Both the position numbers and the translations under genes were made by a program. From Woeseiaceae bacterium (GTDB lineage: Bacteria; Pseudomonadota; Gammaproteobacteria; Steroidobacterales; Woeseiaceae), in the NCBI GenBank assembly GCA_021773135.1, contig JAJFKP010000010.1, positions 124,001 through 188,000 of the forward strand: 64,000 bases of DNA. The letters run 5' to 3'. The notes under the pieces are model-generated. The model saw only the letters and a program-made list of their open reading frames with translations. It searched no databases and was not told the DNA's origin. Within the stretch, counting starts at the first letter, position 1. Each line of letters starts with the position of its first letter. Positions 1 through 64,000 of this stretch are shown here, in pieces.

Positions 1-148
1 GCGGCGTCGCAGGCTCCGGAGACTGCGATTCGGTGCATGCGGTTAGCGCCAGGAACAGGTAAATCAGTGCTGCGCGGGCCCAGGGCCGGCTGTGCTGGTT
101 TCCGGAGTAACCGTTGCCTGGCCGGTCGCTGCTGTCAATTTTTCGCAA
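1..148 (-). CDS. Partial lipoprotein, N-terminal end only
   Basis: An open frame runs off the left edge on the minus strand. It can start at a TTG at 148 with an AAGGA about 10 bases upstream. The translation has a basic/polar N-region, a hydrophobic core (ALIYLFLALTAC) and a Cys at a lipobox-like LTAC, followed by a Ser/Pro/Glu-rich stretch typical of the linker after a lipidated cysteine. It is divergent from the Bat operon. Only about 49 residues are visible, so no function can be given. The TTG start is a guess. Confidence 0.4.
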   Translation of the reverse strand, partial: MRKIDSSDRPGNGYSGNQHSRPWARAALIYLFLALTACTESQSPEPATP

Positions 149-271
149 TTTTTTGCAGTCCTTGAGGTCAGAAGCGCATTATCCCCAACCCGGTGCCACT
201 AACCAACCGGTCTGTCGCGGGCCAGATAACCGCTGAATTGCGGCAGGCAGAACAATAAAAATCGCGACCAG

Positions 272-300
272 TTGGACTCGATGCGCATCACCACTACAAT
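272..300 (+). promoter_or_regulatory. Sigma-70 promoter of the Bat operon
   Basis: TTGGAC (272-277) and TACAAT (295-300) are separated by exactly 17 bases, a good match to the housekeeping consensus. The expected start of transcription is near 307, giving a short leader with GGAG at 321-324 before the ATG at 335. It is the only strong promoter seen ahead of the six-gene operon. Confidence 0.6.
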
Positions 301-334
301 GGCACGCCGTTTTTGCCCCCGGAGTTAATGAATA

Positions 335-1303
335 ATGAGCGTCTCAGAACAATTCCAAAAGCTCGAGTCTCACGTAGCGAGCCTGATCGTCGGCCAGGAG
401 CATCTGATTAACAGAATGCTGATTGCACTCCTGTGCGACGGCCATTTGCTCGTTGAGGGTGCGCCCGGGCTGGCGAAGACGCGCGCAATCAAGGTCTTGT
501 CCGAAAGCATCGAGGGCAGCTTTCATCGACTCCAGTTTACACCCGACCTGCTGCCGGCCGACCTGACCGGCACCGACATCTACAGGCCACAGGACGGTAC
601 TTTCGAGTTCCGTGAAGGGCCGCTGTTTCACAACCTGATTCTTGCCGATGAGATTAACCGGGCGCCTGCCAAGGTGCAGTCGGCTTTGCTGGAAGCCATG
701 GAAGAACGGCAGATCACCGTCGGTGAAGGCAGCTACAAGCTGCCGAACCTGTTCATGGTTATGGCCACGCAGAATCCAATTGAGCAGGAAGGTACCTACC
801 CGTTGCCGGAAGCGCAGCTCGATCGTTTTCTGCTGCATGTGCAGGTCGGCTATCCGAGCCCGGAAGACGAGCGCAAGATTTTGATATTGAACCGGAATGA
901 GGCGAAATCAGGCGAGCGTGATGCGTTTGCGCCACCCGCCGTAACGCTTGAATCAGTGGTGATGGCGGGACGACAGCAAATTCTCGGCCTGCACCTGTCC
1001 GATGAACTGGAGCAATATATTGTCAACGTGGTGGTTGCGACGCGGAATCCGGGCGCCGTTAACAAGCGCCTTGAAGGACAGGTGCAATATGGCGCGAGCC
1101 CGCGTGCCTGCATGGGCATCGACCGGGCCTCCCGCGCGCACGCGTGGCTGCAAGGCCGGGATTACGTCGGCCCGGAGGATATCCAGGCTATAGCTCACGA
1201 CGTTTTGCGTCACCGTCTTGTCATGAGTTTCGAGGCGGAAGCCGACGGCGTTACGCCGGACTCAGTCATTGACGGCGTTCTCGATGGCGTCGGCGTGCCA
1301 TAA
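335..1303 (+). CDS. MoxR-family AAA+ ATPase (Bat operon)
   Basis: MoxR ATPases are thought to act as chaperones that insert or activate metal- or cofactor-dependent partners carrying VWA domains. The 322-residue protein has Walker A GAPGLAKT (42-49), Walker B LILADE (101-106), sensor-1 ATQNP (144-148) and a conserved QLDRF (161-165), and has the usual length for the family. It is cytoplasmic, with no signal or membrane segment. It is the first gene of a co-directional operon with DUF58, DUF4381, two VWA proteins and BatD, the classic aerotolerance (Bat) arrangement. The ATG at 335 is preceded by GGAG about 10 bases upstream. The family call is certain; the exact client is unknown. Confidence 0.95.
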   Translation: MSVSEQFQKLESHVASLIVGQEHLINRMLIALLCDGHLLVEGAPGLAKTRAIKVLSESIEGSFHRLQFTPDLLPADLTGTDIYRPQDGTFEFREGPLFHNLILADEINRAPAKVQSALLEAMEERQITVGEGSYKLPNLFMVMATQNPIEQEGTYPLPEAQLDRFLLHVQVGYPSPEDERKILILNRNEAKSGERDAFAPPAVTLESVVMAGRQQILGLHLSDELEQYIVNVVVATRNPGAVNKRLEGQVQYGASPRACMGIDRASRAHAWLQGRDYVGPEDIQAIAHDVLRHRLVMSFEAEADGVTPDSVIDGVLDGVGVP

Positions 1304-1324
1304 GGCCGACAGCGGAACTCATCC

Positions 1325-2269
1325 ATGCGACACGACAAGCTTCCCGAAGATGCGTCACCCGTCAGCGTCAACCAGCCCGGACTGATTCGCCTGAGCGGGC
1401 CTGCCCGGGCGATCGCGCTTGACGTTATACGGGTGAATTCATTGCAGACGGGCGCCTATGTTTCACATTTCAAAGGGCGCGGCATGGAATTTGACGAATC
1501 GCGTCCGTACCAGCCGGGGGATGACCCACGCAATATCGACTGGCGGGTGACGGCACGTAGCTCAGAGGCCTATACGAAACTTTTTCGCGAAGAGCGCGAG
1601 CGACCGGTCCTGATCATGACTGACCTGCGCAGCAACATGCACTTCGCCACCCGCGGCTGTTTCAAGTCAGTCAATGGCGCGAGGGCTGCTGCACTGCTGG
1701 CCTGGGCCGCGCATCATCGCGGCGATCGATTGGGCGGCCTGGTATTCGGTGATACAAAACATCGGGAGATGCGCCCGCGCCTCGGACGGCAGGCGGCGCT
1801 GCGCTATGTGCATGAGCTCGTCAACCATCCGGACTGGGCCGACAGTAATGATCAGCGTGCGGCCGATGAAGAGCCGCCGTTTACACAGGCGATGGCAATG
1901 CTGCGGCGTGTGGCACACCCGGGTAGTCTGGTCATCATTGTCAGCGACTTCATCGGCTTTTCACGTGCTGCACAATCCTATCTGACCGGCATTGCGCGCC
2001 ATAACGAAGTCCTTGCCGTATTTTTAAGCGACCCACTCGAACGACGACTCCCACCGCCTGGGCGTTATCGACTCGTCAGTCATGACGAAGAGATGGCGAT
2101 CGATACGTTTGCCCGCGGTGCGCGCTCGGATTATCGCAACGCGTTCGAAGAACGCGCGCACGCATTGGATATTTATTGTCATCGATATGGTATTCATTTA
2201 CTGCCGCTCTCCACAGACGACGACCCGGTACAGCTCCTGCAAAAGGCGCTCGGTCGTCGCATTAATTAG
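1325..2269 (+). CDS. DUF58 domain protein (Bat operon)
   Basis: A 314-residue protein with the DUF58 signature around residues 60-73 (R-x-YQPGDDPRNIDW), followed by a degenerate VWA-like fold. DUF58 proteins almost always follow moxR and are presumed partners of the ATPase. There is no signal peptide. The gene lies 21 bases after the MoxR gene and 14 bases before the next gene, so it is co-transcribed. The biochemical role of the family is not established; involvement in the Bat/MoxR system is inferred from context. Confidence 0.93.
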   Translation: MRHDKLPEDASPVSVNQPGLIRLSGPARAIALDVIRVNSLQTGAYVSHFKGRGMEFDESRPYQPGDDPRNIDWRVTARSSEAYTKLFREERERPVLIMTDLRSNMHFATRGCFKSVNGARAAALLAWAAHHRGDRLGGLVFGDTKHREMRPRLGRQAALRYVHELVNHPDWADSNDQRAADEEPPFTQAMAMLRRVAHPGSLVIIVSDFIGFSRAAQSYLTGIARHNEVLAVFLSDPLERRLPPPGRYRLVSHDEEMAIDTFARGARSDYRNAFEERAHALDIYCHRYGIHLLPLSTDDDPVQLLQKALGRRIN

Positions 2270-2283
2270 GTCAGCTGGAACTC

Positions 2284-2778
2284 ATGGACCCCGAACAGAT
2301 ACCGCTGCGTGACCTGCATCTGCCCGAAGCGATCGGCCTGTGGCCGCTGGCGCCGGGCTGGTGGGTGCTGATCGGTCTTGCAGCCGCGGGTCTCGTCTAT
2401 CTGCTGTACCGGCGCATACAGCGCTGGCGCTGGAATGCCGCCCGTCGACTTGCATTGCGGGAATTTGCACGCCTGCAACGCGAATTCGAGCAGGGTGCTG
2501 ACCCGATTGTGCTCGGTAAGGAACTGTCCGAACTGGTGCGTCGCAGCATGCTTGCCTACGCACCGCGCAGTGAAGTGGCGGGACTGACGGGCGATGCCTG
2601 GCTCAGATGGCTCGACCGCGGCCTGGAGAACGCGCCATTTACGGCAGGCGCAGGCAAAAGCCTCGAATCACTGCCTTATCAGCGACCGGAGAAAGTGGCG
2701 GATGAAGCCAATATCGCCGGGTTGCTGGAAGCGGTCCGGCAACGACTGAAAACACCGCTGCCGGAGGGCAGCAACTGA
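2284..2778 (+). CDS. DUF4381 domain membrane protein (Bat operon)
   Basis: A 164-residue protein with one strong transmembrane helix near residues 20-40 (the LAPGWWVLIGLAAAG region), followed by a basic segment and a soluble helical domain of about 110 residues. This is the DUF4381 pattern, found between DUF58 and the first VWA gene in proteobacterial Bat operons. The stop overlaps the next start by one base (TGATG), which points to translational coupling. The function is unknown; membrane assembly with the VWA proteins is inferred. Confidence 0.88.
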   Translation: MDPEQIPLRDLHLPEAIGLWPLAPGWWVLIGLAAAGLVYLLYRRIQRWRWNAARRLALREFARLQREFEQGADPIVLGKELSELVRRSMLAYAPRSEVAGLTGDAWLRWLDRGLENAPFTAGAGKSLESLPYQRPEKVADEANIAGLLEAVRQRLKTPLPEGSN

Positions 2779-3812
2779 TGTGGTCGCTCGCCTGGCCGTG
2801 GATGCTGCTGGCGCTGCCCCTGCCGCTGCTGGTGCGCCTGCTGACACCCGCGATCGTTGGCAGTCAGGACGCCGGACTTATGGTGCCGAGCTTTCGCGGT
2901 TTCGCTGTGCTGTCAGATCGGTCCGAGGTTGAGCAGCTGCTGAACTGGCGTTTCTGGATAGCAATCGTTGCCTGGATTCTGCTCGTCATTGCGGCGGCTC
3001 GACCGGAACGAATCGGCGACGAACTCGACGTGCCGGTGTCAGGCCGCAACCTCATGCTCGCCGTGGATCTGTCCGGCAGTATGGATGCCAAGGATTTCGA
3101 ACTGGGTTCTCGTCGGGTTGACAGACTCACGGCAACAAAAGCCGTCGCCGGTGATTTTATCGGGCGACGAGAGGGCGACCGCATCGGCCTGATCCTGTTC
3201 GGTGAGCGCGCCTACCTGCAGGTGCCGCTGACGCTTGATCGGGAGACAGTCAATACACTTCTGCTGGAAGCCTTCATCGGGCTCGCCGGGGAAAAAACGG
3301 CGATCGGTGATGCCATCACACTGGCGGTCAAGCGTATTCATGACCAGGGAGACGAGGGCGGCGAGCAGGTGCTTATCTTGCTGACTGATGGCGCCAACAC
3401 CGCCGGCGAAATAGACCCATTGAAAGCGGCCGAGCTTGCACAGCAGATAGGCCTGCGGATTTATACGATCGGCATCGGCGCCGAACAGATGGTAGTTTCC
3501 TCGATAACCGGCGGCATGCGCCGTGTCAATCCGTCCGCGGACCTCGATGAGGCAACCCTGACCCAAATTGCCGAACTGACAGGCGGACGATACTTCCGCG
3601 CCAAAGACACAGCGGGATTGCAGGAAATCTACAGATTGCTCGATGAAATGGAACCCGTGGCAGAACCCGAAGCAGGTTTCCGTCCCGTGAAGTCACTTTA
3701 TTACCTGCCCCTAACCGGCGCATTTGTGCTGGCGTCGTTTCTCGCATTGATGAACCTGCTGGCGGGCTGGCGTGCTGCCCGAGCAGGGAGGTTGCATCTC
3801 GGTGCCGGCTGA
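2778..3812 (+). CDS. batA: VWA domain membrane protein, BatA-like
   Basis: A 344-residue protein with N-terminal transmembrane helices (about 8-25 and 58-75), a von Willebrand A domain and a C-terminal helix (about 305-330). The metal-ion-dependent adhesion site DLSGS is at 97-101, and a later LLTDGAN supplies the conserved Asp-Gly loop. The VWA domain should sit in the periplasm, held between helices. BatA-type proteins are implicated in tolerance of oxidative and envelope stress, with the MoxR ATPase acting on the VWA module. Coupled to the upstream gene and overlapping the downstream one. Confidence 0.92.
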   Translation: MWSLAWPWMLLALPLPLLVRLLTPAIVGSQDAGLMVPSFRGFAVLSDRSEVEQLLNWRFWIAIVAWILLVIAAARPERIGDELDVPVSGRNLMLAVDLSGSMDAKDFELGSRRVDRLTATKAVAGDFIGRREGDRIGLILFGERAYLQVPLTLDRETVNTLLLEAFIGLAGEKTAIGDAITLAVKRIHDQGDEGGEQVLILLTDGANTAGEIDPLKAAELAQQIGLRIYTIGIGAEQMVVSSITGGMRRVNPSADLDEATLTQIAELTGGRYFRAKDTAGLQEIYRLLDEMEPVAEPEAGFRPVKSLYYLPLTGAFVLASFLALMNLLAGWRAARAGRLHLGAG

Positions 3813-5619
3813 ATTCCACTGGTTGCGACCAGAATGGCTGTGGGCGTTGCCGTTCATAGCGGCAATGACGTTTGTCCTGGCCCGCCGCCGACTGGCCCCC
3901 GGGAGCTGGCAACACGTGGTTGATCCCGCGCTGGTGCCTTACGTTTTGTCCAGTACCCAGGCGAAAGGTCTCGGCTATCGCTGGTGGCTGGTCCTGTTGG
4001 GCGGTGTCATCGCCACACTGTCACTGGCAGGCCCGAGCTGGAATCGTGTCGAGCAACCGGTGTTCCGTTCCGAACAATCCATCGTCATCGCGCTGGACCT
4101 GTCACGGTCTATGGACGCGCAGGACCTGACGCCCAGCCGCCTGGCCAGGGCACGACTAAAAATCCTCGACATACTGGAGCGCCGTAGCGCGGGTCAGACG
4201 GCGCTGGTGGTCTATTCGTCGAACGCATTCACCGTAACGCCTTTGACCAACGATGCCGACACGGTGGCTGCGCTGGTTAATAGTCTGAGCACGGACATCA
4301 TGCCAAGCCGGGGCAGTTATCCCCTCGCGGCGATCAACAAGGGTCGGCAGCTGCTCGAACAGGCGGGTGTCAGGCAGGGTGAGGTGTTGCTGATAACGGA
4401 TGGGGGAACGTCGCCCGCAGCCGAGCGTGCTGCCAGTGATCTGCGCGATGCGGGTTATACACTATCTGTCCTCGGTGTCGGCACGACCGACGGCGCACCG
4501 ATTCCGAGAGCCGGTGGTGGCTTTGTGACGGATCGCTCCGGAAATATCGCGGTGCCGCGCCTGGAGTCCAATGGACTGCGCCAGCTGGTCGCCGCGGGCG
4601 GCGGCAGGTATGCGGTAATGACCGCCGACGATGCCGATATCGACGCGTTGCTGTCCGGAGAAGTTGGCAGCAGTTCATCGTCCGATGATTCGCTTGCAAC
4701 CGACCAGTGGCAGGAAGAAGGGCCGTGGTTACTGTTGCTGCTGGTGCCGATGGCCGCCCTGGCATTTCGCCGCGGATTGATCGTGCTACTGGTGGTCTTC
4801 ATCTTGCCGGTTGCACAACCCGCCCACGCGTTTACATGGGATGATTTGTGGCTTACCAAAGATCAGCAGGCCCAGCGTCTGCTCGAGGAAGGCAGTGCTC
4901 CCGACGCAGCGCAGCTATTTGAAGATCCACGCTGGCGCGCCGTTGCGAATTATCGTGCCGGCGAATATGGCGGCAGCGCGGCGGGATTCGCCGACGTGGA
5001 CGATACTGAAAGTCTTTACAATCTTGGGAACGCGCTGGCGAGATTAGGCGAATTGGAGGCGGCGATCGATGCGTACGAGAATGTCCTCGAACTGGACCCG
5101 TCATCAGAGGATGCCCTGTATAACCGCGACCTGCTGAAGGACATGCTCGAACAGGAACAGGACTCCCCGGATGGCGACCAGGGCGACCAGGAGAATTCGT
5201 CCGAGGCGGGTGGCGGCGCAGAGCAGTCAGAAGGTCAAAGCGAATCTGACCAGGCCGGCGAGGAGGGTGCGAGCGGTGATCCGGGTGCTGAGGGTGAACA
5301 GGGCGAGGCGTCTGTTCGAGATGAGGAGGGCGCCAACCAGGAGGACATGGAGGCAATGCAGGCCGAGCTGGAACGTGCCGCACAGGAAGCCGCCCAGCAG
5401 TCTGCCGAAGCGCAGGAGCAGGAGGGCATGTCAGAGGCCCAGGCCGAGGCAATGCGCCGCGCGCAGGAGCAGGAACAGGCGATGGAACAATGGTTGCGTC
5501 GTATTCCCAATGACCCCGGCGGTTTGTTGCGCAGGAAATTTCGTTATCAATATCAACGTCAGGGCAGAGATCAGGATGGCAACAATCTGTGGCCCGACGA
5601 TGAGGTACAACCATGGTAG
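3802..5619 (+). CDS. batB: BatB-BatC fusion: VWA and TPR protein
   Basis: About 605 residues. The N-terminus (FHWLRPEWLWALPF) is typical of BatB. It is followed by a helix near 60-80, a VWA domain with DLSRS at about 99-103, another helix, then a BatC-like part: TPR repeats around 370-440, a long acidic Glu/Gln-rich linker, and a C-terminal block (QWLRRIPNDPGGLLRRKF) characteristic of BatC. In many genomes batB and batC are separate genes. I prefer the GTG at 3802, with GGGAGG 10 bases upstream and an 11-base overlap with the previous gene; a GTG at 3772 is also possible. Confidence 0.92.
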   Translation: MPAEFHWLRPEWLWALPFIAAMTFVLARRRLAPGSWQHVVDPALVPYVLSSTQAKGLGYRWWLVLLGGVIATLSLAGPSWNRVEQPVFRSEQSIVIALDLSRSMDAQDLTPSRLARARLKILDILERRSAGQTALVVYSSNAFTVTPLTNDADTVAALVNSLSTDIMPSRGSYPLAAINKGRQLLEQAGVRQGEVLLITDGGTSPAAERAASDLRDAGYTLSVLGVGTTDGAPIPRAGGGFVTDRSGNIAVPRLESNGLRQLVAAGGGRYAVMTADDADIDALLSGEVGSSSSSDDSLATDQWQEEGPWLLLLLVPMAALAFRRGLIVLLVVFILPVAQPAHAFTWDDLWLTKDQQAQRLLEEGSAPDAAQLFEDPRWRAVANYRAGEYGGSAAGFADVDDTESLYNLGNALARLGELEAAIDAYENVLELDPSSEDALYNRDLLKDMLEQEQDSPDGDQGDQENSSEAGGGAEQSEGQSESDQAGEEGASGDPGAEGEQGEASVRDEEGANQEDMEAMQAELERAAQEAAQQSAEAQEQEGMSEAQAEAMRRAQEQEQAMEQWLRRIPNDPGGLLRRKFRYQYQRQGRDQDGNNLWPDDEVQPW

Positions 5620-7316
5620 TTACGCGATTCGAAAAGCATAAGTCGATATTCATTAACCTGTTTGTTGCGGCGTTGTTGCTCCTGGCGACATTTTCTGCAC
5701 ATGCCTCTGTAATCGCCGCCGTAGACCGCGCAAACGTCGAGTTGAACGAATCGTTTACGCTGAAGATAACGGTCGATACCGCGATTGATGTCGAACCGAA
5801 TGCCGATAGTCTCGAGGAAGATTTCTACGTTGGCACCCGCAGCCAGCTTAGCAACACGACCATCGTCAACGGACAGATCAGTCGATCGCGCACCTGGACC
5901 TATGTATTGATGGCCAAACGTGAAGGTGAACTGGTTATCCCGCCGGTGCGTATTGGATCTGAACAAAGTGAGCCGGTAACGATTCGCGTTACGCCGCCAT
6001 CGACAACGTTGCCTGGCGAGGCCGACATATTTGTCACCACGGAAGTGGATCACGCGACCAGCTACGTTCAGGCACAGGTGTTGTATACGGTGAAGGTGTA
6101 TCGAGCCGTCGCGACACGCCAGCCGCGTTTGAGCGAACCCAGTATGAGCGGTGTCGAAGTACTCATCGAGTCCGCCGGCGAAGAGCGCACCTACGAGTCG
6201 ATCCTCGGGGGCAAGGCCTACAATGTTGTTGAGCGTATCTACGCGTTGTTCCCGCAGGAAAGCGGCAGCATCTCGATTGCACCGGCGAGATTTGAAGCCC
6301 GCGTGCTGCGCGACGGTCGTATCACCGGACGCAAGATTTACGAATCCGAGCCAATCGATGTCATCGTCAATCCAATTCCGCCGCCACCCGACGATTTTCC
6401 TGACGCTGTCTGGTTCCCCGCGAAGTCGGTGTCCATTACGGAAGACTGGTCTCGTGATCAGAGCGACCTGCCTGCAGGCGAACCTATTACCCGACACATC
6501 ACAGTGACGGCGCTAGGCCAGCTGTCGACCCAGATTCCGGTAATCGACCCGGGCGTGTCTGACGCGCTCAAACTGTATCCCGACAAGCCCGAGTTTCGTG
6601 ACACCGCAGAGGCGCTGGGCATGCGAGCAATCAGGCGGGATCAATACGCCATGATTGGCGTCACTTCGGGAGAAGTGCAGTTGTCGCCGATCGAGCTGCC
6701 CTGGTGGAGCATTGACGACGGTGAATGGAGAGTCGCGAGTTTGTCCGGCGCCATGCTGAATATTCTGCCTTCGCCAACAGCGATTCCGGTGCAACCGGTC
6801 GTAGAAGCGGACGATTCAGCGTCAGCGCAGGATGCCGCAGGAGGGCTTGCTCCGGACATCATCTACAACGATTTCTGGCGCTACGTGAGCGTGGGATTGG
6901 CGGCGCTCTGGGTCATGACCTTGCTCGCATGGTGGTCGTCGCGGCGTCCGGCAAATAACGCGCCGCGCGAACCCGAGGTGCCACCGGTACACAAACAGCA
7001 GGCAAGGTTCCTGAAGGCTGCACGCAAAGCGGCGTTAGCGGGCGACGCGTCAGCCGTCAAATCGAACCTGCTCGAATGGGCCAGGCTGCAGTGGCCGGAA
7101 CAGCCGCCCCGCAGCATCGGCGATGTCGCAGGTCGCGTTTCCGTGCCGCTAGCAACGCAACTGGAGCAGTTGTGCAGCGCCAGCTACGGACCGGGTGGGC
7201 GCGAATGGGACGGGAATGCGCTTGCGAAATCGCTGCGTTCGTTTTCCGTGCTGAACGATGAAGTCGAAGAACGCTCCGCCGAAGGGCTGCCCCCGTTGAG
7301 CCCGGTTGGTAATTAA
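5613..7316 (+). CDS. batD: BatD family exported membrane protein
   Basis: 567 residues. A signal peptide ends near AHA (about 32); a long beta-rich periplasmic region with repeated Ig-like segments follows, then one C-terminal transmembrane helix (around 425-440, LAALWVMTLLAWW) and a cytoplasmic tail. This is the layout of BatD, the last gene of the aerotolerance operon. The ATG at 5613 overlaps the preceding stop. BatD is thought to anchor the periplasmic VWA assembly; the mechanism is unknown. No clear terminator is seen before dapB 43 bases downstream. Confidence 0.9.
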   Translation: MVVTRFEKHKSIFINLFVAALLLLATFSAHASVIAAVDRANVELNESFTLKITVDTAIDVEPNADSLEEDFYVGTRSQLSNTTIVNGQISRSRTWTYVLMAKREGELVIPPVRIGSEQSEPVTIRVTPPSTTLPGEADIFVTTEVDHATSYVQAQVLYTVKVYRAVATRQPRLSEPSMSGVEVLIESAGEERTYESILGGKAYNVVERIYALFPQESGSISIAPARFEARVLRDGRITGRKIYESEPIDVIVNPIPPPPDDFPDAVWFPAKSVSITEDWSRDQSDLPAGEPITRHITVTALGQLSTQIPVIDPGVSDALKLYPDKPEFRDTAEALGMRAIRRDQYAMIGVTSGEVQLSPIELPWWSIDDGEWRVASLSGAMLNILPSPTAIPVQPVVEADDSASAQDAAGGLAPDIIYNDFWRYVSVGLAALWVMTLLAWWSSRRPANNAPREPEVPPVHKQQARFLKAARKAALAGDASAVKSNLLEWARLQWPEQPPRSIGDVAGRVSVPLATQLEQLCSASYGPGGREWDGNALAKSLRSFSVLNDEVEERSAEGLPPLSPVGN

Positions 7317-7358
7317 ACATCGAGTCGCGACCTGTCGCCTGCTGATGGCCTGGCTGCG

Positions 7359-8078
7359 ATGACGAGCGATAAGCTTTCCATTGCCGTATTCGGCGCCTCC
7401 GGGCGAATGGGCACCTCAGTCATCGAGCTCCTCAAGTCTGAATATGCCGGCCGAGCCAGGCTCGAAGCGGCTATCGACAGTCATAGTGGAAATCTGGATG
7501 ACCTGGCGAAAGTCACCACAGTCATTGATTTTTCACTGCCCGACGGGACATCCGCTCTTGTCGATTGGATGGAGCAGAGCAAAAACCCGTTACCAAATCT
7601 GCTGTGCGGTACGACTGGTCTGACGGATGAACACTATTCACGGCTCCGTAAACTGGCCAAGACCACACTGGTTTTACATACCAACAACTTTTCGACTGGC
7701 GTCGCGGCGTTGTCGGCCATTCTCAGATATGCGTCACCTATGCTCAAATCCCTTGCGTACGATGCACGAATGATTGAGACCCACCACATACATAAACTCG
7801 ATGCGCCAAGCGGTACCGCGAAAACACTGGCTCAAGCCCTTGATCCACTCGGTCCTGACAGAATCGACATCGAGTCAGTTCGCGAAGGTGAGGTTGTCGG
7901 CAAACACGAGGTGGTTTTCACCAGTGCGGCCGATCAGATCTCCATCGGGCATAACGCAACGGATCGCACTTTGTTCGCCCGTGGGGCGATCGATGCTGCG
8001 CTGTGGCTGGATCAACTGGATGAAAGTAGCGGAATTTACACAATGGAGACCTATTTTCAGGCTCGCTTTCGCAGTTGA
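7359..8078 (+). CDS. dapB: 4-hydroxy-tetrahydrodipicolinate reductase
   Basis: DapB reduces the product of DapA using NAD(P)H, the second committed step of diaminopimelate/lysine synthesis, in the cytoplasm. Visible are the nucleotide-binding FGASGRMG (11-18) and the catalytic block THHIHKLDAPSGTA (141-154). At 239 residues it is about 30 shorter than the E. coli enzyme; the shortening lies in the segment after the Rossmann glycine loop, as in several other short DapB forms. Its 3' end overlaps dapA tail to tail by 22 bases, so there is no room for a terminator between them. Confidence 0.95.
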   Translation: MTSDKLSIAVFGASGRMGTSVIELLKSEYAGRARLEAAIDSHSGNLDDLAKVTTVIDFSLPDGTSALVDWMEQSKNPLPNLLCGTTGLTDEHYSRLRKLAKTTLVLHTNNFSTGVAALSAILRYASPMLKSLAYDARMIETHHIHKLDAPSGTAKTLAQALDPLGPDRIDIESVREGEVVGKHEVVFTSAADQISIGHNATDRTLFARGAIDAALWLDQLDESSGIYTMETYFQARFRS

Positions 8079-8947
8079 ATCAGGCCAAGTTGCAACATGG
8101 CATCGTCGATGGCTTTTTTCGCACCCGGCGTCAGTTCGGTAATAGGCAATCTGCATTCGGATGAGCATAGACCCAGCAGCGACGCGGCATATTTGGCGCC
8201 AGCCGGACTCGGTTCGAAAAACAGAGCGACGTGCAGCGGCATGAGTTGTCGCTGCAGGGACATCGCGAGTTTGTAATCACCCTCGGCACAGGCAATCTGC
8301 ATATCCCTGCAGAGTGCCGGCGCAATATTGGCAGTGACCGAAATACAGCCGTTGCCGCCCGATGCGTTATAGGCGACCGCAGTACCGTCTTCGCCGGAAA
8401 GATAAGAAAATTCCTTCTTGATTCTCATGCCTTCAAGTATCGGCCGATTCAGGTCGCCGGTCGCATCTTTGACACCCACGATGCGCGGCAGCTCGGCGAT
8501 TCGGGCCATCGTGTCGGGATTGATGTCGACGACCGCACGAGGCGGAATGTTGTAAACGATAATGGGTAAATCGGTCGCGTCGTGAACTGCCTCGAAATGT
8601 TTGAATAGCCCTTCTTGATTCGGCCGGTTGTAATAGCCGGCGACATGCAGAGTTGCGGTAGCGCCGGAACCGACCGCGTGCTCGCTGAATTCAATGGCTT
8701 CGCGTGGGTTGTTCGAACCGGCGCCCGCGACAACAGGTAATACCCCCGCCGCCTCATCGATTACGATTTCAACGACTCGTTTGTGCTCGACCGCCGACAG
8801 GGTCGCCGATTCGCCCGTCGTCCCCGCGGGAACCAGGCCCTGAGTGCCTTGATCAATCTGCCAGCGGACCATGCAACGCAAAGCGTCTTCGTCAATCTCT
8901 CCATTGTGGAACGGGGTCACAAGAGCGACCAGTGAGCCACTTATCAT
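8057..8947 (-). CDS. dapA: 4-hydroxy-tetrahydrodipicolinate synthase
   Basis: DapA condenses pyruvate with aspartate semialdehyde, the entry step of the diaminopimelate pathway. The 296-residue TIM barrel shows GTTGE (42-46), catalytic Tyr in YNIP (132-135) and the Schiff-base lysine K160 in GVKDATG. The ATG at 8947 has GGAG 8 bases upstream. A strong intrinsic terminator hairpin sits only 4 bases upstream of that ribosome binding site, so any dapA transcript started further up must pass it (see the separate entry). Together with dapB and dapD this forms a local lysine gene cluster. Confidence 0.96.
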   Translation of the reverse strand: MISGSLVALVTPFHNGEIDEDALRCMVRWQIDQGTQGLVPAGTTGESATLSAVEHKRVVEIVIDEAAGVLPVVAGAGSNNPREAIEFSEHAVGSGATATLHVAGYYNRPNQEGLFKHFEAVHDATDLPIIVYNIPPRAVVDINPDTMARIAELPRIVGVKDATGDLNRPILEGMRIKKEFSYLSGEDGTAVAYNASGGNGCISVTANIAPALCRDMQIACAEGDYKLAMSLQRQLMPLHVALFFEPSPAGAKYAASLLGLCSSECRLPITELTPGAKKAIDDAMLQLGLIQLRKRA

Positions 8948-8963
8948 CGTTTAATCTCCAAAT

Positions 8964-8996
8964 AAAAAAACCCCGGCTACCTAACGGTGACCGGGG
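8964..8996 (-). terminator. Intrinsic terminator or attenuator hairpin before dapA
   Basis: On the minus strand CCCCGG pairs with CCGGGG (8971-8976 with 8991-8996), extended by an inner ACC/GGT stem, and is followed by a run of seven U. It lies after dapD and its small downstream ORF, and its U-run ends 4 bases before the dapA Shine-Dalgarno. It is therefore either the dapD operon terminator, with dapA depending on read-through, or a transcription attenuator in the dapA leader. Confidence 0.75.
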
Positions 8997-9031
8997 TTGT
9001 TGTTGTGTTTGGTATTGCTGCTTGGGAATCG

Positions 9032-9151
9032 CTAACGCACAAATACGCCGTCCGGTCTGTAGTTGTCCGGTTTCAGTTGTTTGTCGCGCTTCGCGAATGC
9101 CTGTGACATGCGCGAAGAATGCGCCTTGCCGGTCGATACGTCAACAGCCAT
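9032..9151 (-). CDS. Small ORF coupled to dapD, 39 residues
   Basis: The ATG (9149-9151) overlaps the dapD stop codon as ATGA, and the frame ends at 9032. It encodes a basic, hydrophilic 39-residue peptide ending in a Lys/Arg/Asn-rich stretch (KPDNYRPDGVFVR), with four lysines spread through it. The stop lies about 35 bases before the dapA-leader hairpin. The ATGA coupling favours real translation, but I recognise no family. It could be a small conserved protein, a leader peptide, or chance. Confidence 0.4.
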   Translation of the reverse strand: MAVDVSTGKAHSSRMSQAFAKRDKQLKPDNYRPDGVFVR

Positions 9152-9960
9152 CAGACGGCAACGTCGAAATCTCTTAGCGCCGCTGTCAGACCCGTCTTTC
9201 GATTGGTCGACGCGCTCCGTTCGCCGATAATCAGCGCGCACGGAACAGCGAAATCACCGGCTGGGAATTTCTTCTCGCGAATCCCGGGTATAACGACAGC
9301 GTTTTTCGGAACAGTGCCTCGAATTGTGGTGGCCTCGGCACCACGGACGTCGAGGATTGGTGTCGACGAAGTCAGGACTACTCCCGCACCAAGGACAGCG
9401 CCCTCCTGGACGTGGACGCCCTCGACCACGATACAGCGACTGCCGATGAATGCGTGATCTTCAATGATGACCGGGTCTGCCTGAATAGGCTCGAGCACGC
9501 CACCTATGCCGACACCGCCCGAAAGATGCACGTGTTTGCCAATCTGCGCACAGGAGCCCACGGTCGCCCAGGTATCCACGAGAGTTCCCGATCCAACGTA
9601 GGCGCCGACGTTAACGTAACTCGGCATCAAGATTGCACCGGCCTCTATATGGCAGCCGTAACGGGCGAGCGCCTGGGGCACGACACGCACACCTTCATCG
9701 CCTTGCCACTGCTTCAGCGGAATCTTGTCGTAGTAGGAAAATGGACCGGATGTCAGGACTTCAGAATCGGATATTCTGAAATACAGCAGCAGCGCCTTCT
9801 TTAACCATTGGTTGGTCGTCCACTTGTCTTTATCAATTTCGCAAACTCGCCTTGCGCCGGTGTCCAGCAGGTGCATAGCCTCCTCAATCGCCGCCTTGTC
9901 ATCCGCATCCAGATTGACTTTCTCATATGCCGCATCGATTGTTGCGCTCAGATCCGCCAC
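9151..9960 (-). CDS. dapD: Tetrahydrodipicolinate N-succinyltransferase
   Basis: DapD transfers succinyl from succinyl-CoA to tetrahydrodipicolinate in the succinylase branch of the diaminopimelate pathway. The 269 residues match the usual length (about 274). They have a helical N-terminal domain with WTTNQWLKKALLLYFR, then a left-handed beta-helix made of hexapeptide repeats (for example GSGTLVDTWATVGSCAQIG), where active trimers form. The start is GTG at 9960, overlapping the gloA stop by one base (TAGTG), so gloA and dapD are translationally coupled. Its stop overlaps the start of a small ORF. Confidence 0.96.
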   Translation of the reverse strand: MADLSATIDAAYEKVNLDADDKAAIEEAMHLLDTGARRVCEIDKDKWTTNQWLKKALLLYFRISDSEVLTSGPFSYYDKIPLKQWQGDEGVRVVPQALARYGCHIEAGAILMPSYVNVGAYVGSGTLVDTWATVGSCAQIGKHVHLSGGVGIGGVLEPIQADPVIIEDHAFIGSRCIVVEGVHVQEGAVLGAGVVLTSSTPILDVRGAEATTIRGTVPKNAVVIPGIREKKFPAGDFAVPCALIIGERSASTNRKTGLTAALRDFDVAV

Positions 9961-10379
9961 TACCAGTGCCCCTCATTCGGCATGGAGGCCCAAGGCTCGG
10001 CCGCAGGCAGCGCATCGCCTTTCTGTAACAATTCGATCGAGATGTTATCGGGCGACCGCACGAACGCCATGTAGCCGTCACGCGGCGGACGATTGATGGT
10101 TACGCCGCCCTCCATCAATTGTTGGCAGGTCGCGTATATGTCGTCTACTGCATACGCCAGGTGGCCGAAATTCCTGCCTTCGTCATATTCGCCCGGATCC
10201 CAGTTATGGGTCAGCTCGACCTGTGCATCCTCATCGCCTGGCGCAGCCAGGAAAACCAGCGTAAACCGACCCTGCGGCACATCTTTACGGCGTAATTCTT
10301 TAAGACCCAGCTTGTTGCAATAGAAATCCAGCGACTTATCCAGATCAGTCACCCGAACCATGGTGTGCAGATATTTCAT
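9960..10379 (-). CDS. gloA: Lactoylglutathione lyase (glyoxalase I)
   Basis: Glyoxalase I isomerises the hemithioacetal of methylglyoxal and glutathione to lactoylglutathione. The 139-residue protein carries the paired beta-alpha-beta modules of the family and the expected metal ligands: His5, Glu in QVELTHNW, His in FGHLAY and Glu in SIELLQ. The ATG at 10379 is preferred because it has AGGA/GAGG upstream with good spacing and matches the family N-terminus; the open frame continues upstream to 10490 without family similarity. It is first in a gloA-dapD unit and divergent from the HAD phosphatase. Confidence 0.93.
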
Positions 10380-10465
10380 ATAGCGCCTCGTTATCCTTCC
10401 TAACCGGTTGAACTCAGGTTGCCTATAAGACGACAATGCTTGCAGACATTCAACCGGAAAAATAA

Positions 10466-11170
10466 GTGCACCGCATTCGCGCCATAACACTCGATCTCGA
10501 TAACACTCTATGGGAGATTGATCCTGTGATACATCGTGCTGAAGCGCTCCTGTGGGAATGGCTCGGCCAGCACTATCCGAAAATACCGGAACTGTTTTCT
10601 CCCGAAGATGCGGTTGCGCTGCGAGAAATGGTTGTCGAAAAATACTGGCAGGACAAGCGCCACGACTTCAGGTTCATGCGCAAGAAAGTCCTCGGCATGC
10701 TGGCCGACGAGGCTGGCTACGAGCAACAGCTGGTGGAACCGGCGTTCCAGGTGTTCGACAAAGCTCGAAACGATGTAGAGCTGTATCCGGATGTATTGCC
10801 GGACCTTGAACATCTACATGCGACATACACATTGATAGCTGTAACCAATGGCAACGCGAACCTGGAGGCGATTGGCATTCGCCATTTATTTCATGATGTG
10901 GTTACGGCAAGCGACGTGGGCGCGGCCAAGCCCGCGCGCCGGATTTTTGATGTGGCCATAGCGAAAAGCGGTGTCGCGCCCGACGAGATCCTGCACGTTG
11001 GTGATCACCCGGAGACGGACATCAACGGTGGCAGGCAGGCCGGTCTGAAAACTGCGTGGATCAACCGCACCGCGGCCGAATGGCCTGCACACCTGGATGC
11101 ACCCGACGCTGTCGTTACCTCGCTGCCCGAGGTTCGCGCGTTGCTCGAACGAGCAAAAGCGTCAACCTGA
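10466..11170 (+). CDS. HAD-superfamily phosphatase, YigB-like
   Basis: A 234-residue HAD hydrolase. Motif I is DLDNT (10-14), with the Asp nucleophile and Asp general acid; motif II is VTNGN, the conserved lysine is in GAAKPA and motif IV is VGDHPETD. The helical cap between motifs I and II (type C1) and the overall resemblance suggest the YigB group, whose E. coli member dephosphorylates a riboflavin precursor; substrate is not certain. It starts with GTG at 10466. The next gene begins on the base after its stop. Confidence 0.85.
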
Positions 11171-12076
11171 ATGTCGGTGCGACCGATCATCATCTACGTG
11201 CCAGGGCTGAAACCCAAGCCCGAGGCAACGGTACATCGTGAACAGTTACTGCGCTGTTTGCGCGCAGGATTGCAACGGTTTAATCCGGACGTGGCGGCGG
11301 CGGTAGCCGCAGACGACGCCTTCGAGCTGGTCAGCTGGACCTATGACTTTTACGGCGAACACAGAAACATTGAACTTGATATTGATGATATCGAAACGAT
11401 GCTCACCAAAGTCGGCCCGAGTGAGACCGACATCGTTGCAGTCACGTCATGGAAACGTCGTCTGACGCGCTGGCTGTTCCGTACGGCCGACTATCTGCCT
11501 TTCCTGATACCGCATTTCGCAACCGAAGAGCTCGAGATTCACCTTCGCGATTTCAACAAGTATTTGCGCAACAAGGACGGCGTTGCGGAGGAAGCCCGGC
11601 ATAAAGTCAGGCAGGCACTGGAGAATGCAGCTGCGCAGAATCGTCCGATCCTGTTGTTCGGGCACAGCATGGGTTCAGTGATGGCCTACGAAGTGCTGTG
11701 GCAGCTTTCGCGGTTACATAAAAGTGACTTGCAGGTAGACCTGCTGCTGACCAGCGGGAGCCCGCTCGGACAATCGTTTGTGCAACGACACCTGGTGGGC
11801 GCCGATAAAAAAGGTACGCAGCGTTATCCTGACAATATTCGCCAATGGATAAATGTCGCAGCGGTCGGCGAATTGACCGCACTCGATATGCAACTAAAGA
11901 ACGACTTTTCGGAAATGATCGCGCTGGGCCTTGTGCCGGATATCGACGATCGCGCAACTTTCAACTATTACCACATGCATGGCACGCTGAATGTGCACGC
12001 CGAATACGGTTACCTCATCAATGAGGCAACCGCGCAGGTAGTAAGCGAGTGGTGGCATTCCCGTGGCGCCGGCTGA
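11171..12076 (+). CDS. Alpha/beta-hydrolase-fold protein
   Basis: A 301-residue cytoplasmic protein with a lipase-like nucleophile elbow GHSMGS near residues 165-170, a first strand IIIYVPGLK close to the N-terminus, and a HMHGTLNVHAEYGYL region near the C-terminus that could hold the catalytic His. No signal peptide is present. The start directly abuts the HAD gene stop, so the two are one transcript. Similar proteins are annotated only as hydrolases or lipases; the substrate is unknown. Confidence 0.6.
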   Translation: MSVRPIIIYVPGLKPKPEATVHREQLLRCLRAGLQRFNPDVAAAVAADDAFELVSWTYDFYGEHRNIELDIDDIETMLTKVGPSETDIVAVTSWKRRLTRWLFRTADYLPFLIPHFATEELEIHLRDFNKYLRNKDGVAEEARHKVRQALENAAAQNRPILLFGHSMGSVMAYEVLWQLSRLHKSDLQVDLLLTSGSPLGQSFVQRHLVGADKKGTQRYPDNIRQWINVAAVGELTALDMQLKNDFSEMIALGLVPDIDDRATFNYYHMHGTLNVHAEYGYLINEATAQVVSEWWHSRGAG

Positions 12077-12086
12077 GTCGGCTTTT
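12068..12086 (+). terminator. Possible terminator after the hydrolase gene
   Basis: GCCGGC and GTCGGC pair (one G-U) around a TGA loop, followed by TTTT. The stem includes the stop codon of the hydrolase gene. The short U-run makes it weak, but it lies where the convergent OmpA-like gene would demand a terminator. Confidence 0.35.
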
Positions 12087-12119
12087 AACGCCGTAAACCG
12101 TCGCCCGTGACGTTGTTGT

Positions 12120-13586
12120 TTAAACCGGATCCAGATTGGGCTTGATCACGATGTCAATACGTCGATTCCTGGCGCGCCCCGATTCGGTCTCATTGTTTGC
12201 TACCGGATTGGTTTCGCCAAACCCGGTCGCAATCAGTCGATAGCTGGGAATACGCATCGCGTTGATCATGTACTGCTGTACTGATTCGGCTCGTTCCTGC
12301 GACAGGAGCTGATTAGAAGTGTCACCGCCGTAAGAGTCCGTATGACCCTCGATGATCAGCTCGCTGCGTGGAAATACGTCGATAGCTTTCTCCACTTTGG
12401 CGAGTAGATCGAAATCCTGCTGCTTGATTTCGGATTTGCCACTGGCAAAGGTCAGGCCGACCAGCCTTAAAATAACGTTATCGCCCTCGCGAAAGACGCG
12501 CGCCTCGTTGCGGTCGAACATTTTCTCGACCTGTTCAAACTGTGCTTTAACCAGGGCCTGCGCCTCCAGTCGCTGCACAAGCGCAGCGCGCTCCTCCGTT
12601 GCACCACCCAGGCGTTCGTCGAGGGCACGAATTTCTTCTTCCATGTCCGCAAGGCGCAAAATGTTCGCTTCACTTTCCTGCTCCAGGCGCTGGTTCTCAT
12701 TCTGCATGTTCTCGATGTATGCGATGAGGTCCTGCTCAATCTGATCGTGCCCTTCAGACATCGATGGTGCGATGTCTGCGACGCCCGCTATCTGTGTGAG
12801 CGGGTCTTCCCATTGCAGAATCAACTCTTCCACGGTGATGTCTTTGTCGCGCACGTCGCGTACCACTTCAGAAAGGTAAATTGCGTGCTTGGCCTGGTAA
12901 TTGGCCTGGCGGGCGAGGCTGCGCGGCAAATCGGTGTCATAGCGATTTTCACTCAGCTCTCGCTCAGCATCCGCCAGCAGCCGCTGCGCGAACCCCAGCG
13001 TCAACGGCGCATAGCGACCGACACGTGCTCGATCTGCATCTGCCAGCAACTGACGAGTTTCGGTCAGGTATTGGGCCTTGATCGCAATCAGTTCTGCGTC
13101 GCGATAAAGGCTCGTGGATTCGATGTCTTTTTTCTTCGCGTTTTTCAGGTCGCCACGTTCGAGGTAGCGAATGGCGTTGCCGAATTCCCGTTGTGCCCTG
13201 TCCCAGACTTCTCTTGAAAGTTCGGGGGCCTTTGCGTTGGCTGCGTCCTGGCGACTTTTCATCACCTGCGCAAGAACCGTCTGTGCCAACTCGGCAGCTG
13301 TTGCCGCTTTGTTAAAGTTCTCTTCCGCATCCGCTGCTTTCCTGCGCACGTATTCAATATTACGTCCGCGTTCGAGTCCGGTCTCGGCTGCCTCGTAGTC
13401 TTCAGCGCCGTCACTATAGCTGCGTGGCGCGAGCAGCTTGGCATTGACCTCGTCCGCTGCGGCCAGCGCCATATCGGCGTCCTTGAAAAATGTATTGCGC
13501 AGCTCATTCTGAGCTACTGCCAGGCCCGCGCCCAAAACCAGGACGGCAAGCGTAAAGAATCTGACAAAATTGGTCATAAAAGCCAT
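12120..13586 (-). CDS. OmpA-family protein with helical N-terminal domain
   Basis: 488 residues. A signal peptide (hydrophobic LAVLVLGAGLAVAQ, cleavage near residue 25) leads into about 300 residues of predominantly helical, Ala/Glu-rich sequence resembling DUF4398 repeats, with a coiled-coil stretch before the C-terminal OmpA-like domain (from about 370). The latter has the peptidoglycan-binding signatures IIEGHTDSYG and GRARNRRIDI. It probably links the outer membrane or periplasm to the cell wall. The ATG at 13586 or the one at 13577 could be the start; neither has a strong ribosome binding site. It is monocistronic. Confidence 0.85.
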   Translation of the reverse strand: MAFMTNFVRFFTLAVLVLGAGLAVAQNELRNTFFKDADMALAAADEVNAKLLAPRSYSDGAEDYEAAETGLERGRNIEYVRRKAADAEENFNKAATAAELAQTVLAQVMKSRQDAANAKAPELSREVWDRAQREFGNAIRYLERGDLKNAKKKDIESTSLYRDAELIAIKAQYLTETRQLLADADRARVGRYAPLTLGFAQRLLADAERELSENRYDTDLPRSLARQANYQAKHAIYLSEVVRDVRDKDITVEELILQWEDPLTQIAGVADIAPSMSEGHDQIEQDLIAYIENMQNENQRLEQESEANILRLADMEEEIRALDERLGGATEERAALVQRLEAQALVKAQFEQVEKMFDRNEARVFREGDNVILRLVGLTFASGKSEIKQQDFDLLAKVEKAIDVFPRSELIIEGHTDSYGGDTSNQLLSQERAESVQQYMINAMRIPSYRLIATGFGETNPVANNETESGRARNRRIDIVIKPNLDPV

Positions 13587-13877
13587 TCTGTAGTACCGCT
13601 TAGTAATTAAAACAATAAGTTACGCGTATTTTAACGCTTAGCGGAATATTACATATCCCGCCAGCCCGAATCTGTGCAATAGCTCTCTTTATCAGGCAAA
13701 TGTTAAGCCGCGCCCGCTATTTTACGCTGAAATGACGACAAGATGCTTATCCCGGACACGATTTTTTAAGTGCTCAATACAAGCACTGCACGACCCTCTT
13801 GGATAGGCAGAATCGTCGTTTTCGAAAATGTGGCTTGGCTCACAGACGATCCTGGGGCGTCAAAGTAGACTTCTCCC

Positions 13878-14075
13878 ATGTCTGCCAAATACTACACACA
13901 GTTTAAATTAACCGATGCGGATTATCGCGGCGGCAACGAATTCAGTGGCGTGGTCGAGCTCAGCAGCCCGATGGATAACGACTCTGATATCACGGACATC
14001 GAAGCAGTATTGGCAAAGAATTTTGACCTGCAGCAGAGCGCCGTACAGCTGGTGAGCTGGTCCAGGTTGCATTAA
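13878..14075 (+). CDS. Small hypothetical protein, 65 residues
   Basis: An acidic, non-membrane 65-residue frame starting with ATG at 13878 (MSAKYYTQFKLTDADYRGG) and followed about 55 bases later by a strong terminator at 14130-14155 in the same direction. That pairing, and a composition typical of a folded soluble protein, support a real gene. I recognise no family. The ribosome binding site is weak (CTTCTCCC precedes the ATG), so a chance frame cannot be excluded. Confidence 0.5.
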   Translation: MSAKYYTQFKLTDADYRGGNEFSGVVELSSPMDNDSDITDIEAVLAKNFDLQQSAVQLVSWSRLH

Positions 14076-14129
14076 AGAGTAACCGCTTGTTCGATTCTTG
14101 CATCTCAGATCTTATTTCCCCCTGATTTT

Positions 14130-14155
14130 CCCCGGCTTGTCCGGGGATTTTTTTT
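14130..14155 (+). terminator. Intrinsic terminator
   Basis: CCCCGG and CCGGGG pair around a CTTGT loop (14130-14146), followed by A and eight T. It ends the transcript of the 65-residue gene. Its 3' arm and T-tract are also the first bases of the triplicated repeat described separately. Confidence 0.8.
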
Positions 14156-14508
14156 GCTTTGTGCCTTCGTTGAGGATGCTCTTGCCGCTAATTTGAATGG
14201 GTACTAAAGATCAATCCGCACCGACTAATTAAGTACTTTTGGTACCGCGGGCGGATTGCCCGCGGCTAGTCCGGGGATTTTTTTGCTTTGTGCCTTCGTT
14301 GGGGATGCTCTTGCCGCTAATTTGAATGGGTACTAAAGATCAATCCGCACCGACCCATTGGCCATTTTTTAGTACTGCGGGCTGCGGGTCCGGGGATTAT
14401 TACTTTGTGCCTTCGGTCTGGATTCTCTTGCCACTTATTTGATCGTGTACTTAAAGATCAATCCGCACCGACCCATTGGGCTTTTTTCAGCACTGCGGGC
14501 GGATTGGG
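14139..14508. repeat. Three tandem ~120-130 bp direct repeats before lipA
   Basis: Three head-to-tail copies begin with GTCCGGGGATT at 14139, 14269 and 14388 (periods 130 and 119). Each contains CTTTGTGCCTTCG, then a CTCTTGCC block, then AAAGATCAATCCGCACCGAC. Copies 1 and 2 are nearly identical over their first 85 bases; copy 3 is more diverged. Copy 1 ends in an 8-bp hairpin CCGCGGGC/GCCCGCGG (about 14246-14266). No plausible protein is encoded. The repeats look like duplications of a terminator-plus-spacer module and fill most of the 491-base gap between 14076 and 14566. Confidence 0.8.
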
Positions 14509-14566
14509 GTTCAGCCGCGAACCACTTCTGTGAGAGAATACGTGCCCGGAAAATCAAAGCGCCTTC

Positions 14567-15580
14567 ATGTCTGATCAAGATAACCCCAAATCCACCTTCC
14601 GCGGCATACCGGTTGTCGAAAGCGGCCGCAAGTACCGCACGGAAACCGGTTTTTCGGCTATTAAAAATGGTGTAAAACTGCGGCGGGATACGCCCGCGGT
14701 TCCGCGCGGCGGCAAGCCTAAATGGCTGCGCGCCAAAATGCCGTCCGGCACCAATTTTTCTGCCGTACGGCAGACTGTCAAAGAACACCGCTTGAGCACG
14801 GTTTGCGAAGAGTCGATGTGCCCCAACATTGGTGAATGCTGGAACAACGGCACGGCGACCATCATGGTAATGGGTTCCGTATGTACCCGTGCGTGCCGAT
14901 TCTGTGCTGTTGATACCGGCAACCCACACGGCTGGCTGGATTCAGAAGAACCGCTGAACACCGCTCGCGCGGTTAAGCTGATGGATCTTCGCTACGTCGT
15001 CATAACGTCAGTGGACAGGGATGACCTCGATGATGGCGGCGCCGCCCATTACGCATCGTGCGTGCGCGAGATCAGGAAAATGAATCCGGATACTGCCGTC
15101 GAAGCACTTACGCCTGATTTCAACGGCGTCATGTCGGACGTTGAACTGGTCGTTGACTCCGGGCTACAGGTTTTCGCCCAGAATGTGGAGACGGTTGAAA
15201 GGCTGACCCACCCGGTTCGCGATCCGCGTGCAAGCTATTCACAAACTCTGGCAGTTCTCGAGCATGCCAAGAAATTTCGGCCGCATGTGCTGACCAAAAC
15301 CAGCCTGATGCTTGGTCTTGGCGAGGAAGACCACGAAATCATGAAGACCATGCAGGATTTGCGTAATGCCGGCGTCGACATTCTGACGCTGGGTCAATAC
15401 CTGCGACCGACGCCCAACCACCTCGTGGTGGAGCGCTACGTTACACCGGATGAATTTGACCTGTATCGTGCCGAAGGTCTGGAACAAGGATTTCTCGAAG
15501 TCGTGGCCGGGCCCCTGGTTCGATCCAGTTACCGGGCAGACCAGGTGCTGGAAAAAAATAATGTTGGCATCGCTGTCTGA
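14567..15580 (+). CDS. lipA: Lipoyl synthase
   Basis: LipA inserts two sulfurs into protein-bound octanoyl groups, making the lipoyl cofactor of pyruvate and 2-oxoglutarate dehydrogenases and the glycine cleavage system. The 337-residue radical-SAM enzyme shows the auxiliary cluster cysteines C80, C85 and C91 ([12 protein letters not shown]) and the SAM cluster C106, C110 and C113 (CTRACRFC), plus the C-terminal RSSY motif whose serine ligates the auxiliary cluster. lipB is not adjacent. The upstream intergenic region is the tandem repeat. Confidence 0.97.
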
Positions 15581-15593
15581 TGCACCTCGTCAC

Positions 15594-15607
15594 TTTCTGA
15601 TCAGAAA
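15594..15607. other. 14-bp perfect palindrome between lipA and sohB
   Basis: TTTCTGATCAGAAA lies in the 36-base gap between lipA and sohB, just ahead of the sohB ribosome binding site. It could be a protein-binding site or chance; there is no U-tract for a terminator. Confidence 0.25.
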
Positions 15608-15616
15608 AGAGATTTC

Positions 15617-16639
15617 ATGACTGCATTTTTCGCCGAGTACGGCATGTTCCTGCTGAAAAGCATCACAGTGGTATTGGCTTTGGTTGCAATTATTGGCGCG
15701 ATTGCGGCCGCCGGTAAGAAAGCGGGCGAACATGATCACCTGGAAATTGAAAACCTGAACAAGAAGTATCAGAGCCTGGCTGGTGCTCTGAAGCAGGCCG
15801 TCCTGACGAAAGCGGACTGGAAAAAAGCAGCCAAGGCCGAAAAACAAAAAGCCAAAGCCGAGGCAAAATCGGGTCAATCCAGACCGAATGCGTATGTCTT
15901 GAGCTTTAAGGGCGACCTAAAGGCCAGCGCAGTATCCTCGCTGCGCGAGGAAGTCAGCGCCGTGCTCGAAGTCGCCACTGCTGAAGATCAGGTCATCGTT
16001 TGCCTGGAGAACTATGGCGGTGTCGTACACGAACATGGGCTGGCAGCCTCGCAGCTCGTACGCATTCGCGAAAAGGAGATTCCGTTAACGGTCGTCGTTG
16101 ATAAAGTAGCCGCCAGCGGCGGGTACCTGATGGCGTGTGTGGCCAATCGGATTCTCGCCGCACCGTTCGCCATACTAGGCTCAATCGGCGTAATTGCCCA
16201 GATTCCGAATTTCAATCGCGCGATGGACGAACGTGGCATCGATTTTGAGCAGGTAACGGCCGGCAAGTACAAGCGTAGCGTGACGATGTTTGGCAAGAAT
16301 ACCGACGCGGATCGGGCCAAGCTCAAAGAAGAATTGGAAGACGTGCACGCGTTGTTCAAGGGTGCCGTTTCAGGCTATCGCCCGGACCTCGACATTGAGC
16401 GCATTGCTACCGGGGAGCACTGGTACGGCACGCGGGCGCTGGAACTGGGCCTCGCAGATGAATTGAAAACCAGCGATGAATACCTGGCCGAACTCGCCAC
16501 GGATCATGACGTTTACAGGTTGGCGTACAAGATCAAGCAACCCCTGCAGAAACGCCTGATGGCCAGTGCCGACGCGGCTTTGGAGAAAATCGACAGCAGC
16601 GGCTGGCGGCGACGATTTGAGGCCCGATTGCCGCGCTGA
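15617..16639 (+). CDS. sohB: SohB-type membrane serine protease (S49)
   Basis: 340 residues. An N-terminal transmembrane helix (about 12-32) is followed by a Lys/Ala-rich coiled linker and an S49 protease domain. The nucleophile serine is in VAASGGYLMA, preceded by the usual DKVAASGG context, and a lysine in AGKYKRS is the probable general base. The length and domain order match E. coli SohB (about 349) rather than the double-domain SppA. The active site should face the periplasm. It follows lipA in the same direction but probably has its own signals. Confidence 0.93.
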   Translation: MTAFFAEYGMFLLKSITVVLALVAIIGAIAAAGKKAGEHDHLEIENLNKKYQSLAGALKQAVLTKADWKKAAKAEKQKAKAEAKSGQSRPNAYVLSFKGDLKASAVSSLREEVSAVLEVATAEDQVIVCLENYGGVVHEHGLAASQLVRIREKEIPLTVVVDKVAASGGYLMACVANRILAAPFAILGSIGVIAQIPNFNRAMDERGIDFEQVTAGKYKRSVTMFGKNTDADRAKLKEELEDVHALFKGAVSGYRPDLDIERIATGEHWYGTRALELGLADELKTSDEYLAELATDHDVYRLAYKIKQPLQKRLMASADAALEKIDSSGWRRRFEARLPR

Positions 16640-16792
16640 CGGCAGGGCTCTGTGCGCAACTTGCCGGGAACCCCGCCCCCCCGGGCCGGTCAGAAACCCT
16701 AGAGCTGAAAGAACGGTCCTGAATGCGCCGATTCCGCCAGGTCTGTCGGCTATACTTGGGCCGATGCCGGCTTAAACCACGGAGCAGGAAAA

Positions 16793-17641
16793 ATGAAGTC
16801 ACAGCGCAGCAGCTTTAAGTATTTGATCGCAGTCGTATCATTGGCAGTGTTTGCGAGCGGCTGTTCGACGACTCCGACCGGTCGTAAGCAACTGACCCTG
16901 AAGTCGGATGCGACACTCGCGGCAGAAAGCACCCGCGCCATGGCGCAGCTACGCGCAACCTCGGCGCTGATCACGGACCGCGCAACCATTGATTACGTCG
17001 CCTGTGTGGCCGACGCCATCGTGGGCACGCTGGATGATGAAGACGCAGCGCTTTACTGGGAAATGGCTATCGTCAACAACCCGGAAGTGAATGCTTTTGT
17101 CATGCCCGGCGGCAAGATTGTGGTTAAGTCGGGCATCATGAGCGTCGCCAAGAATCAACATCAGCTGGCAGCGGTGTTGGGGCATGAGGTGGCACACGTC
17201 ACCGCGAACCATGCTAACGAAAGGGCCACCCGAAGCGACCTTACCGGCTTTGGAATCGAAGTGCTTGCCGCGGTACTCGTCGGTGATTCGGCCAATTACT
17301 ACAGCAGAAATTACGATCCGAATATGGCTTCAGGCGTTTACGGCGCTGCCGGTACGTTCGGACAGCTGGGGCTCCTGAATCCGTTTAGTCGCATGCAGGA
17401 ATCTGAGGCGGATGATATCGGTCTTATCTACATGGCGAAGGCCGGCTTCGATCCCCGTGAAGCCGTTACGCTGTGGCAAAACATGAATAGCAGCTCCGAG
17501 ACAACGAAGATTCCTGAGTTCCTGTCGACGCATCCGTCCGGCGATACGCGTATCGAATCGATGGTCAGCCAGCTGCCACAAGCACTTGCGCTGTATAACG
17601 AGGCGCAGGCCAACGGACTCAATCCGGACTGTCAGCCCTGA
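16793..17641 (+). CDS. M48-family metalloprotease lipoprotein
   Basis: 282 residues. A signal peptide ends at a lipobox (FASGC, lipidated Cys24). The zinc-protease motif HEVAH is at 131-135, with the third ligand probably Glu in QESEADDIG (about 201-209). This size and layout resemble E. coli LoiP/YggG, an outer-membrane-anchored protease active under low osmolarity. The ATG at 16793 has GGAG and AGGA upstream. Its stop codon overlaps the inferred start of the methyltransferase gene. Confidence 0.9.
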   Translation: MKSQRSSFKYLIAVVSLAVFASGCSTTPTGRKQLTLKSDATLAAESTRAMAQLRATSALITDRATIDYVACVADAIVGTLDDEDAALYWEMAIVNNPEVNAFVMPGGKIVVKSGIMSVAKNQHQLAAVLGHEVAHVTANHANERATRSDLTGFGIEVLAAVLVGDSANYYSRNYDPNMASGVYGAAGTFGQLGLLNPFSRMQESEADDIGLIYMAKAGFDPREAVTLWQNMNSSSETTKIPEFLSTHPSGDTRIESMVSQLPQALALYNEAQANGLNPDCQP

Positions 17642-18396
17642 TTCAACTCAGTCCCGAAAGCAGCGATTTCAAAGATCATTTCTCCGGCCACGCCGGACAC
17701 TACAGTGCGCACCGACCCGCGTACCCGGAGGCGCTGTTCGCGTTCCTCGCAGGCTGCACGGAAGGTCGTGAATGCGCCTGGGATTGCGCAACCGGCAACG
17801 GCCAGGCAGCTCGCTCGCTCGCCAAACACTTTGACGTCGTGGTCGCCACTGACGCCAGTGCAGCGCAAATTGAGTCTGCTACGCCAGTAAACGGCGTTAG
17901 TTATCGCGTCGCGCGAGCCGAGGCTTCCACGCTGGACGCTGCCTCGGTCGATTTGATTACTGTCGCCCAGTCGCTCCACTGGTTCGATATCGATCAATTC
18001 TTTGCCGAGGCGGTCCGGGTCCTTCGCCCCGGTGGCGTACTCGCAATCTGGGCCTACGAGCATTGTCGCGTTGATGAGGCCTGTGACACGGTTGTCCGCA
18101 AGATATTCGCGGAGGTTGAATCATTCTGGCCACCCGAGCGAAAAATAGTCGAAAGCCGATACGCCGGCATCACGCTGCCGGTGCCGGAAATTCCCGCCGA
18201 GAGCTTTGCAATGACAGTCGACTGGACCGCAACGCAGATTCTCGATTACGCGCGGACCTGGTCCGCATCGCAAAGGTATATCAAGGCGACCGGATCCGAC
18301 CCGACGCGCCCTTATCAGGAGGAACTTGTCGCCGCCTGGGGCGAATCCGAGCGCACCGTTACCTGGCCATTGACACTGCTGCTCGGACGCAAGTAG
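17638..18396 (+). CDS. Class I SAM methyltransferase with non-AUG start
   Basis: The frame shows a SAM-dependent methyltransferase: a head segment DHFSGHAGHYSAHRP...YP typical of this subgroup, glycine-rich motif I (AWDCATGNGQAARSL), the acidic end of strand 2 (VATDAS), and LITVAQSLHWF as motif IV. The nearest GTG (17839) would cut away motif I. Upstream, between the in-frame stop at 17596 and 17839, there is no ATG, GTG or TTG. The best candidate is CTG at 17638, which overlaps the M48 stop as CTGA, the analogue of ATGA coupling; ATT at 17641 is an alternative. Substrate unknown. About 252 residues. Confidence 0.8.
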   Translation: MIQLSPESSDFKDHFSGHAGHYSAHRPAYPEALFAFLAGCTEGRECAWDCATGNGQAARSLAKHFDVVVATDASAAQIESATPVNGVSYRVARAEASTLDAASVDLITVAQSLHWFDIDQFFAEAVRVLRPGGVLAIWAYEHCRVDEACDTVVRKIFAEVESFWPPERKIVESRYAGITLPVPEIPAESFAMTVDWTATQILDYARTWSASQRYIKATGSDPTRPYQEELVAAWGESERTVTWPLTLLLGRK

Positions 18397-18458
18397 GCGC
18401 GCGTAGTACCCGTCCTCCGTTTCTGCGAGAATTGATGCCTGGCCTCCTGAGACCACTG

Positions 18459-19646
18459 ATGAACGTTACCTTGAATACCCGCGCCGCAGCCAAAAACACG
18501 ATATTCCTGACCCTGGCAGCGTTGGCATTATCCGGCTGCGCCGGCATGCAGGGAATATTTGCACCTGAGGGCGACGAGCAGGGCGACAAGTCGGACACGG
18601 TAATTCCGCTGGACAAGATGCCGCGACTTGAGCCCGTCAGTCGAAACTATTTCGAACTGCAGTCAGCTGACCAGGCTGTCATCGGCGAACCGCAGATTGT
18701 GTTCACTCGGGAGGAGAACACTTTTTCCGACCTGGCGCGCGAATACGGGCTTGGCTATGACGAGTTGGTGGCGGCGAATCCTGACATCGATCCCTGGTTG
18801 CCGGGGGCTGACACGCCGGTGCTGCTGCCGACGCAATACATAATTCCTGATGTGCCCCGCGAAGGCATCGTGCTGAATATTGCATCAAAACGACTGTTCT
18901 ATTTTCCGAAGACAGATGCAGGAGAGGTACAAACCGTACTTACTTACCCGATTGGCATTGGTCGCGTGGGTTGGGAAACGCCTCTGGGCAGTTCTGCTGT
19001 AATTGCCAAAGCGCGCGATCCGCAATGGTATGTGCCGCGTTCCGTGCGCCAGGAGCACGAGGAGCTCGGCGATCCATTGCCCGCAATTGTGCCGCCGGGT
19101 CCGGATAACCCGCTTGGCAAATTCGTGCTTAAACTCGACCTGCCGGGCTACCTGATTCATGGCACTAACCAGCCATATGGTGTTGGTATGCGGGTCAGCC
19201 ACGGTTGTGTGCGTTTGTATCCCGAGAACATCGAGCCGTTGTACGAGCTGGTGGGTCTCGGTGAATCCGTAAGCATTATTAATGAACCCTATTTGGCCGG
19301 AAGGCTGGACGGGGAGTGGTATTTCGAAGGTCATGAGCCGCTTCTGGACGACGAAGTGAGTGCTGAAGCGCACCTTGCAACAGTCCTCGCGTCCATGAGC
19401 TCGGAAGATGAAAAGTATCCTGTGGAGCTGGACGAAGCACTGGTGCATGCGGTCGCTGCCGAAGGCTTCGGCGTGCCGGTGCGTATTCAGCAAGGCGCGT
19501 CAGCGGAGGTGATGGCACGGGCCCGGGTGATCAGGAACACCGTGGTGCCGGATCCGGATATGCCGACGCTTGAGGAAGTGCGTGCATTACTGGACGAGCC
19601 TGTCGCCGAAGAGGAAGGTGCAGGACCAATCGCTGCCGATGAGTGA
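18459..19646 (+). CDS. L,D-transpeptidase (YkuD) lipoprotein
   Basis: About 395 residues. A signal peptide with lipobox LSGC is followed by a LysM-like segment (FTREENTFSDLAREYGLGYDE...), then a YkuD catalytic domain whose nucleophile lies in SHGCVRLYPENI, with the family His in LIHGTN. It belongs to the ErfK/YbiS group that attaches lipoproteins to peptidoglycan or makes 3-3 crosslinks. The C-terminal ~120 residues after the catalytic domain are acidic and not recognised. The start could also be ATG 18435; the one chosen gives a normal signal peptide. Its 3' end overlaps a small ORF. Confidence 0.9.
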   Translation: MNVTLNTRAAAKNTIFLTLAALALSGCAGMQGIFAPEGDEQGDKSDTVIPLDKMPRLEPVSRNYFELQSADQAVIGEPQIVFTREENTFSDLAREYGLGYDELVAANPDIDPWLPGADTPVLLPTQYIIPDVPREGIVLNIASKRLFYFPKTDAGEVQTVLTYPIGIGRVGWETPLGSSAVIAKARDPQWYVPRSVRQEHEELGDPLPAIVPPGPDNPLGKFVLKLDLPGYLIHGTNQPYGVGMRVSHGCVRLYPENIEPLYELVGLGESVSIINEPYLAGRLDGEWYFEGHEPLLDDEVSAEAHLATVLASMSSEDEKYPVELDEALVHAVAAEGFGVPVRIQQGASAEVMARARVIRNTVVPDPDMPTLEEVRALLDEPVAEEEGAGPIAADE

Positions 19647-19773
19647 GTGGCTCGACATCATGCTGAGCGAGATCACGCGCAAACGGGTTGAAGAACAGGC
19701 AGCGAAGGAAGAGGCTGAGCGCAGGTCGGACTCTGCCGCAAAAGACAATCCGCCGGCCGCAGAGCCACACTAA
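19639..19773 (+). CDS. Small charged protein, 44 residues
   Basis: The ATG at 19639 overlaps the last codons of the L,D-transpeptidase gene by 8 bases. The 44-residue product begins MSEWLDIMLSEITRKR and continues as a Glu/Lys/Arg/Ala-rich helix that would be soluble. Position and overlap suggest translational coupling. Short proteins with a similar start occur in other gammaproteobacteria as hypotheticals, as far as I recall; no function is known. It overlaps the PLP-enzyme gene tail to tail by four bases. Confidence 0.6.
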   Translation: MSEWLDIMLSEITRKRVEEQAAKEEAERRSDSAAKDNPPAAEPH

Positions 19774-20837
19774 CCCGAAAAGTATTGCAGGAATTCCCTC
19801 GGCAAGCTGCCGGCATCCACGGGGCGGTCAGTTGGCACATCCAGTGGTGTCGCGTTGTAGGTGTGCCAATACAGCAGATTGAGCTTGCGTGTTTCCGGCG
19901 ACTGCAGGTCCGCCAGCGCTGCGGCCAGCGTCTTACCGGTATAGGTTGTTTCCAGCGCCAGCGCCAGTTGTTCCTGGCCGAAATGAACTGCTGCGTCGCT
20001 GGCGACCGTCGCGTGCGCATAGCCGGTGCCAAAGAATTCATCTCTTAATCGAATATTCGTTCTTGCGGCAAGGTCGGTTGGTACGCTCCGGTCGAGCGCG
20101 GACATCATCGCGGCAGTCTTGTAGGTCAGCGCGCGCATCGACCCAAGGTTCGTGATCGACGTATGGGAAACGCGCACAGCGTTAACCTCCGTGTCGATGC
20201 CGCCGATTGCCAGACCGAGCGCGAGGCCAACAGCGGTGCCCATCGTACCGGTACCAACATAGAGCCTGTCGGGCGACGGAATCTCGCCGCGCTTGATTTG
20301 CTCGGTCAGTTCAAGCCCTGCCGCCACGAAACCGATGGTGCCCAACCAGGATGAGCCGCCCATAGGAATCACCCAGGTGTGCCGACCCCACAGTGCGTTA
20401 CGCAGAAGCGCTATCCGCTCGCGATACGAACCGCCGTAACAGAGCAGCTCAGTGCCATTCTCGAGATGCGCATTGAGCGTCTTGCCAATTGACGGCGTTT
20501 TGGCCTGGTGCGAGAGAAAGCAGGTGCACTCGAAACCCGCTTCCTTGGCGTACAGTGCAGTCGCCAGCGCATGGTTAGATCCAACGGCGCCGAACGTAGC
20601 GATGCGCAGTCGATGCCGCTCCGCTGCGCGCGGCAAAATGTATTCGAGTTTTCTGACCTTATTGCCGCCATACAGCGAGCCGGTCTGACTGTCGTACTTG
20701 ATTGACAATCTGTGCTCGGTATTGCCCACATAGACTTTGCGAGATTTTACCGGCGTAGGCAGCGACGCCAGGCTCATTCTCGGCAATTGGTTACCGAGAT
20801 CAGGAAAGCGATTTTTTAAATAGTCGCAGGTCGACAT
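19770..20837 (-). CDS. PLP-dependent D-cysteine desulfhydrase/ACC deaminase family
   Basis: A 355-residue fold-type II PLP enzyme. The PLP lysine is K60 in YGGNKVRKLEY and the phosphate/carboxylate-binding loop is GAVGSNHALATA, with a glycine-rich GTGTMGTAVGLALG later. These match the D-cysteine desulfhydrase/1-aminocyclopropane-1-carboxylate deaminase family; the two activities cannot be separated from sequence alone. Cytoplasmic. It is divergent from the sheath-like gene across a 109-base region containing an inverted repeat. Confidence 0.85.
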   Translation of the reverse strand: MSTCDYLKNRFPDLGNQLPRMSLASLPTPVKSRKVYVGNTEHRLSIKYDSQTGSLYGGNKVRKLEYILPRAAERHRLRIATFGAVGSNHALATALYAKEAGFECTCFLSHQAKTPSIGKTLNAHLENGTELLCYGGSYRERIALLRNALWGRHTWVIPMGGSSWLGTIGFVAAGLELTEQIKRGEIPSPDRLYVGTGTMGTAVGLALGLAIGGIDTEVNAVRVSHTSITNLGSMRALTYKTAAMMSALDRSVPTDLAARTNIRLRDEFFGTGYAHATVASDAAVHFGQEQLALALETTYTGKTLAAALADLQSPETRKLNLLYWHTYNATPLDVPTDRPVDAGSLPREFLQYFSG

Positions 20838-20847
20838 GTGACGCTAC

Positions 20848-20864
20848 TGTCAAGAATTCTGACA
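20848..20864. promoter_or_regulatory. Inverted repeat between divergent genes
   Basis: TGTCAAGAATTCTGACA has 5-bp arms TGTCA/TGACA around AGAATTC. It lies in the divergent region between the PLP-enzyme gene and the sheath-like gene, where a regulator site would be expected. No clear -35/-10 pair accompanies it. Confidence 0.3.
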
Positions 20865-20946
20865 ACGATAGCATCTTAACTCGCGAATCTTTAGAATGCG
20901 TCCACGTTGTCTGCTCAGGCAGCGTTACGTTAACGGAGTATCGAGC

Positions 20947-22479
20947 TTGTCTGATACTGGAGACCGGGGAATTACGGTCACCGAAATTGCGGCGATGGAT
21001 CAGCCCATCGACGCGTCGCATGAAACCACGGCTGCTTTTGTAGGACGTGCGCTTCGCGGCCCCCTCGATACACCGCTCCTCATTAGCAGTTTTACCGAGT
21101 TTCGTCGTCGCTTCGGCGGAGAATGGTCCGGCAGCCAGCTGAGTTCTGCGGTCGAGCAGTTTTTCGATCACGGTGGCAAGCAGGCCTATATTGTCAGAGT
21201 TGCCAACAATGCACGCGGCGCGATGCTTTGCCTCCCGGCCTCACACGGGGTGCTTGTCTTAAAGACCATGGATCCGGGGTCGACGGAATTTGTCAGGGCA
21301 GCAGTCGACTACGACGGTATTGACGAAAAGAATCAAGAACGATTCAATTTGGTTCTGCAGCGTCTTGCACCGGATAGCGGCCTGATTCTTGATCAGGAGA
21401 TTTACCGAAATTTAACCTGCGGCAGGAACAAAGAGGGCAGCATAGAAGATGCGCTCCTTGGTTCGTCGCTGGTGCGGGTGGAAGAACCGCTGCCGCCGCA
21501 CCGTCCGAAGCAAACTGATGCGGATTACATCGATCCGGCCCAGTCCGGAACCGACGGACTGACGCTTTCGGATTACGATCTGATCGGTTCCGCCAGTCGC
21601 GGCAGTGGCATATTCGCTTTAAACCAGGCCGAACATTTCGATCTGCTGTATTTGCCGCCGCCGGAAATCGGGAAAGTGCCGGGTCCAGCAGCGGTTTTGG
21701 CAGCGGAACTCTACTGCCGCAAGCGGGGTGCCATGTTGATTCTCGATCCCCCTGACAGCTGGAAAAATGCGCATGACGCGATCCACGGCGTGCGGGATGG
21801 AGGCTACGCAAATTCTGACGTCATTTCATATTTTCCACGCATGTACTACCGCAAGGATGACGGTTCACCGCCGGCAACCGTCGGAGGCGCGATTGCCGGA
21901 TTACTGTGCAAGCTCGATCGAACACGTGGCCCGTGGGAATACCTGGATCAGCGTGGCTTTACACTCAGCAGGAAGCTGGTGCCCGCGATCGACATCAGCA
22001 GCGACGATGCCCATTTGCTGGTTAAAGAAGGTCTGAACGTCATCGCAGGAAATGTTCCCGGGCACGCAATGTTCTGCGGTTCGGTGACGCTGGCGCATGG
22101 CACCCAGGTGGGCGACGAGTTTGCAAGCATGACGACGCGCAGATTATGCCTGGCAATAACGAACGCGATCGACCGGGCGACACGCTGGGCTGTGTTTGAG
22201 CCCAATGCCTTGTCAGTGGCTGAACGGGTCGTGAACCAGGTACACGCTTACATGTGTTCGTTATCGGATGCAGGTGCCTTCACGGATAGTCATTTCATGG
22301 TGCAGTGTGATACCGGCGCGCGTCACGAACCCATTGACCCCGATCGCGGCATTACGATACTGCTTGCGTTTCACCCCAGCGGATCTGCCGAATCTGTGTC
22401 GCTTACTTTGCATCAATCCGTTTCCGGCTGCCGCGTGTCGAAAACGGCATTTGCTCCCGTCCGGGCGGAAGTTGCCTGA
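20947..22479 (+). CDS. Contractile tail sheath-like protein, orphan
   Basis: About 510 residues. The N-terminus resembles tail sheath proteins: GITVTEIAAMDQPIDA... followed by TTAAFVGRALRGPLDTPLLISSFTEFRRRFGG matches the sheath pattern 'P-G-V-Y-V-E-E ... TAAFVG ... GP...P...V-S...F...FGG'. The C-terminal part (WRWAVFEPN-type: RATRWAVFEPNALSVAERVVNQVHAYM) matches the sheath C-terminal domain. The start is placed at TTG 20947, 8 bases after ACGGAG; ATG 20896 is the alternative. No tube, baseplate, spike, ATPase or lysis gene is nearby, so it is not part of an intact phage tail, T6SS or eCIS here. Role unknown. Confidence 0.8.
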   Translation: MSDTGDRGITVTEIAAMDQPIDASHETTAAFVGRALRGPLDTPLLISSFTEFRRRFGGEWSGSQLSSAVEQFFDHGGKQAYIVRVANNARGAMLCLPASHGVLVLKTMDPGSTEFVRAAVDYDGIDEKNQERFNLVLQRLAPDSGLILDQEIYRNLTCGRNKEGSIEDALLGSSLVRVEEPLPPHRPKQTDADYIDPAQSGTDGLTLSDYDLIGSASRGSGIFALNQAEHFDLLYLPPPEIGKVPGPAAVLAAELYCRKRGAMLILDPPDSWKNAHDAIHGVRDGGYANSDVISYFPRMYYRKDDGSPPATVGGAIAGLLCKLDRTRGPWEYLDQRGFTLSRKLVPAIDISSDDAHLLVKEGLNVIAGNVPGHAMFCGSVTLAHGTQVGDEFASMTTRRLCLAITNAIDRATRWAVFEPNALSVAERVVNQVHAYMCSLSDAGAFTDSHFMVQCDTGARHEPIDPDRGITILLAFHPSGSAESVSLTLHQSVSGCRVSKTAFAPVRAEVA

Positions 22480-22508
22480 GGGTACTCAATAATGTCGCGG
22501 GAACAGTG

Positions 22509-25500
22509 TCAGCTGCGATCGACATTTAATTCAGGCTGACCGAAGCCGCCGCCACCCGGCGTTTCAATGACGAACGTGTCACCTTTCTGCATGCGTACAG
22601 TTGCGGTGCCCGAGAGTTCTTCAACGCTGCCGTCCGCCCGCTCAATCCAGTTGGCGCCTGTTTTCGCGTTGCCGCCGCCGGCGAGACCAAAAGGGGCCAC
22701 TCGACGGTGGTTCGACAGGATGGCGACTTCGACGGGTTCAAGGAAACGCACCCTGCGAACGGTACCATTGCCGCCGCGCCACTTGCCGACCCCGCCCGAG
22801 TTGGGCCGAATTGCAAACGATTCGACGATGACGGGAAACGACTGCTCGAAGACCTCCACATCGGTCATGCGTGAATTAGTCATATGTGTATGCACGGCAT
22901 CGGCACCGTCAAAACCGGGACCGGCGCCAGCACCGCCACATATTGTTTCGTAGTACTGCACGCTGGCATTGCCAAACGTGAAATTATTCATCGTTCCCTG
23001 CGAGGCGGCGAGGGCGCCAAGCGCGCCGTAGAGGCAGTCCGTTACGCACTGCGACGTCTCCACGTTGCCGGCGACGACGGCGGCCGGGTAGGACGGACTT
23101 AACAGGCTGCCCTTCGGTATGCGTATATCAAGTGGTTCCAGGCAGCCTTCATTCATCGGGATGTTTTCGCGAATCAGGCTGCGGAAGACGTACAGCACTG
23201 CCGCCCGGGTGACCGCTTCGGGCGCATTGAAATTGGAGGCTGACTGCCCCGATGTGCCTGCAAAATCGATCGTTGCCTGACTCAGTTCCTCATCGACATC
23301 GATGCTGGCACAAATGACTTCGCCTGAATCAAGCTCGTACTCGAAGCTGCCGTTCTGCAGCGAATCCAGCAGTCTGCGCACACTGGTTGCCGCATTTTCG
23401 CGCACGAACTTGAGGTAGGACTGCACCGTCTGCATGCCGTAACGGTCAATCGCTTTTTCGAGTTGCCGAATCCCCTGCTGGTTGGCGGCAAGCTGCGCTT
23501 TCAGGTCAGCAATATTCTGCTGCGGATTCCGCGATGGATACTTCGCACCAGCGAGCTGCGCCCTGGTTTCATCCAGCTGGAATAACCCCTCGCGCACGAG
23601 CTTGAAGTTGTCGATCAGTACGCCTTCTTCATCGATGTGATGACTGGCGGAGGGCATCGACCCCGGCGTTATGCCGCCAATGTCCGCGTGATGCGCGCGT
23701 GATGCCAGGTAGAACTCTGGCCTGTCGGACCCGGCGTACCATGGGGTTACAACGGTGATGTCAGGTAGATGTGTACCGCCGTTGTACGGCGAATTCAGCA
23801 TGATCGCGTCGCCAGGTTTCAGGTCAGGTCCGCTGGCAGCGATTACGCTGCGAACGCTTTCGCCCATCGAGCCTAGGTGCACAGGCATATGCGGAGCATT
23901 CGACACCAATCGTCCGTCCGCATCGAACAGCGCACAGGAAAAGTCCAGTCGTTCGCGAATATTCACCGAGATCGCCGTGTTCTGCAGCACCACGCCCATC
24001 TGTTCCGCAATGTGCATGAACAGTCGATTAAATACCTCGAGTCGGATCGGGTCAGGTGCAGATTCATCTGCCGTTACCTGCATCGCCATGCCTCGTTCTT
24101 TGCTTAGCAACAGGTGGCCGACCTCGTTAACCGTAACCGTCCAGCCGGCATCCACGACCGTGGTGCCGTTAGGTTCAGCGATAATTGCCGGACCGACAAC
24201 GGTTGCGCCGGCGCCGAGGTTTTCACGCTGGTACACAGGCACGTCGCTCCACGCACCGTCTGTCCACATCCTGCTGCTGCCAGCGGGTTCGACCTGTGAC
24301 GCAGGCGCAATCGGCAGATCAGAGAATGCCTGCTCGATGCCAGTGCCGTCGACACGAGCAATGGCAATAATCAACTGCTCCGCGTCAGGTTCCGCGCCAA
24401 ACCGGCTGCGGTAAGTCGAGGCAAACGAATCAACCATTGCATCGGCTACTCCAAAGCCAACATCCAGAATAGTGTCCGAACCCCTGATGCGTAACCCTAA
24501 GCTAATGCTGAACTCGCGGTTCGAAGCAGGAACACGCTGTTCCGCCAGAGACTTGTTGCATTCATCCTGCAGCCGTTCGACTTCTGGGCGAAGATCTGCC
24601 AGCGCCTTGTCACAGAAATCGACGTCAATGGATTGCTGGCGTTCGACGCGAATATGCGACAAGCCCATGCCATAAGCTGACAGGACGCCGGCCAGTGGGT
24701 GCACCCAGACCTGGCTTATATCGAGAACTTCGGCAACCCGGCAAGCGTGCTGCCCGCCGGCGCCGCCGAAGCAGCACAGTACGAAGTCACGCACGTCTTC
24801 GCCACGCTCAATCGTGATTTTGCGAATGGCATTGGCCATGCTCTCTACTGCGATCGTCAGGAATCCCTCTGCAACTTCTTCCGGAATCACTGCGTCAACT
24901 TCTCCTGCGAGGGCCGCGAACCGCTGGCGGACAACGTCGGTATCCAGCGGCTGATCAGCATGTTCTCCAAAAACAGATGGAAAGCACTCGACCGGAATTC
25001 GTCCGAGCAGCACGTTCGCATCAGTGACTGTCAGCGGTCCGTTGCGTCGATAACAAGCGGGTCCTGGATTTGCGCCCGCTGATCCGGGCCCAACCTGGAA
25101 GCGCTCGTCCCGGTAGTCGAGAATAGAACCGCCGCCGGCCGCAATGGTGTGGATTTTCATCATCGGTGCACGCAGGCGGACTCCGGCAACTTCCGAGTCA
25201 TTGCTGCGCTCGTAGACACCGCTCCAGGCGGAAACGTCCGTCGACGTGCCGCCCATGTCGAAGCCGATGAGTTTCTGGAAGCCCGCCTTTGATGCCGTTT
25301 CGACCATGCCAACAACGCCCGCCGCCGGCCCGGATAGCACGCTGTTCTTGCCGCGAAAATTATCGGCCAGGGTAAGGCCGCCATTGCTTTGCATAAAAAG
25401 CAGGCGTTCAGGTGTGGCTAAATCTGCCAGTTCCGACTGCAGCCCGGATATGTAATTGTTGAGCACTGGCGTAAGGTAGGCGTCCGCGAGCGTCGTTTCA

Positions 25501-26099
25501 CCGCGGCTGACGAATTTGACCAGCGATTCGACATCGTGCGAGACGGATACCTGGTCAAAGCCGAGTGTCGTTGCGATTTCTGCAATTGCGCTTTCGTGAG
25601 CCGGATATCGATAGCCGTGTACGAGACAGATGGCAACAGCGCGCAGTCCGGCATCCCGGCACCGCTGCAGAGAGCGACGAATGTGCGCATCATCCAGCTC
25701 GCACAATACGGTTCCCTGCGCATCGATTCGCTCCCGCGCTTCGATGACCCGGTCATAGACAGGTTCCGGCTTGCGAATATGCAGCGCAAAAATATCGGGG
25801 CGATTCTGATATCCAATGGCAAGTGCGTCTCTAAAACCAGGCGTTACGACCAGCACCGTAGGCGTGCCGGCCCGTTCCAAAAGTGCATTGGTCGCGACCG
25901 TCGTTCCCATTTTGACGGCTTCTATGACATCCGTTCCGGCAATAAACCGCCGAATGCCTTCAGCAGCGGCGTCTTTGTAGTGTTCCGGATTGTCCGAGAG
26001 CAGTTTCGCGGTCTGCAGGCTGCCGTCCGGACAGAGTGCGACGACGTCGGTAAAAGTGCCTCCGCGATCAATCCAGAATTGCCAACTTTTCTTTCTCAC
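22509..26099 (-). CDS. Hydantoinase/5-oxoprolinase, fused HyuA and HyuB domains
   Basis: About 1196 residues. The N-terminal half is HyuA-like (ASKHA ATPase fold; [14 protein letters not shown] at the start, [13 protein letters not shown] and [12 protein letters not shown] further on), and the C-terminal half, from about residue 690, is HyuB-like ([17 protein letters not shown]..., [15 protein letters not shown]). Fused forms include ATP-dependent 5-oxoprolinases, which open pyroglutamate to glutamate; hydantoin or other cyclic amides are possible. I start it at GTG 26099, which gives the family N-terminus; ATG 26153 is also open. Divergent from the ureohydrolase operon and convergent with the sheath-like gene. 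Confidence 0.9.
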
Positions 26100-26203
26100 G
26101 GCAACGAAGGTAACGGAAAAATCGCCGATAAACACGCCAATCCCGGTTATCATTCCTGCTCACTGGTCAGTGTGTCGCGCGATGTTTTTCGGGGAAGCTA
26201 CAA

Positions 26204-27643
26204 ATGACGCTTGCATATCGATTTAAAGTCTTGCCGCTGGTTGTGATTGCAGCGCTTCTACTGACAGGCTCGCGAACGTTTGCGCAGGAGGAAGACTTCG
26301 AGCCGGTTGATCTTCCCGAAAGCCTGGCCGAGAAAGTCGCAAGCCTGGATCAGGACAAAGTCGATTTCATGCGTGGGCCGCGTATTTTTCAGTTCGCGGG
26401 CTCACACCAGCGGTTGTTTGAGCGCTTCAGGAACAAAACGACGGCCGAAATCGAGGGCTATATCGACGCGATGATTCGCGTCCAGGAATTAAACGCGTTC
26501 AATCCCGAGACGGATATGGCGGCGATCCCGTTGAATACCGAAGATCGCGGTTTCAACGGCTGGAAAACGCTGCGCCCAACGGAATTCGATACGCCGCGGG
26601 ATGCCGGACCCATCAATGTTAATCGCTATCTGCGGGCAGGACCGAAGAACGGTATTCCCACGTTTTTCAATATGCCGATCGCAATGACACCCGAGGATCT
26701 CGTTGCCGGTGATGTTGACGTCGCCATCATGGGCGTCGGTCTCGACACCGGCACTGGCTACCGCGGCGCCGCGTACGGACCCCGCGCACTGCGTACTGGG
26801 ACGGTTTATGGCGGCACCGGCATGTCCAATTTGCCACACATGCACACGATGGTTTCCGCATTTAACGAGCTGACGGTCGTTGATTATGGTGATGTCAACG
26901 TTGATCAATTAAGCCTGGAGCGCAGTCTCGAGCACATTCGCACGATGGTGCGCGAGGTCGCCGCGGCGGGTTCGATTCCGATGATTGTTGGCGGTGACCA
27001 TTCTCTGATGTACCCCGACGTCGCCGGTATTGTCGATGTCTACGGCGTGGGCAACGTCGGCGTCATTCACTTCGATGCGCACTATGACGCCGGCGACAGC
27101 GGCTCACATCTGTTGTCGCACGGACAGCCCGTGCGGCGATTGTTTAACGAGGGTCTCGTGCCAGGCAAAAACTTTATCCAGGTCGGCCTGCGGGGCTCCT
27201 GGCCGGGCCGCTCAGGTTTCGAGTGGATGCAGCAAGAGGGTTTGCGCTATCACCCGATGGCCGAGATTGAGAAGAACGGCTGGGATGCGGTGAAAGACCG
27301 AGTGTTCAGTGAGGCCCTCGAAGACGGACCGGAACATATCTTTATCTCTTTTGATATCGACGTACTGGACCCTGCCTACATGCCAGGTACTGGAACGCCG
27401 GAACCGGGCGGGCTGACGACCCGTGAGGCGTTTCCGATCGTTCGCGGCCTGTGTGCATCGAAGCACATAGTCGGGTTTGAGCTGGTGGAGCTAAATCCGC
27501 TGGTCGACCCGGGTTATACCACCGCGCAGAATTCAAACCGGATCCTGTATGAGTGCCTGACCGGCATTGCGATGCGCAAACTGGGCATTTCCGACCCGAA
27601 TTACCTGAGTCCACTCACTACCGAACATGGTCACGACGAATGA
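26204..27643 (+). CDS. Exported ureohydrolase (agmatinase/arginase family)
   Basis: 479 residues, much longer than the ~300 usual for the family. It has a Sec signal peptide (LVVIAALLLTGSRTFAQ), an unrecognised ~130-residue N-terminal region and a ureohydrolase domain with all manganese ligands: GGDHS (263-267, His266), DAHYD (291-295) and SFDIDVLDP with Asp384 and Asp386. Family members hydrolyse guanidino compounds (arginine, agmatine, guanidinobutyrate, guanidine) to urea. Periplasmic location is unusual. It is first in an operon with the P1 peptidase and the symporter. Confidence 0.88.
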   Translation: MTLAYRFKVLPLVVIAALLLTGSRTFAQEEDFEPVDLPESLAEKVASLDQDKVDFMRGPRIFQFAGSHQRLFERFRNKTTAEIEGYIDAMIRVQELNAFNPETDMAAIPLNTEDRGFNGWKTLRPTEFDTPRDAGPINVNRYLRAGPKNGIPTFFNMPIAMTPEDLVAGDVDVAIMGVGLDTGTGYRGAAYGPRALRTGTVYGGTGMSNLPHMHTMVSAFNELTVVDYGDVNVDQLSLERSLEHIRTMVREVAAAGSIPMIVGGDHSLMYPDVAGIVDVYGVGNVGVIHFDAHYDAGDSGSHLLSHGQPVRRLFNEGLVPGKNFIQVGLRGSWPGRSGFEWMQQEGLRYHPMAEIEKNGWDAVKDRVFSEALEDGPEHIFISFDIDVLDPAYMPGTGTPEPGGLTTREAFPIVRGLCASKHIVGFELVELNPLVDPGYTTAQNSNRILYECLTGIAMRKLGISDPNYLSPLTTEHGHDE

Positions 27644-28794
27644 AAATACTGATCAATGCTTTCCTGCTGCTGCCACTGTTAGCCTTCGCCGACGAAAGCG
27701 CCCCACGGGCACGAGATCTTGGCATTCCGTTCGATGGCAATCCCGGCGAATACAACGCCATAACAGACGTCCCTGGCGTTACGGTCGGCTTCGAAACGAT
27801 CATTGCCGATCTGGACGACAACAAAGCCGTTCGCACCGGAGTAACCGCGATCCTTCCTCGCGGCGTCCAGACGAATCAACAGCCGGTATTTGGCGGCTGG
27901 TTTTCGCTTAATGGTAACGGGGAAATGACGGGCACCACCTGGGTCGAGGAATCAGGTCTTATAGAAGGTCCAATCATGATCACCAACACGCACAGTGTCG
28001 GCGCGGTGCACGAGGGCACGATTCGCTGGCGTTTCGAAAACGGCGCGGCTGATTCGAGTGGCTACTGGTGGTCCTTGCCGGTTATCGCCGAAACATGGGA
28101 TGGCTACCTGAACGACATCAACGGATTCCACGTTCGGCCGGCGCACGCTGCCGCAGCAATCGAATCTGCGCAAAGCGGCCCCGTGGCCGAAGGGAATGTT
28201 GGTGGCGGAACAGCGATGAACTGTTTCGAGTACAAGTGCGGCACAGGTACCTCATCAAGGGTGACAAATGCGGCAGGGCAGACGTATACGGTTGGCGTTT
28301 TGGTGCAGGCCAATTTCGGCCGCCGCGATGAGCTGATCGTTGCAGGCGCACCGGTTGGCAAACACCTGCGCAACGACATGGTTTTTTCCGGCGACTCGAC
28401 AGATGACACGGAAACCGGGTCAATTATCATTGTTGTCGGGACCAACGCGCCACTCATGCCGCATCAGTTGAAGAGACTGACACGCCGGGCAGCGCTGGGG
28501 CTTTCACGTACCGGCAGTATCGCCGGCAACGGCTCCGGCGATATCTTCATTGCATTCTCTACGGCAAATGCGCAGGCAAGCCAGGCGAGCACCGGGGTGT
28601 CAATCGATACGTTTGCCAATGAAGATATCGGCCCATTGTTCAGGGCGACCGTGCAGGCGACCGAGGAGGCAATTACAAATGCCCTGATTGCGGGACGCGA
28701 CATGACGGGCAATCGCGGTAATTCGGTTAAGGGAATTGACCACGACCGGCTCAAGGCAATTCTCCGTGATTACAATCGTCTCGTAGAAGATTAA
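27640..28794 (+). CDS. Exported P1-family peptidase (DmpA/BapA type)
   Basis: 384 residues. A signal peptide (LINAFLLLPLLAFADES) precedes a domain starting ARDLGIPFDGNPGEYNAITDVPGV, typical of S58/P1 aminopeptidases such as DmpA and beta-peptidyl aminopeptidase BapA, which are made as precursors and self-cleave to expose an N-terminal Ser/Thr. Other conserved blocks are TNTHSVG, GNVGGGTAMNCFEYKCGTG and GSGDIFIAFST. The ATG at 27640 overlaps the ureohydrolase stop as ATGA. Substrate probably short, possibly beta- or D-amino-acid peptides or amides. Confidence 0.9.
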   Translation: MKILINAFLLLPLLAFADESAPRARDLGIPFDGNPGEYNAITDVPGVTVGFETIIADLDDNKAVRTGVTAILPRGVQTNQQPVFGGWFSLNGNGEMTGTTWVEESGLIEGPIMITNTHSVGAVHEGTIRWRFENGAADSSGYWWSLPVIAETWDGYLNDINGFHVRPAHAAAAIESAQSGPVAEGNVGGGTAMNCFEYKCGTGTSSRVTNAAGQTYTVGVLVQANFGRRDELIVAGAPVGKHLRNDMVFSGDSTDDTETGSIIIVVGTNAPLMPHQLKRLTRRAALGLSRTGSIAGNGSGDIFIAFSTANAQASQASTGVSIDTFANEDIGPLFRATVQATEEAITNALIAGRDMTGNRGNSVKGIDHDRLKAILRDYNRLVED

Positions 28795-28805
28795 GAACTC
28801 CTGCA

Positions 28806-30203
28806 ATGGACAGCACTACTTCGGTATTCGTCACGCTGGTCGCGTACAACGCTGTCTTAATCGGTGTCGGTCTGTGGGCGCGGTCGCGCAACAAAGGGGT
28901 AGAGGATTTCTTTCTTGCCGGCAGAGGACTCGGTCCCTGGGTTGCGGCAATCAGCGCCTCGGCCAGCTCCTCTTCAGCCTGGACGCTGCTTGGCGTCAGC
29001 GGCGCTGCCTACGCATGGGGTTTACCGGCAGTGTGGCTGTTTCCGGCGACCGTCGGCGGTTTCCTGCTCAACTGGTACTGGGTAGCACCGCGATTGAGCC
29101 GATTGGCGCGTGAAGAAGATGCGGTCACCTTAAGTGAGGTCGTCGCGCCTGTTTCAATGGGCGCCAGCCGTAAATTGATTCTGCGCATTGCCGCACTGAT
29201 CATCGTTTTTTGCTTCACCTTTTATATAGCGTCGCAGTTTGAGGCCGCCGGCAAAGCGTTCGAATCCGTTTTCGATCTCTCCAAGCAGAACAGCATCATG
29301 ATCGGTGCCGGGATCGTGCTGCTGTATACGTTACTTGGCGGATTCTGGGCGGTGAGCGTGACCGATTCGGTGCAGGGCATTCTAATGGTCTTGGCAAGCA
29401 TCGCTTTACCTGTTGTTGCTTTATTCGCCGTTGGCGGGTTTGGACCGTTGGCGGATGGACTTGCATCAGTCGGGACCGCGGGCTCTCCAGTCAGCAGCGG
29501 GCTGTTGGTTGGTGTGTTTTTCGTGCTTGGCCTGTTCGGGATTGGTGTTGGCTATCCGGGTCAGCCGCACGTGGTGAATCGCTTCATGGCCCTTAAGGAC
29601 GCTCGCGCGCTGCGGCAGGGCCGCGTCATCGCGTTGGGATGGGCGATTATTGTATACGCCGGTATGTTGCTGCTCGGTCTCAGTGCCCGGGTCCTGTTTG
29701 CCGAGTTAGGCGACTCGGAACAGGTGTTGTTCCATGTGGCGACAGAGCTGTTGCCGGCCGTGATCGCGGGCGTCATGCTGGCAGCCGTGCTGTCGGCGAT
29801 CATGTCGACGGCAGACAGCCAGCTGCTGGTCGCCGCATCTGCGATTGCGTACGACTGGAATCTTGCCGACGGACACAAGAGCCATGGACTGACCAGTACT
29901 CGTGCGACTGTAATCGTCGTGCTGGTTCTTGCTACAACCCTGGCGCTCGTCTGGAGGGCGGATATCTTTTCGCGCGTCCTGTTTGCCTGGTCCGCGGCGG
30001 GATCGGCATTTGGTCCGATACTAATAATGCGTTTACTCGACCGAACGGTTTCATCAGCGGCAACCCTGGGAGCAATGGTTGCCGGATTTGGACTCACTGT
30101 TTTTATCTCATTTTTTCCTGCCACACCCGGGGACGTCGCCGAACGACTCGTGCCGTTTTTTGTTGCACTCGCGATCGCCCGGTCCGGTAGCCATAAGATC
30201 TAA
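28806..30203 (+). CDS. Sodium:solute symporter family transporter
   Basis: 465 residues with about 13 hydrophobic segments, in the SSS (PutP) family. The N-terminal FFLAGRGLGPWVAAISASASSSSAW is the usual TM1-TM2 region, where the sodium and substrate sites form, and GYPGQPHVVNRFMALKDA and SAIMSTADSQLLVAAS are family-conserved loops. It begins 11 bases after the peptidase gene, so it likely imports the product of the exported hydrolases. Substrate not predictable; proline- or amino-acid-like solutes are the default. Confidence 0.9.
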   Translation: MDSTTSVFVTLVAYNAVLIGVGLWARSRNKGVEDFFLAGRGLGPWVAAISASASSSSAWTLLGVSGAAYAWGLPAVWLFPATVGGFLLNWYWVAPRLSRLAREEDAVTLSEVVAPVSMGASRKLILRIAALIIVFCFTFYIASQFEAAGKAFESVFDLSKQNSIMIGAGIVLLYTLLGGFWAVSVTDSVQGILMVLASIALPVVALFAVGGFGPLADGLASVGTAGSPVSSGLLVGVFFVLGLFGIGVGYPGQPHVVNRFMALKDARALRQGRVIALGWAIIVYAGMLLLGLSARVLFAELGDSEQVLFHVATELLPAVIAGVMLAAVLSAIMSTADSQLLVAASAIAYDWNLADGHKSHGLTSTRATVIVVLVLATTLALVWRADIFSRVLFAWSAAGSAFGPILIMRLLDRTVSSAATLGAMVAGFGLTVFISFFPATPGDVAERLVPFFVALAIARSGSHKI

Positions 30204-30260
30204 TCCAGTTCGAATGTCATATGCATCGCACCTGTAGGCCACCAACTTTCTGGAGGGTTT

Positions 30261-30785
30261 ATGAGGGATCATGATGCGCTGGAAAAAAATCCACACGTAT
30301 CCAAAGCGGAACTGGAAACCATTCATGGCCAGTTGTTCGGCTGGGCCCTCTCCAGGTGCGGTTTTAATGCGGCGACTGCGGAGGATCTGATGCAACAGGC
30401 TTATGTAGAGTTGTTGAGCGGCCGGGCCAGATTCGACAATAAATCCACGCTCAAAACGTTTGTCTTTGGCGTCGTGCAAAACCTGGCGCGCAGCGGATTT
30501 CGCCACTACAACCGACAGTTACGATTAGTCGATAAATTTGCAACAGAACAAGCCGAAGCGAGCGAGGATCATCATGATCACGACCAGATGAGAATAGTCT
30601 GGGAGGCCGTTGTTACCTTGCCTCAACGTCAGCGGGACATTACGGAGCTCGTTTTCATCAGAGACATGACGATTGAGGAAGCATCTGCAGTGATGGGCGT
30701 AAGTTTGGGTACAGGGCGAGTGCATTACGACCGGGCAAAGAAAGCGCTGGCAGAAAAGCTGGCCGATTTGAACCCGGCAGAGTGA
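30261..30785 (+). CDS. ECF-type RNA polymerase sigma factor
   Basis: 174 residues. Region 2 spans about 22-85, with the DNA-melting/core-binding segment (AATAEDLMQQAYVELLSGR...LKTFVFGVVQNLARSGFRH). A short acidic His/Asp linker (EDHHDHDQ) precedes region 4 (about 115-165; LPQRQRDITELVFIRDMTIEEASAVMGVSLGTGRVHYDRAKKAL in outline), the -35-binding helix-turn-helix. The ATG at 30261 has GGAGG five bases upstream. It heads a five-gene operon; the second gene overlaps its stop (GTGA), as expected for a sigma/anti-sigma pair. Confidence 0.9.
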   Translation: MRDHDALEKNPHVSKAELETIHGQLFGWALSRCGFNAATAEDLMQQAYVELLSGRARFDNKSTLKTFVFGVVQNLARSGFRHYNRQLRLVDKFATEQAEASEDHHDHDQMRIVWEAVVTLPQRQRDITELVFIRDMTIEEASAVMGVSLGTGRVHYDRAKKALAEKLADLNPAE

Positions 30786-31162
30786 AGAGAATGAACGAAA
30801 AGGAAATTAAGGAAAGGCTGAAACAGGCGGCGCGGGCGGTGCAGCAGGATGATACGCCATCTTTCGACGAGACCTGGGTGGTTGCCGAATCGCATTTCGT
30901 GAAATCACGCAGCGGCTATCGTCGCTACGGCGCGATGGCGGCCAGTGCTGCAGCGATCGCCCTGGTGGCCATAACGTTCGCGCTGTGGCCGGCACAGCAG
31001 GCGGAACTGGCCGATGACTACTACATTGCCGATGCACTGCTTAATTCAACATCGTGGACGGCGCCGAGCGATGCGCTGATGCCGGAACATCAATTTGACA
31101 TATACCAGGGAATTCCACTCCTGGATGAGTCAACCAAACCCTATGAAGGATCGTTACTATGA
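30782..31162 (+). CDS. Single-pass membrane protein, probable anti-sigma factor
   Basis: 126 residues: a charged N-terminal cytoplasmic part of about 45, one transmembrane helix (about 50-67, AASAAAIALVAITFALW) and a periplasmic tail of about 55. Size, topology and the GTGA overlap with the sigma factor gene are what anti-sigma factors show. There is no zinc-type HxxxCxxC motif. The start is GTG 30782 or ATG 30791. Its stop overlaps the next start (ATGA). The anti-sigma role is inferred from context. Confidence 0.65.
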   Translation: MKRMNEKEIKERLKQAARAVQQDDTPSFDETWVVAESHFVKSRSGYRRYGAMAASAAAIALVAITFALWPAQQAELADDYYIADALLNSTSWTAPSDALMPEHQFDIYQGIPLLDESTKPYEGSLL

Positions 31163-31587
31163 GACAGGGAAAGAAATGTGTGCTGTCAGTGGCTGGAATG
31201 TTGCTGTTTTTTCTGGCCACGAGCGCCATGGCCCAGGGATCGGGCCCCCAGAATGATGTGTTCAAGGGCAAGCTTTTTCCGCCAAACGTCATTCTTGAGC
31301 ATCAGGACGAATTAGACCTGAGCAAGGAGCAGTTCACTGCGATTCGCGCCGCGGTGGTCGAAGTACAGGCAGCGGTTGCCGAGCATGAATGGGACCTGCG
31401 CGAGGCGTATCAGAGGGCCATGGCGGACCTGGATGAGTCGCCGGTCGATGAGGAGAAGGTGCTGGAAAGCATTGAAGCTGCACTGTTAGCCGAAAACAAG
31501 GTCAAAAAGCTGCAGGTCGCAATGTTGATCCGATTGCGAAATCTGTTAACTGATGAGCAGATGGCATATCTCCAATCATTAAGATAG
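31159..31587 (+). CDS. Spy/CpxP-like periplasmic protein
   Basis: 142 residues. A signal peptide ends near MAQG (about 27). The rest is helical and includes two LTxxQ-like elements: LDLSKEQFTAIR and LLTDEQMAYLQSLR. Spy/CpxP-family proteins are small periplasmic chaperones or metal-stress sensors that can modulate a membrane partner. Here it sits directly after the anti-sigma candidate, so a sensing role for the sigma factor (as with CnrX or ZraP-type proteins) is plausible. Coupled to the upstream gene by an ATGA overlap. Confidence 0.75.
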   Translation: MRQGKKCVLSVAGMLLFFLATSAMAQGSGPQNDVFKGKLFPPNVILEHQDELDLSKEQFTAIRAAVVEVQAAVAEHEWDLREAYQRAMADLDESPVDEEKVLESIEAALLAENKVKKLQVAMLIRLRNLLTDEQMAYLQSLR

Positions 31588-31629
31588 CAGTGGACCCGGT
31601 CGAAAGCAGTCCGTCCAGGAAGGGCAGAA

Positions 31630-33288
31630 ATGAACAAAACGAAACTGATCTCGATGACCGCCGCACTACTGCTGACTTTGTCGGCCTGTGGCGGGTCGTC
31701 CGGGGGGGCGTCGCCACCACCGCCACCGCCGCCGCCGCCGCCACCACCAGCGATTACTACTGCGGAGGCATATCAGTTCCTGAACCAGGCTAGTTTCGGT
31801 GCGACCACGGGGTCTGCCGCTGACGTTATCAACATTCGCTTCGATGCCTGGATCGATCAGCAAATGCAAACGCCGACGTCGCTGCAGCTGCCTTACCTGC
31901 GCAGCCTGCCGCGGCCACAGTTTCTAGGAGAGCTGCACGCCGATCGCGTCGATGTGTGGTTTCGAAACGTCATCGACGGGCCCGATCAGCTGCGCCAGCG
32001 AGTAGCATTCGCCTTGTCGGAAATCGCGGTCGTATCACAGCTCGGCGCCCTGATTAACGCGCCTTATGCGGTTGCTGATTTTCATGACCAGCTGGCGCTA
32101 AATGCGTTTGGCAATTATCGGGACCTTCTCAACGTCGTGACATTGCATCCGGCGATGGGCGTCTACCTAAGCATGCTGGGCAACGAAAAACCGAACCCGA
32201 CGCTGAATATTCGACCTGATGAAAACTATGCGCGTGAGCTGATGCAGCTCTTCTCCATCGGGCTGGTGGAGCTGAATATCGACGGCACGGAGAGACTCGA
32301 TAGCCAGAGCCAGCCTATACCAACCTACGACCAGGAAATTATTGAAGGTTTCGCACACGTTTTTACGGGCTGGAACTACGCGGGCGCACCCACGTTTCAA
32401 CAGGCCTTCCAGAATGACAATAACCAGACGGTTCCGATGCAGCTGTATCCGGATTTTCATGACACCGGAGAAAAGAAGGTTCTCAACGGCGAGACCATTC
32501 CGGCAGGGCAAACCGGTGACCAGGACCTGCAGGCCGCACTCGACAATATTTTTAATCATCCGAACGTCGGCCCTTTCGTTGCTATCCGCCTGATTCAGCG
32601 CCTGGTGACCAGTAACCCGTCGCCCGGTTATGTACAGCGAGTGGCGAGCGTTTTTAATGACAACGGCTCAGGCATTCGTGGAGACCTCGGCGCAGTGGTC
32701 AAGGCGATATTGCTGGATGACGAGGCAAGACCTGACATGCCGATGGAAATCGACGGCAAAATCAAAGAGCCACTGTTACGCCTTACCCAGCTGTGGCGTG
32801 CGTATGATGCGGCGTCACAAAGCGGCGTGTTTCCACTTGCGCCCGCGTACATTATTTTCGGACAGGGGCCTATGCAGTCGCCGTCGGTGTTCAATTTCTT
32901 CAGCCCGTTCTACGCGCCGGCCGGTGAGATCAGAAATTCAGGGCTGGTTGCCCCCGAGCTGCAGATCGCGACCGAATACCAGAACACGTTTATTACCAAC
33001 TATTTCTTCATCTTGACGTTTAACTGGAATTCAGAGGAGCCCAACCCCGGGGCCGACGATGTCTTAATCGATATCGCCGAGGAAATTGCCGTGGCTGACG
33101 ATACCGACGCGCTCGTCGATCTCGTGGTCGACAAGCTCCTCGGCGGGCAGATTTCGACAACGTTAAGGGCCGAGACGATACAGATGGTGGACAGGGTCAG
33201 AACTGGCTTGCCGGGTAACGACGCAGCGCTCGCTGCGGAAGCAATTTACTTCATTGTGACTTCGCCCGAATTCGCGTACCAGCGTTAG
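31630..33288 (+). CDS. DUF1800 lipoprotein
   Basis: 552 residues. A lipoprotein signal (LLLTLSACGG, lipidated Cys20) is followed by a Gly/Ser stretch and a run of 12 prolines, a flexible wall-spanning spacer, and then a DUF1800 domain that starts AYQFLNQASFGATTGS and includes ENYARELMQLFSIGL and HPNVGPFVAIRLIQRL. DUF1800 genes are commonly paired with DUF1501 genes; the function of the pair is unknown. It is placed 42 bases after the Spy-like gene and 9 bases before the DUF1501 gene. Confidence 0.9.
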   Translation: MNKTKLISMTAALLLTLSACGGSSGGASPPPPPPPPPPPPAITTAEAYQFLNQASFGATTGSAADVINIRFDAWIDQQMQTPTSLQLPYLRSLPRPQFLGELHADRVDVWFRNVIDGPDQLRQRVAFALSEIAVVSQLGALINAPYAVADFHDQLALNAFGNYRDLLNVVTLHPAMGVYLSMLGNEKPNPTLNIRPDENYARELMQLFSIGLVELNIDGTERLDSQSQPIPTYDQEIIEGFAHVFTGWNYAGAPTFQQAFQNDNNQTVPMQLYPDFHDTGEKKVLNGETIPAGQTGDQDLQAALDNIFNHPNVGPFVAIRLIQRLVTSNPSPGYVQRVASVFNDNGSGIRGDLGAVVKAILLDDEARPDMPMEIDGKIKEPLLRLTQLWRAYDAASQSGVFPLAPAYIIFGQGPMQSPSVFNFFSPFYAPAGEIRNSGLVAPELQIATEYQNTFITNYFFILTFNWNSEEPNPGADDVLIDIAEEIAVADDTDALVDLVVDKLLGGQISTTLRAETIQMVDRVRTGLPGNDAALAAEAIYFIVTSPEFAYQR

Positions 33289-33297
33289 GATGACGAC

Positions 33298-34671
33298 ATG
33301 AAAAAGATTAACAGACGCGATTTTCTCAAAAAAACCAGTGCTGCAGCCGCAGCCAGCGCCACATTCGCGCATGTCCCGGGAATGGCCTTTTCGCAAAGTA
33401 TGGGAGTTGCAGCTCCCTTCAACGACTACAAAGCGCTGGTGTGCGTGTTCATGTTTGGCGGTAATGATTCCTACAACATGCTGATCCCGCGCAGCAACGC
33501 CGAGTACAACGTCTACGCGGCGTCCCGCCAGAATATGGCGGTTGCCCAACAGGATTTACTGGCGATCAACCCGTTGGCATCAGATGGCACGGACTACGGT
33601 CTGCACCCGTCCATGGCCGGTATTCAGAACCTGTTCGAGACAGGCAAGGTGGCGTTCATCAACAACGTTGGTCCGCTGGTTGAACCCACACTGAAGGCGG
33701 ACTATATGAACGGGGCTGCCGTGCTGCCGCCCCAGTTGTTCTCCCACAACGACCAGCAGGATCAATGGCAGTCGCTGAAAGGCGTTGCCACGAGCAATAC
33801 GGGGTGGGCAGGGCGCGTGGCCGACCTCATCCGCACGAACGTCGTTAATCAGCAGCTGGCGACCAACGTGTCCCTGTTTGGCAATTCGCTGTTTCAATCC
33901 GCGGACGAGACGATTGCTTACGTCATGGGCAACACCGGCCCGGTGCCGTTCACCGGGTTTACGAACTCCGGCGATCCGAATGACCTGTTCTATCAGCAGC
34001 GACTGGCCTTCGAGCGTGTGCTCGCGGCAAGTCACCCAACGGTTTACGAGCGTGGCTTTGCCGAGGTACAGCAGCGCGCCGTTGACACCGTTGACCTGGT
34101 AAGCGGTGCGCTCGAACTGGCGCCAACGCTGAATACGGTGTTTCCTGCCTCGCAGCTCGGCAACCAGTTGCAAACGGTCGCACAGCTGATCGCGGTCAGG
34201 GATGAAATGATGATGGAGCGACAAATATTCTTCGTCGCGGCCGGCGGCTTCGATTCGCACGACGACCAGGTTATGAACCAGCCCGGGCTTCTCGGCGGTA
34301 TCAGCGATTCGATGGCGGCTTTCCATGACGCCATGGTCGAACTGAATATTGCGGACAGTGTGACGACATTCACGCAATCTGATTTCGCAAGAACACTCAC
34401 CTCAAACGGCGATGGCACCGACCATGCCTGGGGCGGCGTGCAGATGGTCATGGGCGACACGATCCAGGGGCAGAACCTGTTTGGCACCTATCCGGACCTG
34501 GCGCTTGACAGCAATGATGACGTTGGCGGCGGCAGAATGATTCCCACGACCTCGGCAGATCAATATGCGGCAACGCTTGCGAAGTGGTTCGGCATCGACG
34601 ATCTTGATCTCGACATGGTCGCGCCGAATATCGACAACTTCGCCACGCGTGACCTGGGCTTCTTTATTTGA
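33298..34671 (+). CDS. DUF1501 protein exported by Tat
   Basis: 457 residues. A twin-arginine signal (NRRDFLKKTSAAAAASATFAH) predicts export of a folded protein. The mature part shows DUF1501 (alkaline-phosphatase-like, sulfatase-type fold) elements: VCVFMFGGNDSYNML near the start and FTQSDFARTLTSNGDGTDHAWGG near the end, where metal ligands would lie. It forms a pair with the DUF1800 lipoprotein upstream. A hydrolase activity is suggested by the fold, but no substrate is known. Last gene of the sigma-factor operon; no strong terminator is seen in the 238 bases that follow. Confidence 0.9.
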   Translation: MKKINRRDFLKKTSAAAAASATFAHVPGMAFSQSMGVAAPFNDYKALVCVFMFGGNDSYNMLIPRSNAEYNVYAASRQNMAVAQQDLLAINPLASDGTDYGLHPSMAGIQNLFETGKVAFINNVGPLVEPTLKADYMNGAAVLPPQLFSHNDQQDQWQSLKGVATSNTGWAGRVADLIRTNVVNQQLATNVSLFGNSLFQSADETIAYVMGNTGPVPFTGFTNSGDPNDLFYQQRLAFERVLAASHPTVYERGFAEVQQRAVDTVDLVSGALELAPTLNTVFPASQLGNQLQTVAQLIAVRDEMMMERQIFFVAAGGFDSHDDQVMNQPGLLGGISDSMAAFHDAMVELNIADSVTTFTQSDFARTLTSNGDGTDHAWGGVQMVMGDTIQGQNLFGTYPDLALDSNDDVGGGRMIPTTSADQYAATLAKWFGIDDLDLDMVAPNIDNFATRDLGFFI

Positions 34672-34909
34672 TCGAATCCTTGACCGATCTCACTCGAGTC
34701 GCTCGAGTATGTCGCGGAGTGTTGGACCAGCACACAGTAGATCCGTACGTGGTCATATTGACATGTCCTGCAGTATTAATGCGAAAGATCGTCAATTCGT
34801 ACAGGCTCTGGCTCGGTTTGGGAGATTGGCCCGCGCTTTTTCAAAGGGAAAGGGCGCGTATGAATGCGGTCGTCTGGCTCGCAATAATTGTTAACGAATT
34901 TATACATAC
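34672..34909. other. Intergenic gap after DUF1501
   Basis: A 238-base convergent gap. It contains a direct repeat of CTCGAGT (near 34691-34708) but no hairpin with a T-tract and no convincing frame. Confidence 0.4.
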
Positions 34910-35395
34910 CTACTTATTGATTAAGCAGACATCAGACGAATTTGAATTTATCCGAAATACAGCTCCGTTTTCGGCAAGCAGCGACCCCTGGTTTCCTTCT
35001 ACGTGCCGTGCGAAATTGTCGAGGATGCTTTGCCAGCCTTGTCGTTGCTGCTCAGGAGGCATCTCGGCATCGGCGTCGAACGTCTCTGTCACACGGACAC
35101 CGTTTTCCTCACCAGCAAATGTAATCGAGACTACTCGACCGTCCTCAAGCTCATACTCGATGTACTCCTTTGGTACGACATTCGTATAGGTTCCAGCGAA
35201 ATCAAAGCCCATACTGCCGTCTTTGGCCTCCATTCTCGATGAGAATGAGCCGCCTTTGCGAAGATCAACCGTACTTGCTGTTGTATGCCAGTCGCTCGAG
35301 GCAGCATTCCATTGCTTGATGTCATCAGGATTGTTCCACGCTGACCAGACTGAATCGATCTGTGACCTGACGATAGTTTCGACAGTGATTTTCAT
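34910..35395 (-). CDS. SRPBCC/AHSA1-family protein
   Basis: 161 residues. The N-terminal MKITVETIVRSQIDSVWSAW and internal DIKQWNAASSDWHTT, GGSFSSRMEAKDGSMGFDFAGTY and the C-terminal GWQSILDNFARHVE pattern match the AHSA1/SRPBCC (START-like) family, which binds hydrophobic ligands; members are often annotated 'activator of Hsp90 ATPase homolog'. A C-terminal tail of about 20 residues extends beyond the usual end. ATG 35395 follows GGAG with five to six bases. Monocistronic. Confidence 0.85.
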   Translation of the reverse strand: MKITVETIVRSQIDSVWSAWNNPDDIKQWNAASSDWHTTASTVDLRKGGSFSSRMEAKDGSMGFDFAGTYTNVVPKEYIEYELEDGRVVSITFAGEENGVRVTETFDADAEMPPEQQRQGWQSILDNFARHVEGNQGSLLAENGAVFRINSNSSDVCLINK

Positions 35396-35792
35396 ATTTC
35401 TCCGTTCCTGAAATCGATGAAATTGTGGCAAACCGCTAACATCGTCTTTGGGCCAACCGCAGCCTGCATTAGCTCTGCAGTTGACCGGCTGAGCTGGGTT
35501 GCCGGTTCAATCGGTCGAAGCGCCATCTAAACTTTACCACTGGATTAGCAGGTGTTGTCGATGGTTTATCCAGCTCGGATCTATTACTCAGAAGCTGAAA
35601 AGTTGCTCAGATCGCTCCGAAGAGATTAATCGACTAAGTTGTAAGGCAGCTTCCGCCCGGACGCGGACGTCGCCTAATTGAACAGGCGGACACTCTACGC
35701 TGCCGAAAGAATTTTCGGCAACAGTCATTTTCTTCGTCATACCTTTCCAGGAGCCACGCTCCTGCCGGTCTGATAATTTCTCGATCAGACCA
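35396..35792. other. Intergenic region between SRPBCC gene and ars operon
   Basis: A 397-base region with no believable gene. It contains a perfect 8-bp stem-loop TGCCGAAA/TTTCGGCA (35701-35720) downstream of the ACR3 gene, which might stabilise the 3' end of the ars transcript; it has no clear U-run on either strand. A second weaker stem, ACCGGC/GCCGGT, lies near 35480-35506. Confidence 0.4.
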
Positions 35793-36812
35793 TCACGCCG
35801 GAAACCAATGCCGCGTGCGGTTCGCGAAAGCCACCAATGAGAGCATCACGGGCACTTCAACCAAGACGCCAACGACAGTTGCCAGTGCTGCGCCGGACTG
35901 CAGCCCAAACAGGGAGATAGCGACAGCAACAGCAAGTTCAAAGAAGTTCGACGTTCCAATCATGCAGGCAGGTGCCGCGATGCTGTGGGGGAGTTTCAGC
36001 GACCGCGCGGAGGCGTACGCAATCGCAAAGATGCCGTAAGTCTGAATCAGCAAAGGAATGGCTATGAGCACAATTGCCAGTGGTTGACTGAGAATAGTGT
36101 CTGCCTGGAAGCCGAACAACAGCACTACCGTCATTAGCAGCCCGGCGATGGACATTGGTTTAAGCGTGGCAAGAAAACTATTCAATCGGTCGTGGTCGTT
36201 ATTTGAATCCAGCAAGCGCCGCGTGAAGTAGCCTGCCACGAGGGGTAGCAGCACGTACAGCAGCACGGAAAGGAGCAGGGTCTCCCACGGAACGGTCACA
36301 TCGCTTACGCCGAGCAGGAAGGCGGCAATTGGGGCGAAAGCGAAGATCATGATGATGTCGTTCACTGAGACCTGCACCAGGGTATAGTTCGCATCGCCAC
36401 GCGTGAGCTGGCTCCAAACGAAAACCATAGCGGTACACGGTGCTACGCCAAGCAGGATCATTCCAGCGATGTATTCGCCGGCCGTCTCAGGATCAACCAG
36501 ATCGGCGAACAGTACTCTGAAGAACAGCCACCCCAGGGCCGCCATGGTGAAGCGCTTGATCAGCCAGTTGATGACCAGCGTCAGCATGAGTCCGCGGGGT
36601 CGCTTGCCAACATCCCTGATCGAGGAGAAATCAATCTGCACCATCATGGGATAGATCATTATCCAGATCAGCACTGCAACCGGGAGATTGACCTGTGCAT
36701 ACTCAAGTCTCGCAAAGGCCTGAAAAAGCGTCGGAAGAACGCTGCCCAGTGCGACTCCAGCAACTATGCAAAGCCCTACCCAAACACTGAGATAACGTTC
36801 GAACAGACCCAT
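35793..36812 (-). CDS. acr3: ACR3-family arsenite efflux transporter
   Basis: 339 residues and about 10 transmembrane helices, the ACR3/BASS superfamily. The N-terminus ([19 protein letters not shown]) and the segment [15 protein letters not shown] with the conserved cysteine needed for arsenite transport are typical. It exports As(III) across the inner membrane. ATG 36812 is chosen over an upstream frame because it gives the family start; one base separates it from the arsC stop. Third gene of the arsR-arsC-acr3 operon. Confidence 0.93.
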
Positions 36813-36813
36813 C

Positions 36814-37326
36814 TCAGTAGTCCCTATTCCCGATTTTCTGCAATGCGTCGCGCAGGCTCTCACCCCTCAACATGGCGAGATCATGAGGAAGCAAACGTTC
36901 CAGTCGCTGCTGGATGGTTTCGATAACGGCATCAAATGCGATATCCCGATCCTTGCTGCCCTCAACACCAGACGGGTCCGGCAGCCCCCAGTGCACCTTT
37001 GTAGTATTTCCGAGCCACAACGGACACTGCTCGCCCGCTGCGGAATCACAAACGGTAATTACCGCGTCAAAAGAAACCCCGTCGTAAGAGTCCCAGGATG
37101 TGCTGCACAGATTGGTAGTATCGATGCCACGCCTTTTCAGATGTTTCAGCGTTTCAGGGTGTACGCTGCCGCTCGGGTGGCTCCCCGCACTGAAGGCGCA
37201 GATCTGCCCGTTGCTCAGGTGACGGGATATTGCCTCGCAGAGAACGCTGCGACAGCGATTGTGGGTGCAGACGAACAGCAAAGTAAGTGCGCTGCGATCC
37301 GAAGCCCTGTTCTGTACTTCAGGCAT
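36814..37326 (-). CDS. arsC: Arsenate reductase, low-molecular-weight phosphatase type
   Basis: 170 residues. The P-loop-like [11 protein letters not shown] (CX5R, Cys20 to Arg26) is the nucleophile motif of LMW-phosphatase-like arsenate reductases, and the downstream [13 protein letters not shown] contains the second and third cysteine region used for the thioredoxin-type redox relay. It reduces arsenate to arsenite for export by ACR3. ATG 37326 overlaps the end of arsR by 8 bases. The C-terminus is about 25 residues longer than in the shortest family members. Confidence 0.93.
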
Positions 37327-37666
37327 CAACTGTTGCCCGCTCGGGACGATTCCGCATTGAGCCGAGACGCTGAGTCATGACCTTCAGTGAGCGGGCTTCT
37401 GCTACCGAAGACTGCTCCAGAATCTTTATGGCCCAGTCAGGCAGTTCCGGGTGCAAACTGTAAAAAACCCACTGCCCTTGGCGTCGATCCTTTACGAGAC
37501 CGCAGTTTCTGAGTTGTCCCAAATGGCGAGATATCTTCGATTGATTCTCGTTAAGCGCCTCCACCAACTCGCACACGCACAGCTCCTTCTCGGCATGGAT
37601 CAGCAACATAGAGGCGAGGCGCACGTCGTCGCCAAGGCAGGAAAAGAAACGTCGGGCTCTGGTCAC
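37319..37666 (-). CDS. arsR: ArsR-family arsenic-responsive repressor
   Basis: 115 residues with a winged helix-turn-helix. The arsenite-sensing ELCVCEL motif lies in the helix before the recognition helix (NENQSKISRHLGQLRNCGLV), as in R773-type ArsR. Arsenite binding should release DNA and allow expression of the operon. The start is GTG 37666, with AAGGAG 8 bases upstream. It is first in the operon and just downstream of a promoter overlapped by an inverted repeat. Confidence 0.94.
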   Translation of the reverse strand: MTRARRFFSCLGDDVRLASMLLIHAEKELCVCELVEALNENQSKISRHLGQLRNCGLVKDRRQGQWVFYSLHPELPDWAIKILEQSSVAEARSLKVMTQRLGSMRNRPERATVDA

Positions 37667-37692
37667 AAAGGGATTCTCCTTAGTTGGTTAAC

Positions 37693-37721
37693 TGTATATA
37701 CGCATAACCACATATATACAA
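37693..37721 (-). promoter_or_regulatory. ars operon promoter with overlapping operator
   Basis: On the minus strand TTGTAT (37721-37716) and TATACA (37698-37693) are 17 bases apart, a good sigma-70 promoter. An inverted repeat GTATATA (37694-37700) and TATATAC (37713-37719) covers both hexamers, so a bound ArsR dimer would block polymerase. The arsR ribosome binding site follows about 15 bases later. Confidence 0.65.
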
Positions 37722-38069
37722 CCCCGGATTACCCGACGGATGCCTTTCTAGATTCAAATTTCCAGGTGACCGCCTGCTGAATTGAGGTCCAGGGTCTTTT
37801 GCAGGTCCGAGCAGGGTCGACAGTCAACTATGACGATCAAAATGCTCGACCGTCCGCTTCCACGCGATAGCGAACAGCGGTTGGTTTCGAATACTCACCG
37901 ACCAACGCCTTTTGTTAACGACCGATTGAACCCTCAGCCGAACCTGGCTGCCCGGTGATAAACTGGTGACCCGATGTTAGTGACGTAAGACCAACGTATA
38001 ACGCAACATCAATTGGATTGCCTGACTCAAGCTTCCAACATCTATCTTCACGATCGCATGGCTATTGTC
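37722..38069. other. Intergenic region upstream of ars
   Basis: About 350 bases between the ars promoter and the 3' end of the beta-helix gene. I see no RNA gene, repeat or supported coding region. Composition shifts to more AT-rich toward the beta-helix gene. Confidence 0.4.
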
Positions 38070-39818
38070 CTAAAAAACTTCCAGATTCCCGGGTGCGTTT
38101 GGTCGTGATGCTGTTTGCAAACGCGGCCCATAGTGAGGCGGGGCAAGACCGAATTCCAGTGCTCCCAAGTCTGGAGCCGCTCCATCAAAAGTGTTGCTGA
38201 TATTTGGAACTACAACTCCGGCATCAATGGCTGCGCAACCTGGTCTCAGACTGGCATTGAGTGGTTTAGAAACAGGAATCGGATTCTGGCCAGAGAACCT
38301 GTCGAGATCACTCAGGCATTCATCTTTGTCGATTCGTATACCATGCTCCTCAATCTGAAGGCCCGAATGAAGCTCCGAAACGCTGCTGTAAGTCTCGCCG
38401 AAATAGGTAAACGGTGGTGAACTGCCACCTCCCCAATCGAACCCGTCGTAGTCAAGGTCTGTCAGTCGATTGACGTGGATATCCGGGTAACCGTGCCCAG
38501 GATTGCGCATGCCAAAGATACTGGCATCTCCCTTGTTGTTATTGCCGCTAAGAGAGACAAACAGATTGTTCCGACTATAGGCATTCAGGATATTCTGACT
38601 CCAATGGTCGACGATTTGATTCCAGTTAATGAACGTATTGTTGATGATTACAAATTGATCGGTAGTTCGAAACTTAAATCCGCCTTGATCCCAGTTTGCT
38701 AACTGATTGCCAATGATATACCAGGGCGCTCCCCGCTGATCTTGAAACGTAATCCCGTTGTGTCGCGTATTGGTTAAGCGATTATCCCAGATTCGAATAT
38801 TCGCACGTCCGTTGTCAGCTTCTATCCCATCGTCGGAAGTATCAAATATGTCGTTGCCGAAAATGTCTACATTCCTTCCCGGGTAAGAGATTCCATCCGC
38901 CGTGTTGGTGATGCTGTTGTGCGCAACTGTGTGATCGCTGGTTCGGCCAAGTTCGATTCCTTCTCCAGCCAGGCTTGCCGATGTATAGGGCGTGTCACCG
39001 ACGATCGTATTGTCGGAAATGTACCAAGCCCGGCCACCATTTCGCAGATCAATTGAGTAGTGATTGTTTTCGAACAGGCAATTTTGCACGACAACATGCT
39101 CAGGATTACTACTGGTAATGAGGCCAGATGATTGGTTGCGAATTGTCAAGTCCTCGATCCATACGTGGTTTGCGGCAATGACAATTCCATCGAAAATCGC
39201 CTCCCCGTCGCCAGCCCCCGCATAGATAATGTGGCCGTTTTCAACACCGTCTTGATCCAATATAGCTTGAGCGTAAATACCCTGATGGAGCAAGAACGTT
39301 GCTCCGGGATTGGCGAAAGGTCGCGTTGCTTCGAGCCCACGAAATGGGTCATCCAGAGTTCCCGTGCCACCTCCTGATCCCGGCACCACATGATATTCGG
39401 AGCCATCGCTGGGGCGAACAGGAATCGACTGTGTTCTGATCAATTCGGTAGTGGATGCACTACCGCCATCCGGATCTGCAATGCCCACTCTCACTTCGTA
39501 CTCATTCCCCGGCATTAGAAAAAAGACACTTCCAGCTACCATATCGTAACCATCAAACTGAACTCGAAACAGCTTCAGACCTTCCTGCCACTGAGTTGCT
39601 CCAACTACCCGATACTCAATTGATCCGACGGCGTTTAGATTGTCATCACCTATAACACTCCATTCGACACCAATTGAGTGCATTGTTGAGTACGTTTCCA
39701 ATGTTCCCGCGGCCACAGAATCTGCAGCGAAAGCAGCTTCACTAGACGTAAGCAAAGCAACTATTGGCAAAGTCAGAGCAGATGCCATAAGAGATGTTCT
39801 ACTGAATTTCAGTTTCAA
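38070..39818 (-). CDS. Exported right-handed beta-helix protein
   Basis: 582 residues. A Sec signal (MASALTLPIVALLTSSEAAFAADS) is followed by a ~100-residue fibronectin-III-like domain (IEYRVVGATQW..., GNEYEVRVGIADPDGG) and a long parallel beta-helix with repeats such as VWIEDLTIRNQSSGLI, VVVQNCLFENNHY, VDIFGNDIFDTSDDGIEADN and IRIWDNRLTNTRHNGI. The fold is shared by pectate lyases and alginate epimerases, but no catalytic set is obvious. TTG 39818 has GGAGAG upstream. The region is visibly more AT-rich than its surroundings, consistent with transfer. Confidence 0.85.
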   Translation of the reverse strand: MKLKFSRTSLMASALTLPIVALLTSSEAAFAADSVAAGTLETYSTMHSIGVEWSVIGDDNLNAVGSIEYRVVGATQWQEGLKLFRVQFDGYDMVAGSVFFLMPGNEYEVRVGIADPDGGSASTTELIRTQSIPVRPSDGSEYHVVPGSGGGTGTLDDPFRGLEATRPFANPGATFLLHQGIYAQAILDQDGVENGHIIYAGAGDGEAIFDGIVIAANHVWIEDLTIRNQSSGLITSSNPEHVVVQNCLFENNHYSIDLRNGGRAWYISDNTIVGDTPYTSASLAGEGIELGRTSDHTVAHNSITNTADGISYPGRNVDIFGNDIFDTSDDGIEADNGRANIRIWDNRLTNTRHNGITFQDQRGAPWYIIGNQLANWDQGGFKFRTTDQFVIINNTFINWNQIVDHWSQNILNAYSRNNLFVSLSGNNNKGDASIFGMRNPGHGYPDIHVNRLTDLDYDGFDWGGGSSPPFTYFGETYSSVSELHSGLQIEEHGIRIDKDECLSDLDRFSGQNPIPVSKPLNASLRPGCAAIDAGVVVPNISNTFDGAAPDLGALEFGLAPPHYGPRLQTASRPNAPGNLEVF

Positions 39819-40496
39819 TTTTTACTCTCCGGAACTCGAATTTGATCCTGAAACATAGCGGCGCTGCAGGGCCACATTCAGTCGAGACGAATTCATTTGT
39901 CGTTGCTTGAACAAAAAAGTGTATTTCATCCACACCATTTTGGCTGCATACCGATGCCTTGTTGGCATCTATCAAGCTCGATATTCCTTTTGTCCTTTTT
40001 CGACCCAGTCGATCCTGCCATCTTTAGCCAGGTCAGCTATGCGATATCAGCATTCGAATCGCTCACCAATCCACAAATCTTGTGCATCGTCGGCCGCTAA
40101 ATGCCTGACTTACATCATATTTTGTTTTGGTCGCCATTTCTTGTGAGCCAATTCACATATATGCACTTTTGGTGTACTTGCACTAGGTTAACCAAAACGT
40201 CGCCTAGGCCGCTGAACTCTCGGGGAAATGCACAGAGTGAGAGCCTCCAGAAGATTAGAGTCCAATTTCAGCAGCTAACGGTTCAAAGTTCGGCTGTTGT
40301 CGGGGTCACTTGAATTTGGTACCTGTGAAGAACAAGTACTTAGAATCTTTTCGGGTATTCTTGGGTGCAGGCATCCTGCCGTCGCAAGAGTCTGAATACT
40401 TCCGTGCTGCGTATTATTGCCTGTCAAGCAGGCGTCGACAGTGTTTTCCTGCGGAAAACACCTTTACCCTGCACCCATAGAACTGTCGCACTGAGG
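39819..40496. other. 678-base AT-rich intergenic region
   Basis: Between the beta-helix gene and the RND operon. Short frames are present but none has a ribosome binding site and family-like sequence. Its right third holds a structured inverted-repeat element (separate entry). It may be the decayed edge of a transferred segment. Confidence 0.4.
40362..40477. repeat. Structured inverted-repeat element
   Basis: Ten-base arms TGGGTGCAGG (40362-40371) and CCTGCACCCA (40468-40477) enclose about 96 bases that hold further stems: GCAGG/CCTGC, GCCTG/CAGGC and a perfect 9-bp GTGTTTTCC/GGAAAACAC with a TGC loop (40441-40461). It lies just downstream of the RND gene on its strand, so it could be a transcript 3' structure, a small mobile palindromic element or a noncoding RNA. 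There is no T-tract. Confidence 0.45.
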
Positions 40497-43400
40497 CTAC
40501 GCGCTATCCGCAATAATCGAGGCTTTCGTTTCCTTGAATTTCGCCCGGAAGTAGCGCCGTATATCTGCGACGATCATGACATTTGTCGGCACAAGCACCA
40601 GCGTGATCATCGTCGCGAACAGGATTCCGAACCCAAGCGAAATTGCCATCGGCACGAGGAAAGTCGCGGTCGACGAGCGTTCCATGAGCAGCGGGATCAG
40701 GCCAAAGAAAGTAGTAAGTGACGTTAGCATCACAGGCCTAAAGCGCGCGACGCCGGCGCGCTTGACTGCTGCCAGGAGCTGTCCCCCGTTCCGGTGCTGC
40801 TGATTGATGTAGTCGACCAGAACAAGACTGTCGTTGATAACGACGCCCATCAATGCCATGAGGCCCAGCGAACTTAAGAATGACAGCGGTTGCCCCATGA
40901 TCCAGTGACCAATGATCGCGCCGATTATGCCGAACGGAATGACCGACATAACGATTAACGGCTGCACATAGGACTTCAGTGGCAGGGCGAGCAGGGCGTA
41001 GATGACAAACAAAAGAATAATCAGGCCTGATTGCAGGCTGCCAAACGATTCTCGCTGCTGTCGCTGTTCGCCTTCCATCTTGAATGTGATTCCCGGGTAT
41101 TTGGTTAACAGGGAATTGATGTAGTCATTCAGGTCAGCCTGCAACACCGTCATGTTGGTGTTGTCCTTGTCAACGTCCGCCGTAACGTTTAACACGCGGA
41201 AGCGGTCGATCCGGGTGATCACTGAAGGACCTTTACCCGGTGTTAGCGTAGCAACGTTCGACAACGGAATGAGTCGGCCATTGGGTGCCGTGATCAGCAT
41301 TTCGCTGAGTGAGGCCAGCGTATCGCGCTCGTCGATGGGATAGCGCACCAGAACACGAATGTCGTCACGCCCACGCTGGATGCGCTGTGCTTCCAGCCCT
41401 CTGAAAGCCTGGCCAACCTGGTTGACGATGTCGGATCTCGTCAAACCAACCAGGTGCCCCTGCGGACTCAGTTCGATGCGCAGCTCTTCCTTGCCATCCG
41501 ACAGGCTGTCGGCGATCTCGAAGACGCCGGGATATCTTGTCAGCTGTTCCTTGAGCTCTTCTCCTATGGCACTGAGGCTCTCGAGCGAGTTGCCGCTGAA
41601 CTGGACGTCAATCGGATCGCCCGGCCTGAAGAATGAAGCGCGATAGTTCATCGTTTCGGCGCCCGGAACGAAGCCAACAGCCTGGCGCCATTCGTTGATC
41701 AGTTCTGTTGTGGAGATGTCCTGGTTACGATCCTGTACGGGCGCTGTTTCAAATCGCACAGTGGACAGGTGCGTGCCGTTGCTGCGTCCGGATGATCCGG
41801 TGCTCGAGAAGATATTGGTAATCAGGCCGCCTTCCGCGTAATCCGCATATTTGTCCTGCAGGTCAAATGCCGCTTCCAACACCCGCTCCGTGTGCCTGGC
41901 AGTGACTTCGAATGGTGTGCCGACCGGCATGACCAGTGTCGCCGTCGCGGTTTCCGACTCTGTTACCGGGAAGAATACGAAGCGAGTCCAGCCGCTTGAA
42001 ACCAGCATCAACATGACGATAAGCACGCCGGTAAACGAGGCGAGCGTCGAATAACGATGTTTCAGCGCGAATTTCAGCGCGGGCTGATAATAACGAATAA
42101 TCTTTTCTTCGAAGCCGTCCGCGAATCTTTGCTGCCAGGCGCTAAACCCGGTCAGCTCGCTCGTGTCTTTACGCATCTTGACGTGCGCCAGGTGCGCCGG
42201 GAGTATGAGTTTCGATTCGACGAGGGAGAACAACAAAACCGGGATGACGACCAGTGGCACCGGAGCAAACCATGTCCCGAGCCTGCCTTCAATGAAAATC
42301 AGCGGCATGAACGCTGCAATTGTCGTCAGGATGCCGAACGTCACCGGGATCGCTACCTCCCTGGTGCCATGAATTGCGGCGGACAGACTATTGTCGCCCG
42401 TTTGCATATGCCTGTAGACATTCTCGCCCGTCACGATTGCATCATCGACCACGATTCCGAGTACGATAATGAACCCGAAGGCGCTCATCATGTTGAGACT
42501 GATGTCAAAAATCGACATCAGGACAAAAGCACCCAGAAAGCTGATCGGTATGCCGAGGAATACCCAGAAAGACACCGCGGGTCTCAGGAACAAGGTCAAC
42601 AGCAGGATTACGAGAACGCTGCCCTGCAATAGACTGTTGCTCAATATCCCCAGGCGATCGGCGAGACGTACCGAGGCGTCATCCCATGTGCTGAGTTCAA
42701 GCCCGGCCGGCAATGTTTCGCTGCGCTCCGCAATATATTCCTTGACCGCACCCGCGACTTCGATATCGCTCTGGGTGCCGGTCCTTTTTACGCCAATAAA
42801 GGCGGCGAATTTGCCGTTGAAGCGGGTTTGCAGCGAGCTTTCTTCGAAGCCATCCTGAACGACAGCGATATCGCCGACCGTCACGATGCTGCCATCGGGA
42901 TTCGTCTTGACCACGATTTCCTCGAAGTCGCCCCGACGGTAAGCCTGGCCCTTCGATCGAATCAGGACGTCGCCCCCTTCCGTGCGCACGTTGCCGGCCG
43001 AGATGTCGACCGAGCTGCTACGGATAGCATTGGCAATCTCAGCAAGCGTTACGTTGAACTCCCGCAACCTGTCCTGCGACGCTTCGATAGCGATCTCGTA
43101 ACGCCGCACCGAGCGAAGTTCAACCTGCGTGATTTCCTCGCGTCGCAACAGCTCATCGCGAATTTGCTCGGCAAAGATACGAATCTCGTCTTCACTGTAG
43201 TCGCCCGCGACAACGACTTCGATGACATCAAACGTGCGCACCGCGAGGCTGATGACGGGTTTCTCAGTGTCGGCAGGAAAAGTATTGATCGAGTCGACGC
43301 GGCCTTTAATATCGTCCAGCAACTCGCGCGGATCGTAGCCGGATTCTATTTCGATCGAGACGGATGTGCTGCCTTCGACCGAGCGCGACACAATCCGGTC

Positions 43401-43628
43401 AATGCCTTCCAGGTCCTGGACGGCTTCCTCGATGCGTACTGCAACGCCCAGTTCGATGTCTTCAGGGGTCGCGCCACGCAGCGGCACGCGGACCGACACG
43501 GTATCCGTGGCGAAGTCCGGGAATACCTCCAGGCGCACATTGTTGTTTAAGCCGACGAGCCCGCCGATGATGATGGCAAACATCAACAGGTTGGCTGCAA
43601 CCGGGTTCCTGGCAAACCATGAAATCAT
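40497..43628 (-). CDS. RND efflux permease, HAE-1 type
   Basis: 1043 residues. Typical AcrB/MexB-type layout: TM1 at the N-terminus, a large periplasmic loop (~40-330), TM2-6, a second loop and TM8-12. The proton-relay aspartates are in TM4 (VLGIVVDDAIVTGENV), and TM10-12 carry LGLMALMGVVINDSLVLVDYI. HAE-1 pumps export hydrophobic compounds, drugs or lipids rather than metals; no metal-binding methionine triad is seen. The ATG overlaps the adaptor stop as ATGA. Last gene of the TolC-adaptor-RND operon. Confidence 0.95.
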   Translation of the reverse strand: MISWFARNPVAANLLMFAIIIGGLVGLNNNVRLEVFPDFATDTVSVRVPLRGATPEDIELGVAVRIEEAVQDLEGIDRIVSRSVEGSTSVSIEIESGYDPRELLDDIKGRVDSINTFPADTEKPVISLAVRTFDVIEVVVAGDYSEDEIRIFAEQIRDELLRREEITQVELRSVRRYEIAIEASQDRLREFNVTLAEIANAIRSSSVDISAGNVRTEGGDVLIRSKGQAYRRGDFEEIVVKTNPDGSIVTVGDIAVVQDGFEESSLQTRFNGKFAAFIGVKRTGTQSDIEVAGAVKEYIAERSETLPAGLELSTWDDASVRLADRLGILSNSLLQGSVLVILLLTLFLRPAVSFWVFLGIPISFLGAFVLMSIFDISLNMMSAFGFIIVLGIVVDDAIVTGENVYRHMQTGDNSLSAAIHGTREVAIPVTFGILTTIAAFMPLIFIEGRLGTWFAPVPLVVIPVLLFSLVESKLILPAHLAHVKMRKDTSELTGFSAWQQRFADGFEEKIIRYYQPALKFALKHRYSTLASFTGVLIVMLMLVSSGWTRFVFFPVTESETATATLVMPVGTPFEVTARHTERVLEAAFDLQDKYADYAEGGLITNIFSSTGSSGRSNGTHLSTVRFETAPVQDRNQDISTTELINEWRQAVGFVPGAETMNYRASFFRPGDPIDVQFSGNSLESLSAIGEELKEQLTRYPGVFEIADSLSDGKEELRIELSPQGHLVGLTRSDIVNQVGQAFRGLEAQRIQRGRDDIRVLVRYPIDERDTLASLSEMLITAPNGRLIPLSNVATLTPGKGPSVITRIDRFRVLNVTADVDKDNTNMTVLQADLNDYINSLLTKYPGITFKMEGEQRQQRESFGSLQSGLIILLFVIYALLALPLKSYVQPLIVMSVIPFGIIGAIIGHWIMGQPLSFLSSLGLMALMGVVINDSLVLVDYINQQHRNGGQLLAAVKRAGVARFRPVMLTSLTTFFGLIPLLMERSSTATFLVPMAISLGFGILFATMITLVLVPTNVMIVADIRRYFRAKFKETKASIIADSA

Positions 43629-44887
43629 CGTTCCGCTCCATTCTGTTTGGGCTCGGCGGGTTTTCGCTCCCCGTCAGCCGGCGGCCGTTTGGCGGCCGGT
43701 GGTCCGCCACCGCTGCCGGATCGTTCTGCGCCGGCAATCGCAACGCGCAGGCCTGAAGTGACCTGTCCAAGTGGCGTCGTCACCAGCTGATCACCATGTT
43801 TCAAGCCGTTCGCAATGATCGCGTCATTGTCATTCTGCCAGGCAATCTCAACGTCTTTCCGGCTGAGCAATCCGTCCTCTACCGTATAGACATAGCTGCC
43901 CTGGTAGATCGTGCTGTTCGGAATTACCAGTACGTCGCTCTGCCTGACACCCGCGATTTCCGCTGTTACGTACTGGCCAATCTTGAGTGGCGCCCGCCCG
44001 ACATTTTCGGGGCCAAAGGGATCTTCAATGTGTGCAATGACGTGCAGCTGCCGCGCGGTGGCATCGATGGCTCCCTCGGTACGAACAAGCTGCGCGTTCC
44101 AGGTCTCGTCGCCGATAAGGTCTGAGTGGATGGTGACGGCCGTCTTGGGCTTGCCGTCGGCATCACCAAAGCGAAAACTCTCCGGCAGATCGATAAAACT
44201 AAGATCGCGATTTCGCACCGGTAAGCGAATCTCCACAACATCGGTAGCGTATATTTCCGCAAGCTGGGTATTTGGCGAAACGACTTGCCCCACGTCGACC
44301 AGTTTTCTTAGGACCCGACCCGAAAATGGCGCAACAATTCGCGTTCGCTCGAGATCAAGGTTGGCTTTCTGCAGCGCAGATTCGGCGGAGCTGACCCTGG
44401 CTTTGGCAGCCTCAAGTTGCGGCACACGCAGAACGAGATCCGGTGCATCACCGCTATTGCCGAGGCGTTCCCAGTCTTCGCGTGCCTGGTTGGAGCGCGC
44501 CTCCGCCTCCGCCAGTGCCTGGCGCGCATCGGCAAGCGCTGCCTCCGCGATGCGAACATCCGCTTCATAGTCGCGCGGGTCGATCCGACCCAGGACATCG
44601 CCCGCTTCGAAGAAGCCACCGTCGCGAACATTCTCATTGACGGAAATAATCTGGCCACTGACCTGAGCGACCAACACGCTTCGTGTTCGTGGCTGAACCG
44701 TACCGTAACTCTGCAGCTGAACCTGGTAGTTCTGCCGTTTGACCGTGGTCGTCTCAACGACCATCTGCGGCCCGCCGAAATTCCCCCGCTGGGGTGCCTC
44801 GGGCGGGTTCATTTTGATGACAACCGCAAGCAATATCAGTCCGCCGAAAATGGCGAATGGAATTAGTTTCCTGGATTTAAGATTCAT
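43625..44887 (-). CDS. RND periplasmic adaptor (membrane fusion protein)
   Basis: 420 residues with an N-terminal membrane anchor (LIPFAIFGGLILLAVVIKM), a lipoyl/barrel-sandwich domain (SVLVAQVSGQIISVNENVRDGG ... VAPFSGRVLRKLVDVGQVVSP in outline) split by a coiled-coil hairpin (about 105-175), and beta-barrel and membrane-proximal domains. It bridges the RND pump and the outer membrane channel. The C-terminus carries a Pro/Lys/Gly-rich tail of about 25 residues not needed for the fold. Coupled to the RND gene and 6 bases from the channel gene. Confidence 0.94.
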   Translation of the reverse strand: MNLKSRKLIPFAIFGGLILLAVVIKMNPPEAPQRGNFGGPQMVVETTTVKRQNYQVQLQSYGTVQPRTRSVLVAQVSGQIISVNENVRDGGFFEAGDVLGRIDPRDYEADVRIAEAALADARQALAEAEARSNQAREDWERLGNSGDAPDLVLRVPQLEAAKARVSSAESALQKANLDLERTRIVAPFSGRVLRKLVDVGQVVSPNTQLAEIYATDVVEIRLPVRNRDLSFIDLPESFRFGDADGKPKTAVTIHSDLIGDETWNAQLVRTEGAIDATARQLHVIAHIEDPFGPENVGRAPLKIGQYVTAEIAGVRQSDVLVIPNSTIYQGSYVYTVEDGLLSRKDVEIAWQNDNDAIIANGLKHGDQLVTTPLGQVTSGLRVAIAGAERSGSGGGPPAAKRPPADGERKPAEPKQNGAER

Positions 44888-44893
44888 ATTGCC

Positions 44894-46279
44894 CTAGAAG
44901 TCGGTAGAAAACTCGCCGCCCAGTGAGAGAAAAAGATTGATGCGGTTCTGCAATAGCTGATTGCGTAGCTGTACAACCGTTGCTTCGGCATCAAAAGCCT
45001 GTCGTTGTGATTCCAGGACTGTCGTATAGGTGACCAGTCCCCGCTGATATTGTTCCAGCGCAAGTGCAAGCGCGGCGCGGGAATTGGTTTCCGCGTCGAG
45101 AAAAGAGTCGTACCGCTCCTGCAATGACGTTGAGCGCGATATCGCATTCTCTACATCGGCGAACGCCCGATAGAGGAGGTCCAGGTACTGCTGTTCCGCC
45201 AGCTGCACACGCCCGCGAGCTTGCTCTTCGAGCGCTTTCAGGCGACCGGCCGCGAATACGGGCTGTGTGATGCCGGCTGCCAGTGACCAGACACGATTGT
45301 CTCTTTCAAGCAGGGTAGAGAATTCCCTGGTGGTCTGGCCATAACTGCCCACCAAAGACAGGCTGGGGAAGCGCGCTTTGTGCGCTACTGCGAGGTCCGC
45401 ATCCGCCGCCAGCAAATTGAGCCAGGACTCCTGCACGTCGGCGCGACGCGTCAGAAGTTCTGATGGCATGCCGGTCGGAATCGGGGTGCTGATAACCGGC
45501 AGATCAATTTCCACTGCCATGCGACCATCAGGATAACGTGCCAGGCTGAGCTGGAGCGTTGTGACCGCTTCCGCAAAAGACTGTTGTTGCTGAGCGAAAC
45601 TTGCTTCTTCGCGTTCAACCTGATTCTGCGCAAGGTAGAGATCGAGCGCATCATTCAGTCCCTGTCGATAGCCGCTGGCAACAATGTCACGACTCTCGCG
45701 GGCTATGTCGCGTCTGCGTTCCGCAACCTGCAGCAACTGCTTCGCTTCGGCAACATTGAAATAGGCGGTTGCGGTCGACGCGGCGAGATTTCTTTCTGCC
45801 GATTCGACTCTGACCCTTTGCGCCTCGAGCGCGAGCTGGGCTGACTGCTGTTGCTTGCTAAGGCGCCCCCACAGATCAATTTCCATGCGTGCGTCGGCCG
45901 CGGTACTGAAAGACTCGGGCAGCGCATTGATGCCAGCCGCAAGTTGCGAAAATCGTCGTGACGCGTTGAACGATACATTGAGGGTCGGGAAGCGATTCGC
46001 GCGCGTAATGATGACCGTCTGTTCAGCCTGGTAAAGACGCGCGCGCTCCTGGTTGATCAGGTAATTCGATTCCACCGCCTCGCCGACCAGGGCCGTAAGC
46101 GCGGCGTCACTAAAGTCGTCGAGCCAGTTCAGATCCACGGTCCCGGTGTCACCGCCGCGGGCCCAATCCACGGGAATTGCCGGGTTTTCCGTCTCCGGAG
46201 AGATCGCGGAATTGCTGCAGGCTGCGAGTACCAGCACCGCAAGCAACAATAAAATTCTATTTATCAGCGGGTTACGCAT
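44894..46279 (-). CDS. TolC-family outer membrane channel lipoprotein
   Basis: About 461 residues from ATG 46279. The signal peptide ends with a lipobox (LVLAACSNS), as in OprM/CusC-type channels. The two outer-membrane-efflux domains are internal repeats of long helices and barrel strands; the C-terminal LESQRQAFDAEATVVQLRNQLLQNRINLFLSLGG resembles the family end. The frame remains open to TTG 46381, but ATG 46279 gives a proper lipoprotein signal. First of the three efflux genes. Confidence 0.93.
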   Translation of the reverse strand: MRNPLINRILLLLAVLVLAACSNSAISPETENPAIPVDWARGGDTGTVDLNWLDDFSDAALTALVGEAVESNYLINQERARLYQAEQTVIITRANRFPTLNVSFNASRRFSQLAAGINALPESFSTAADARMEIDLWGRLSKQQQSAQLALEAQRVRVESAERNLAASTATAYFNVAEAKQLLQVAERRRDIARESRDIVASGYRQGLNDALDLYLAQNQVEREEASFAQQQQSFAEAVTTLQLSLARYPDGRMAVEIDLPVISTPIPTGMPSELLTRRADVQESWLNLLAADADLAVAHKARFPSLSLVGSYGQTTREFSTLLERDNRVWSLAAGITQPVFAAGRLKALEEQARGRVQLAEQQYLDLLYRAFADVENAISRSTSLQERYDSFLDAETNSRAALALALEQYQRGLVTYTTVLESQRQAFDAEATVVQLRNQLLQNRINLFLSLGGEFSTDF

Positions 46280-46381
46280 TCGAGGGGACAGCCGACCAGG
46301 ATCCAGGGTGGGGAACGAGATTATCCCAAGAACCCGACGGGCAAGAAAGCGTCCTTGTCCCTTCTTTACAAACTGAAACAA

Positions 46382-48061
46382 TTAGTTGCGTTCGTAAACC
46401 ACGGTTCCACCAACGATTGTCCGGAGAATTTGAGTGTCGCGAATGGCCTCTGGAGGGACCGCAGTCAGGTCCCTGTCCAGCAACACGAAGTCGGCCAGCA
46501 TGCCGGGTTTCAACGTGCCTTTTATGTCTTCCTCGAACGAGGCATAGGCTGCAACGGTAGTGTATGCATGCAACGCCTGCTCTACGGTCACTTTCTGCTC
46601 CGCGACCCAGCCGTCGGGGTTGGCGTCATCGAGAGTTCGCCGGGTTACCGCCGCGTATATGCCATCGATTGGCGTTGCCGGTGCAACGGACCAGTCGCTG
46701 CCAAACGCAACGCGCGCACCGGCGTCGATCAGGGAGCGAAATGCGTACGTTGTTCTTGCGCGCTCGGCGCCGATGACCTTTTCCGCCCAGCGACCATCGT
46801 CAATCGCGTGATAGGGCTGCATGCTCGCGACCACTTCCTGAATGGCAAATCGCTCGATGTCCTCGGGGGCAATATGCTGTGCGTGCTCCATCCTGAAGCG
46901 CCGATCGCGTTCGCCATTGGATTCGACAACGTCAAGATAGATATCCAGCAGGTCCCGGATCGCGCTGTCGCCGATCGCGTGGACCATGACCTGTAACCCC
47001 GCTGCGTCTGCGCCTGTTATCCATTCACGCAGGTCGTCGAGTTTGTTGATCAGGAATCCCTTGTCGCCAGGTGCGTCGGTAAACGGCTCAAGCATGGCGG
47101 CCGTATGTGACCCGAGTGAGCCGTCCATGAATCCCTTCAGCCCGCCAATTCGCAGCCACTCATCGCCTTTACCCCGACCGTCGATTTCATCGCGCAGACG
47201 CTCCCAGTCGCGCAGCGGTACGACCGAAAAAATGCGCGTAATCAGCGCGCCGGAATCGTGCCCGCGTCGATAAGTGGCAAGACTTTCCCAGCCCGCCATG
47301 TCGTGCACGGAGGTGACACCATTGCCAGCCACGTGCTGCATGGCGGCAGCGGCCTCGCGATCGAGTTGCGCCGCGACGGCTTCGGGAATGGCCGTTTCGA
47401 CCGGCATCATCGCGTTGTCTTTGAGGATGCCCGTGGGTCGACCATCCGCATAGCGGACAATCGTGCCGCCGTCGATATCCGGCGAATCGGCATCGATCCC
47501 GGCCAGCTCCAGCGCCAGTGAATTCGCCAGGGCCATGTGGCCATCGAGCCGGTAGACCCAGACAGGATTGTCCGGTGTGAGTGCATCGATCCAGTCACGT
47601 CGCGGCAATTCTCCGCCCCACATTTCATGGTCCCAGTCTCCGTGTCTTATCCATTCGCCCGGCTCGATTGATTTGGCAAATGCACCAATACGGGCCGCGA
47701 ACTCCTCGGGTGTGGCCGCGTCGCGCAGCTGCACAGATGCCAGGCCCGCACCGCTGGAAATGAAGTGCACATGGGAATCGATAAAGCCGGGCACCAGCAT
47801 GCTGCCCGCCACGGAAATCACCTCCGTGTCGCTACCCGTGACCGTGTCAACGTCAGCATTCGTGCCCACGACTATGATTTGATCGCCGCGACTTGCAACC
47901 GCTTCGGCCCAGGGTTGCTCCGAGTTACCCGTCCATACGCGCGCATTTTTTATGACCAGCGATGCGTTGCCTGGCGCCTCGGTTTGGGAGCAGGCGGTCA
48001 TGCTGCAGGCAGCAATCATGGCGACGAAACGGCTGGTTGTGCTTCTATTTAAAGAGGTCAT
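46382..48061 (-). CDS. Exported amidohydrolase family lipoprotein (YtcJ-like)
   Basis: About 559 residues from ATG 48061. The signal ends in a lipobox (SMTACSQTEA). The amidohydrolase_3 domain includes the metal-binding FIDSHVHF, VHAIGDSAIRDLLD, MEHAQHI and AFGSDWSV motifs, with a composite beta-sandwich at both ends (SLVIKNARVWTGN ... DFVLLDRDLTAVPP). YtcJ-like enzymes deacylate or hydrolyse N-substituted amides; the substrate is unknown. Only 18 bases separate it from the divergent GTPase gene. The TolC gene follows on the same strand about 100 bases on. Confidence 0.9.
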   Translation of the reverse strand: MTSLNRSTTSRFVAMIAACSMTACSQTEAPGNASLVIKNARVWTGNSEQPWAEAVASRGDQIIVVGTNADVDTVTGSDTEVISVAGSMLVPGFIDSHVHFISSGAGLASVQLRDAATPEEFAARIGAFAKSIEPGEWIRHGDWDHEMWGGELPRRDWIDALTPDNPVWVYRLDGHMALANSLALELAGIDADSPDIDGGTIVRYADGRPTGILKDNAMMPVETAIPEAVAAQLDREAAAAMQHVAGNGVTSVHDMAGWESLATYRRGHDSGALITRIFSVVPLRDWERLRDEIDGRGKGDEWLRIGGLKGFMDGSLGSHTAAMLEPFTDAPGDKGFLINKLDDLREWITGADAAGLQVMVHAIGDSAIRDLLDIYLDVVESNGERDRRFRMEHAQHIAPEDIERFAIQEVVASMQPYHAIDDGRWAEKVIGAERARTTYAFRSLIDAGARVAFGSDWSVAPATPIDGIYAAVTRRTLDDANPDGWVAEQKVTVEQALHAYTTVAAYASFEEDIKGTLKPGMLADFVLLDRDLTAVPPEAIRDTQILRTIVGGTVVYERN

Positions 48062-48063
48062 AC

Positions 48064-48076
48064 ACGTAGTATACGT
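48064..48076. promoter_or_regulatory. Palindrome in an 18-bp divergent gap
   Basis: ACGTA-GTA-TACGT forms a 13-bp interrupted palindrome filling most of the gap between the divergent starts at 48061 and 48080. Promoters for both genes must lie inside each other's coding sequence, so a shared regulator site here would affect both. It is too short to be sure. Confidence 0.3.
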
Positions 48077-48079
48077 AAC

Positions 48080-49573
48080 ATGAAACTGGATAAAGTCCTG
48101 CGACTCGTGATCGGCCTCCTGGTTCTGCTCGTGTTTATTATCGCGATCGCCGCAATGTTGTTCGTCACGGAATCCGCACTGAACGTTTGGGATCGGCTGC
48201 TCGACGGTCCCCGCGTGATCCTTTGGGGGTATGTAACGATTATGAGCGGGCTCGTAATCGCAGCAATCTGGCTGGTCATGCGGCTGGTTGTGAAAAGGAA
48301 AATAAAAACCAGCAGCAAGCGCGATCGGCCCCTCGACAAACAGGACATAGAATCGCGCCTGCGCGATGCAGAGAATTCGGGCGTCAAAGTCGTTGCTGCT
48401 CAGGCGGAGCTTAAGGAACTCGCAGAGCGGCAGCAAAGCGGTTCCATTCACCTTTGTTTCTTTGGCGAGATAAGCACCGGCAAGAGCTCGCTGATTAAAG
48501 CGCTTATTCCTGATGCCGACGTTGCCATCAATCCTGTAGGGGGCTCGACCATCGACATTCGTCACTATCGCTGGCGTTTTGACAGTGGAACGGAGATTCT
48601 GCTGACCGACGTTCCGGGTACCGGAGGTCTGGAAGGAGAGCTTGATGAGATTGCCGTTGACGAGGCACGACGCGCTCAGCTGGTACTGTTTGTCTGTGAC
48701 GGCGACCTGACGAGAAACGAGAGCCGCGCGGTCAGGTGGTTGCTCGCGCTGGAAAAGCCGCTCATTCTCGTCATGAACAAATCGGATCGCTATAACGCGT
48801 CCGAGCAGGCAGTGCTCATGGCACGCCTGCTGGACCGTATCGAGGACCTGGGCGGCGAATTCGCGCGTGATCAGGTGGTGGCTGTAAGCGCGGGCGGCGA
48901 GACAGAGGTCATTGAACGGCGCGCCGATGGTGCCGAAACAACCGTTCGACGCCAGCGACCGGCGGACATCGGCGTGCTGGTCGTTGCAATCAATCGTCTG
49001 CTGGAAGGCGGTTCGGTTAACCTGGACTTAAAGCGTGATCGCGCGGTGTTTCGACTGGCCGCTGAGAAGCTTGCGGAAGCGGAAGGTGAGTATCGGACCG
49101 TCCGCGCCGAGCAGATCATTCGCAGTGCGACGCGTCGTGCTGTTGTCGGCGCGCTCGCGGCAGTTAGCCCGGGAACAGACGTCATAATCCAGGGCTATAT
49201 TGGCACGCTAATGACGCGCGAGCTTTGCACCCTTTTCGGTGCGGCACCCCGTGATCTCGATATTGAAGAGTTTCTTAACCTGAGCCAGAGCAGGGTGGGT
49301 AAGGCATTGCCGCTCAGTCTTGCCGTTGCCGGCAACGCGCTTAAAGCATTTCCCGGCGTTGGTACAGTCGCCGGTGGCGTCGTGCATGCGGTAGCCTACG
49401 GACTTATATTTGATGCGCTCGGTCGAAGCCTGTTGTTGACCTTGCGCGAGCATGGCGAGCTCAATCCGGCAACTGCCGCGCAGGCTTTCGAGGAAGGAAT
49501 CAGTGAGCATATTGAAGCGGGTGTTCGACAGGTTGCCAGGATGGCCGTGGACCCCGAAAAAGAGTCAGACTGA
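48080..49573 (+). CDS. Membrane-anchored GTPase (Era/dynamin-like, DUF697 type)
   Basis: 497 residues. Two transmembrane helices (about 8-30 and 48-70), a short basic segment, then a G domain: P-loop GEISTGKSS (129-137), G3 DVPGTGG near 176 and G4 MNKSD near 232. The C-terminal half is amphipathic helical with glycine-rich hydrophobic stretches (AVSPGTDVIIQGYIGTLM, VGTVAGGVVHAVAYGLIF) like DUF697. Likely a membrane-shaping or stress GTPase; role unknown. A second, similar GTPase gene overlaps its 3' end by 71 bases. Confidence 0.85.
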   Translation: MKLDKVLRLVIGLLVLLVFIIAIAAMLFVTESALNVWDRLLDGPRVILWGYVTIMSGLVIAAIWLVMRLVVKRKIKTSSKRDRPLDKQDIESRLRDAENSGVKVVAAQAELKELAERQQSGSIHLCFFGEISTGKSSLIKALIPDADVAINPVGGSTIDIRHYRWRFDSGTEILLTDVPGTGGLEGELDEIAVDEARRAQLVLFVCDGDLTRNESRAVRWLLALEKPLILVMNKSDRYNASEQAVLMARLLDRIEDLGGEFARDQVVAVSAGGETEVIERRADGAETTVRRQRPADIGVLVVAINRLLEGGSVNLDLKRDRAVFRLAAEKLAEAEGEYRTVRAEQIIRSATRRAVVGALAAVSPGTDVIIQGYIGTLMTRELCTLFGAAPRDLDIEEFLNLSQSRVGKALPLSLAVAGNALKAFPGVGTVAGGVVHAVAYGLIFDALGRSLLLTLREHGELNPATAAQAFEEGISEHIEAGVRQVARMAVDPEKESD

Positions 49574-50864
49574 CCCAATCCCCGACGGCGGATCCTCTCA
49601 TCTTGACCTTGCCCGCGAAAGCCTGCGCGAACTAATCGAGGATTCCCGACTTCCGGAGGGCGTGCGCGAGTCACTCGCGCATGACTATGACGCTGTACAG
49701 GTGATGCTGGATAAGTTGCAGCATGGCCACCTGCACATTGCGGTTTTCGGCCGCGTCAGTACCGGCAAGTCATCGCTACTCAATGCATTGATAGGGGAGC
49801 AGCGCTTCGCAGTCAGTCCTCTGCATGGTGAAACCAAAAGATCATCAGTCGAAGCCTGGTCCGAAGTGGAGGCTGCCGGTGTTTTCCTGATCGATACACC
49901 AGGTCTTGATGAGGCCGGCGGTGAGGCGCGCGAAGAAATGGCAATAGAGGTCGCGCATCGTTCCGATCTTGTGATTTTCGTGGTCGATGGCGACATCACT
50001 GACACGGAACTGGGCGCACTGCGCACGTTGCTGCAGCAGGGCCGCCCTGTTGTCGTCGCACTGAACAAATCCGATTTATACACAGAGACCGAGCTCGCCG
50101 CCTTGCTGGAAACGGTGCGCCTCAAAACAGATGGCCTGGTTCAGGAAAACGATGTGCTGGCTGTCGCTGCGCAGCCACGTGCGCAACAGATCATTGAAGT
50201 CGACGAAAATGGCAATGAATCATCATCGGCGCGAGAACGAGAACCCAACATAGAGGCTCTGCGTGAGCGACTCTGGGAAATATTTGAAAACGAGGGCAAG
50301 ACCCTGGCCGCGCTGAATGCGAGCCTGTTCGCGGCGGACTTAAGTGACCGGGTTGGGCAACGCATTCTGCACGCGCGCAGGGAGATCGGTGACAAACTGG
50401 TGCGCACCTACTGTGTTGGCAAGGGCATCGCCGTGGCGTTCAATCCCGTCCCGGTGGCAGATTTGTTTGCGGCGGCATTCATCGACGTCGGCATGGTGGT
50501 GCATCTGTCAAAGGTCTACGACCTGCCGATCAGTCGGCGGGAAGCCGGTTCACTGGTAAGCGTAATTGCCGCCGAGTCCGCGGCGTTGATGGGCACCGTC
50601 TGGGCGCTGCATTTCGTGTCGAGCGCACTGAAAGTCGGCACCGCCGGTCTGTCGACGATCGTGACGGCCGGCGCACAGGGAGCGATTGCCTATTACAGCA
50701 CCTACGTCGTCGGCCAGATCGCGGCGGAGTACCTGTCGAAAGGCAAGTCCTGGGGCGAGGGCGGTCCAAAGCAGGTCGTCAATGAAATACTCGACAGTCT
50801 CGATCGGGATACCGTGCTGCGTGAGGCGAGAAAGGAGATCCAGGCTCGCCTGGGAACCGGCTGA
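49503..50864 (+). CDS. Second GTPase of a tandem pair (DUF697-like)
   Basis: About 453 residues. P-loop GRVSTGKSS near 83-91, G3 DTPGLDEAGG, and G4 LNKSDLY. The C-terminal half has hydrophobic glycine/alanine helices (ADLFAAAFIDVGMVVHLSKVY, VGTAGLSTIVTAGAQGAIAYY) that would dip into the membrane; unlike its neighbour it has no N-terminal helices. The GTG at 49503 follows AGGAAGGA by four bases and overlaps the upstream gene by 71 bases; ATG/alternative starts further up are possible. The pair is probably a hetero-oligomer, as with other tandem bacterial dynamin-like proteins. Confidence 0.85.
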   Translation: MSILKRVFDRLPGWPWTPKKSQTDPIPDGGSSHLDLARESLRELIEDSRLPEGVRESLAHDYDAVQVMLDKLQHGHLHIAVFGRVSTGKSSLLNALIGEQRFAVSPLHGETKRSSVEAWSEVEAAGVFLIDTPGLDEAGGEAREEMAIEVAHRSDLVIFVVDGDITDTELGALRTLLQQGRPVVVALNKSDLYTETELAALLETVRLKTDGLVQENDVLAVAAQPRAQQIIEVDENGNESSSAREREPNIEALRERLWEIFENEGKTLAALNASLFAADLSDRVGQRILHARREIGDKLVRTYCVGKGIAVAFNPVPVADLFAAAFIDVGMVVHLSKVYDLPISRREAGSLVSVIAAESAALMGTVWALHFVSSALKVGTAGLSTIVTAGAQGAIAYYSTYVVGQIAAEYLSKGKSWGEGGPKQVVNEILDSLDRDTVLREARKEIQARLGTG

Positions 50865-50994
50865 GGCCCGGCCGCTACCGGCATGGATCGCGGCGCCTGC
50901 TTGCACCCCATTGTCAAACCAGATCAAATCGTGAGCCAACTGCGCTAAAATAAATCGCTCTATTTATCGCAACCGTTTTTTTAGGAAAGCTGCT

Positions 50995-51636
50995 ATGCGC
51001 CGGATTATTCGTGAATTCACAATTATTACAGCGCTGTTGTTAGGCATCGGCCCTGCATTCGGCGCAGATTCAGCAAAAGTATTCATGTATGTGACCGAGG
51101 GCTCTCGCGATCTGGAGTTGATGCTGACGGAAGAGGTTGGCGTGATGCAGCAAATGCTCGAGGCGGCGGGCTATTCTGTCGATATTGCCACGCGTGATAA
51201 CCAGACCATGACCGCGGCGACGACCACCCTGACGCCGACAATCAACCTGGCCGACGTCGATATCGACAATTACGCTGGCGTCATTCTTCCCTGTATGGCC
51301 CCGGCGGCAGAAACAGAGCCTCCTCCGCAAAAGCTCGCGGAAATTCTGGAAGTCGCAATCGCCCAGCAAAAACCAATCGCCGCTTCCCGGGCAGCGGTTG
51401 TGCCGCTCGCGCAGGCCGGCGGTGTGGCAGGCAGGCAATACACGTTTGCCAGCCCCGTGGATATTTCAAAGCGACCCGAGTTTGCCGGAGGGACATTTCG
51501 CGGCATTGGTGTGATACGTGATGGCAACGTCTCAACCGCAGGTATTTGTCCGCTATCAGCTAGATCGTTGGGTGAGGAGGACGGTACCGTCGAACTCACA
51601 CGAAACTTTATCGATAGCCTGGCCGACTCAGGCTAG
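50995..51636 (+). CDS. Exported DJ-1/PfpI-like protein lacking the elbow cysteine
   Basis: 213 residues. A signal peptide (IITALLLGIGPAFGAD) precedes a DJ-1/PfpI-type flavodoxin-like fold: VFMYVTEGSRDLELMLTEEV, a GVILPCMAP strand, then KPIAASRAAVVPLAQAG where the family has 'A-x-C-H/E-G'. The expected nucleophile cysteine is absent (R132 in my alignment). The C-terminal strand RDGNVSTAGICPLS is like the family's 'D-G-N-L-I-T'. Periplasmic location and the missing cysteine suggest a binding or structural role rather than protease/deglycase activity. Confidence 0.7.
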   Translation: MRRIIREFTIITALLLGIGPAFGADSAKVFMYVTEGSRDLELMLTEEVGVMQQMLEAAGYSVDIATRDNQTMTAATTTLTPTINLADVDIDNYAGVILPCMAPAAETEPPPQKLAEILEVAIAQQKPIAASRAAVVPLAQAGGVAGRQYTFASPVDISKRPEFAGGTFRGIGVIRDGNVSTAGICPLSARSLGEEDGTVELTRNFIDSLADSG

Positions 51637-51644
51637 AAAACCAG

Positions 51645-51666
51645 GCTGACTTTGCAGAAAGTCAGC
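51645..51666. other. Perfect 9-bp stem-loop after the DJ-1-like gene
   Basis: GCTGACTTT and AAAGTCAGC pair around a GCAG loop, starting 9 bases after the stop codon. There is no following T-tract, so it may be a 3' stabilising or rho-dependent end structure rather than a full intrinsic terminator. Confidence 0.4.
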
Positions 51667-51848
51667 TACGCCCTTTCGATCACGTCGCCACGACAACGCC
51701 TCGCGGGAGGATGTTCGACGCCAGTACCGCCGGAAAACCGGATATTGTTCTTTGCTTCACTTCACGACAGATCGCTGCGGCGACGCCAGATTATGTGAAT
51801 ATCCGATAATTGCTGAGCTGCTACAATAAAAACAAAAGAGCATAAAAA

Positions 51849-52550
51849 ATGCCATGCAGTCCTTCGGTCACAACTAAAATTTTACCGCTGCTTTTTGTGA
51901 TGGCAGCGCAGCAGGCGATGTCTGGGGAAACCGGCGATTCGACCATCCCGGTAACCGGCGGAGATGCCAGCTATTCCGCCACTGCCGCAATTTTGACGTC
52001 GTCAGATCCAGTCGTTGAAAACGAGATATACCGGCTTCTCGAGCTGTATGAAGATGCGCGAACGGCCGGCATGCTCGACGAAGCGGACATGCTGGCCAAA
52101 CAGGTCGTCGAGCTTTCCATAAAGTCATACGGACGTGACAGCCGGGGTACCGCAAGAGCGCTCACGAATCTCGCGACCCTGCAGTCCGAAAACGCAGAGT
52201 ATATTGCCGCCATACAAAACCTGTCTGCGGCGATCGACATCGTGGAAAGAGTGGAAAACGGCTTGAGCATGAGCTTGCTTTATCCGCTGAACGAGATGGG
52301 ACGATTGCAGTTGCAGGCCGGGCAGACTGACCTCGCCCAAAAAACCTGGACGCGGGCGATACATATAAGCCATGTCAATCTTGGCCCGCATAATTTCGAG
52401 CAGGTAGAAACATTACAGGCAATAGAAGGGCTGCTGGTCGCCAATGGGAAAAACAGGAAAGCGAGAAAGCTGCGCCGGCGAATCAGCGAATTACTGTCCC
52501 GCGAACCTGTACCGATCAAAGAATATGCCTTGCAGGCCGGTTACGAGTAG
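51849..52550 (+). CDS. Exported tetratricopeptide-repeat protein
   Basis: 233 residues with a weak N-terminal signal (ILPLLFVMAAQQAMSGE). The middle (about 60-215) contains TPR-like helix pairs of the Kinesin-light-chain type: ARTAGMLDEADMLAKQVVELSIKSYG, RALTNLATLQSENAEYIAAIQNLSAAI, PLNEMGRLQLQAGQTDLAQKTW. Probably a protein-protein interaction module in the periplasm; partner unknown. It overlaps the HNH gene tail to tail by 10 bases. ATG 51849 is preceded by a purine-rich AAAAGAG. Confidence 0.75.
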   Translation: MPCSPSVTTKILPLLFVMAAQQAMSGETGDSTIPVTGGDASYSATAAILTSSDPVVENEIYRLLELYEDARTAGMLDEADMLAKQVVELSIKSYGRDSRGTARALTNLATLQSENAEYIAAIQNLSAAIDIVERVENGLSMSLLYPLNEMGRLQLQAGQTDLAQKTWTRAIHISHVNLGPHNFEQVETLQAIEGLLVANGKNRKARKLRRRISELLSREPVPIKEYALQAGYE

Positions 52551-53908
52551 GACCCACTTTGCATTGATATTTTGCCCCCACGGTCTTCCTGCCAAAGCAA
52601 TTCAACGGCCAGGATTCTATCCATCTTCTCACCCTGCCATTTCGTCACGCACGTGTGCGCGTGAATGTGGCGATCTTCGAGCATTTTGCCGAATTGATGC
52701 ACAGGGTTTGCGAAATTTTTCTGTGGCTCATGTGCTGCATCGCCAAGCTGCTTGCCCAGTGGGTTCCTGAAAACGACTTCGCCAGCTGATTCTCGCGCGC
52801 AACCGAAACCGCCTTCGTGAACCAGCCGATGATGGCGTCGGCACAACAACACCAGGTTTTCCATACTGGTTTCTCCACCCTCAGCCCAATGCCTGATGTG
52901 GTGTCCGTCAATAAAACTGGTGTGTGTACAGCCCGGAAATCGGCATCCGTTGTCTCTTGCCCGCAAGGCACGCCGCATTGGCGGAGGAATGACCCTCGAT
53001 TTGCGTCCAATTGCCAGTGGCGCGCCGTGCGCGTCTTCGACGAGCCGAATTACGGATGTATCGCAGCACAGCCGCCGCGCTGTTTCCGCGGAAACGTGCG
53101 GACCCTCGTCGATGTGGCAGGTTTCGTTCTGCGGAGTTTCCGCGGAAACGTCCGGGGCCAGTGTTTCCGCGGAAACGTGCACCATGACCTGGTAACGATC
53201 AGCGGATGAAGAGGGCCGGTCGCCGCTCTCCAGATAACTTGCAGAGATCCTTGCCAGCGCATCCGCCCGACGAGTCGCGAAGGTCGGACGTGATTCGACA
53301 GGCGTTTCCGCGGAAATGCTTTGCTCGTCGTCTGCCAGAGCGACGGCTTTGTCCAGTGCTTTGATCAACATCGCTCCCACCTCCGCAGGCAGGCGCCCGT
53401 TGAATTTAAGGGAACCATCATCGTCATAGTGATAATCGAATGATCGGGAGCGGAACTGCCGGTTTGCACTCTCGACATCATTCAATTGTTTCGCGCGTCG
53501 ATAGCCGCGCACCACAGTTTCGACATGGTATGCCGTGCCATGCCGGGCAATATGCATAAGAAAATCTTCGTTTTCGGGCGTAGCCACACGGGTCATCGCA
53601 CGGGCCTTCGAATAGCTGATTGCGCCATTCGAAAACGCGTCGCTGATCTTTGGCAGTGCGGCGAGCGCGTTCGCGACGCGAACTTTCTCTCCTGCTGCAT
53701 TCATGCCGATGCCACATTTCCAATTGAGCCAATGCGCGCAGGAGCAGGCGCCGTCAAGTTCCCACAGCTTCTGCTGATCAAATTCGCGAATCAGGACCAG
53801 CAGTTCACAGGTCGCTGCCGTGATAAAGCCGAACAGCTCCGTAATCTGATTACCCAGCGCTGCGGAACGTCGATAGGAGGCATGCAGGCGAGGTGCATTT
53901 CCAGTCAT
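52541..53908 (-). CDS. DUF222 protein with C-terminal HNH endonuclease domain
   Basis: 455 residues. The N-terminal DUF222 (13E12-repeat) domain spans about 15-330; the HNH motif is CRFPGCTHTSFIDGHHIRHWAEGG...LCRRHHRLVHEGG (about 335-385), with the zinc cysteines and catalytic histidines intact. Such proteins are common in some Gammaproteobacteria and Actinobacteria, often in multiple copies, and are suspected mobile or homing-type nucleases. The gene contains four copies of one 14-bp palindrome encoding VSAET. The last ~65 residues look unlike the family and may be read-through of a shifted end. Confidence 0.88.
   Translation of the reverse strand: MTGNAPRLHASYRRSAALGNQITELFGFITAATCELLVLIREFDQQKLWELDGACSCAHWLNWKCGIGMNAAGEKVRVANALAALPKISDAFSNGAISYSKARAMTRVATPENEDFLMHIARHGTAYHVETVVRGYRRAKQLNDVESANRQFRSRSFDYHYDDDGSLKFNGRLPAEVGAMLIKALDKAVALADDEQSISAETPVESRPTFATRRADALARISASYLESGDRPSSSADRYQVMVHVSAETLAPDVSAETPQNETCHIDEGPHVSAETARRLCCDTSVIRLVEDAHGAPLAIGRKSRVIPPPMRRALRARDNGCRFPGCTHTSFIDGHHIRHWAEGGETSMENLVLLCRRHHRLVHEGGFGCARESAGEVVFRNPLGKQLGDAAHEPQKNFANPVHQFGKMLEDRHIHAHTCVTKWQGEKMDRILAVELLWQEDRGGKISMQSGSYS
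53082..53317. repeat. Four copies of a 14-bp palindrome inside the HNH gene
   Basis: GTTTCCGCGGAAAC occurs at 53082-53095, 53136-53149 and 53163-53176, and with one mismatch at 53304-53317. All four are in the same reading frame, coding V/I-SAET with the same codons. It is a perfect DNA palindrome, so it reads the same on both strands. Confidence 0.9.
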
Positions 53909-53998
53909 GATGTGAATCTCAATTAGCTGTTGTTATATACAGTACTATATTCTTATCTATATGATTAATAAAGTTAATTTCTGTATGATTCCGTGCAA

Positions 53999-54364
53999 AT
54001 GAAAGCGTCCACCGAGAATCGAAATGAGCGAATATGGGCGACCATTCGCGACATTCCAGAAGGCTTTGTGGCGAGTTACGGACAGATTGCGGAAATTGCC
54101 GGCATTCCGCGCGGTGCGCGCCAGGTCGGGTATGCCTTAAGGCACCTGCCGCAGGGGAGTAAAGTACCCTGGTATCGGGTTATCCAGGCGTCGGGCAACA
54201 TCGCGTTTGCGCCAGGCAGCGATGCATTCAAAGAACAGAGCAAACGACTGAAGAGAGAAGGTGTGGCTATTCGGAGTGGGCGCATAGACATGAAAAAGTA
54301 CCGCTGGCAGCCGGACCTCGACGAGCTGCTATGGAAGCCAACTGCCGCGTGGGATGATGAATAA
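53999..54364 (+). CDS. Alkyltransferase-like protein (ATL)
   Basis: 121 residues, the size of the DNA-binding domain of O6-alkylguanine transferases. The helix-turn-helix with the arginine finger (GARQVGYALRHLP) is present, but the active-site PCHR is PWYR (57-60), so it cannot accept alkyl groups. ATL proteins bind O6-alkylguanine, flip the base and hand the lesion to nucleotide excision repair. Most ATLs have PWHR; tyrosine is a variant. The next gene starts on the base after its stop. Confidence 0.92.
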   Translation: MKASTENRNERIWATIRDIPEGFVASYGQIAEIAGIPRGARQVGYALRHLPQGSKVPWYRVIQASGNIAFAPGSDAFKEQSKRLKREGVAIRSGRIDMKKYRWQPDLDELLWKPTAAWDDE

Positions 54365-55702
54365 ATGAAACAGAAACTGCGGTCGCTGCGTTTCGCCTGG
54401 CTGCATGAGCCTCGATTCAACAGCATCAGGCGCAGCAGTTCCGAGTTGTTCCGCAAACTAACGTTTAAGAAACACGTTGTGTCAGTTTTTCTGCAGCTCG
54501 ATGATCCGTACTCCTATTTGCTGAGCCACTATCTGCAGTACGTCAGGCAACGTTACGTGGCTGTCGAATTCAGGTTTTATCTTTGCCAGGCGCTGCGCGG
54601 CGAATACATGCCGGAGCCCGCAATGCTGGCAGAACATGCACTGCAGGATTGCCAGCTGTTGGCACAGGAATTCGGCGTGCCATTCCTGGATAAGGGTGAC
54701 ACGCCGGTGGTTGAGTATCGCCTGCCACTCCTGGAATTTCTGGCGGCCGAGCAAAACGAAGACGACTTCGCGGACACCCTGACGAGCGCGCTTTCCTGCT
54801 ACTGGCGCGGTGACGTGGAAGGTGCTGCACGATTGATGGGACGCACCTATGGGGAAAGTGCCGAGACGAGTGTCCTTATCGGCAAGAACCAGTTGCTGCT
54901 GCGCAAGATGGGCCACTACAACTGTGCCACGATGTACTACGCGGGCGAGTGGTACTGGGGTGTGGATCGCATGCACTACCTGCTCGACCGCCTGGATGCG
55001 CTGGGATTGAACCGTTTTGACGAGCCGGTTCCGGAGCTCGCATCGCTTGAACGGGCCATGCAGTTGAACCTGCCCGCAACGATACCGGCGCGTGCCGAAG
55101 CGCTGCCTGCGCTTGAGCTGTTCCATTCTTTCCGCAGCCCTTACTCCTACCTGGCGTTGCAGAGTGCGTTTGATATCGCTGATGCCTTTGGTCTGAAGCT
55201 TGAAGTACGTCCGCTTTTGCCGGGGCAGGGGCAACGTGTGTCTGTTCCGCAGGCAAAATTACGCTACTTCATCAGCGACGCTGCCAGAGAGGCGCATTTG
55301 CGTAAGGTCGAGTTTGGCAGGATTGCAGATTTTACCCGGTTGCAGGCTGAACGGCTCGTTGCCGCCTACTACTATGCAAAAGATCAAGGTCGCGAACGTG
55401 ATTTTCTGCTCGAGGTCGGCAAGGCTATATTTGCAGAGGCATGCATGGCGTCGAGTGACGAAGGCATGCAGATCGTTGCGGAACATGCGGGTTTGTTTTG
55501 GCCGGAACTTCAGGAAGCGATGCGACGTGAAGGGTGGCGCAATGAAGTGGATACCAATCATCAGCTGCTGGCTGAGACCGGTCTTTGGGGCGTGCCCGTG
55601 TTCAGGCTGGGCGAGCAGGTATTCTGGGGACAGGACCGCGCCTGGTTAGTCGCGCGCAAGATTGAGGACCTGTGTCATGGCGGTGAAGGAATAATGATAT
55701 GA
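54365..55702 (+). CDS. Double DsbA-like thioredoxin-fold protein
   Basis: 445 residues with two DsbA/2-hydroxychromene-2-carboxylate-isomerase-like (HCCA, kappa-GST) domains. The second (about 235-440) is canonical: FHSFRSPYSYLALQSAF at its start and GLWGVPVFRLGEQVFWGQDR at its end. The first (about 35-230, VSVFLQLDDPYSYLLSHY...) is diverged. Neither has CxxC, so it is not a disulfide oxidoreductase; a glutathione-dependent isomerase role is possible. Directly downstream of the ATL gene, and ATGA-coupled to the esterase gene. Confidence 0.8.
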   Translation: MKQKLRSLRFAWLHEPRFNSIRRSSSELFRKLTFKKHVVSVFLQLDDPYSYLLSHYLQYVRQRYVAVEFRFYLCQALRGEYMPEPAMLAEHALQDCQLLAQEFGVPFLDKGDTPVVEYRLPLLEFLAAEQNEDDFADTLTSALSCYWRGDVEGAARLMGRTYGESAETSVLIGKNQLLLRKMGHYNCATMYYAGEWYWGVDRMHYLLDRLDALGLNRFDEPVPELASLERAMQLNLPATIPARAEALPALELFHSFRSPYSYLALQSAFDIADAFGLKLEVRPLLPGQGQRVSVPQAKLRYFISDAAREAHLRKVEFGRIADFTRLQAERLVAAYYYAKDQGRERDFLLEVGKAIFAEACMASSDEGMQIVAEHAGLFWPELQEAMRREGWRNEVDTNHQLLAETGLWGVPVFRLGEQVFWGQDRAWLVARKIEDLCHGGEGIMI

Positions 55703-56202
55703 CCATGCCAACTGTCATTTTTTCCCATGGACAGGAAAGTGGACCATGGGGAACGAAAATTCGAGCGATGGCGGATGCCGTTAGAGCATTGGGTTGCGAT
55801 GCCGACAGTATCGATTATCAGGGTATTAGAGATCCGATGGACCGCGTCAGCAAGCTTCTGGATGCGTGCAGCGGAATCGAGGATCGACTGATCCTGGTTG
55901 GCTCGAGTATGGGCGGCTTTGTGGCGACGGCGGCAGCCGCTGAACTTGATATTGCGGGCCTGTTCGTTCTAGCGCCGGCGTTCTACATGCCCGGGTTCGA
56001 TGCAGCGACGCCCACTGCCCCTGCCGTGCCGGTCTTTATTGTGCATGGCTGGCACGACGACATTGTGCCGGTCGAGAACAGCATTCGTTATGCTGGAAAT
56101 TGCGCTGCCACATTGCATATTGTTGACGGAGATCACCGTCTGACCAATAACATTGATGATATCAATGACTGCCTGGTCCGGTTCATTGACCGGCTATCCT
56201 GA
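55699..56202 (+). CDS. Small alpha/beta-hydrolase
   Basis: 167 residues, a compact single-domain hydrolase. The nucleophile elbow is GSSMGGF with the catalytic serine, the acid is probably Asp in VHGWHDDIVP, and the base His in VDGDHRLTNN. It resembles YqiA/YcfP-type esterases in size. Cytoplasmic. ATG 55699 overlaps the previous stop as ATGA, so it is the third gene of the ATL unit. Substrate unknown. Confidence 0.85.
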   Translation: MTMPTVIFSHGQESGPWGTKIRAMADAVRALGCDADSIDYQGIRDPMDRVSKLLDACSGIEDRLILVGSSMGGFVATAAAAELDIAGLFVLAPAFYMPGFDAATPTAPAVPVFIVHGWHDDIVPVENSIRYAGNCAATLHIVDGDHRLTNNIDDINDCLVRFIDRLS

Positions 56203-56219
56203 TTTCATGGAGCGACCCA

Positions 56220-56435
56220 ATGAAGACTCTGCTGTCACTAATAGCGTTGCTGGCGCTGCTTGGTTGTACTTCCGACGAAAAGGAAGAAGTTAGCAGTACC
56301 GTCGGCAAACAAATTGCCGACGACTACAACGCGTCAATGGATAAGGCACGTAACGTCGAAAACGAGCTGCTTGAACAAAAAAGGAACATCGATGATGCCT
56401 TGCAGGAAGCTGAGAACACGTTACAAACGCCCTAA
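56220..56435 (+). CDS. Small coiled-coil lipoprotein, 71 residues
   Basis: A lipoprotein signal (LLSLIALLALLGC, lipidated near Cys16) followed by about 55 hydrophilic residues that form one heptad-rich helix (NASMDKARNVENELLEQKRN...). Size and shape recall Lpp-like or entericidin-like small lipoproteins, without clear homology. Separated by 17 bases from the esterase gene. Overlaps glk tail to tail by four bases. Confidence 0.7.
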   Translation: MKTLLSLIALLALLGCTSDEKEEVSSTVGKQIADDYNASMDKARNVENELLEQKRNIDDALQEAENTLQTP

Positions 56436-57379
56436 ACGGCGTACTTCTCAATGTAGGCAGCAAGGCCGATCAACCCTGGCTCCGGGGCTGTAATGACCCA
56501 GGTTGGTATTGCCTGCATGTAATCGCTATATCGATTCTTGGCCTCAAATCGCGATCTGAACCCCGAGGCCCGAATTTCGTCGATGCAGGCCGGCACAATG
56601 CCACCGGCAATATAAACACCGCCGTAGGCACCGGTGATCAGTGCCAGTTCTGCGGCGGCTGATCCCAGGAAGCGGAAGAACTGCTCCAGCGTGGCAGCAC
56701 AGTACTGGTCGCCTGAATTTAGCGTAATTTCTTCCGAAGCGGCGACATCGATGCCGTGCATGATGCGATGCAGTGTAAGCAGGCCTGGGCCTGACAGAAT
56801 TCTTTCAGCAGAACAGTGCCCGAAGCGCTCACGAAACGCGCCGACAATCCTGTCTTCGGCTGCGTCACGACCGGCGACCGTGATATGGCCACCTTCGCCG
56901 AACATCGCCGCTGTATTCGTTTCAGTTCTGATCCACGCAGCCATGCCGAGGCCACTTCCTGGTCCGAGGACAGCGATCGTGCCACTACGGTATGCGGTCG
57001 CCTGACCAATCTGCGCCCGATCTTCATCTTGCAACGCGGGCAGGGCGCAGGCGACTGCGTGAAAGTCGTTAATTATCTTGACCTGCTCAAGCCTGAATCG
57101 GGCGCGAATCTCAGCACCACTAAATGCCCAGTCCCGATTCACCATGCGGATATCGTCGCTGTCCACGGCGGCTGCAACCGCCAGGGCACAGTTCGCCGGT
57201 GCAGCTTTGATGTCGCCAAAATACGCGCTCAGCAAACCCATGAGGTCCGAATAATTGTCGTTTCTGAAAATTCGCACATCACGAGTTGCCTTGTCGTGCG
57301 GGAAATAGATTCCGCAGCGACTGGATGTTGCACCGATGTCAGCGATCAGCCACGAATCTTGCGCGTCAGTGGTAGCCAT
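56432..57379 (-). CDS. glk: Glucokinase
   Basis: 315 residues, proteobacterial glucokinase type (Pfam Glucokinase). The ATP-binding phosphate-1 loop is ADIGATSSRCGI, the catalytic Asp is in KIINDFHAVA, followed by GPGSGLGMA and the glucose-binding GEGGHI. It phosphorylates glucose to glucose-6-phosphate. The start ATG 57379 gives the usual N-terminus; upstream in-frame codons continue to 57475 and would overlap plsB. Divergent from plsB. Confidence 0.92.
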   Translation of the reverse strand: MATTDAQDSWLIADIGATSSRCGIYFPHDKATRDVRIFRNDNYSDLMGLLSAYFGDIKAAPANCALAVAAAVDSDDIRMVNRDWAFSGAEIRARFRLEQVKIINDFHAVACALPALQDEDRAQIGQATAYRSGTIAVLGPGSGLGMAAWIRTETNTAAMFGEGGHITVAGRDAAEDRIVGAFRERFGHCSAERILSGPGLLTLHRIMHGIDVAASEEITLNSGDQYCAATLEQFFRFLGSAAAELALITGAYGGVYIAGGIVPACIDEIRASGFRSRFEAKNRYSDYMQAIPTWVITAPEPGLIGLAAYIEKYAV

Positions 57380-57457
57380 AGCGCCCGCAGCATTACCGAG
57401 CACCCCGGAAAAAGCAATGGTTTGCGACGCTGCGGAAACGGGTAGTATTGGCACCCA

Positions 57458-59932
57458 ATGAGTGTGACACAGCATCTTTTGCGTCCATGGTATTGGCTTG
57501 CGGGCAAGATATTTGGCGTCTGGGCCCGTCCGGTCGTACAGCCCGACGCTCCCGCTGAGTTACTGGCAGGTACCACTGCCCCGGTCTGTTACGTGCTGGA
57601 GACGGGCGGGCTTGCCGACACACTCACGCTCGAGCGAATCTGCCAACAGCACAAACTTCCAAGGCCGACCGAGTCCATTGAGTATTGTGGTATTTCAGAA
57701 CGCCGGATAATTGTCTTGAAGAGTACGCAGGGCTTCATTTTGCGCCGCCTTGGGCCGCAGGGCTCGGAGCGTCTGAAACGCCTGATCGATGCCAGTATCG
57801 AAGCAGGCGGTAAGGAACTGCTGCTGGTTCCGGTTGGAATTTACTGGGGTCGCTCACCGAAAAAAGACCATTCCTGGCTGACAGTGCTCTTTTCCGAACA
57901 TTGGGATGTTGCCGGGCGAACGCGCAAATTCTTTACGACCCTCTTCCAGGGACGGAATACTTTGTTGCGTTTTAGTGAACCGCTGCCGCTGAGCACAATT
58001 GTGCACAACGGCCAAGTTTCCGAAATGGCATATCGAAAAGTATCGAGAATCCTGCGCGTACATTTCAGGCAGCGACGCGTTGCGACCGTCGGTCCCGATC
58101 TGTCGCATCGTCGCACCCTGTTAAGTGCGGTTGTAGATGATCCCAGCGTGCGCGCTGTCATCGACGCCGAAGCGGATGGCGATCGTGTCAAGCTGGAACG
58201 GGCTACCCAAAAGGCCCGCAGCCAGGCGCAGGAAATTGCCGCGCATATTTCTTACCCGACGGTGCGGGTGGTGGAGCGTTTTCTGGGCTGGGTGTGGAAT
58301 CGAATCTACGACGGCCTCGAAGTGCAGCATGTCGAGACCCTGCACGAAGTCGCAAGGGATAACGAAATCGTTTACGTGCCCTGCCACCGCAGTCACGTCG
58401 ATTATTTGTTGCTGAGTTACATTGTCTATCACGAAGGCTTGAGCCTGCCGCATGTAGCCGCCGGGGTGAACCTGAACATCCCCGTCGTTGGCGGCATTCT
58501 GCGCCGCGGCGGCGCGTTTTATCTCAGGCGCAGTTTTAAAGGAAACAGGCTTTATACCGCCGTCTTCAATTCCTATATGCGCCAGATTCTGGCACGCGGT
58601 CATGCCGTCGAGTATTTCGTTGAGGGTGGCAGAAGTCGCACCGGCAGATTGCTGGCACCGAAAGCCGGCATGCTGGCCATGACCGTCCGTGCGTACGTTC
58701 GCAACCCCCGTATTCCTGTCGTGTTCGTGCCGGTCTATTTCGGCTACGAGAGACTGATCGAGGGGAACTCTTTCATCTCGGAGATGGGAGGCGCCAAAAA
58801 ACAAAAGGAGTCGCTGCTAGGTCTGTTCCGCTCAATAAAGGCATTGCGCGAGCACTTCGGTAAAGTTTACGTCAATATTGGTCGTCCGATTCGGCTCAAT
58901 GACATACTCGATCAGCACAGGCCCGGCTGGCGTGAATTCGAACTGGCGGCGGGAGAAAGGCCCGCGTGGATCGGCGCGATAATCGATGACCTCGGCGGCC
59001 GGATCATGGGTGAGATCAACTCGGCGGCAGCGGTAACGCCAATCAGCCTGCTGGCCTACACGCTCTTGTCGACGCCAAAACAAAGTATGGGCGACAAGGA
59101 ACTTCGTGCCCAAATAAACCTTTCCAACAGGCTCCTGCGCCGCTTCCGGTATTCGGACCAGGTGACCATTCCAGACTGGTCGGCTGACGAAATTATCGAT
59201 CATGGTGAAAAACTGAAAGTCATCTCGCGCACCGCACACCCGCTCGGCGACGTTGTCAGCATGAGCGAGCGCGATGCGGTGCTGATGACCTACTTTCGCA
59301 ACAATATTCAGCACCTGTTCGCTGTGCCGGCCTCGATCGCCTGTTGCTTTATCCAGGGGCGGCGCCTCGAGCACAGCGAACTGCAAAGATTGGTTGGCAT
59401 GATCTATCCGTTCATGCGCAAGGAACTGCACCTGCAATGGCCGGAAGAAGACATTGGTGCCGTGACGACTGCGGCTATCGACGCCTTGATCGATGAGGAA
59501 ATTCTCATTCGAGACGGAGATTTTCTTGTACGGCCGCCAACCGGTTCCGCGCCCGCGTTCCAACTGATGATGCTAGGTCAGTCCATGGTGCCAATGTTGC
59601 AGCGTTTCTACCTCGTTATTGCGCTGCTGGTCAGGAATGAATCCGGCACCCTGTCGCGAGCAAAGCTCGAAGGTCTGTGCCAGAAGAGTGCGCAGCGGCT
59701 GGCCATGATTTATGGCCTGGCATCGCCCGATTTCTTTGACAAAGCGCTGTTCCAGGATTTCATCCGAGCGCTGCGGGAACGAGACGTCGTGCGTCGCAAT
59801 GACGCCGGCTTTCTTGAGTTTGGCAGCGAGATTAATCGCATCGGCGAAGATGCCCGGCTGGTGCTCGGCGAGGAGATTCGTCACAGTATTCTGTCACTGA
59901 CTTTTTCCGGTCCGGGGTTCGAGCGACTGTGA
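57458..59932 (+). CDS. plsB: Glycerol-3-phosphate acyltransferase
   Basis: 824 residues (E. coli PlsB about 807). It acylates sn-glycerol-3-phosphate at the first step of phospholipid synthesis at the inner membrane. Acyltransferase motifs: block I CHRSHVDYLL with H310-X4-D315, block II GGAFYLRRSF, block III YFVEGGRSRTGR, block IV PVVFVPVYFGYE. The ATG is at 57458. It is coupled to trhO downstream through a GTGA overlap. Confidence 0.97.
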   Translation: MSVTQHLLRPWYWLAGKIFGVWARPVVQPDAPAELLAGTTAPVCYVLETGGLADTLTLERICQQHKLPRPTESIEYCGISERRIIVLKSTQGFILRRLGPQGSERLKRLIDASIEAGGKELLLVPVGIYWGRSPKKDHSWLTVLFSEHWDVAGRTRKFFTTLFQGRNTLLRFSEPLPLSTIVHNGQVSEMAYRKVSRILRVHFRQRRVATVGPDLSHRRTLLSAVVDDPSVRAVIDAEADGDRVKLERATQKARSQAQEIAAHISYPTVRVVERFLGWVWNRIYDGLEVQHVETLHEVARDNEIVYVPCHRSHVDYLLLSYIVYHEGLSLPHVAAGVNLNIPVVGGILRRGGAFYLRRSFKGNRLYTAVFNSYMRQILARGHAVEYFVEGGRSRTGRLLAPKAGMLAMTVRAYVRNPRIPVVFVPVYFGYERLIEGNSFISEMGGAKKQKESLLGLFRSIKALREHFGKVYVNIGRPIRLNDILDQHRPGWREFELAAGERPAWIGAIIDDLGGRIMGEINSAAAVTPISLLAYTLLSTPKQSMGDKELRAQINLSNRLLRRFRYSDQVTIPDWSADEIIDHGEKLKVISRTAHPLGDVVSMSERDAVLMTYFRNNIQHLFAVPASIACCFIQGRRLEHSELQRLVGMIYPFMRKELHLQWPEEDIGAVTTAAIDALIDEEILIRDGDFLVRPPTGSAPAFQLMMLGQSMVPMLQRFYLVIALLVRNESGTLSRAKLEGLCQKSAQRLAMIYGLASPDFFDKALFQDFIRALRERDVVRRNDAGFLEFGSEINRIGEDARLVLGEEIRHSILSLTFSGPGFERL

Positions 59933-60840
59933 ACGTCGTATCTTTCTACCGCTTTGCGAATGTTGCTGATCCGGACAGCTTGCGCGGCCGACTGCAGGTC
60001 CTGTGCGACCGGGAAAAACTGCTGGGTACAATCCTGCTCGCGCGGGAAGGGGTGAACGGCACGCTGGCCGGTTCCGCGAACGCGATACAGAAAATATTCG
60101 GCTGGCTGGAAGAGTCGCTGGCGTTGTCGAATCCTATCGAGAGCCGCTGGACTGAGGCGGACGCAGCGCCATTTCGGCGCATGCGGGTGAAGGTAAAGCG
60201 TGAAATCGTGACGCTCGGCCGACCCGATATCAGGCCGGATCAACTTACCGGCAAACACGTGGGCGTCGAAGAATGGAATGCACTGATTGCTGATCCGGAG
60301 ACGCTCGTCATTGATACGCGCAACCAGTATGAGTTCGAGGTTGGCACATTTGATAATGCGGTTGACCCGGAGACTGGCAGCTTCAGGGAGTTTCCGCAGT
60401 ACGCCAGTCGACTCGCAAAAACTGAGACAAGCCGCAAGGTTGCCATGTTTTGCACGGGCGGCATTCGCTGTGAGAAGGCGAGTGCACTGATGCTGGAACT
60501 GGGGTTCAAAGATGTATTTCAACTGCAGGGCGGCATTCTTAAATACCTGGAAGACGTCGATGACGATAAAAGTCTCTGGCAGGGAGAATGTTTCGTTTTT
60601 GATACCCGGGTTGCCGTCGATCGTGATCGCGCAGAAGGCGGCTATGTGCAGTGTCACGCCTGTCGCAGACCGCTGGGTTCAGAGGATATTGCGTCCAGCG
60701 ACTATTCAGAGGGCGTGTCCTGTCCGAAATGCATAGGAACGCTAGAGAAAGATCGCGCCAGGCGACTCGAGGAACGTCGCAAACAGGTCAAACTTGCGCA
60801 GGAACGTGGTGAGGATCACATAGGCGCGACGCTGGACTAA
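59929..60840 (+). CDS. trhO: tRNA uridine-34 hydroxylase, rhodanese-like
   Basis: 303 residues. An N-terminal TrhO/UPF0176 domain (about 1-95), a rhodanese domain with the active-site loop FCTGGIRCEKA (Cys175, Cys181) and a C-terminal region with CHAC...CPKC cysteines. The enzyme hydroxylates U34 of certain tRNAs as the first step toward mo5U/cmo5U using oxygen. Start GTG 59929 overlaps the plsB stop. The length is slightly below E. coli YceA (350) because the C-terminal tail is shorter. Confidence 0.95.
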   Translation: MNVVSFYRFANVADPDSLRGRLQVLCDREKLLGTILLAREGVNGTLAGSANAIQKIFGWLEESLALSNPIESRWTEADAAPFRRMRVKVKREIVTLGRPDIRPDQLTGKHVGVEEWNALIADPETLVIDTRNQYEFEVGTFDNAVDPETGSFREFPQYASRLAKTETSRKVAMFCTGGIRCEKASALMLELGFKDVFQLQGGILKYLEDVDDDKSLWQGECFVFDTRVAVDRDRAEGGYVQCHACRRPLGSEDIASSDYSEGVSCPKCIGTLEKDRARRLEERRKQVKLAQERGEDHIGATLD

Positions 60841-60996
60841 GTTACCTTTTGGCCTGCAGCCAAGCGTTATCTTTCGCTTAGGCAGAACAATCAAATTCAA
60901 CGTCACCCGCCTCCGGGTGCTACTCCTGCCGCCTGCTATACTCAATTCGTACAATCTTGAGCTTTCCCAAGTTAACTGACTGAGGATGGTGATGAC

Positions 60997-61764
60997 ATGA
61001 AAAGAGTAATGTTGACAGGATTGATCGTAACCCTCGCCGCCGGATCCAGTGCGGTACTTGCCCAGGACGGTGACGCGCAAGCAGGATTTGCCTATGTCAC
61101 CTATTTCGAATGCAACGCGGGTAGGGAATTTCGCGCTGATGAAATTATCGAGCGTAGTTACCGACCACACTATGACGCAGCAGTAGAAGCCGGGGAGATA
61201 GCCCAGTGGAGCTGGATGTCACACTTCGTCGGCGGAAAATGGCGCCGTGCACTCGTGCTGGCCGCACCGGACATGGACAGTCTGTTAGCAAGCGCAGGCG
61301 CGCTCGGTGAGGTTATTGAGGAAGCGACACCCGAGGCCGGTCGCGTATTCACGGAAATATGCCCGATCCACGAAGACTACGTCTGGGAGACCGTACCCGG
61401 AGTGGGTGGAACGTCTGTCGGAGCAGAGCGCGGTGTCGCAGGACTTTCCATCTACATGGACTGCGATATGAACCGCGAGGAGCGACTCGACGAGCTGATG
61501 GGAGGCCCTATCGGGGCGGTCTACGATGCCCACGTTGCGGATGGTGAACTGTTCTCCTGGACCTGGCTGGCCCACACCGTTGGCGGAAAGTATCGTCGGC
61601 TGTTGAGCCTGACGGCAAACGACCATAGTTCGATGATGCGCGCGCGTGCTGCGATCATTGCAGATCTGAGCACAGGCCGACTGAATCGATCCTATACGCA
61701 GATGAATGATATTTGCCCGGACCACGACGACTACATGTGGGACATTAAGATAGCGACGCCCTGA
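60997..61764 (+). CDS. Exported protein with two copies of an unknown domain
   Basis: 255 residues with a signal peptide (LIVTLAAGSSAVLAQ). The mature part contains two similar ~100-residue units: AYVTYFECNAGREFRADEI...SWMSHFVGGKWRRALVLA...TEICPIHEDYVW, and LSIYMDCDMNREERLDEL...TWLAHTVGGKYRRLLSLT...NDICPDHDDYMW. Each has a Cys near its start and an 'ICP-x-H-x-D-Y-x-W' end. The pattern suggests a gene-internal duplication of a dimeric alpha+beta-barrel-like or ligand-binding domain. Function unknown. It has its own region upstream with weak TATACT/TACAAT boxes. Confidence 0.75.
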   Translation: MKRVMLTGLIVTLAAGSSAVLAQDGDAQAGFAYVTYFECNAGREFRADEIIERSYRPHYDAAVEAGEIAQWSWMSHFVGGKWRRALVLAAPDMDSLLASAGALGEVIEEATPEAGRVFTEICPIHEDYVWETVPGVGGTSVGAERGVAGLSIYMDCDMNREERLDELMGGPIGAVYDAHVADGELFSWTWLAHTVGGKYRRLLSLTANDHSSMMRARAAIIADLSTGRLNRSYTQMNDICPDHDDYMWDIKIATP

Positions 61765-61924
61765 TTCAGGACAACGTTAGTCGGACAGCGTTAATGACCG
61801 CAGGGTGAAGCGACCGATGTTATTCGTAAAGTGGTCGCACGCCCCGTGCATTGTTTGCTGTTGCTAGTCCCAGTTGCGGGAGCGGCTGCGTATAAGGCAC
61901 GCCGCTGAAACAGCCTGTCACGGT

Positions 61925-62542
61925 TTAAAACCAGAATCTGGCTCCTGCGACAAGTGACACATAGTCTTCCCGGCCACTCGTTTGGGTCCAGCTGACTCCG
62001 ATGTAAGGTGCGATTTCGCGCTTGATTTCGTACCGAACACGCAGATCCAAAGCAGATGACTTTGATTCGCTATCGAGTTCGATACGAGGTTGAAGAATCA
62101 GACGTTGCGTGAGCAGTAAATCGTATTCAACTTCGAGTCGGGCTGTCAGGTCGCCATCGTCGCTGACGAAAGCCGCCAGGTCGATCTCGAACCATTGCGG
62201 CGCAAGGCCCTGTAGTCCGATTACCGCGTAGTTCTCCGCGGGTCGCGGCTCCAGGCTATGGCGCAGCCCCAGCTGCAGGTCCCAGAAAGGCGATATTGCC
62301 CTGCTGTAAAGCAACTGGAATTCGGCGTCATCGCCGTCAACCTCGCCCTCCGTCTTCCACCAGAATTTATGCAGATCAGCACCAATCCAGCCCTGCATGT
62401 CCCAAATCCAATCCTCTTCATGCTCCTGATATTCAAACCGGTCCAGTTGCACGAATGAAAAAATGGTTGTGTCGTCCGCTGCACCCGGGGCGGCATAGAC
62501 GATTGCGTTCACGAGCAAAATACAGCGGCTGAGCGTTTTCAT
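61925..62542 (-). CDS. copB: Copper resistance protein B (CopB), short form
   Basis: 205 residues. A signal peptide (CILLVNAIVYAAPGAADD) is followed by an outer-membrane beta-barrel typical of CopB/PcoB: LLYSRAISPFWDLQLGLRH, GLQGLAPQWFEIDLAAF, LEVEYDLLLTQRLILQPRIEL and RVRYEIKREIAPYIGVSW. The His/Met-rich N-terminal metal-binding region of full CopB is missing. The ATG overlaps the copA stop as ATGA. It is expected to act with CopA in periplasmic and outer-membrane copper handling. Confidence 0.9.
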   Translation of the reverse strand: MKTLSRCILLVNAIVYAAPGAADDTTIFSFVQLDRFEYQEHEEDWIWDMQGWIGADLHKFWWKTEGEVDGDDAEFQLLYSRAISPFWDLQLGLRHSLEPRPAENYAVIGLQGLAPQWFEIDLAAFVSDDGDLTARLEVEYDLLLTQRLILQPRIELDSESKSSALDLRVRYEIKREIAPYIGVSWTQTSGREDYVSLVAGARFWF

Positions 62543-63999
62543 GAAATCTCTCCGTCGGCTTCGCGTACGGCAACTTCACGCATCATCCCGGCTGCCATGT
62601 GATAAATCATATGGCAGTGAAACGCCCAGCGTCCGACTGCATCGGCCGTCAGGTTGACAGAAAGACGTTCAGCCGGCTTGACCACGACGGTATGTTTTCG
62701 CGGATTACGTTTGCCGTTCCCATTGTCCAGTTCCACGAACATGCCGTGTAAGTGAATAGGATGGGACATCATCGTGTCATTGACGAGCACGAGCTTTATT
62801 CGCTCGCCGTATTGCATTTGAATCGGTCCGGTTACTTCCGAATATTTGATGCCATCGAATGACCACATGTATCGATGCATGTTTCCCGTAAGATGCAGCT
62901 CGATTATTCGCCCCGGTTCTCGCTGATCGCCAATCTCGCCAATATTCCTGAGATCAGCATAGGTCAGCACGCGGTGAGGAACATTGGACAATCCGATGCC
63001 CGGCTCGGCAAGGCGGTCTGCAGGACTGGACGTAAGATTTGCAACGCCTGCCCCACGCCTGTGCTTGTGTTCGGCCGGTTGCATCGAGTTCATGTTGTGA
63101 TGGGACATATTGGCATGCTCCATCGCCATAGGACCATCGTGCATGCCCATATCTGCCATGGTCAGCAACGGTCGCTCACGCAATTCAGGCACTTCGGCTA
63201 CTAAGCCAGCCTCGGATGTCAGCGTGCCCCTGGCGAAGCCGCTTCTATCCATGGATTCGGCGAACAGCGTGTACGCCATATTTAATTCCGGCTGAACAAT
63301 CACATCGTAAGTCTCGGCAACGCCGATTTGCAGTTCGTCAACGGTGACAGGTTCGACATTCTGACCGTCGGCCTGAACCACCGACATCGACAACCCCGGG
63401 ATGCGGAAATTGAAAAACGTCATGGCCGAACCGTTAATAATTCGTAATCGAGCTCTCTGGCCTGGTTCGAATACGCCGGTCCAGTTTGCAGCCGGATCGC
63501 TGCCATTCATAAGATAGGTGTAGGAGGTGCCCGTTACGTCAGCGATGTCTGAGGCCGCCATGCGCATGTTGCCCCACATGCGACGGTCGGCCAGCGTTTC
63601 CCGCCGGCCCTTCGTGGTCATGTCCGCAAAAAAATCCGCAACCGTTCGTTGCTGGCGATTGTAGTAATCGTCCATCTTCTTGAGCTTTGCGTACATTCGT
63701 TGCGGATCTTCAAACGTCCAGTCGGACAGCATCACGACGAACTCGATGTCGTAGTCGACCGGGTCGCCGTCAGCCGGATCAATAATAATCGGGCCATACA
63801 CGCCCGTTTGTTCCTGGAAACCCGAATGACTGTGATACCAGTAGGTACCACTTTGGACGACGTCAAACTCGTATCTGAAACGGGAGCCGGCCCGTATCCC
63901 GGGAAAGCTTATGCCCGGCACACCATCCATATCACTGGGCAGAATCAGCCCGTGCCAGTGAATTGACGAGTCTTCGTCGAGATCATTGGTTACGTCCAA
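62539..63999 (-). CDS. copA: Multicopper oxidase CopA, 5' end beyond the window
   Basis: The 3' part, about 486 residues, of a CopA-type multicopper oxidase that oxidises Cu(I) in the periplasm. Copper ligands are intact: HWHG and HSHS in the N-terminal domain, then HPIHLHG and HCHMIYH with the axial Met in AGMM at the end. A Met/His-rich insert (HDGPMAMEHANMSHHNM) typical of CopA lies in the middle. The Tat signal and first domain strand are cut off by the window edge. Coupled to copB. Confidence 0.93.
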   Translation of the reverse strand: MDVTNDLDEDSSIHWHGLILPSDMDGVPGISFPGIRAGSRFRYEFDVVQSGTYWYHSHSGFQEQTGVYGPIIIDPADGDPVDYDIEFVVMLSDWTFEDPQRMYAKLKKMDDYYNRQQRTVADFFADMTTKGRRETLADRRMWGNMRMAASDIADVTGTSYTYLMNGSDPAANWTGVFEPGQRARLRIINGSAMTFFNFRIPGLSMSVVQADGQNVEPVTVDELQIGVAETYDVIVQPELNMAYTLFAESMDRSGFARGTLTSEAGLVAEVPELRERPLLTMADMGMHDGPMAMEHANMSHHNMNSMQPAEHKHRRGAGVANLTSSPADRLAEPGIGLSNVPHRVLTYADLRNIGEIGDQREPGRIIELHLTGNMHRYMWSFDGIKYSEVTGPIQMQYGERIKLVLVNDTMMSHPIHLHGMFVELDNGNGKRNPRKHTVVVKPAERLSVNLTADAVGRWAFHCHMIYHMAAGMMREVAVREADGEIS

Positions 64000-64000
64000 T

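Follow-up and report, generated by a model that had tools for sequence, protein, structure and literature searches.

The gene at 20947-22479 (+) of the window encodes a complete homologue of contractile tail sheaths and stands alone. By the window is meant the whole stretch of 64,000 nucleotides that was analyzed, which comes from the genome of a Woeseiaceae bacterium (G000). The fold family is a known one, yet this stand-alone, order-wide gene is accompanied neither by the parts that define an eCIS nor by those of a prophage tail. Phage-tail parts are known as domesticated whole machines. Here, most of the species sampled from the order have retained a single part as one gene, without the machine and with its conservation pattern turned inside out. 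On balance, we favor the view that domestication turned an ancient eCIS sheath into a scaffold or adaptor that stands alone, is probably cytoplasmic and would no longer drive injection. This raises the question of what a sheath fold does alone, and the cultured members of the order allow testing.

No earlier account of a stand-alone, order-wide sheath was found in the literature searched, outside of which lay bioRxiv preprints and most subscription journals. One large survey of contractile systems, as its accessible text describes it, excluded candidates that had no baseplate, tube or sheath-initiator genes (PMC12210884). Genes like the orphan sheath fall outside such surveys by design, since loci without baseplate or tube are removed.

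Identity and Predicted Structure

The reading frame is open for 510 codons and begins with TTG. This TTG at 20947 was preferred over an upstream ATG at 20896 because it is the start common to many family relatives (TTGTCAGAT...) and is preceded by a GGAG-type ribosome site. Between the sheath start and the divergent PLP gene lie 109 bp (20838..20946, +), which contain the ribosome site and a TAGAAT box (20892-20897) that recurs upstream of the gene in many relatives. In many relatives of family f1, the start region was also found to contain an ATCTGAC / GTCAGAT inverted repeat; the ribosome site falls within the loop of the hairpin, and its 3' arm includes the TTG start. The window's genome itself (20902-20958) does not have this 3' arm. 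At least five predicted pairs with upstream bases were counted in 31 of 40 f1 rows, a count in which the window's genome appears twice and which has no shuffle control.

The initial annotation read the product as a full sheath of about 510 residues with N-terminal and C-terminal sheath elements, and this reading is confirmed. The tail sheath family phrog_23 (PHROG) matches residues 24-473 (E 3.4e-32) when the ORF is read from 20896, at a length of 527 residues. A single-sequence phmmer search matched 8bky, the CIS sheath of S. coelicolor, at E 2.5e-19. A profile of 30 orthologues run against PDB sequences matched Cis2 (E 4e-67), and the sheaths Pvc2, Afp2, R-pyocin and T4 gp18 were matched as well. 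Sequence homology in both the N-terminal and the C-terminal sheath regions places the protein in the contractile tail sheath superfamily. Pfam is a poor detector for these orphan sheaths and would miss the window protein on its own. Phage_sheath_1C matched it at E 8e-5 with 23.1 bits, below the gathering cut-off of 26.9, and among three more orphans that were scanned, one was just above this cut-off and two had no match. NCBIfam matched neither the window protein nor the Streptomyces eCIS sheath. A scan of viral contigs with a Steroidobacteraceae orthologue as query found no relative.

The window protein is predicted to keep the sheath fold. An alignment of 34 sequences gave an AlphaFold model with the sheath fold at pLDDT 83.2 and pTM 0.84 (an alignment of nine gave pLDDT 44.9), with low pLDDT at the N-terminus. 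When the model was compared with the PDB by Foldseek, 9ezm came first (E 6e-26), followed by 3lml and the P1 and T4 tails. The top-listed PDB matches are sheath proteins or chains of tail or CIS complexes, and the named matches in the viral library are mostly tail sheaths. The outcome that the initial annotation had named as fatal to its reading, a structure comparison with no sheath fold, did not occur.

Absence of a Contractile Machine

The gene was described in the initial annotation as an orphan within view, and queries for tube, cap and eCIS ATPase indeed had no match in the window. The search for tube and baseplate genes that it called for was extended to the whole genome, which is 99.7% complete and has one copy of the sheath. 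There was no match in G000 to PF06841 (tube, Phage_T4_gp19), PF04865 (Baseplate_J), PF14065 (cap; DUF4255, Pvc16_N) or PF04965 (gp25/TssE). The tube, baseplate and cap genes by which an eCIS is recognized are not found in G000. Of a type VI secretion system, the TssE component (gp25/TssE) is likewise without a match there. A relative assembled as a single contig (G017) had no tube, Baseplate_J, cap or gp25 match either. As a positive control, PF06841 found the tube in six of the six eCIS genomes run for that purpose; the absence of a tube is an absence of this known family, whose profile would not reach tubes unrelated to it.

Among 60 relatives, matches were found to PF06841 in four, PF04865 in two, PF14065 in three and PF04965 in six, five of these six being above the cut-off. 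Weak PF06841 matches were also present in G019 and G057. With one eCIS tube protein as query, a search of lower sensitivity than one with a profile, a match was found in 8 of the 296 genomes sampled from the order and in none of the other 288. Of 82 orphan neighborhoods chosen for inspection, none had a tube or cap match (the window is included, and L037 and L187 are apparently one stretch). The sole non-sheath query that matched in them was an unidentified ORF of a CIS locus, with three matches. The initial annotation had also allowed for an ordinary prophage tail just outside the visible region. No such tail was found by the tube and cap queries in the 82 neighborhoods, and the annotated neighbors are not tail-like.

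It had further been suggested that the gene could belong to a scattered extracellular contractile system with its other genes elsewhere in the genome. The protein does have the fold of a sheath, and a few genomes of the order carry CIS parts, namely the eight with a tube match and the weak matches of G019 and G057. Against this, none of the machine genes was matched in G000 or in the single-contig G017, and a single tube protein used as query found no match in 288 of the order's 296 genomes. In addition, the CIS clusters of G021 and G043, the two CIS carriers inspected, have their own, different sheaths. A scattered system was rejected on these grounds and is very improbable. The clusters in G021 and G043 (L074, L075) contain two sheath-like and two tube genes each, and one sheath frame in each cluster is very long, at 990 and 1141 residues.

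Sheaths with and without a Tube

Sheaths outside the order were sampled in 369 genomes of the class and in 398 genomes of the phylum. The tube adjoins the sheath in all of the ten best class loci outside the order, and it lies within short flanks in 22 of 25 class loci. The three exceptions are G342, which has tubes in its genome, and G249 and G094, which have no PF06841 match. Across eleven loci outside the order, the eCIS tube is 51-83% identical to the Streptomyces tube. Besides G000, two of the 398 phylum genomes matched at E <= 1e-60. One of these loci (L255) has an adjoining tube, and the other genome, G786 (E 5e-92), has no PF06841 match. The nearest intact systems found outside the order are gammaproteobacterial, Ensifer and Streptomyces eCIS sheaths (L110-L121), whose long alignments with the window protein have an identity of about 25-33%. 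A tube gene adjoins each of them, and their arm and wall domain are strongly conserved.

Solitary sheaths exist elsewhere too, and they may arise repeatedly. What is special here is a fixed, order-wide one. G027 has a second, independent solitary sheath (L071:9188-10708) in which almost every eCIS motif is intact. Neither a tube nor a cap match lies nearby, and PF06841 has no match in the genome. G786, from another family of the class, has a solitary sheath (L256:9233-11463) with largely intact eCIS motifs. It adjoins a 201-residue ORF that, on visual inspection, resembles a degenerate AAA ATPase of an eCIS. The sheath-like gene in G094 (L258:8942-10123) encodes 393 residues.

Distribution and Inheritance

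A profile of the orthologues matched 232 of 296 sampled genomes of the order, in 57 of 68 genera, at E <= 1e-10, and by row count 225 of the 232 matches were at E < 1e-100. The order includes the Steroidobacteraceae, from whose MAGs two of nine named orthologues come. Most of the matched genomes have one copy, and a few have two (G632, G650). Damaged copies are few: matches span stops in G546, G575 and G005, and a fragment is present in G598. The misses listed include many genomes of small size (1.1-2.0 Mb) and those listed for f12, f13 and f14; another 44 genomes with no match lie outside this list. The sampled genomes of f8 and f16 have other sheaths only, or none.

A tree of 81 orphan sheaths was built by a quick method, and in it all eight of the multi-row families listed form one clade each. 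The family labels need 10 changes on this tree, and 10 is the minimum possible. Compared with eCIS sheaths, again by a quick method, the orphans form a single clade with an SH-aLRT of 99. The tree, the shared gene order and the distribution show that the sheath gene is old and vertically inherited in most of the order and is not local debris.

The protein could instead be a decoy or immunity protein that poisons the assembly of contractile phage tails, tailocins or T6SS. By general reasoning, a structural homologue that occurs alone could exert a dominant-negative effect. Such a role is unlikely, as the gene was inherited vertically in most genomes of many families and not by patchy transfer, and the parts that would be needed for co-assembly are those worst conserved. 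PADLOC, which covers defense systems described by 2023 only, had no match to the window protein.

Conservation and Selection

The 81 orphans were compared with 21 eCIS sheaths by mean majority frequency, with 200 draws of 21 orphans. The comparison was confined to ORFs shorter than 600 residues, and there are no rows for L118, L121 and L209. With 21 members, the eCIS set is small, and part of it comes from metagenome contigs labelled as viral. Judged from this alignment, conservation is inverted in the orphans: the arm and the C-terminal wall domain are worst kept, and the middle is better kept. The N-terminal arm or linker (codons 1-27, 20947..21027, +) has a mean majority frequency of 0.41 in orphans versus 0.78 in eCIS sheaths, where it is the best conserved part. 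The C-terminal wall domain (codons 311-500, 21877..22446, +), whose fold is predicted to be kept, has 0.46 versus 0.73. For the middle region (codons 93-215, 21223..21591, +) the values are 0.59 versus 0.41. The remaining segments have 0.63 versus 0.62 (residues 28-92) and 0.54 versus 0.50 (residues 216-310). Overall diversity is higher in the orphans, with a mean pairwise identity of 0.38 versus 0.49 in the eCIS sheaths.

The motifs PGVY, RGVWKAPAG, NDEPLW, TTTQxDI and PAEFV are nearly fixed in eCIS sheaths and variable in orphans, and the last four are missing from the window protein. Several of the eroded C-terminal motif positions are still kept in close to half of the orphans. In the middle region, R117, D121, N134, R139, Q150, E151 and P187 are identical in 81 of 81 orphans, and a set consisting of R117, D121, D123, N134, Q138, R139, Q150, R186, D209, Y210 and D211 is nearly or wholly invariant. 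At the positions of the latter set, the eCIS majority frequency is 0.24-0.76, and the majority is partly another letter.

The accessible text on the Streptomyces sheath Cis2 states that the extended sheath is locked through insertions in its N-terminal linker, and that domain 3 lies on the outside and is not resolved (PMC10066040). The middle region was therefore matched to domain 3 by alignment, and it is probably this outer domain. Given the locking linker and the outer domain of Cis2, the changed parts are probably those that hold and move the lattice, and the kept part is probably the old outer surface.

In 21 related, non-independent pairs with dS < 1, dN/dS was 0.095-0.194; four further pairs had dS > 1 or were saturated. 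The C-terminal part had an omega of 0.10-0.28 in the same 21 pairs, so it is still under purifying selection. Omega was lower in the middle than in the C-terminal part in 14 of 21 pairs and higher in seven (three f9 pairs and four others). The inversion thus does not show in all lineages at short time scales.

These values bear on whether the gene is what decay has left of an ancestral eCIS or prophage. As decay would have it, no other part of the machine remains, and stops or fragments occur in a few genomes. However, the frame is open in nearly all of the matches listed, omega is 0.1-0.2 and some residues are identical in 81 of 81 orphans. Decay was rejected because of the purifying selection, the open frames and the invariant residues, and it is hardly credible. 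The initial annotation had proposed a domesticated sheath with a new structural role. Domestication is strongly supported by vertical inheritance, the usually single copy, purifying selection and the lack of a machine; the new role itself is one that we infer.

The protein could also form a sheath-only polymer, in which self-assembled sheath-like tubes or rings would serve as a cytoplasmic structural element. AlphaFold and Foldseek predict a whole sheath fold, the C-terminal domain is still constrained and some orphan families keep part of its motifs. That L071 in G027 and L256 in G786 are solitary and yet have largely intact lattice motifs indicates that a lone sheath may be useful. A sheath-only polymer is possible and yet doubtful, since conservation is worst in the C-terminal region and in the N-terminal linker, where the Cis2 lattice is locked, and the linker sequence is unlike that of eCIS sheaths in L077 (f3) and L069 (f15).

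Proposed Role and Comparison with Known Systems

Under the domestication that we favor, a Streptomyces-type (Cis2-like) eCIS sheath would have ended up as one chromosomal gene when this gammaproteobacterial order was still young, with the eCIS as the probable starting point. The gene has been passed on vertically within the order. The protein is most likely cytoplasmic, as no signal peptide was seen by eye. It would not take part in injection because there is no tube, baseplate or cap for it to work with. The sheath fold may be retained as a scaffold, and the canonical locking of the lattice and the contact with the tube may have been given up. A cellular partner may be bound through the formerly outward middle domain, as the inverted conservation suggests, by a monomer, a ring or a short sheath-only polymer. 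We give about even chances to the fuller proposal that the sheath was exapted once as a near-universal, order-wide single-gene protein, in which injection was dropped, a new binding surface arose on the once-outward domain and a tube-free scaffold took on a cellular role, possibly at the envelope.

The window protein is homologous to Cis2 of the cytoplasmic CIS of S. coelicolor (PDB 8BKY/8BL4) over profile positions 1-92 and 157-505, and the predicted fold is the same. Cis2, however, is described as working around the tube Cis1a (PMC10066040), whereas the window protein has no tube, its linker and C-terminal motifs are eroded and its middle is conserved. The first fold match to the model, at 9EZM, is the haloarchaeal CIS sheath of H. 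borinquense. That sheath is described as belonging to a complete contractile machine (PMC11566945), and the window sheath stands alone.

In rhapidosomes and polysheath, a sheath is present without a working tube, in particles that are derived from whole tails. Particles are what is known there, whereas the window sheath is known from its gene alone.

Gene Neighborhood

The initial annotation placed the gene between a PLP enzyme and a hydantoinase. Pfam identifies these as a divergent PALP enzyme upstream (19770-20837, -) and a convergent hydantoinase A/B fusion downstream (22509-26153, -). With a divergent gene on one side and a convergent gene on the other, the sheath gene is probably on its own transcript. 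The annotated neighbors of the sheath are metabolic, peptidase, envelope and regulatory genes. Whether the same neighbors are conserved in relatives had been raised as a check, and the answer is divided. The gene order is partly common, in f1 and f15 and to some degree in f6, but the presence of the PLP enzyme and of the hydantoinase varies from family to family, and a functional operon with these neighbors was rejected. The order radical SAM, S49 peptidase, M48, (methyltransferase), L,D-transpeptidase and sheath is recognizable in f1 and f15 and partly in f6.

In the window, a gene annotated as an L,D-transpeptidase lies upstream of the sheath on the same strand (18432-19646, +). This neighbor points weakly to the cell envelope or wall. 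A tie of the sheath to the cell wall through it may be kept as a weak lead, because the L,D-transpeptidase recurs in six families but none of the f4, f5, f7, f9 and f11 loci (1, 2, 1, 3 and 6 loci; 5 of 11 families) has it close to the sheath. It is still upstream of the sheath in f10, f2 and f3. On the same strand and at most six genes upstream, it was found in 21 of 24 loci in f1, 15 of 17 in f10, 9 of 11 in f15, 3 of 3 in f2, 1 of 1 in f3 and 2 of 5 in f6.
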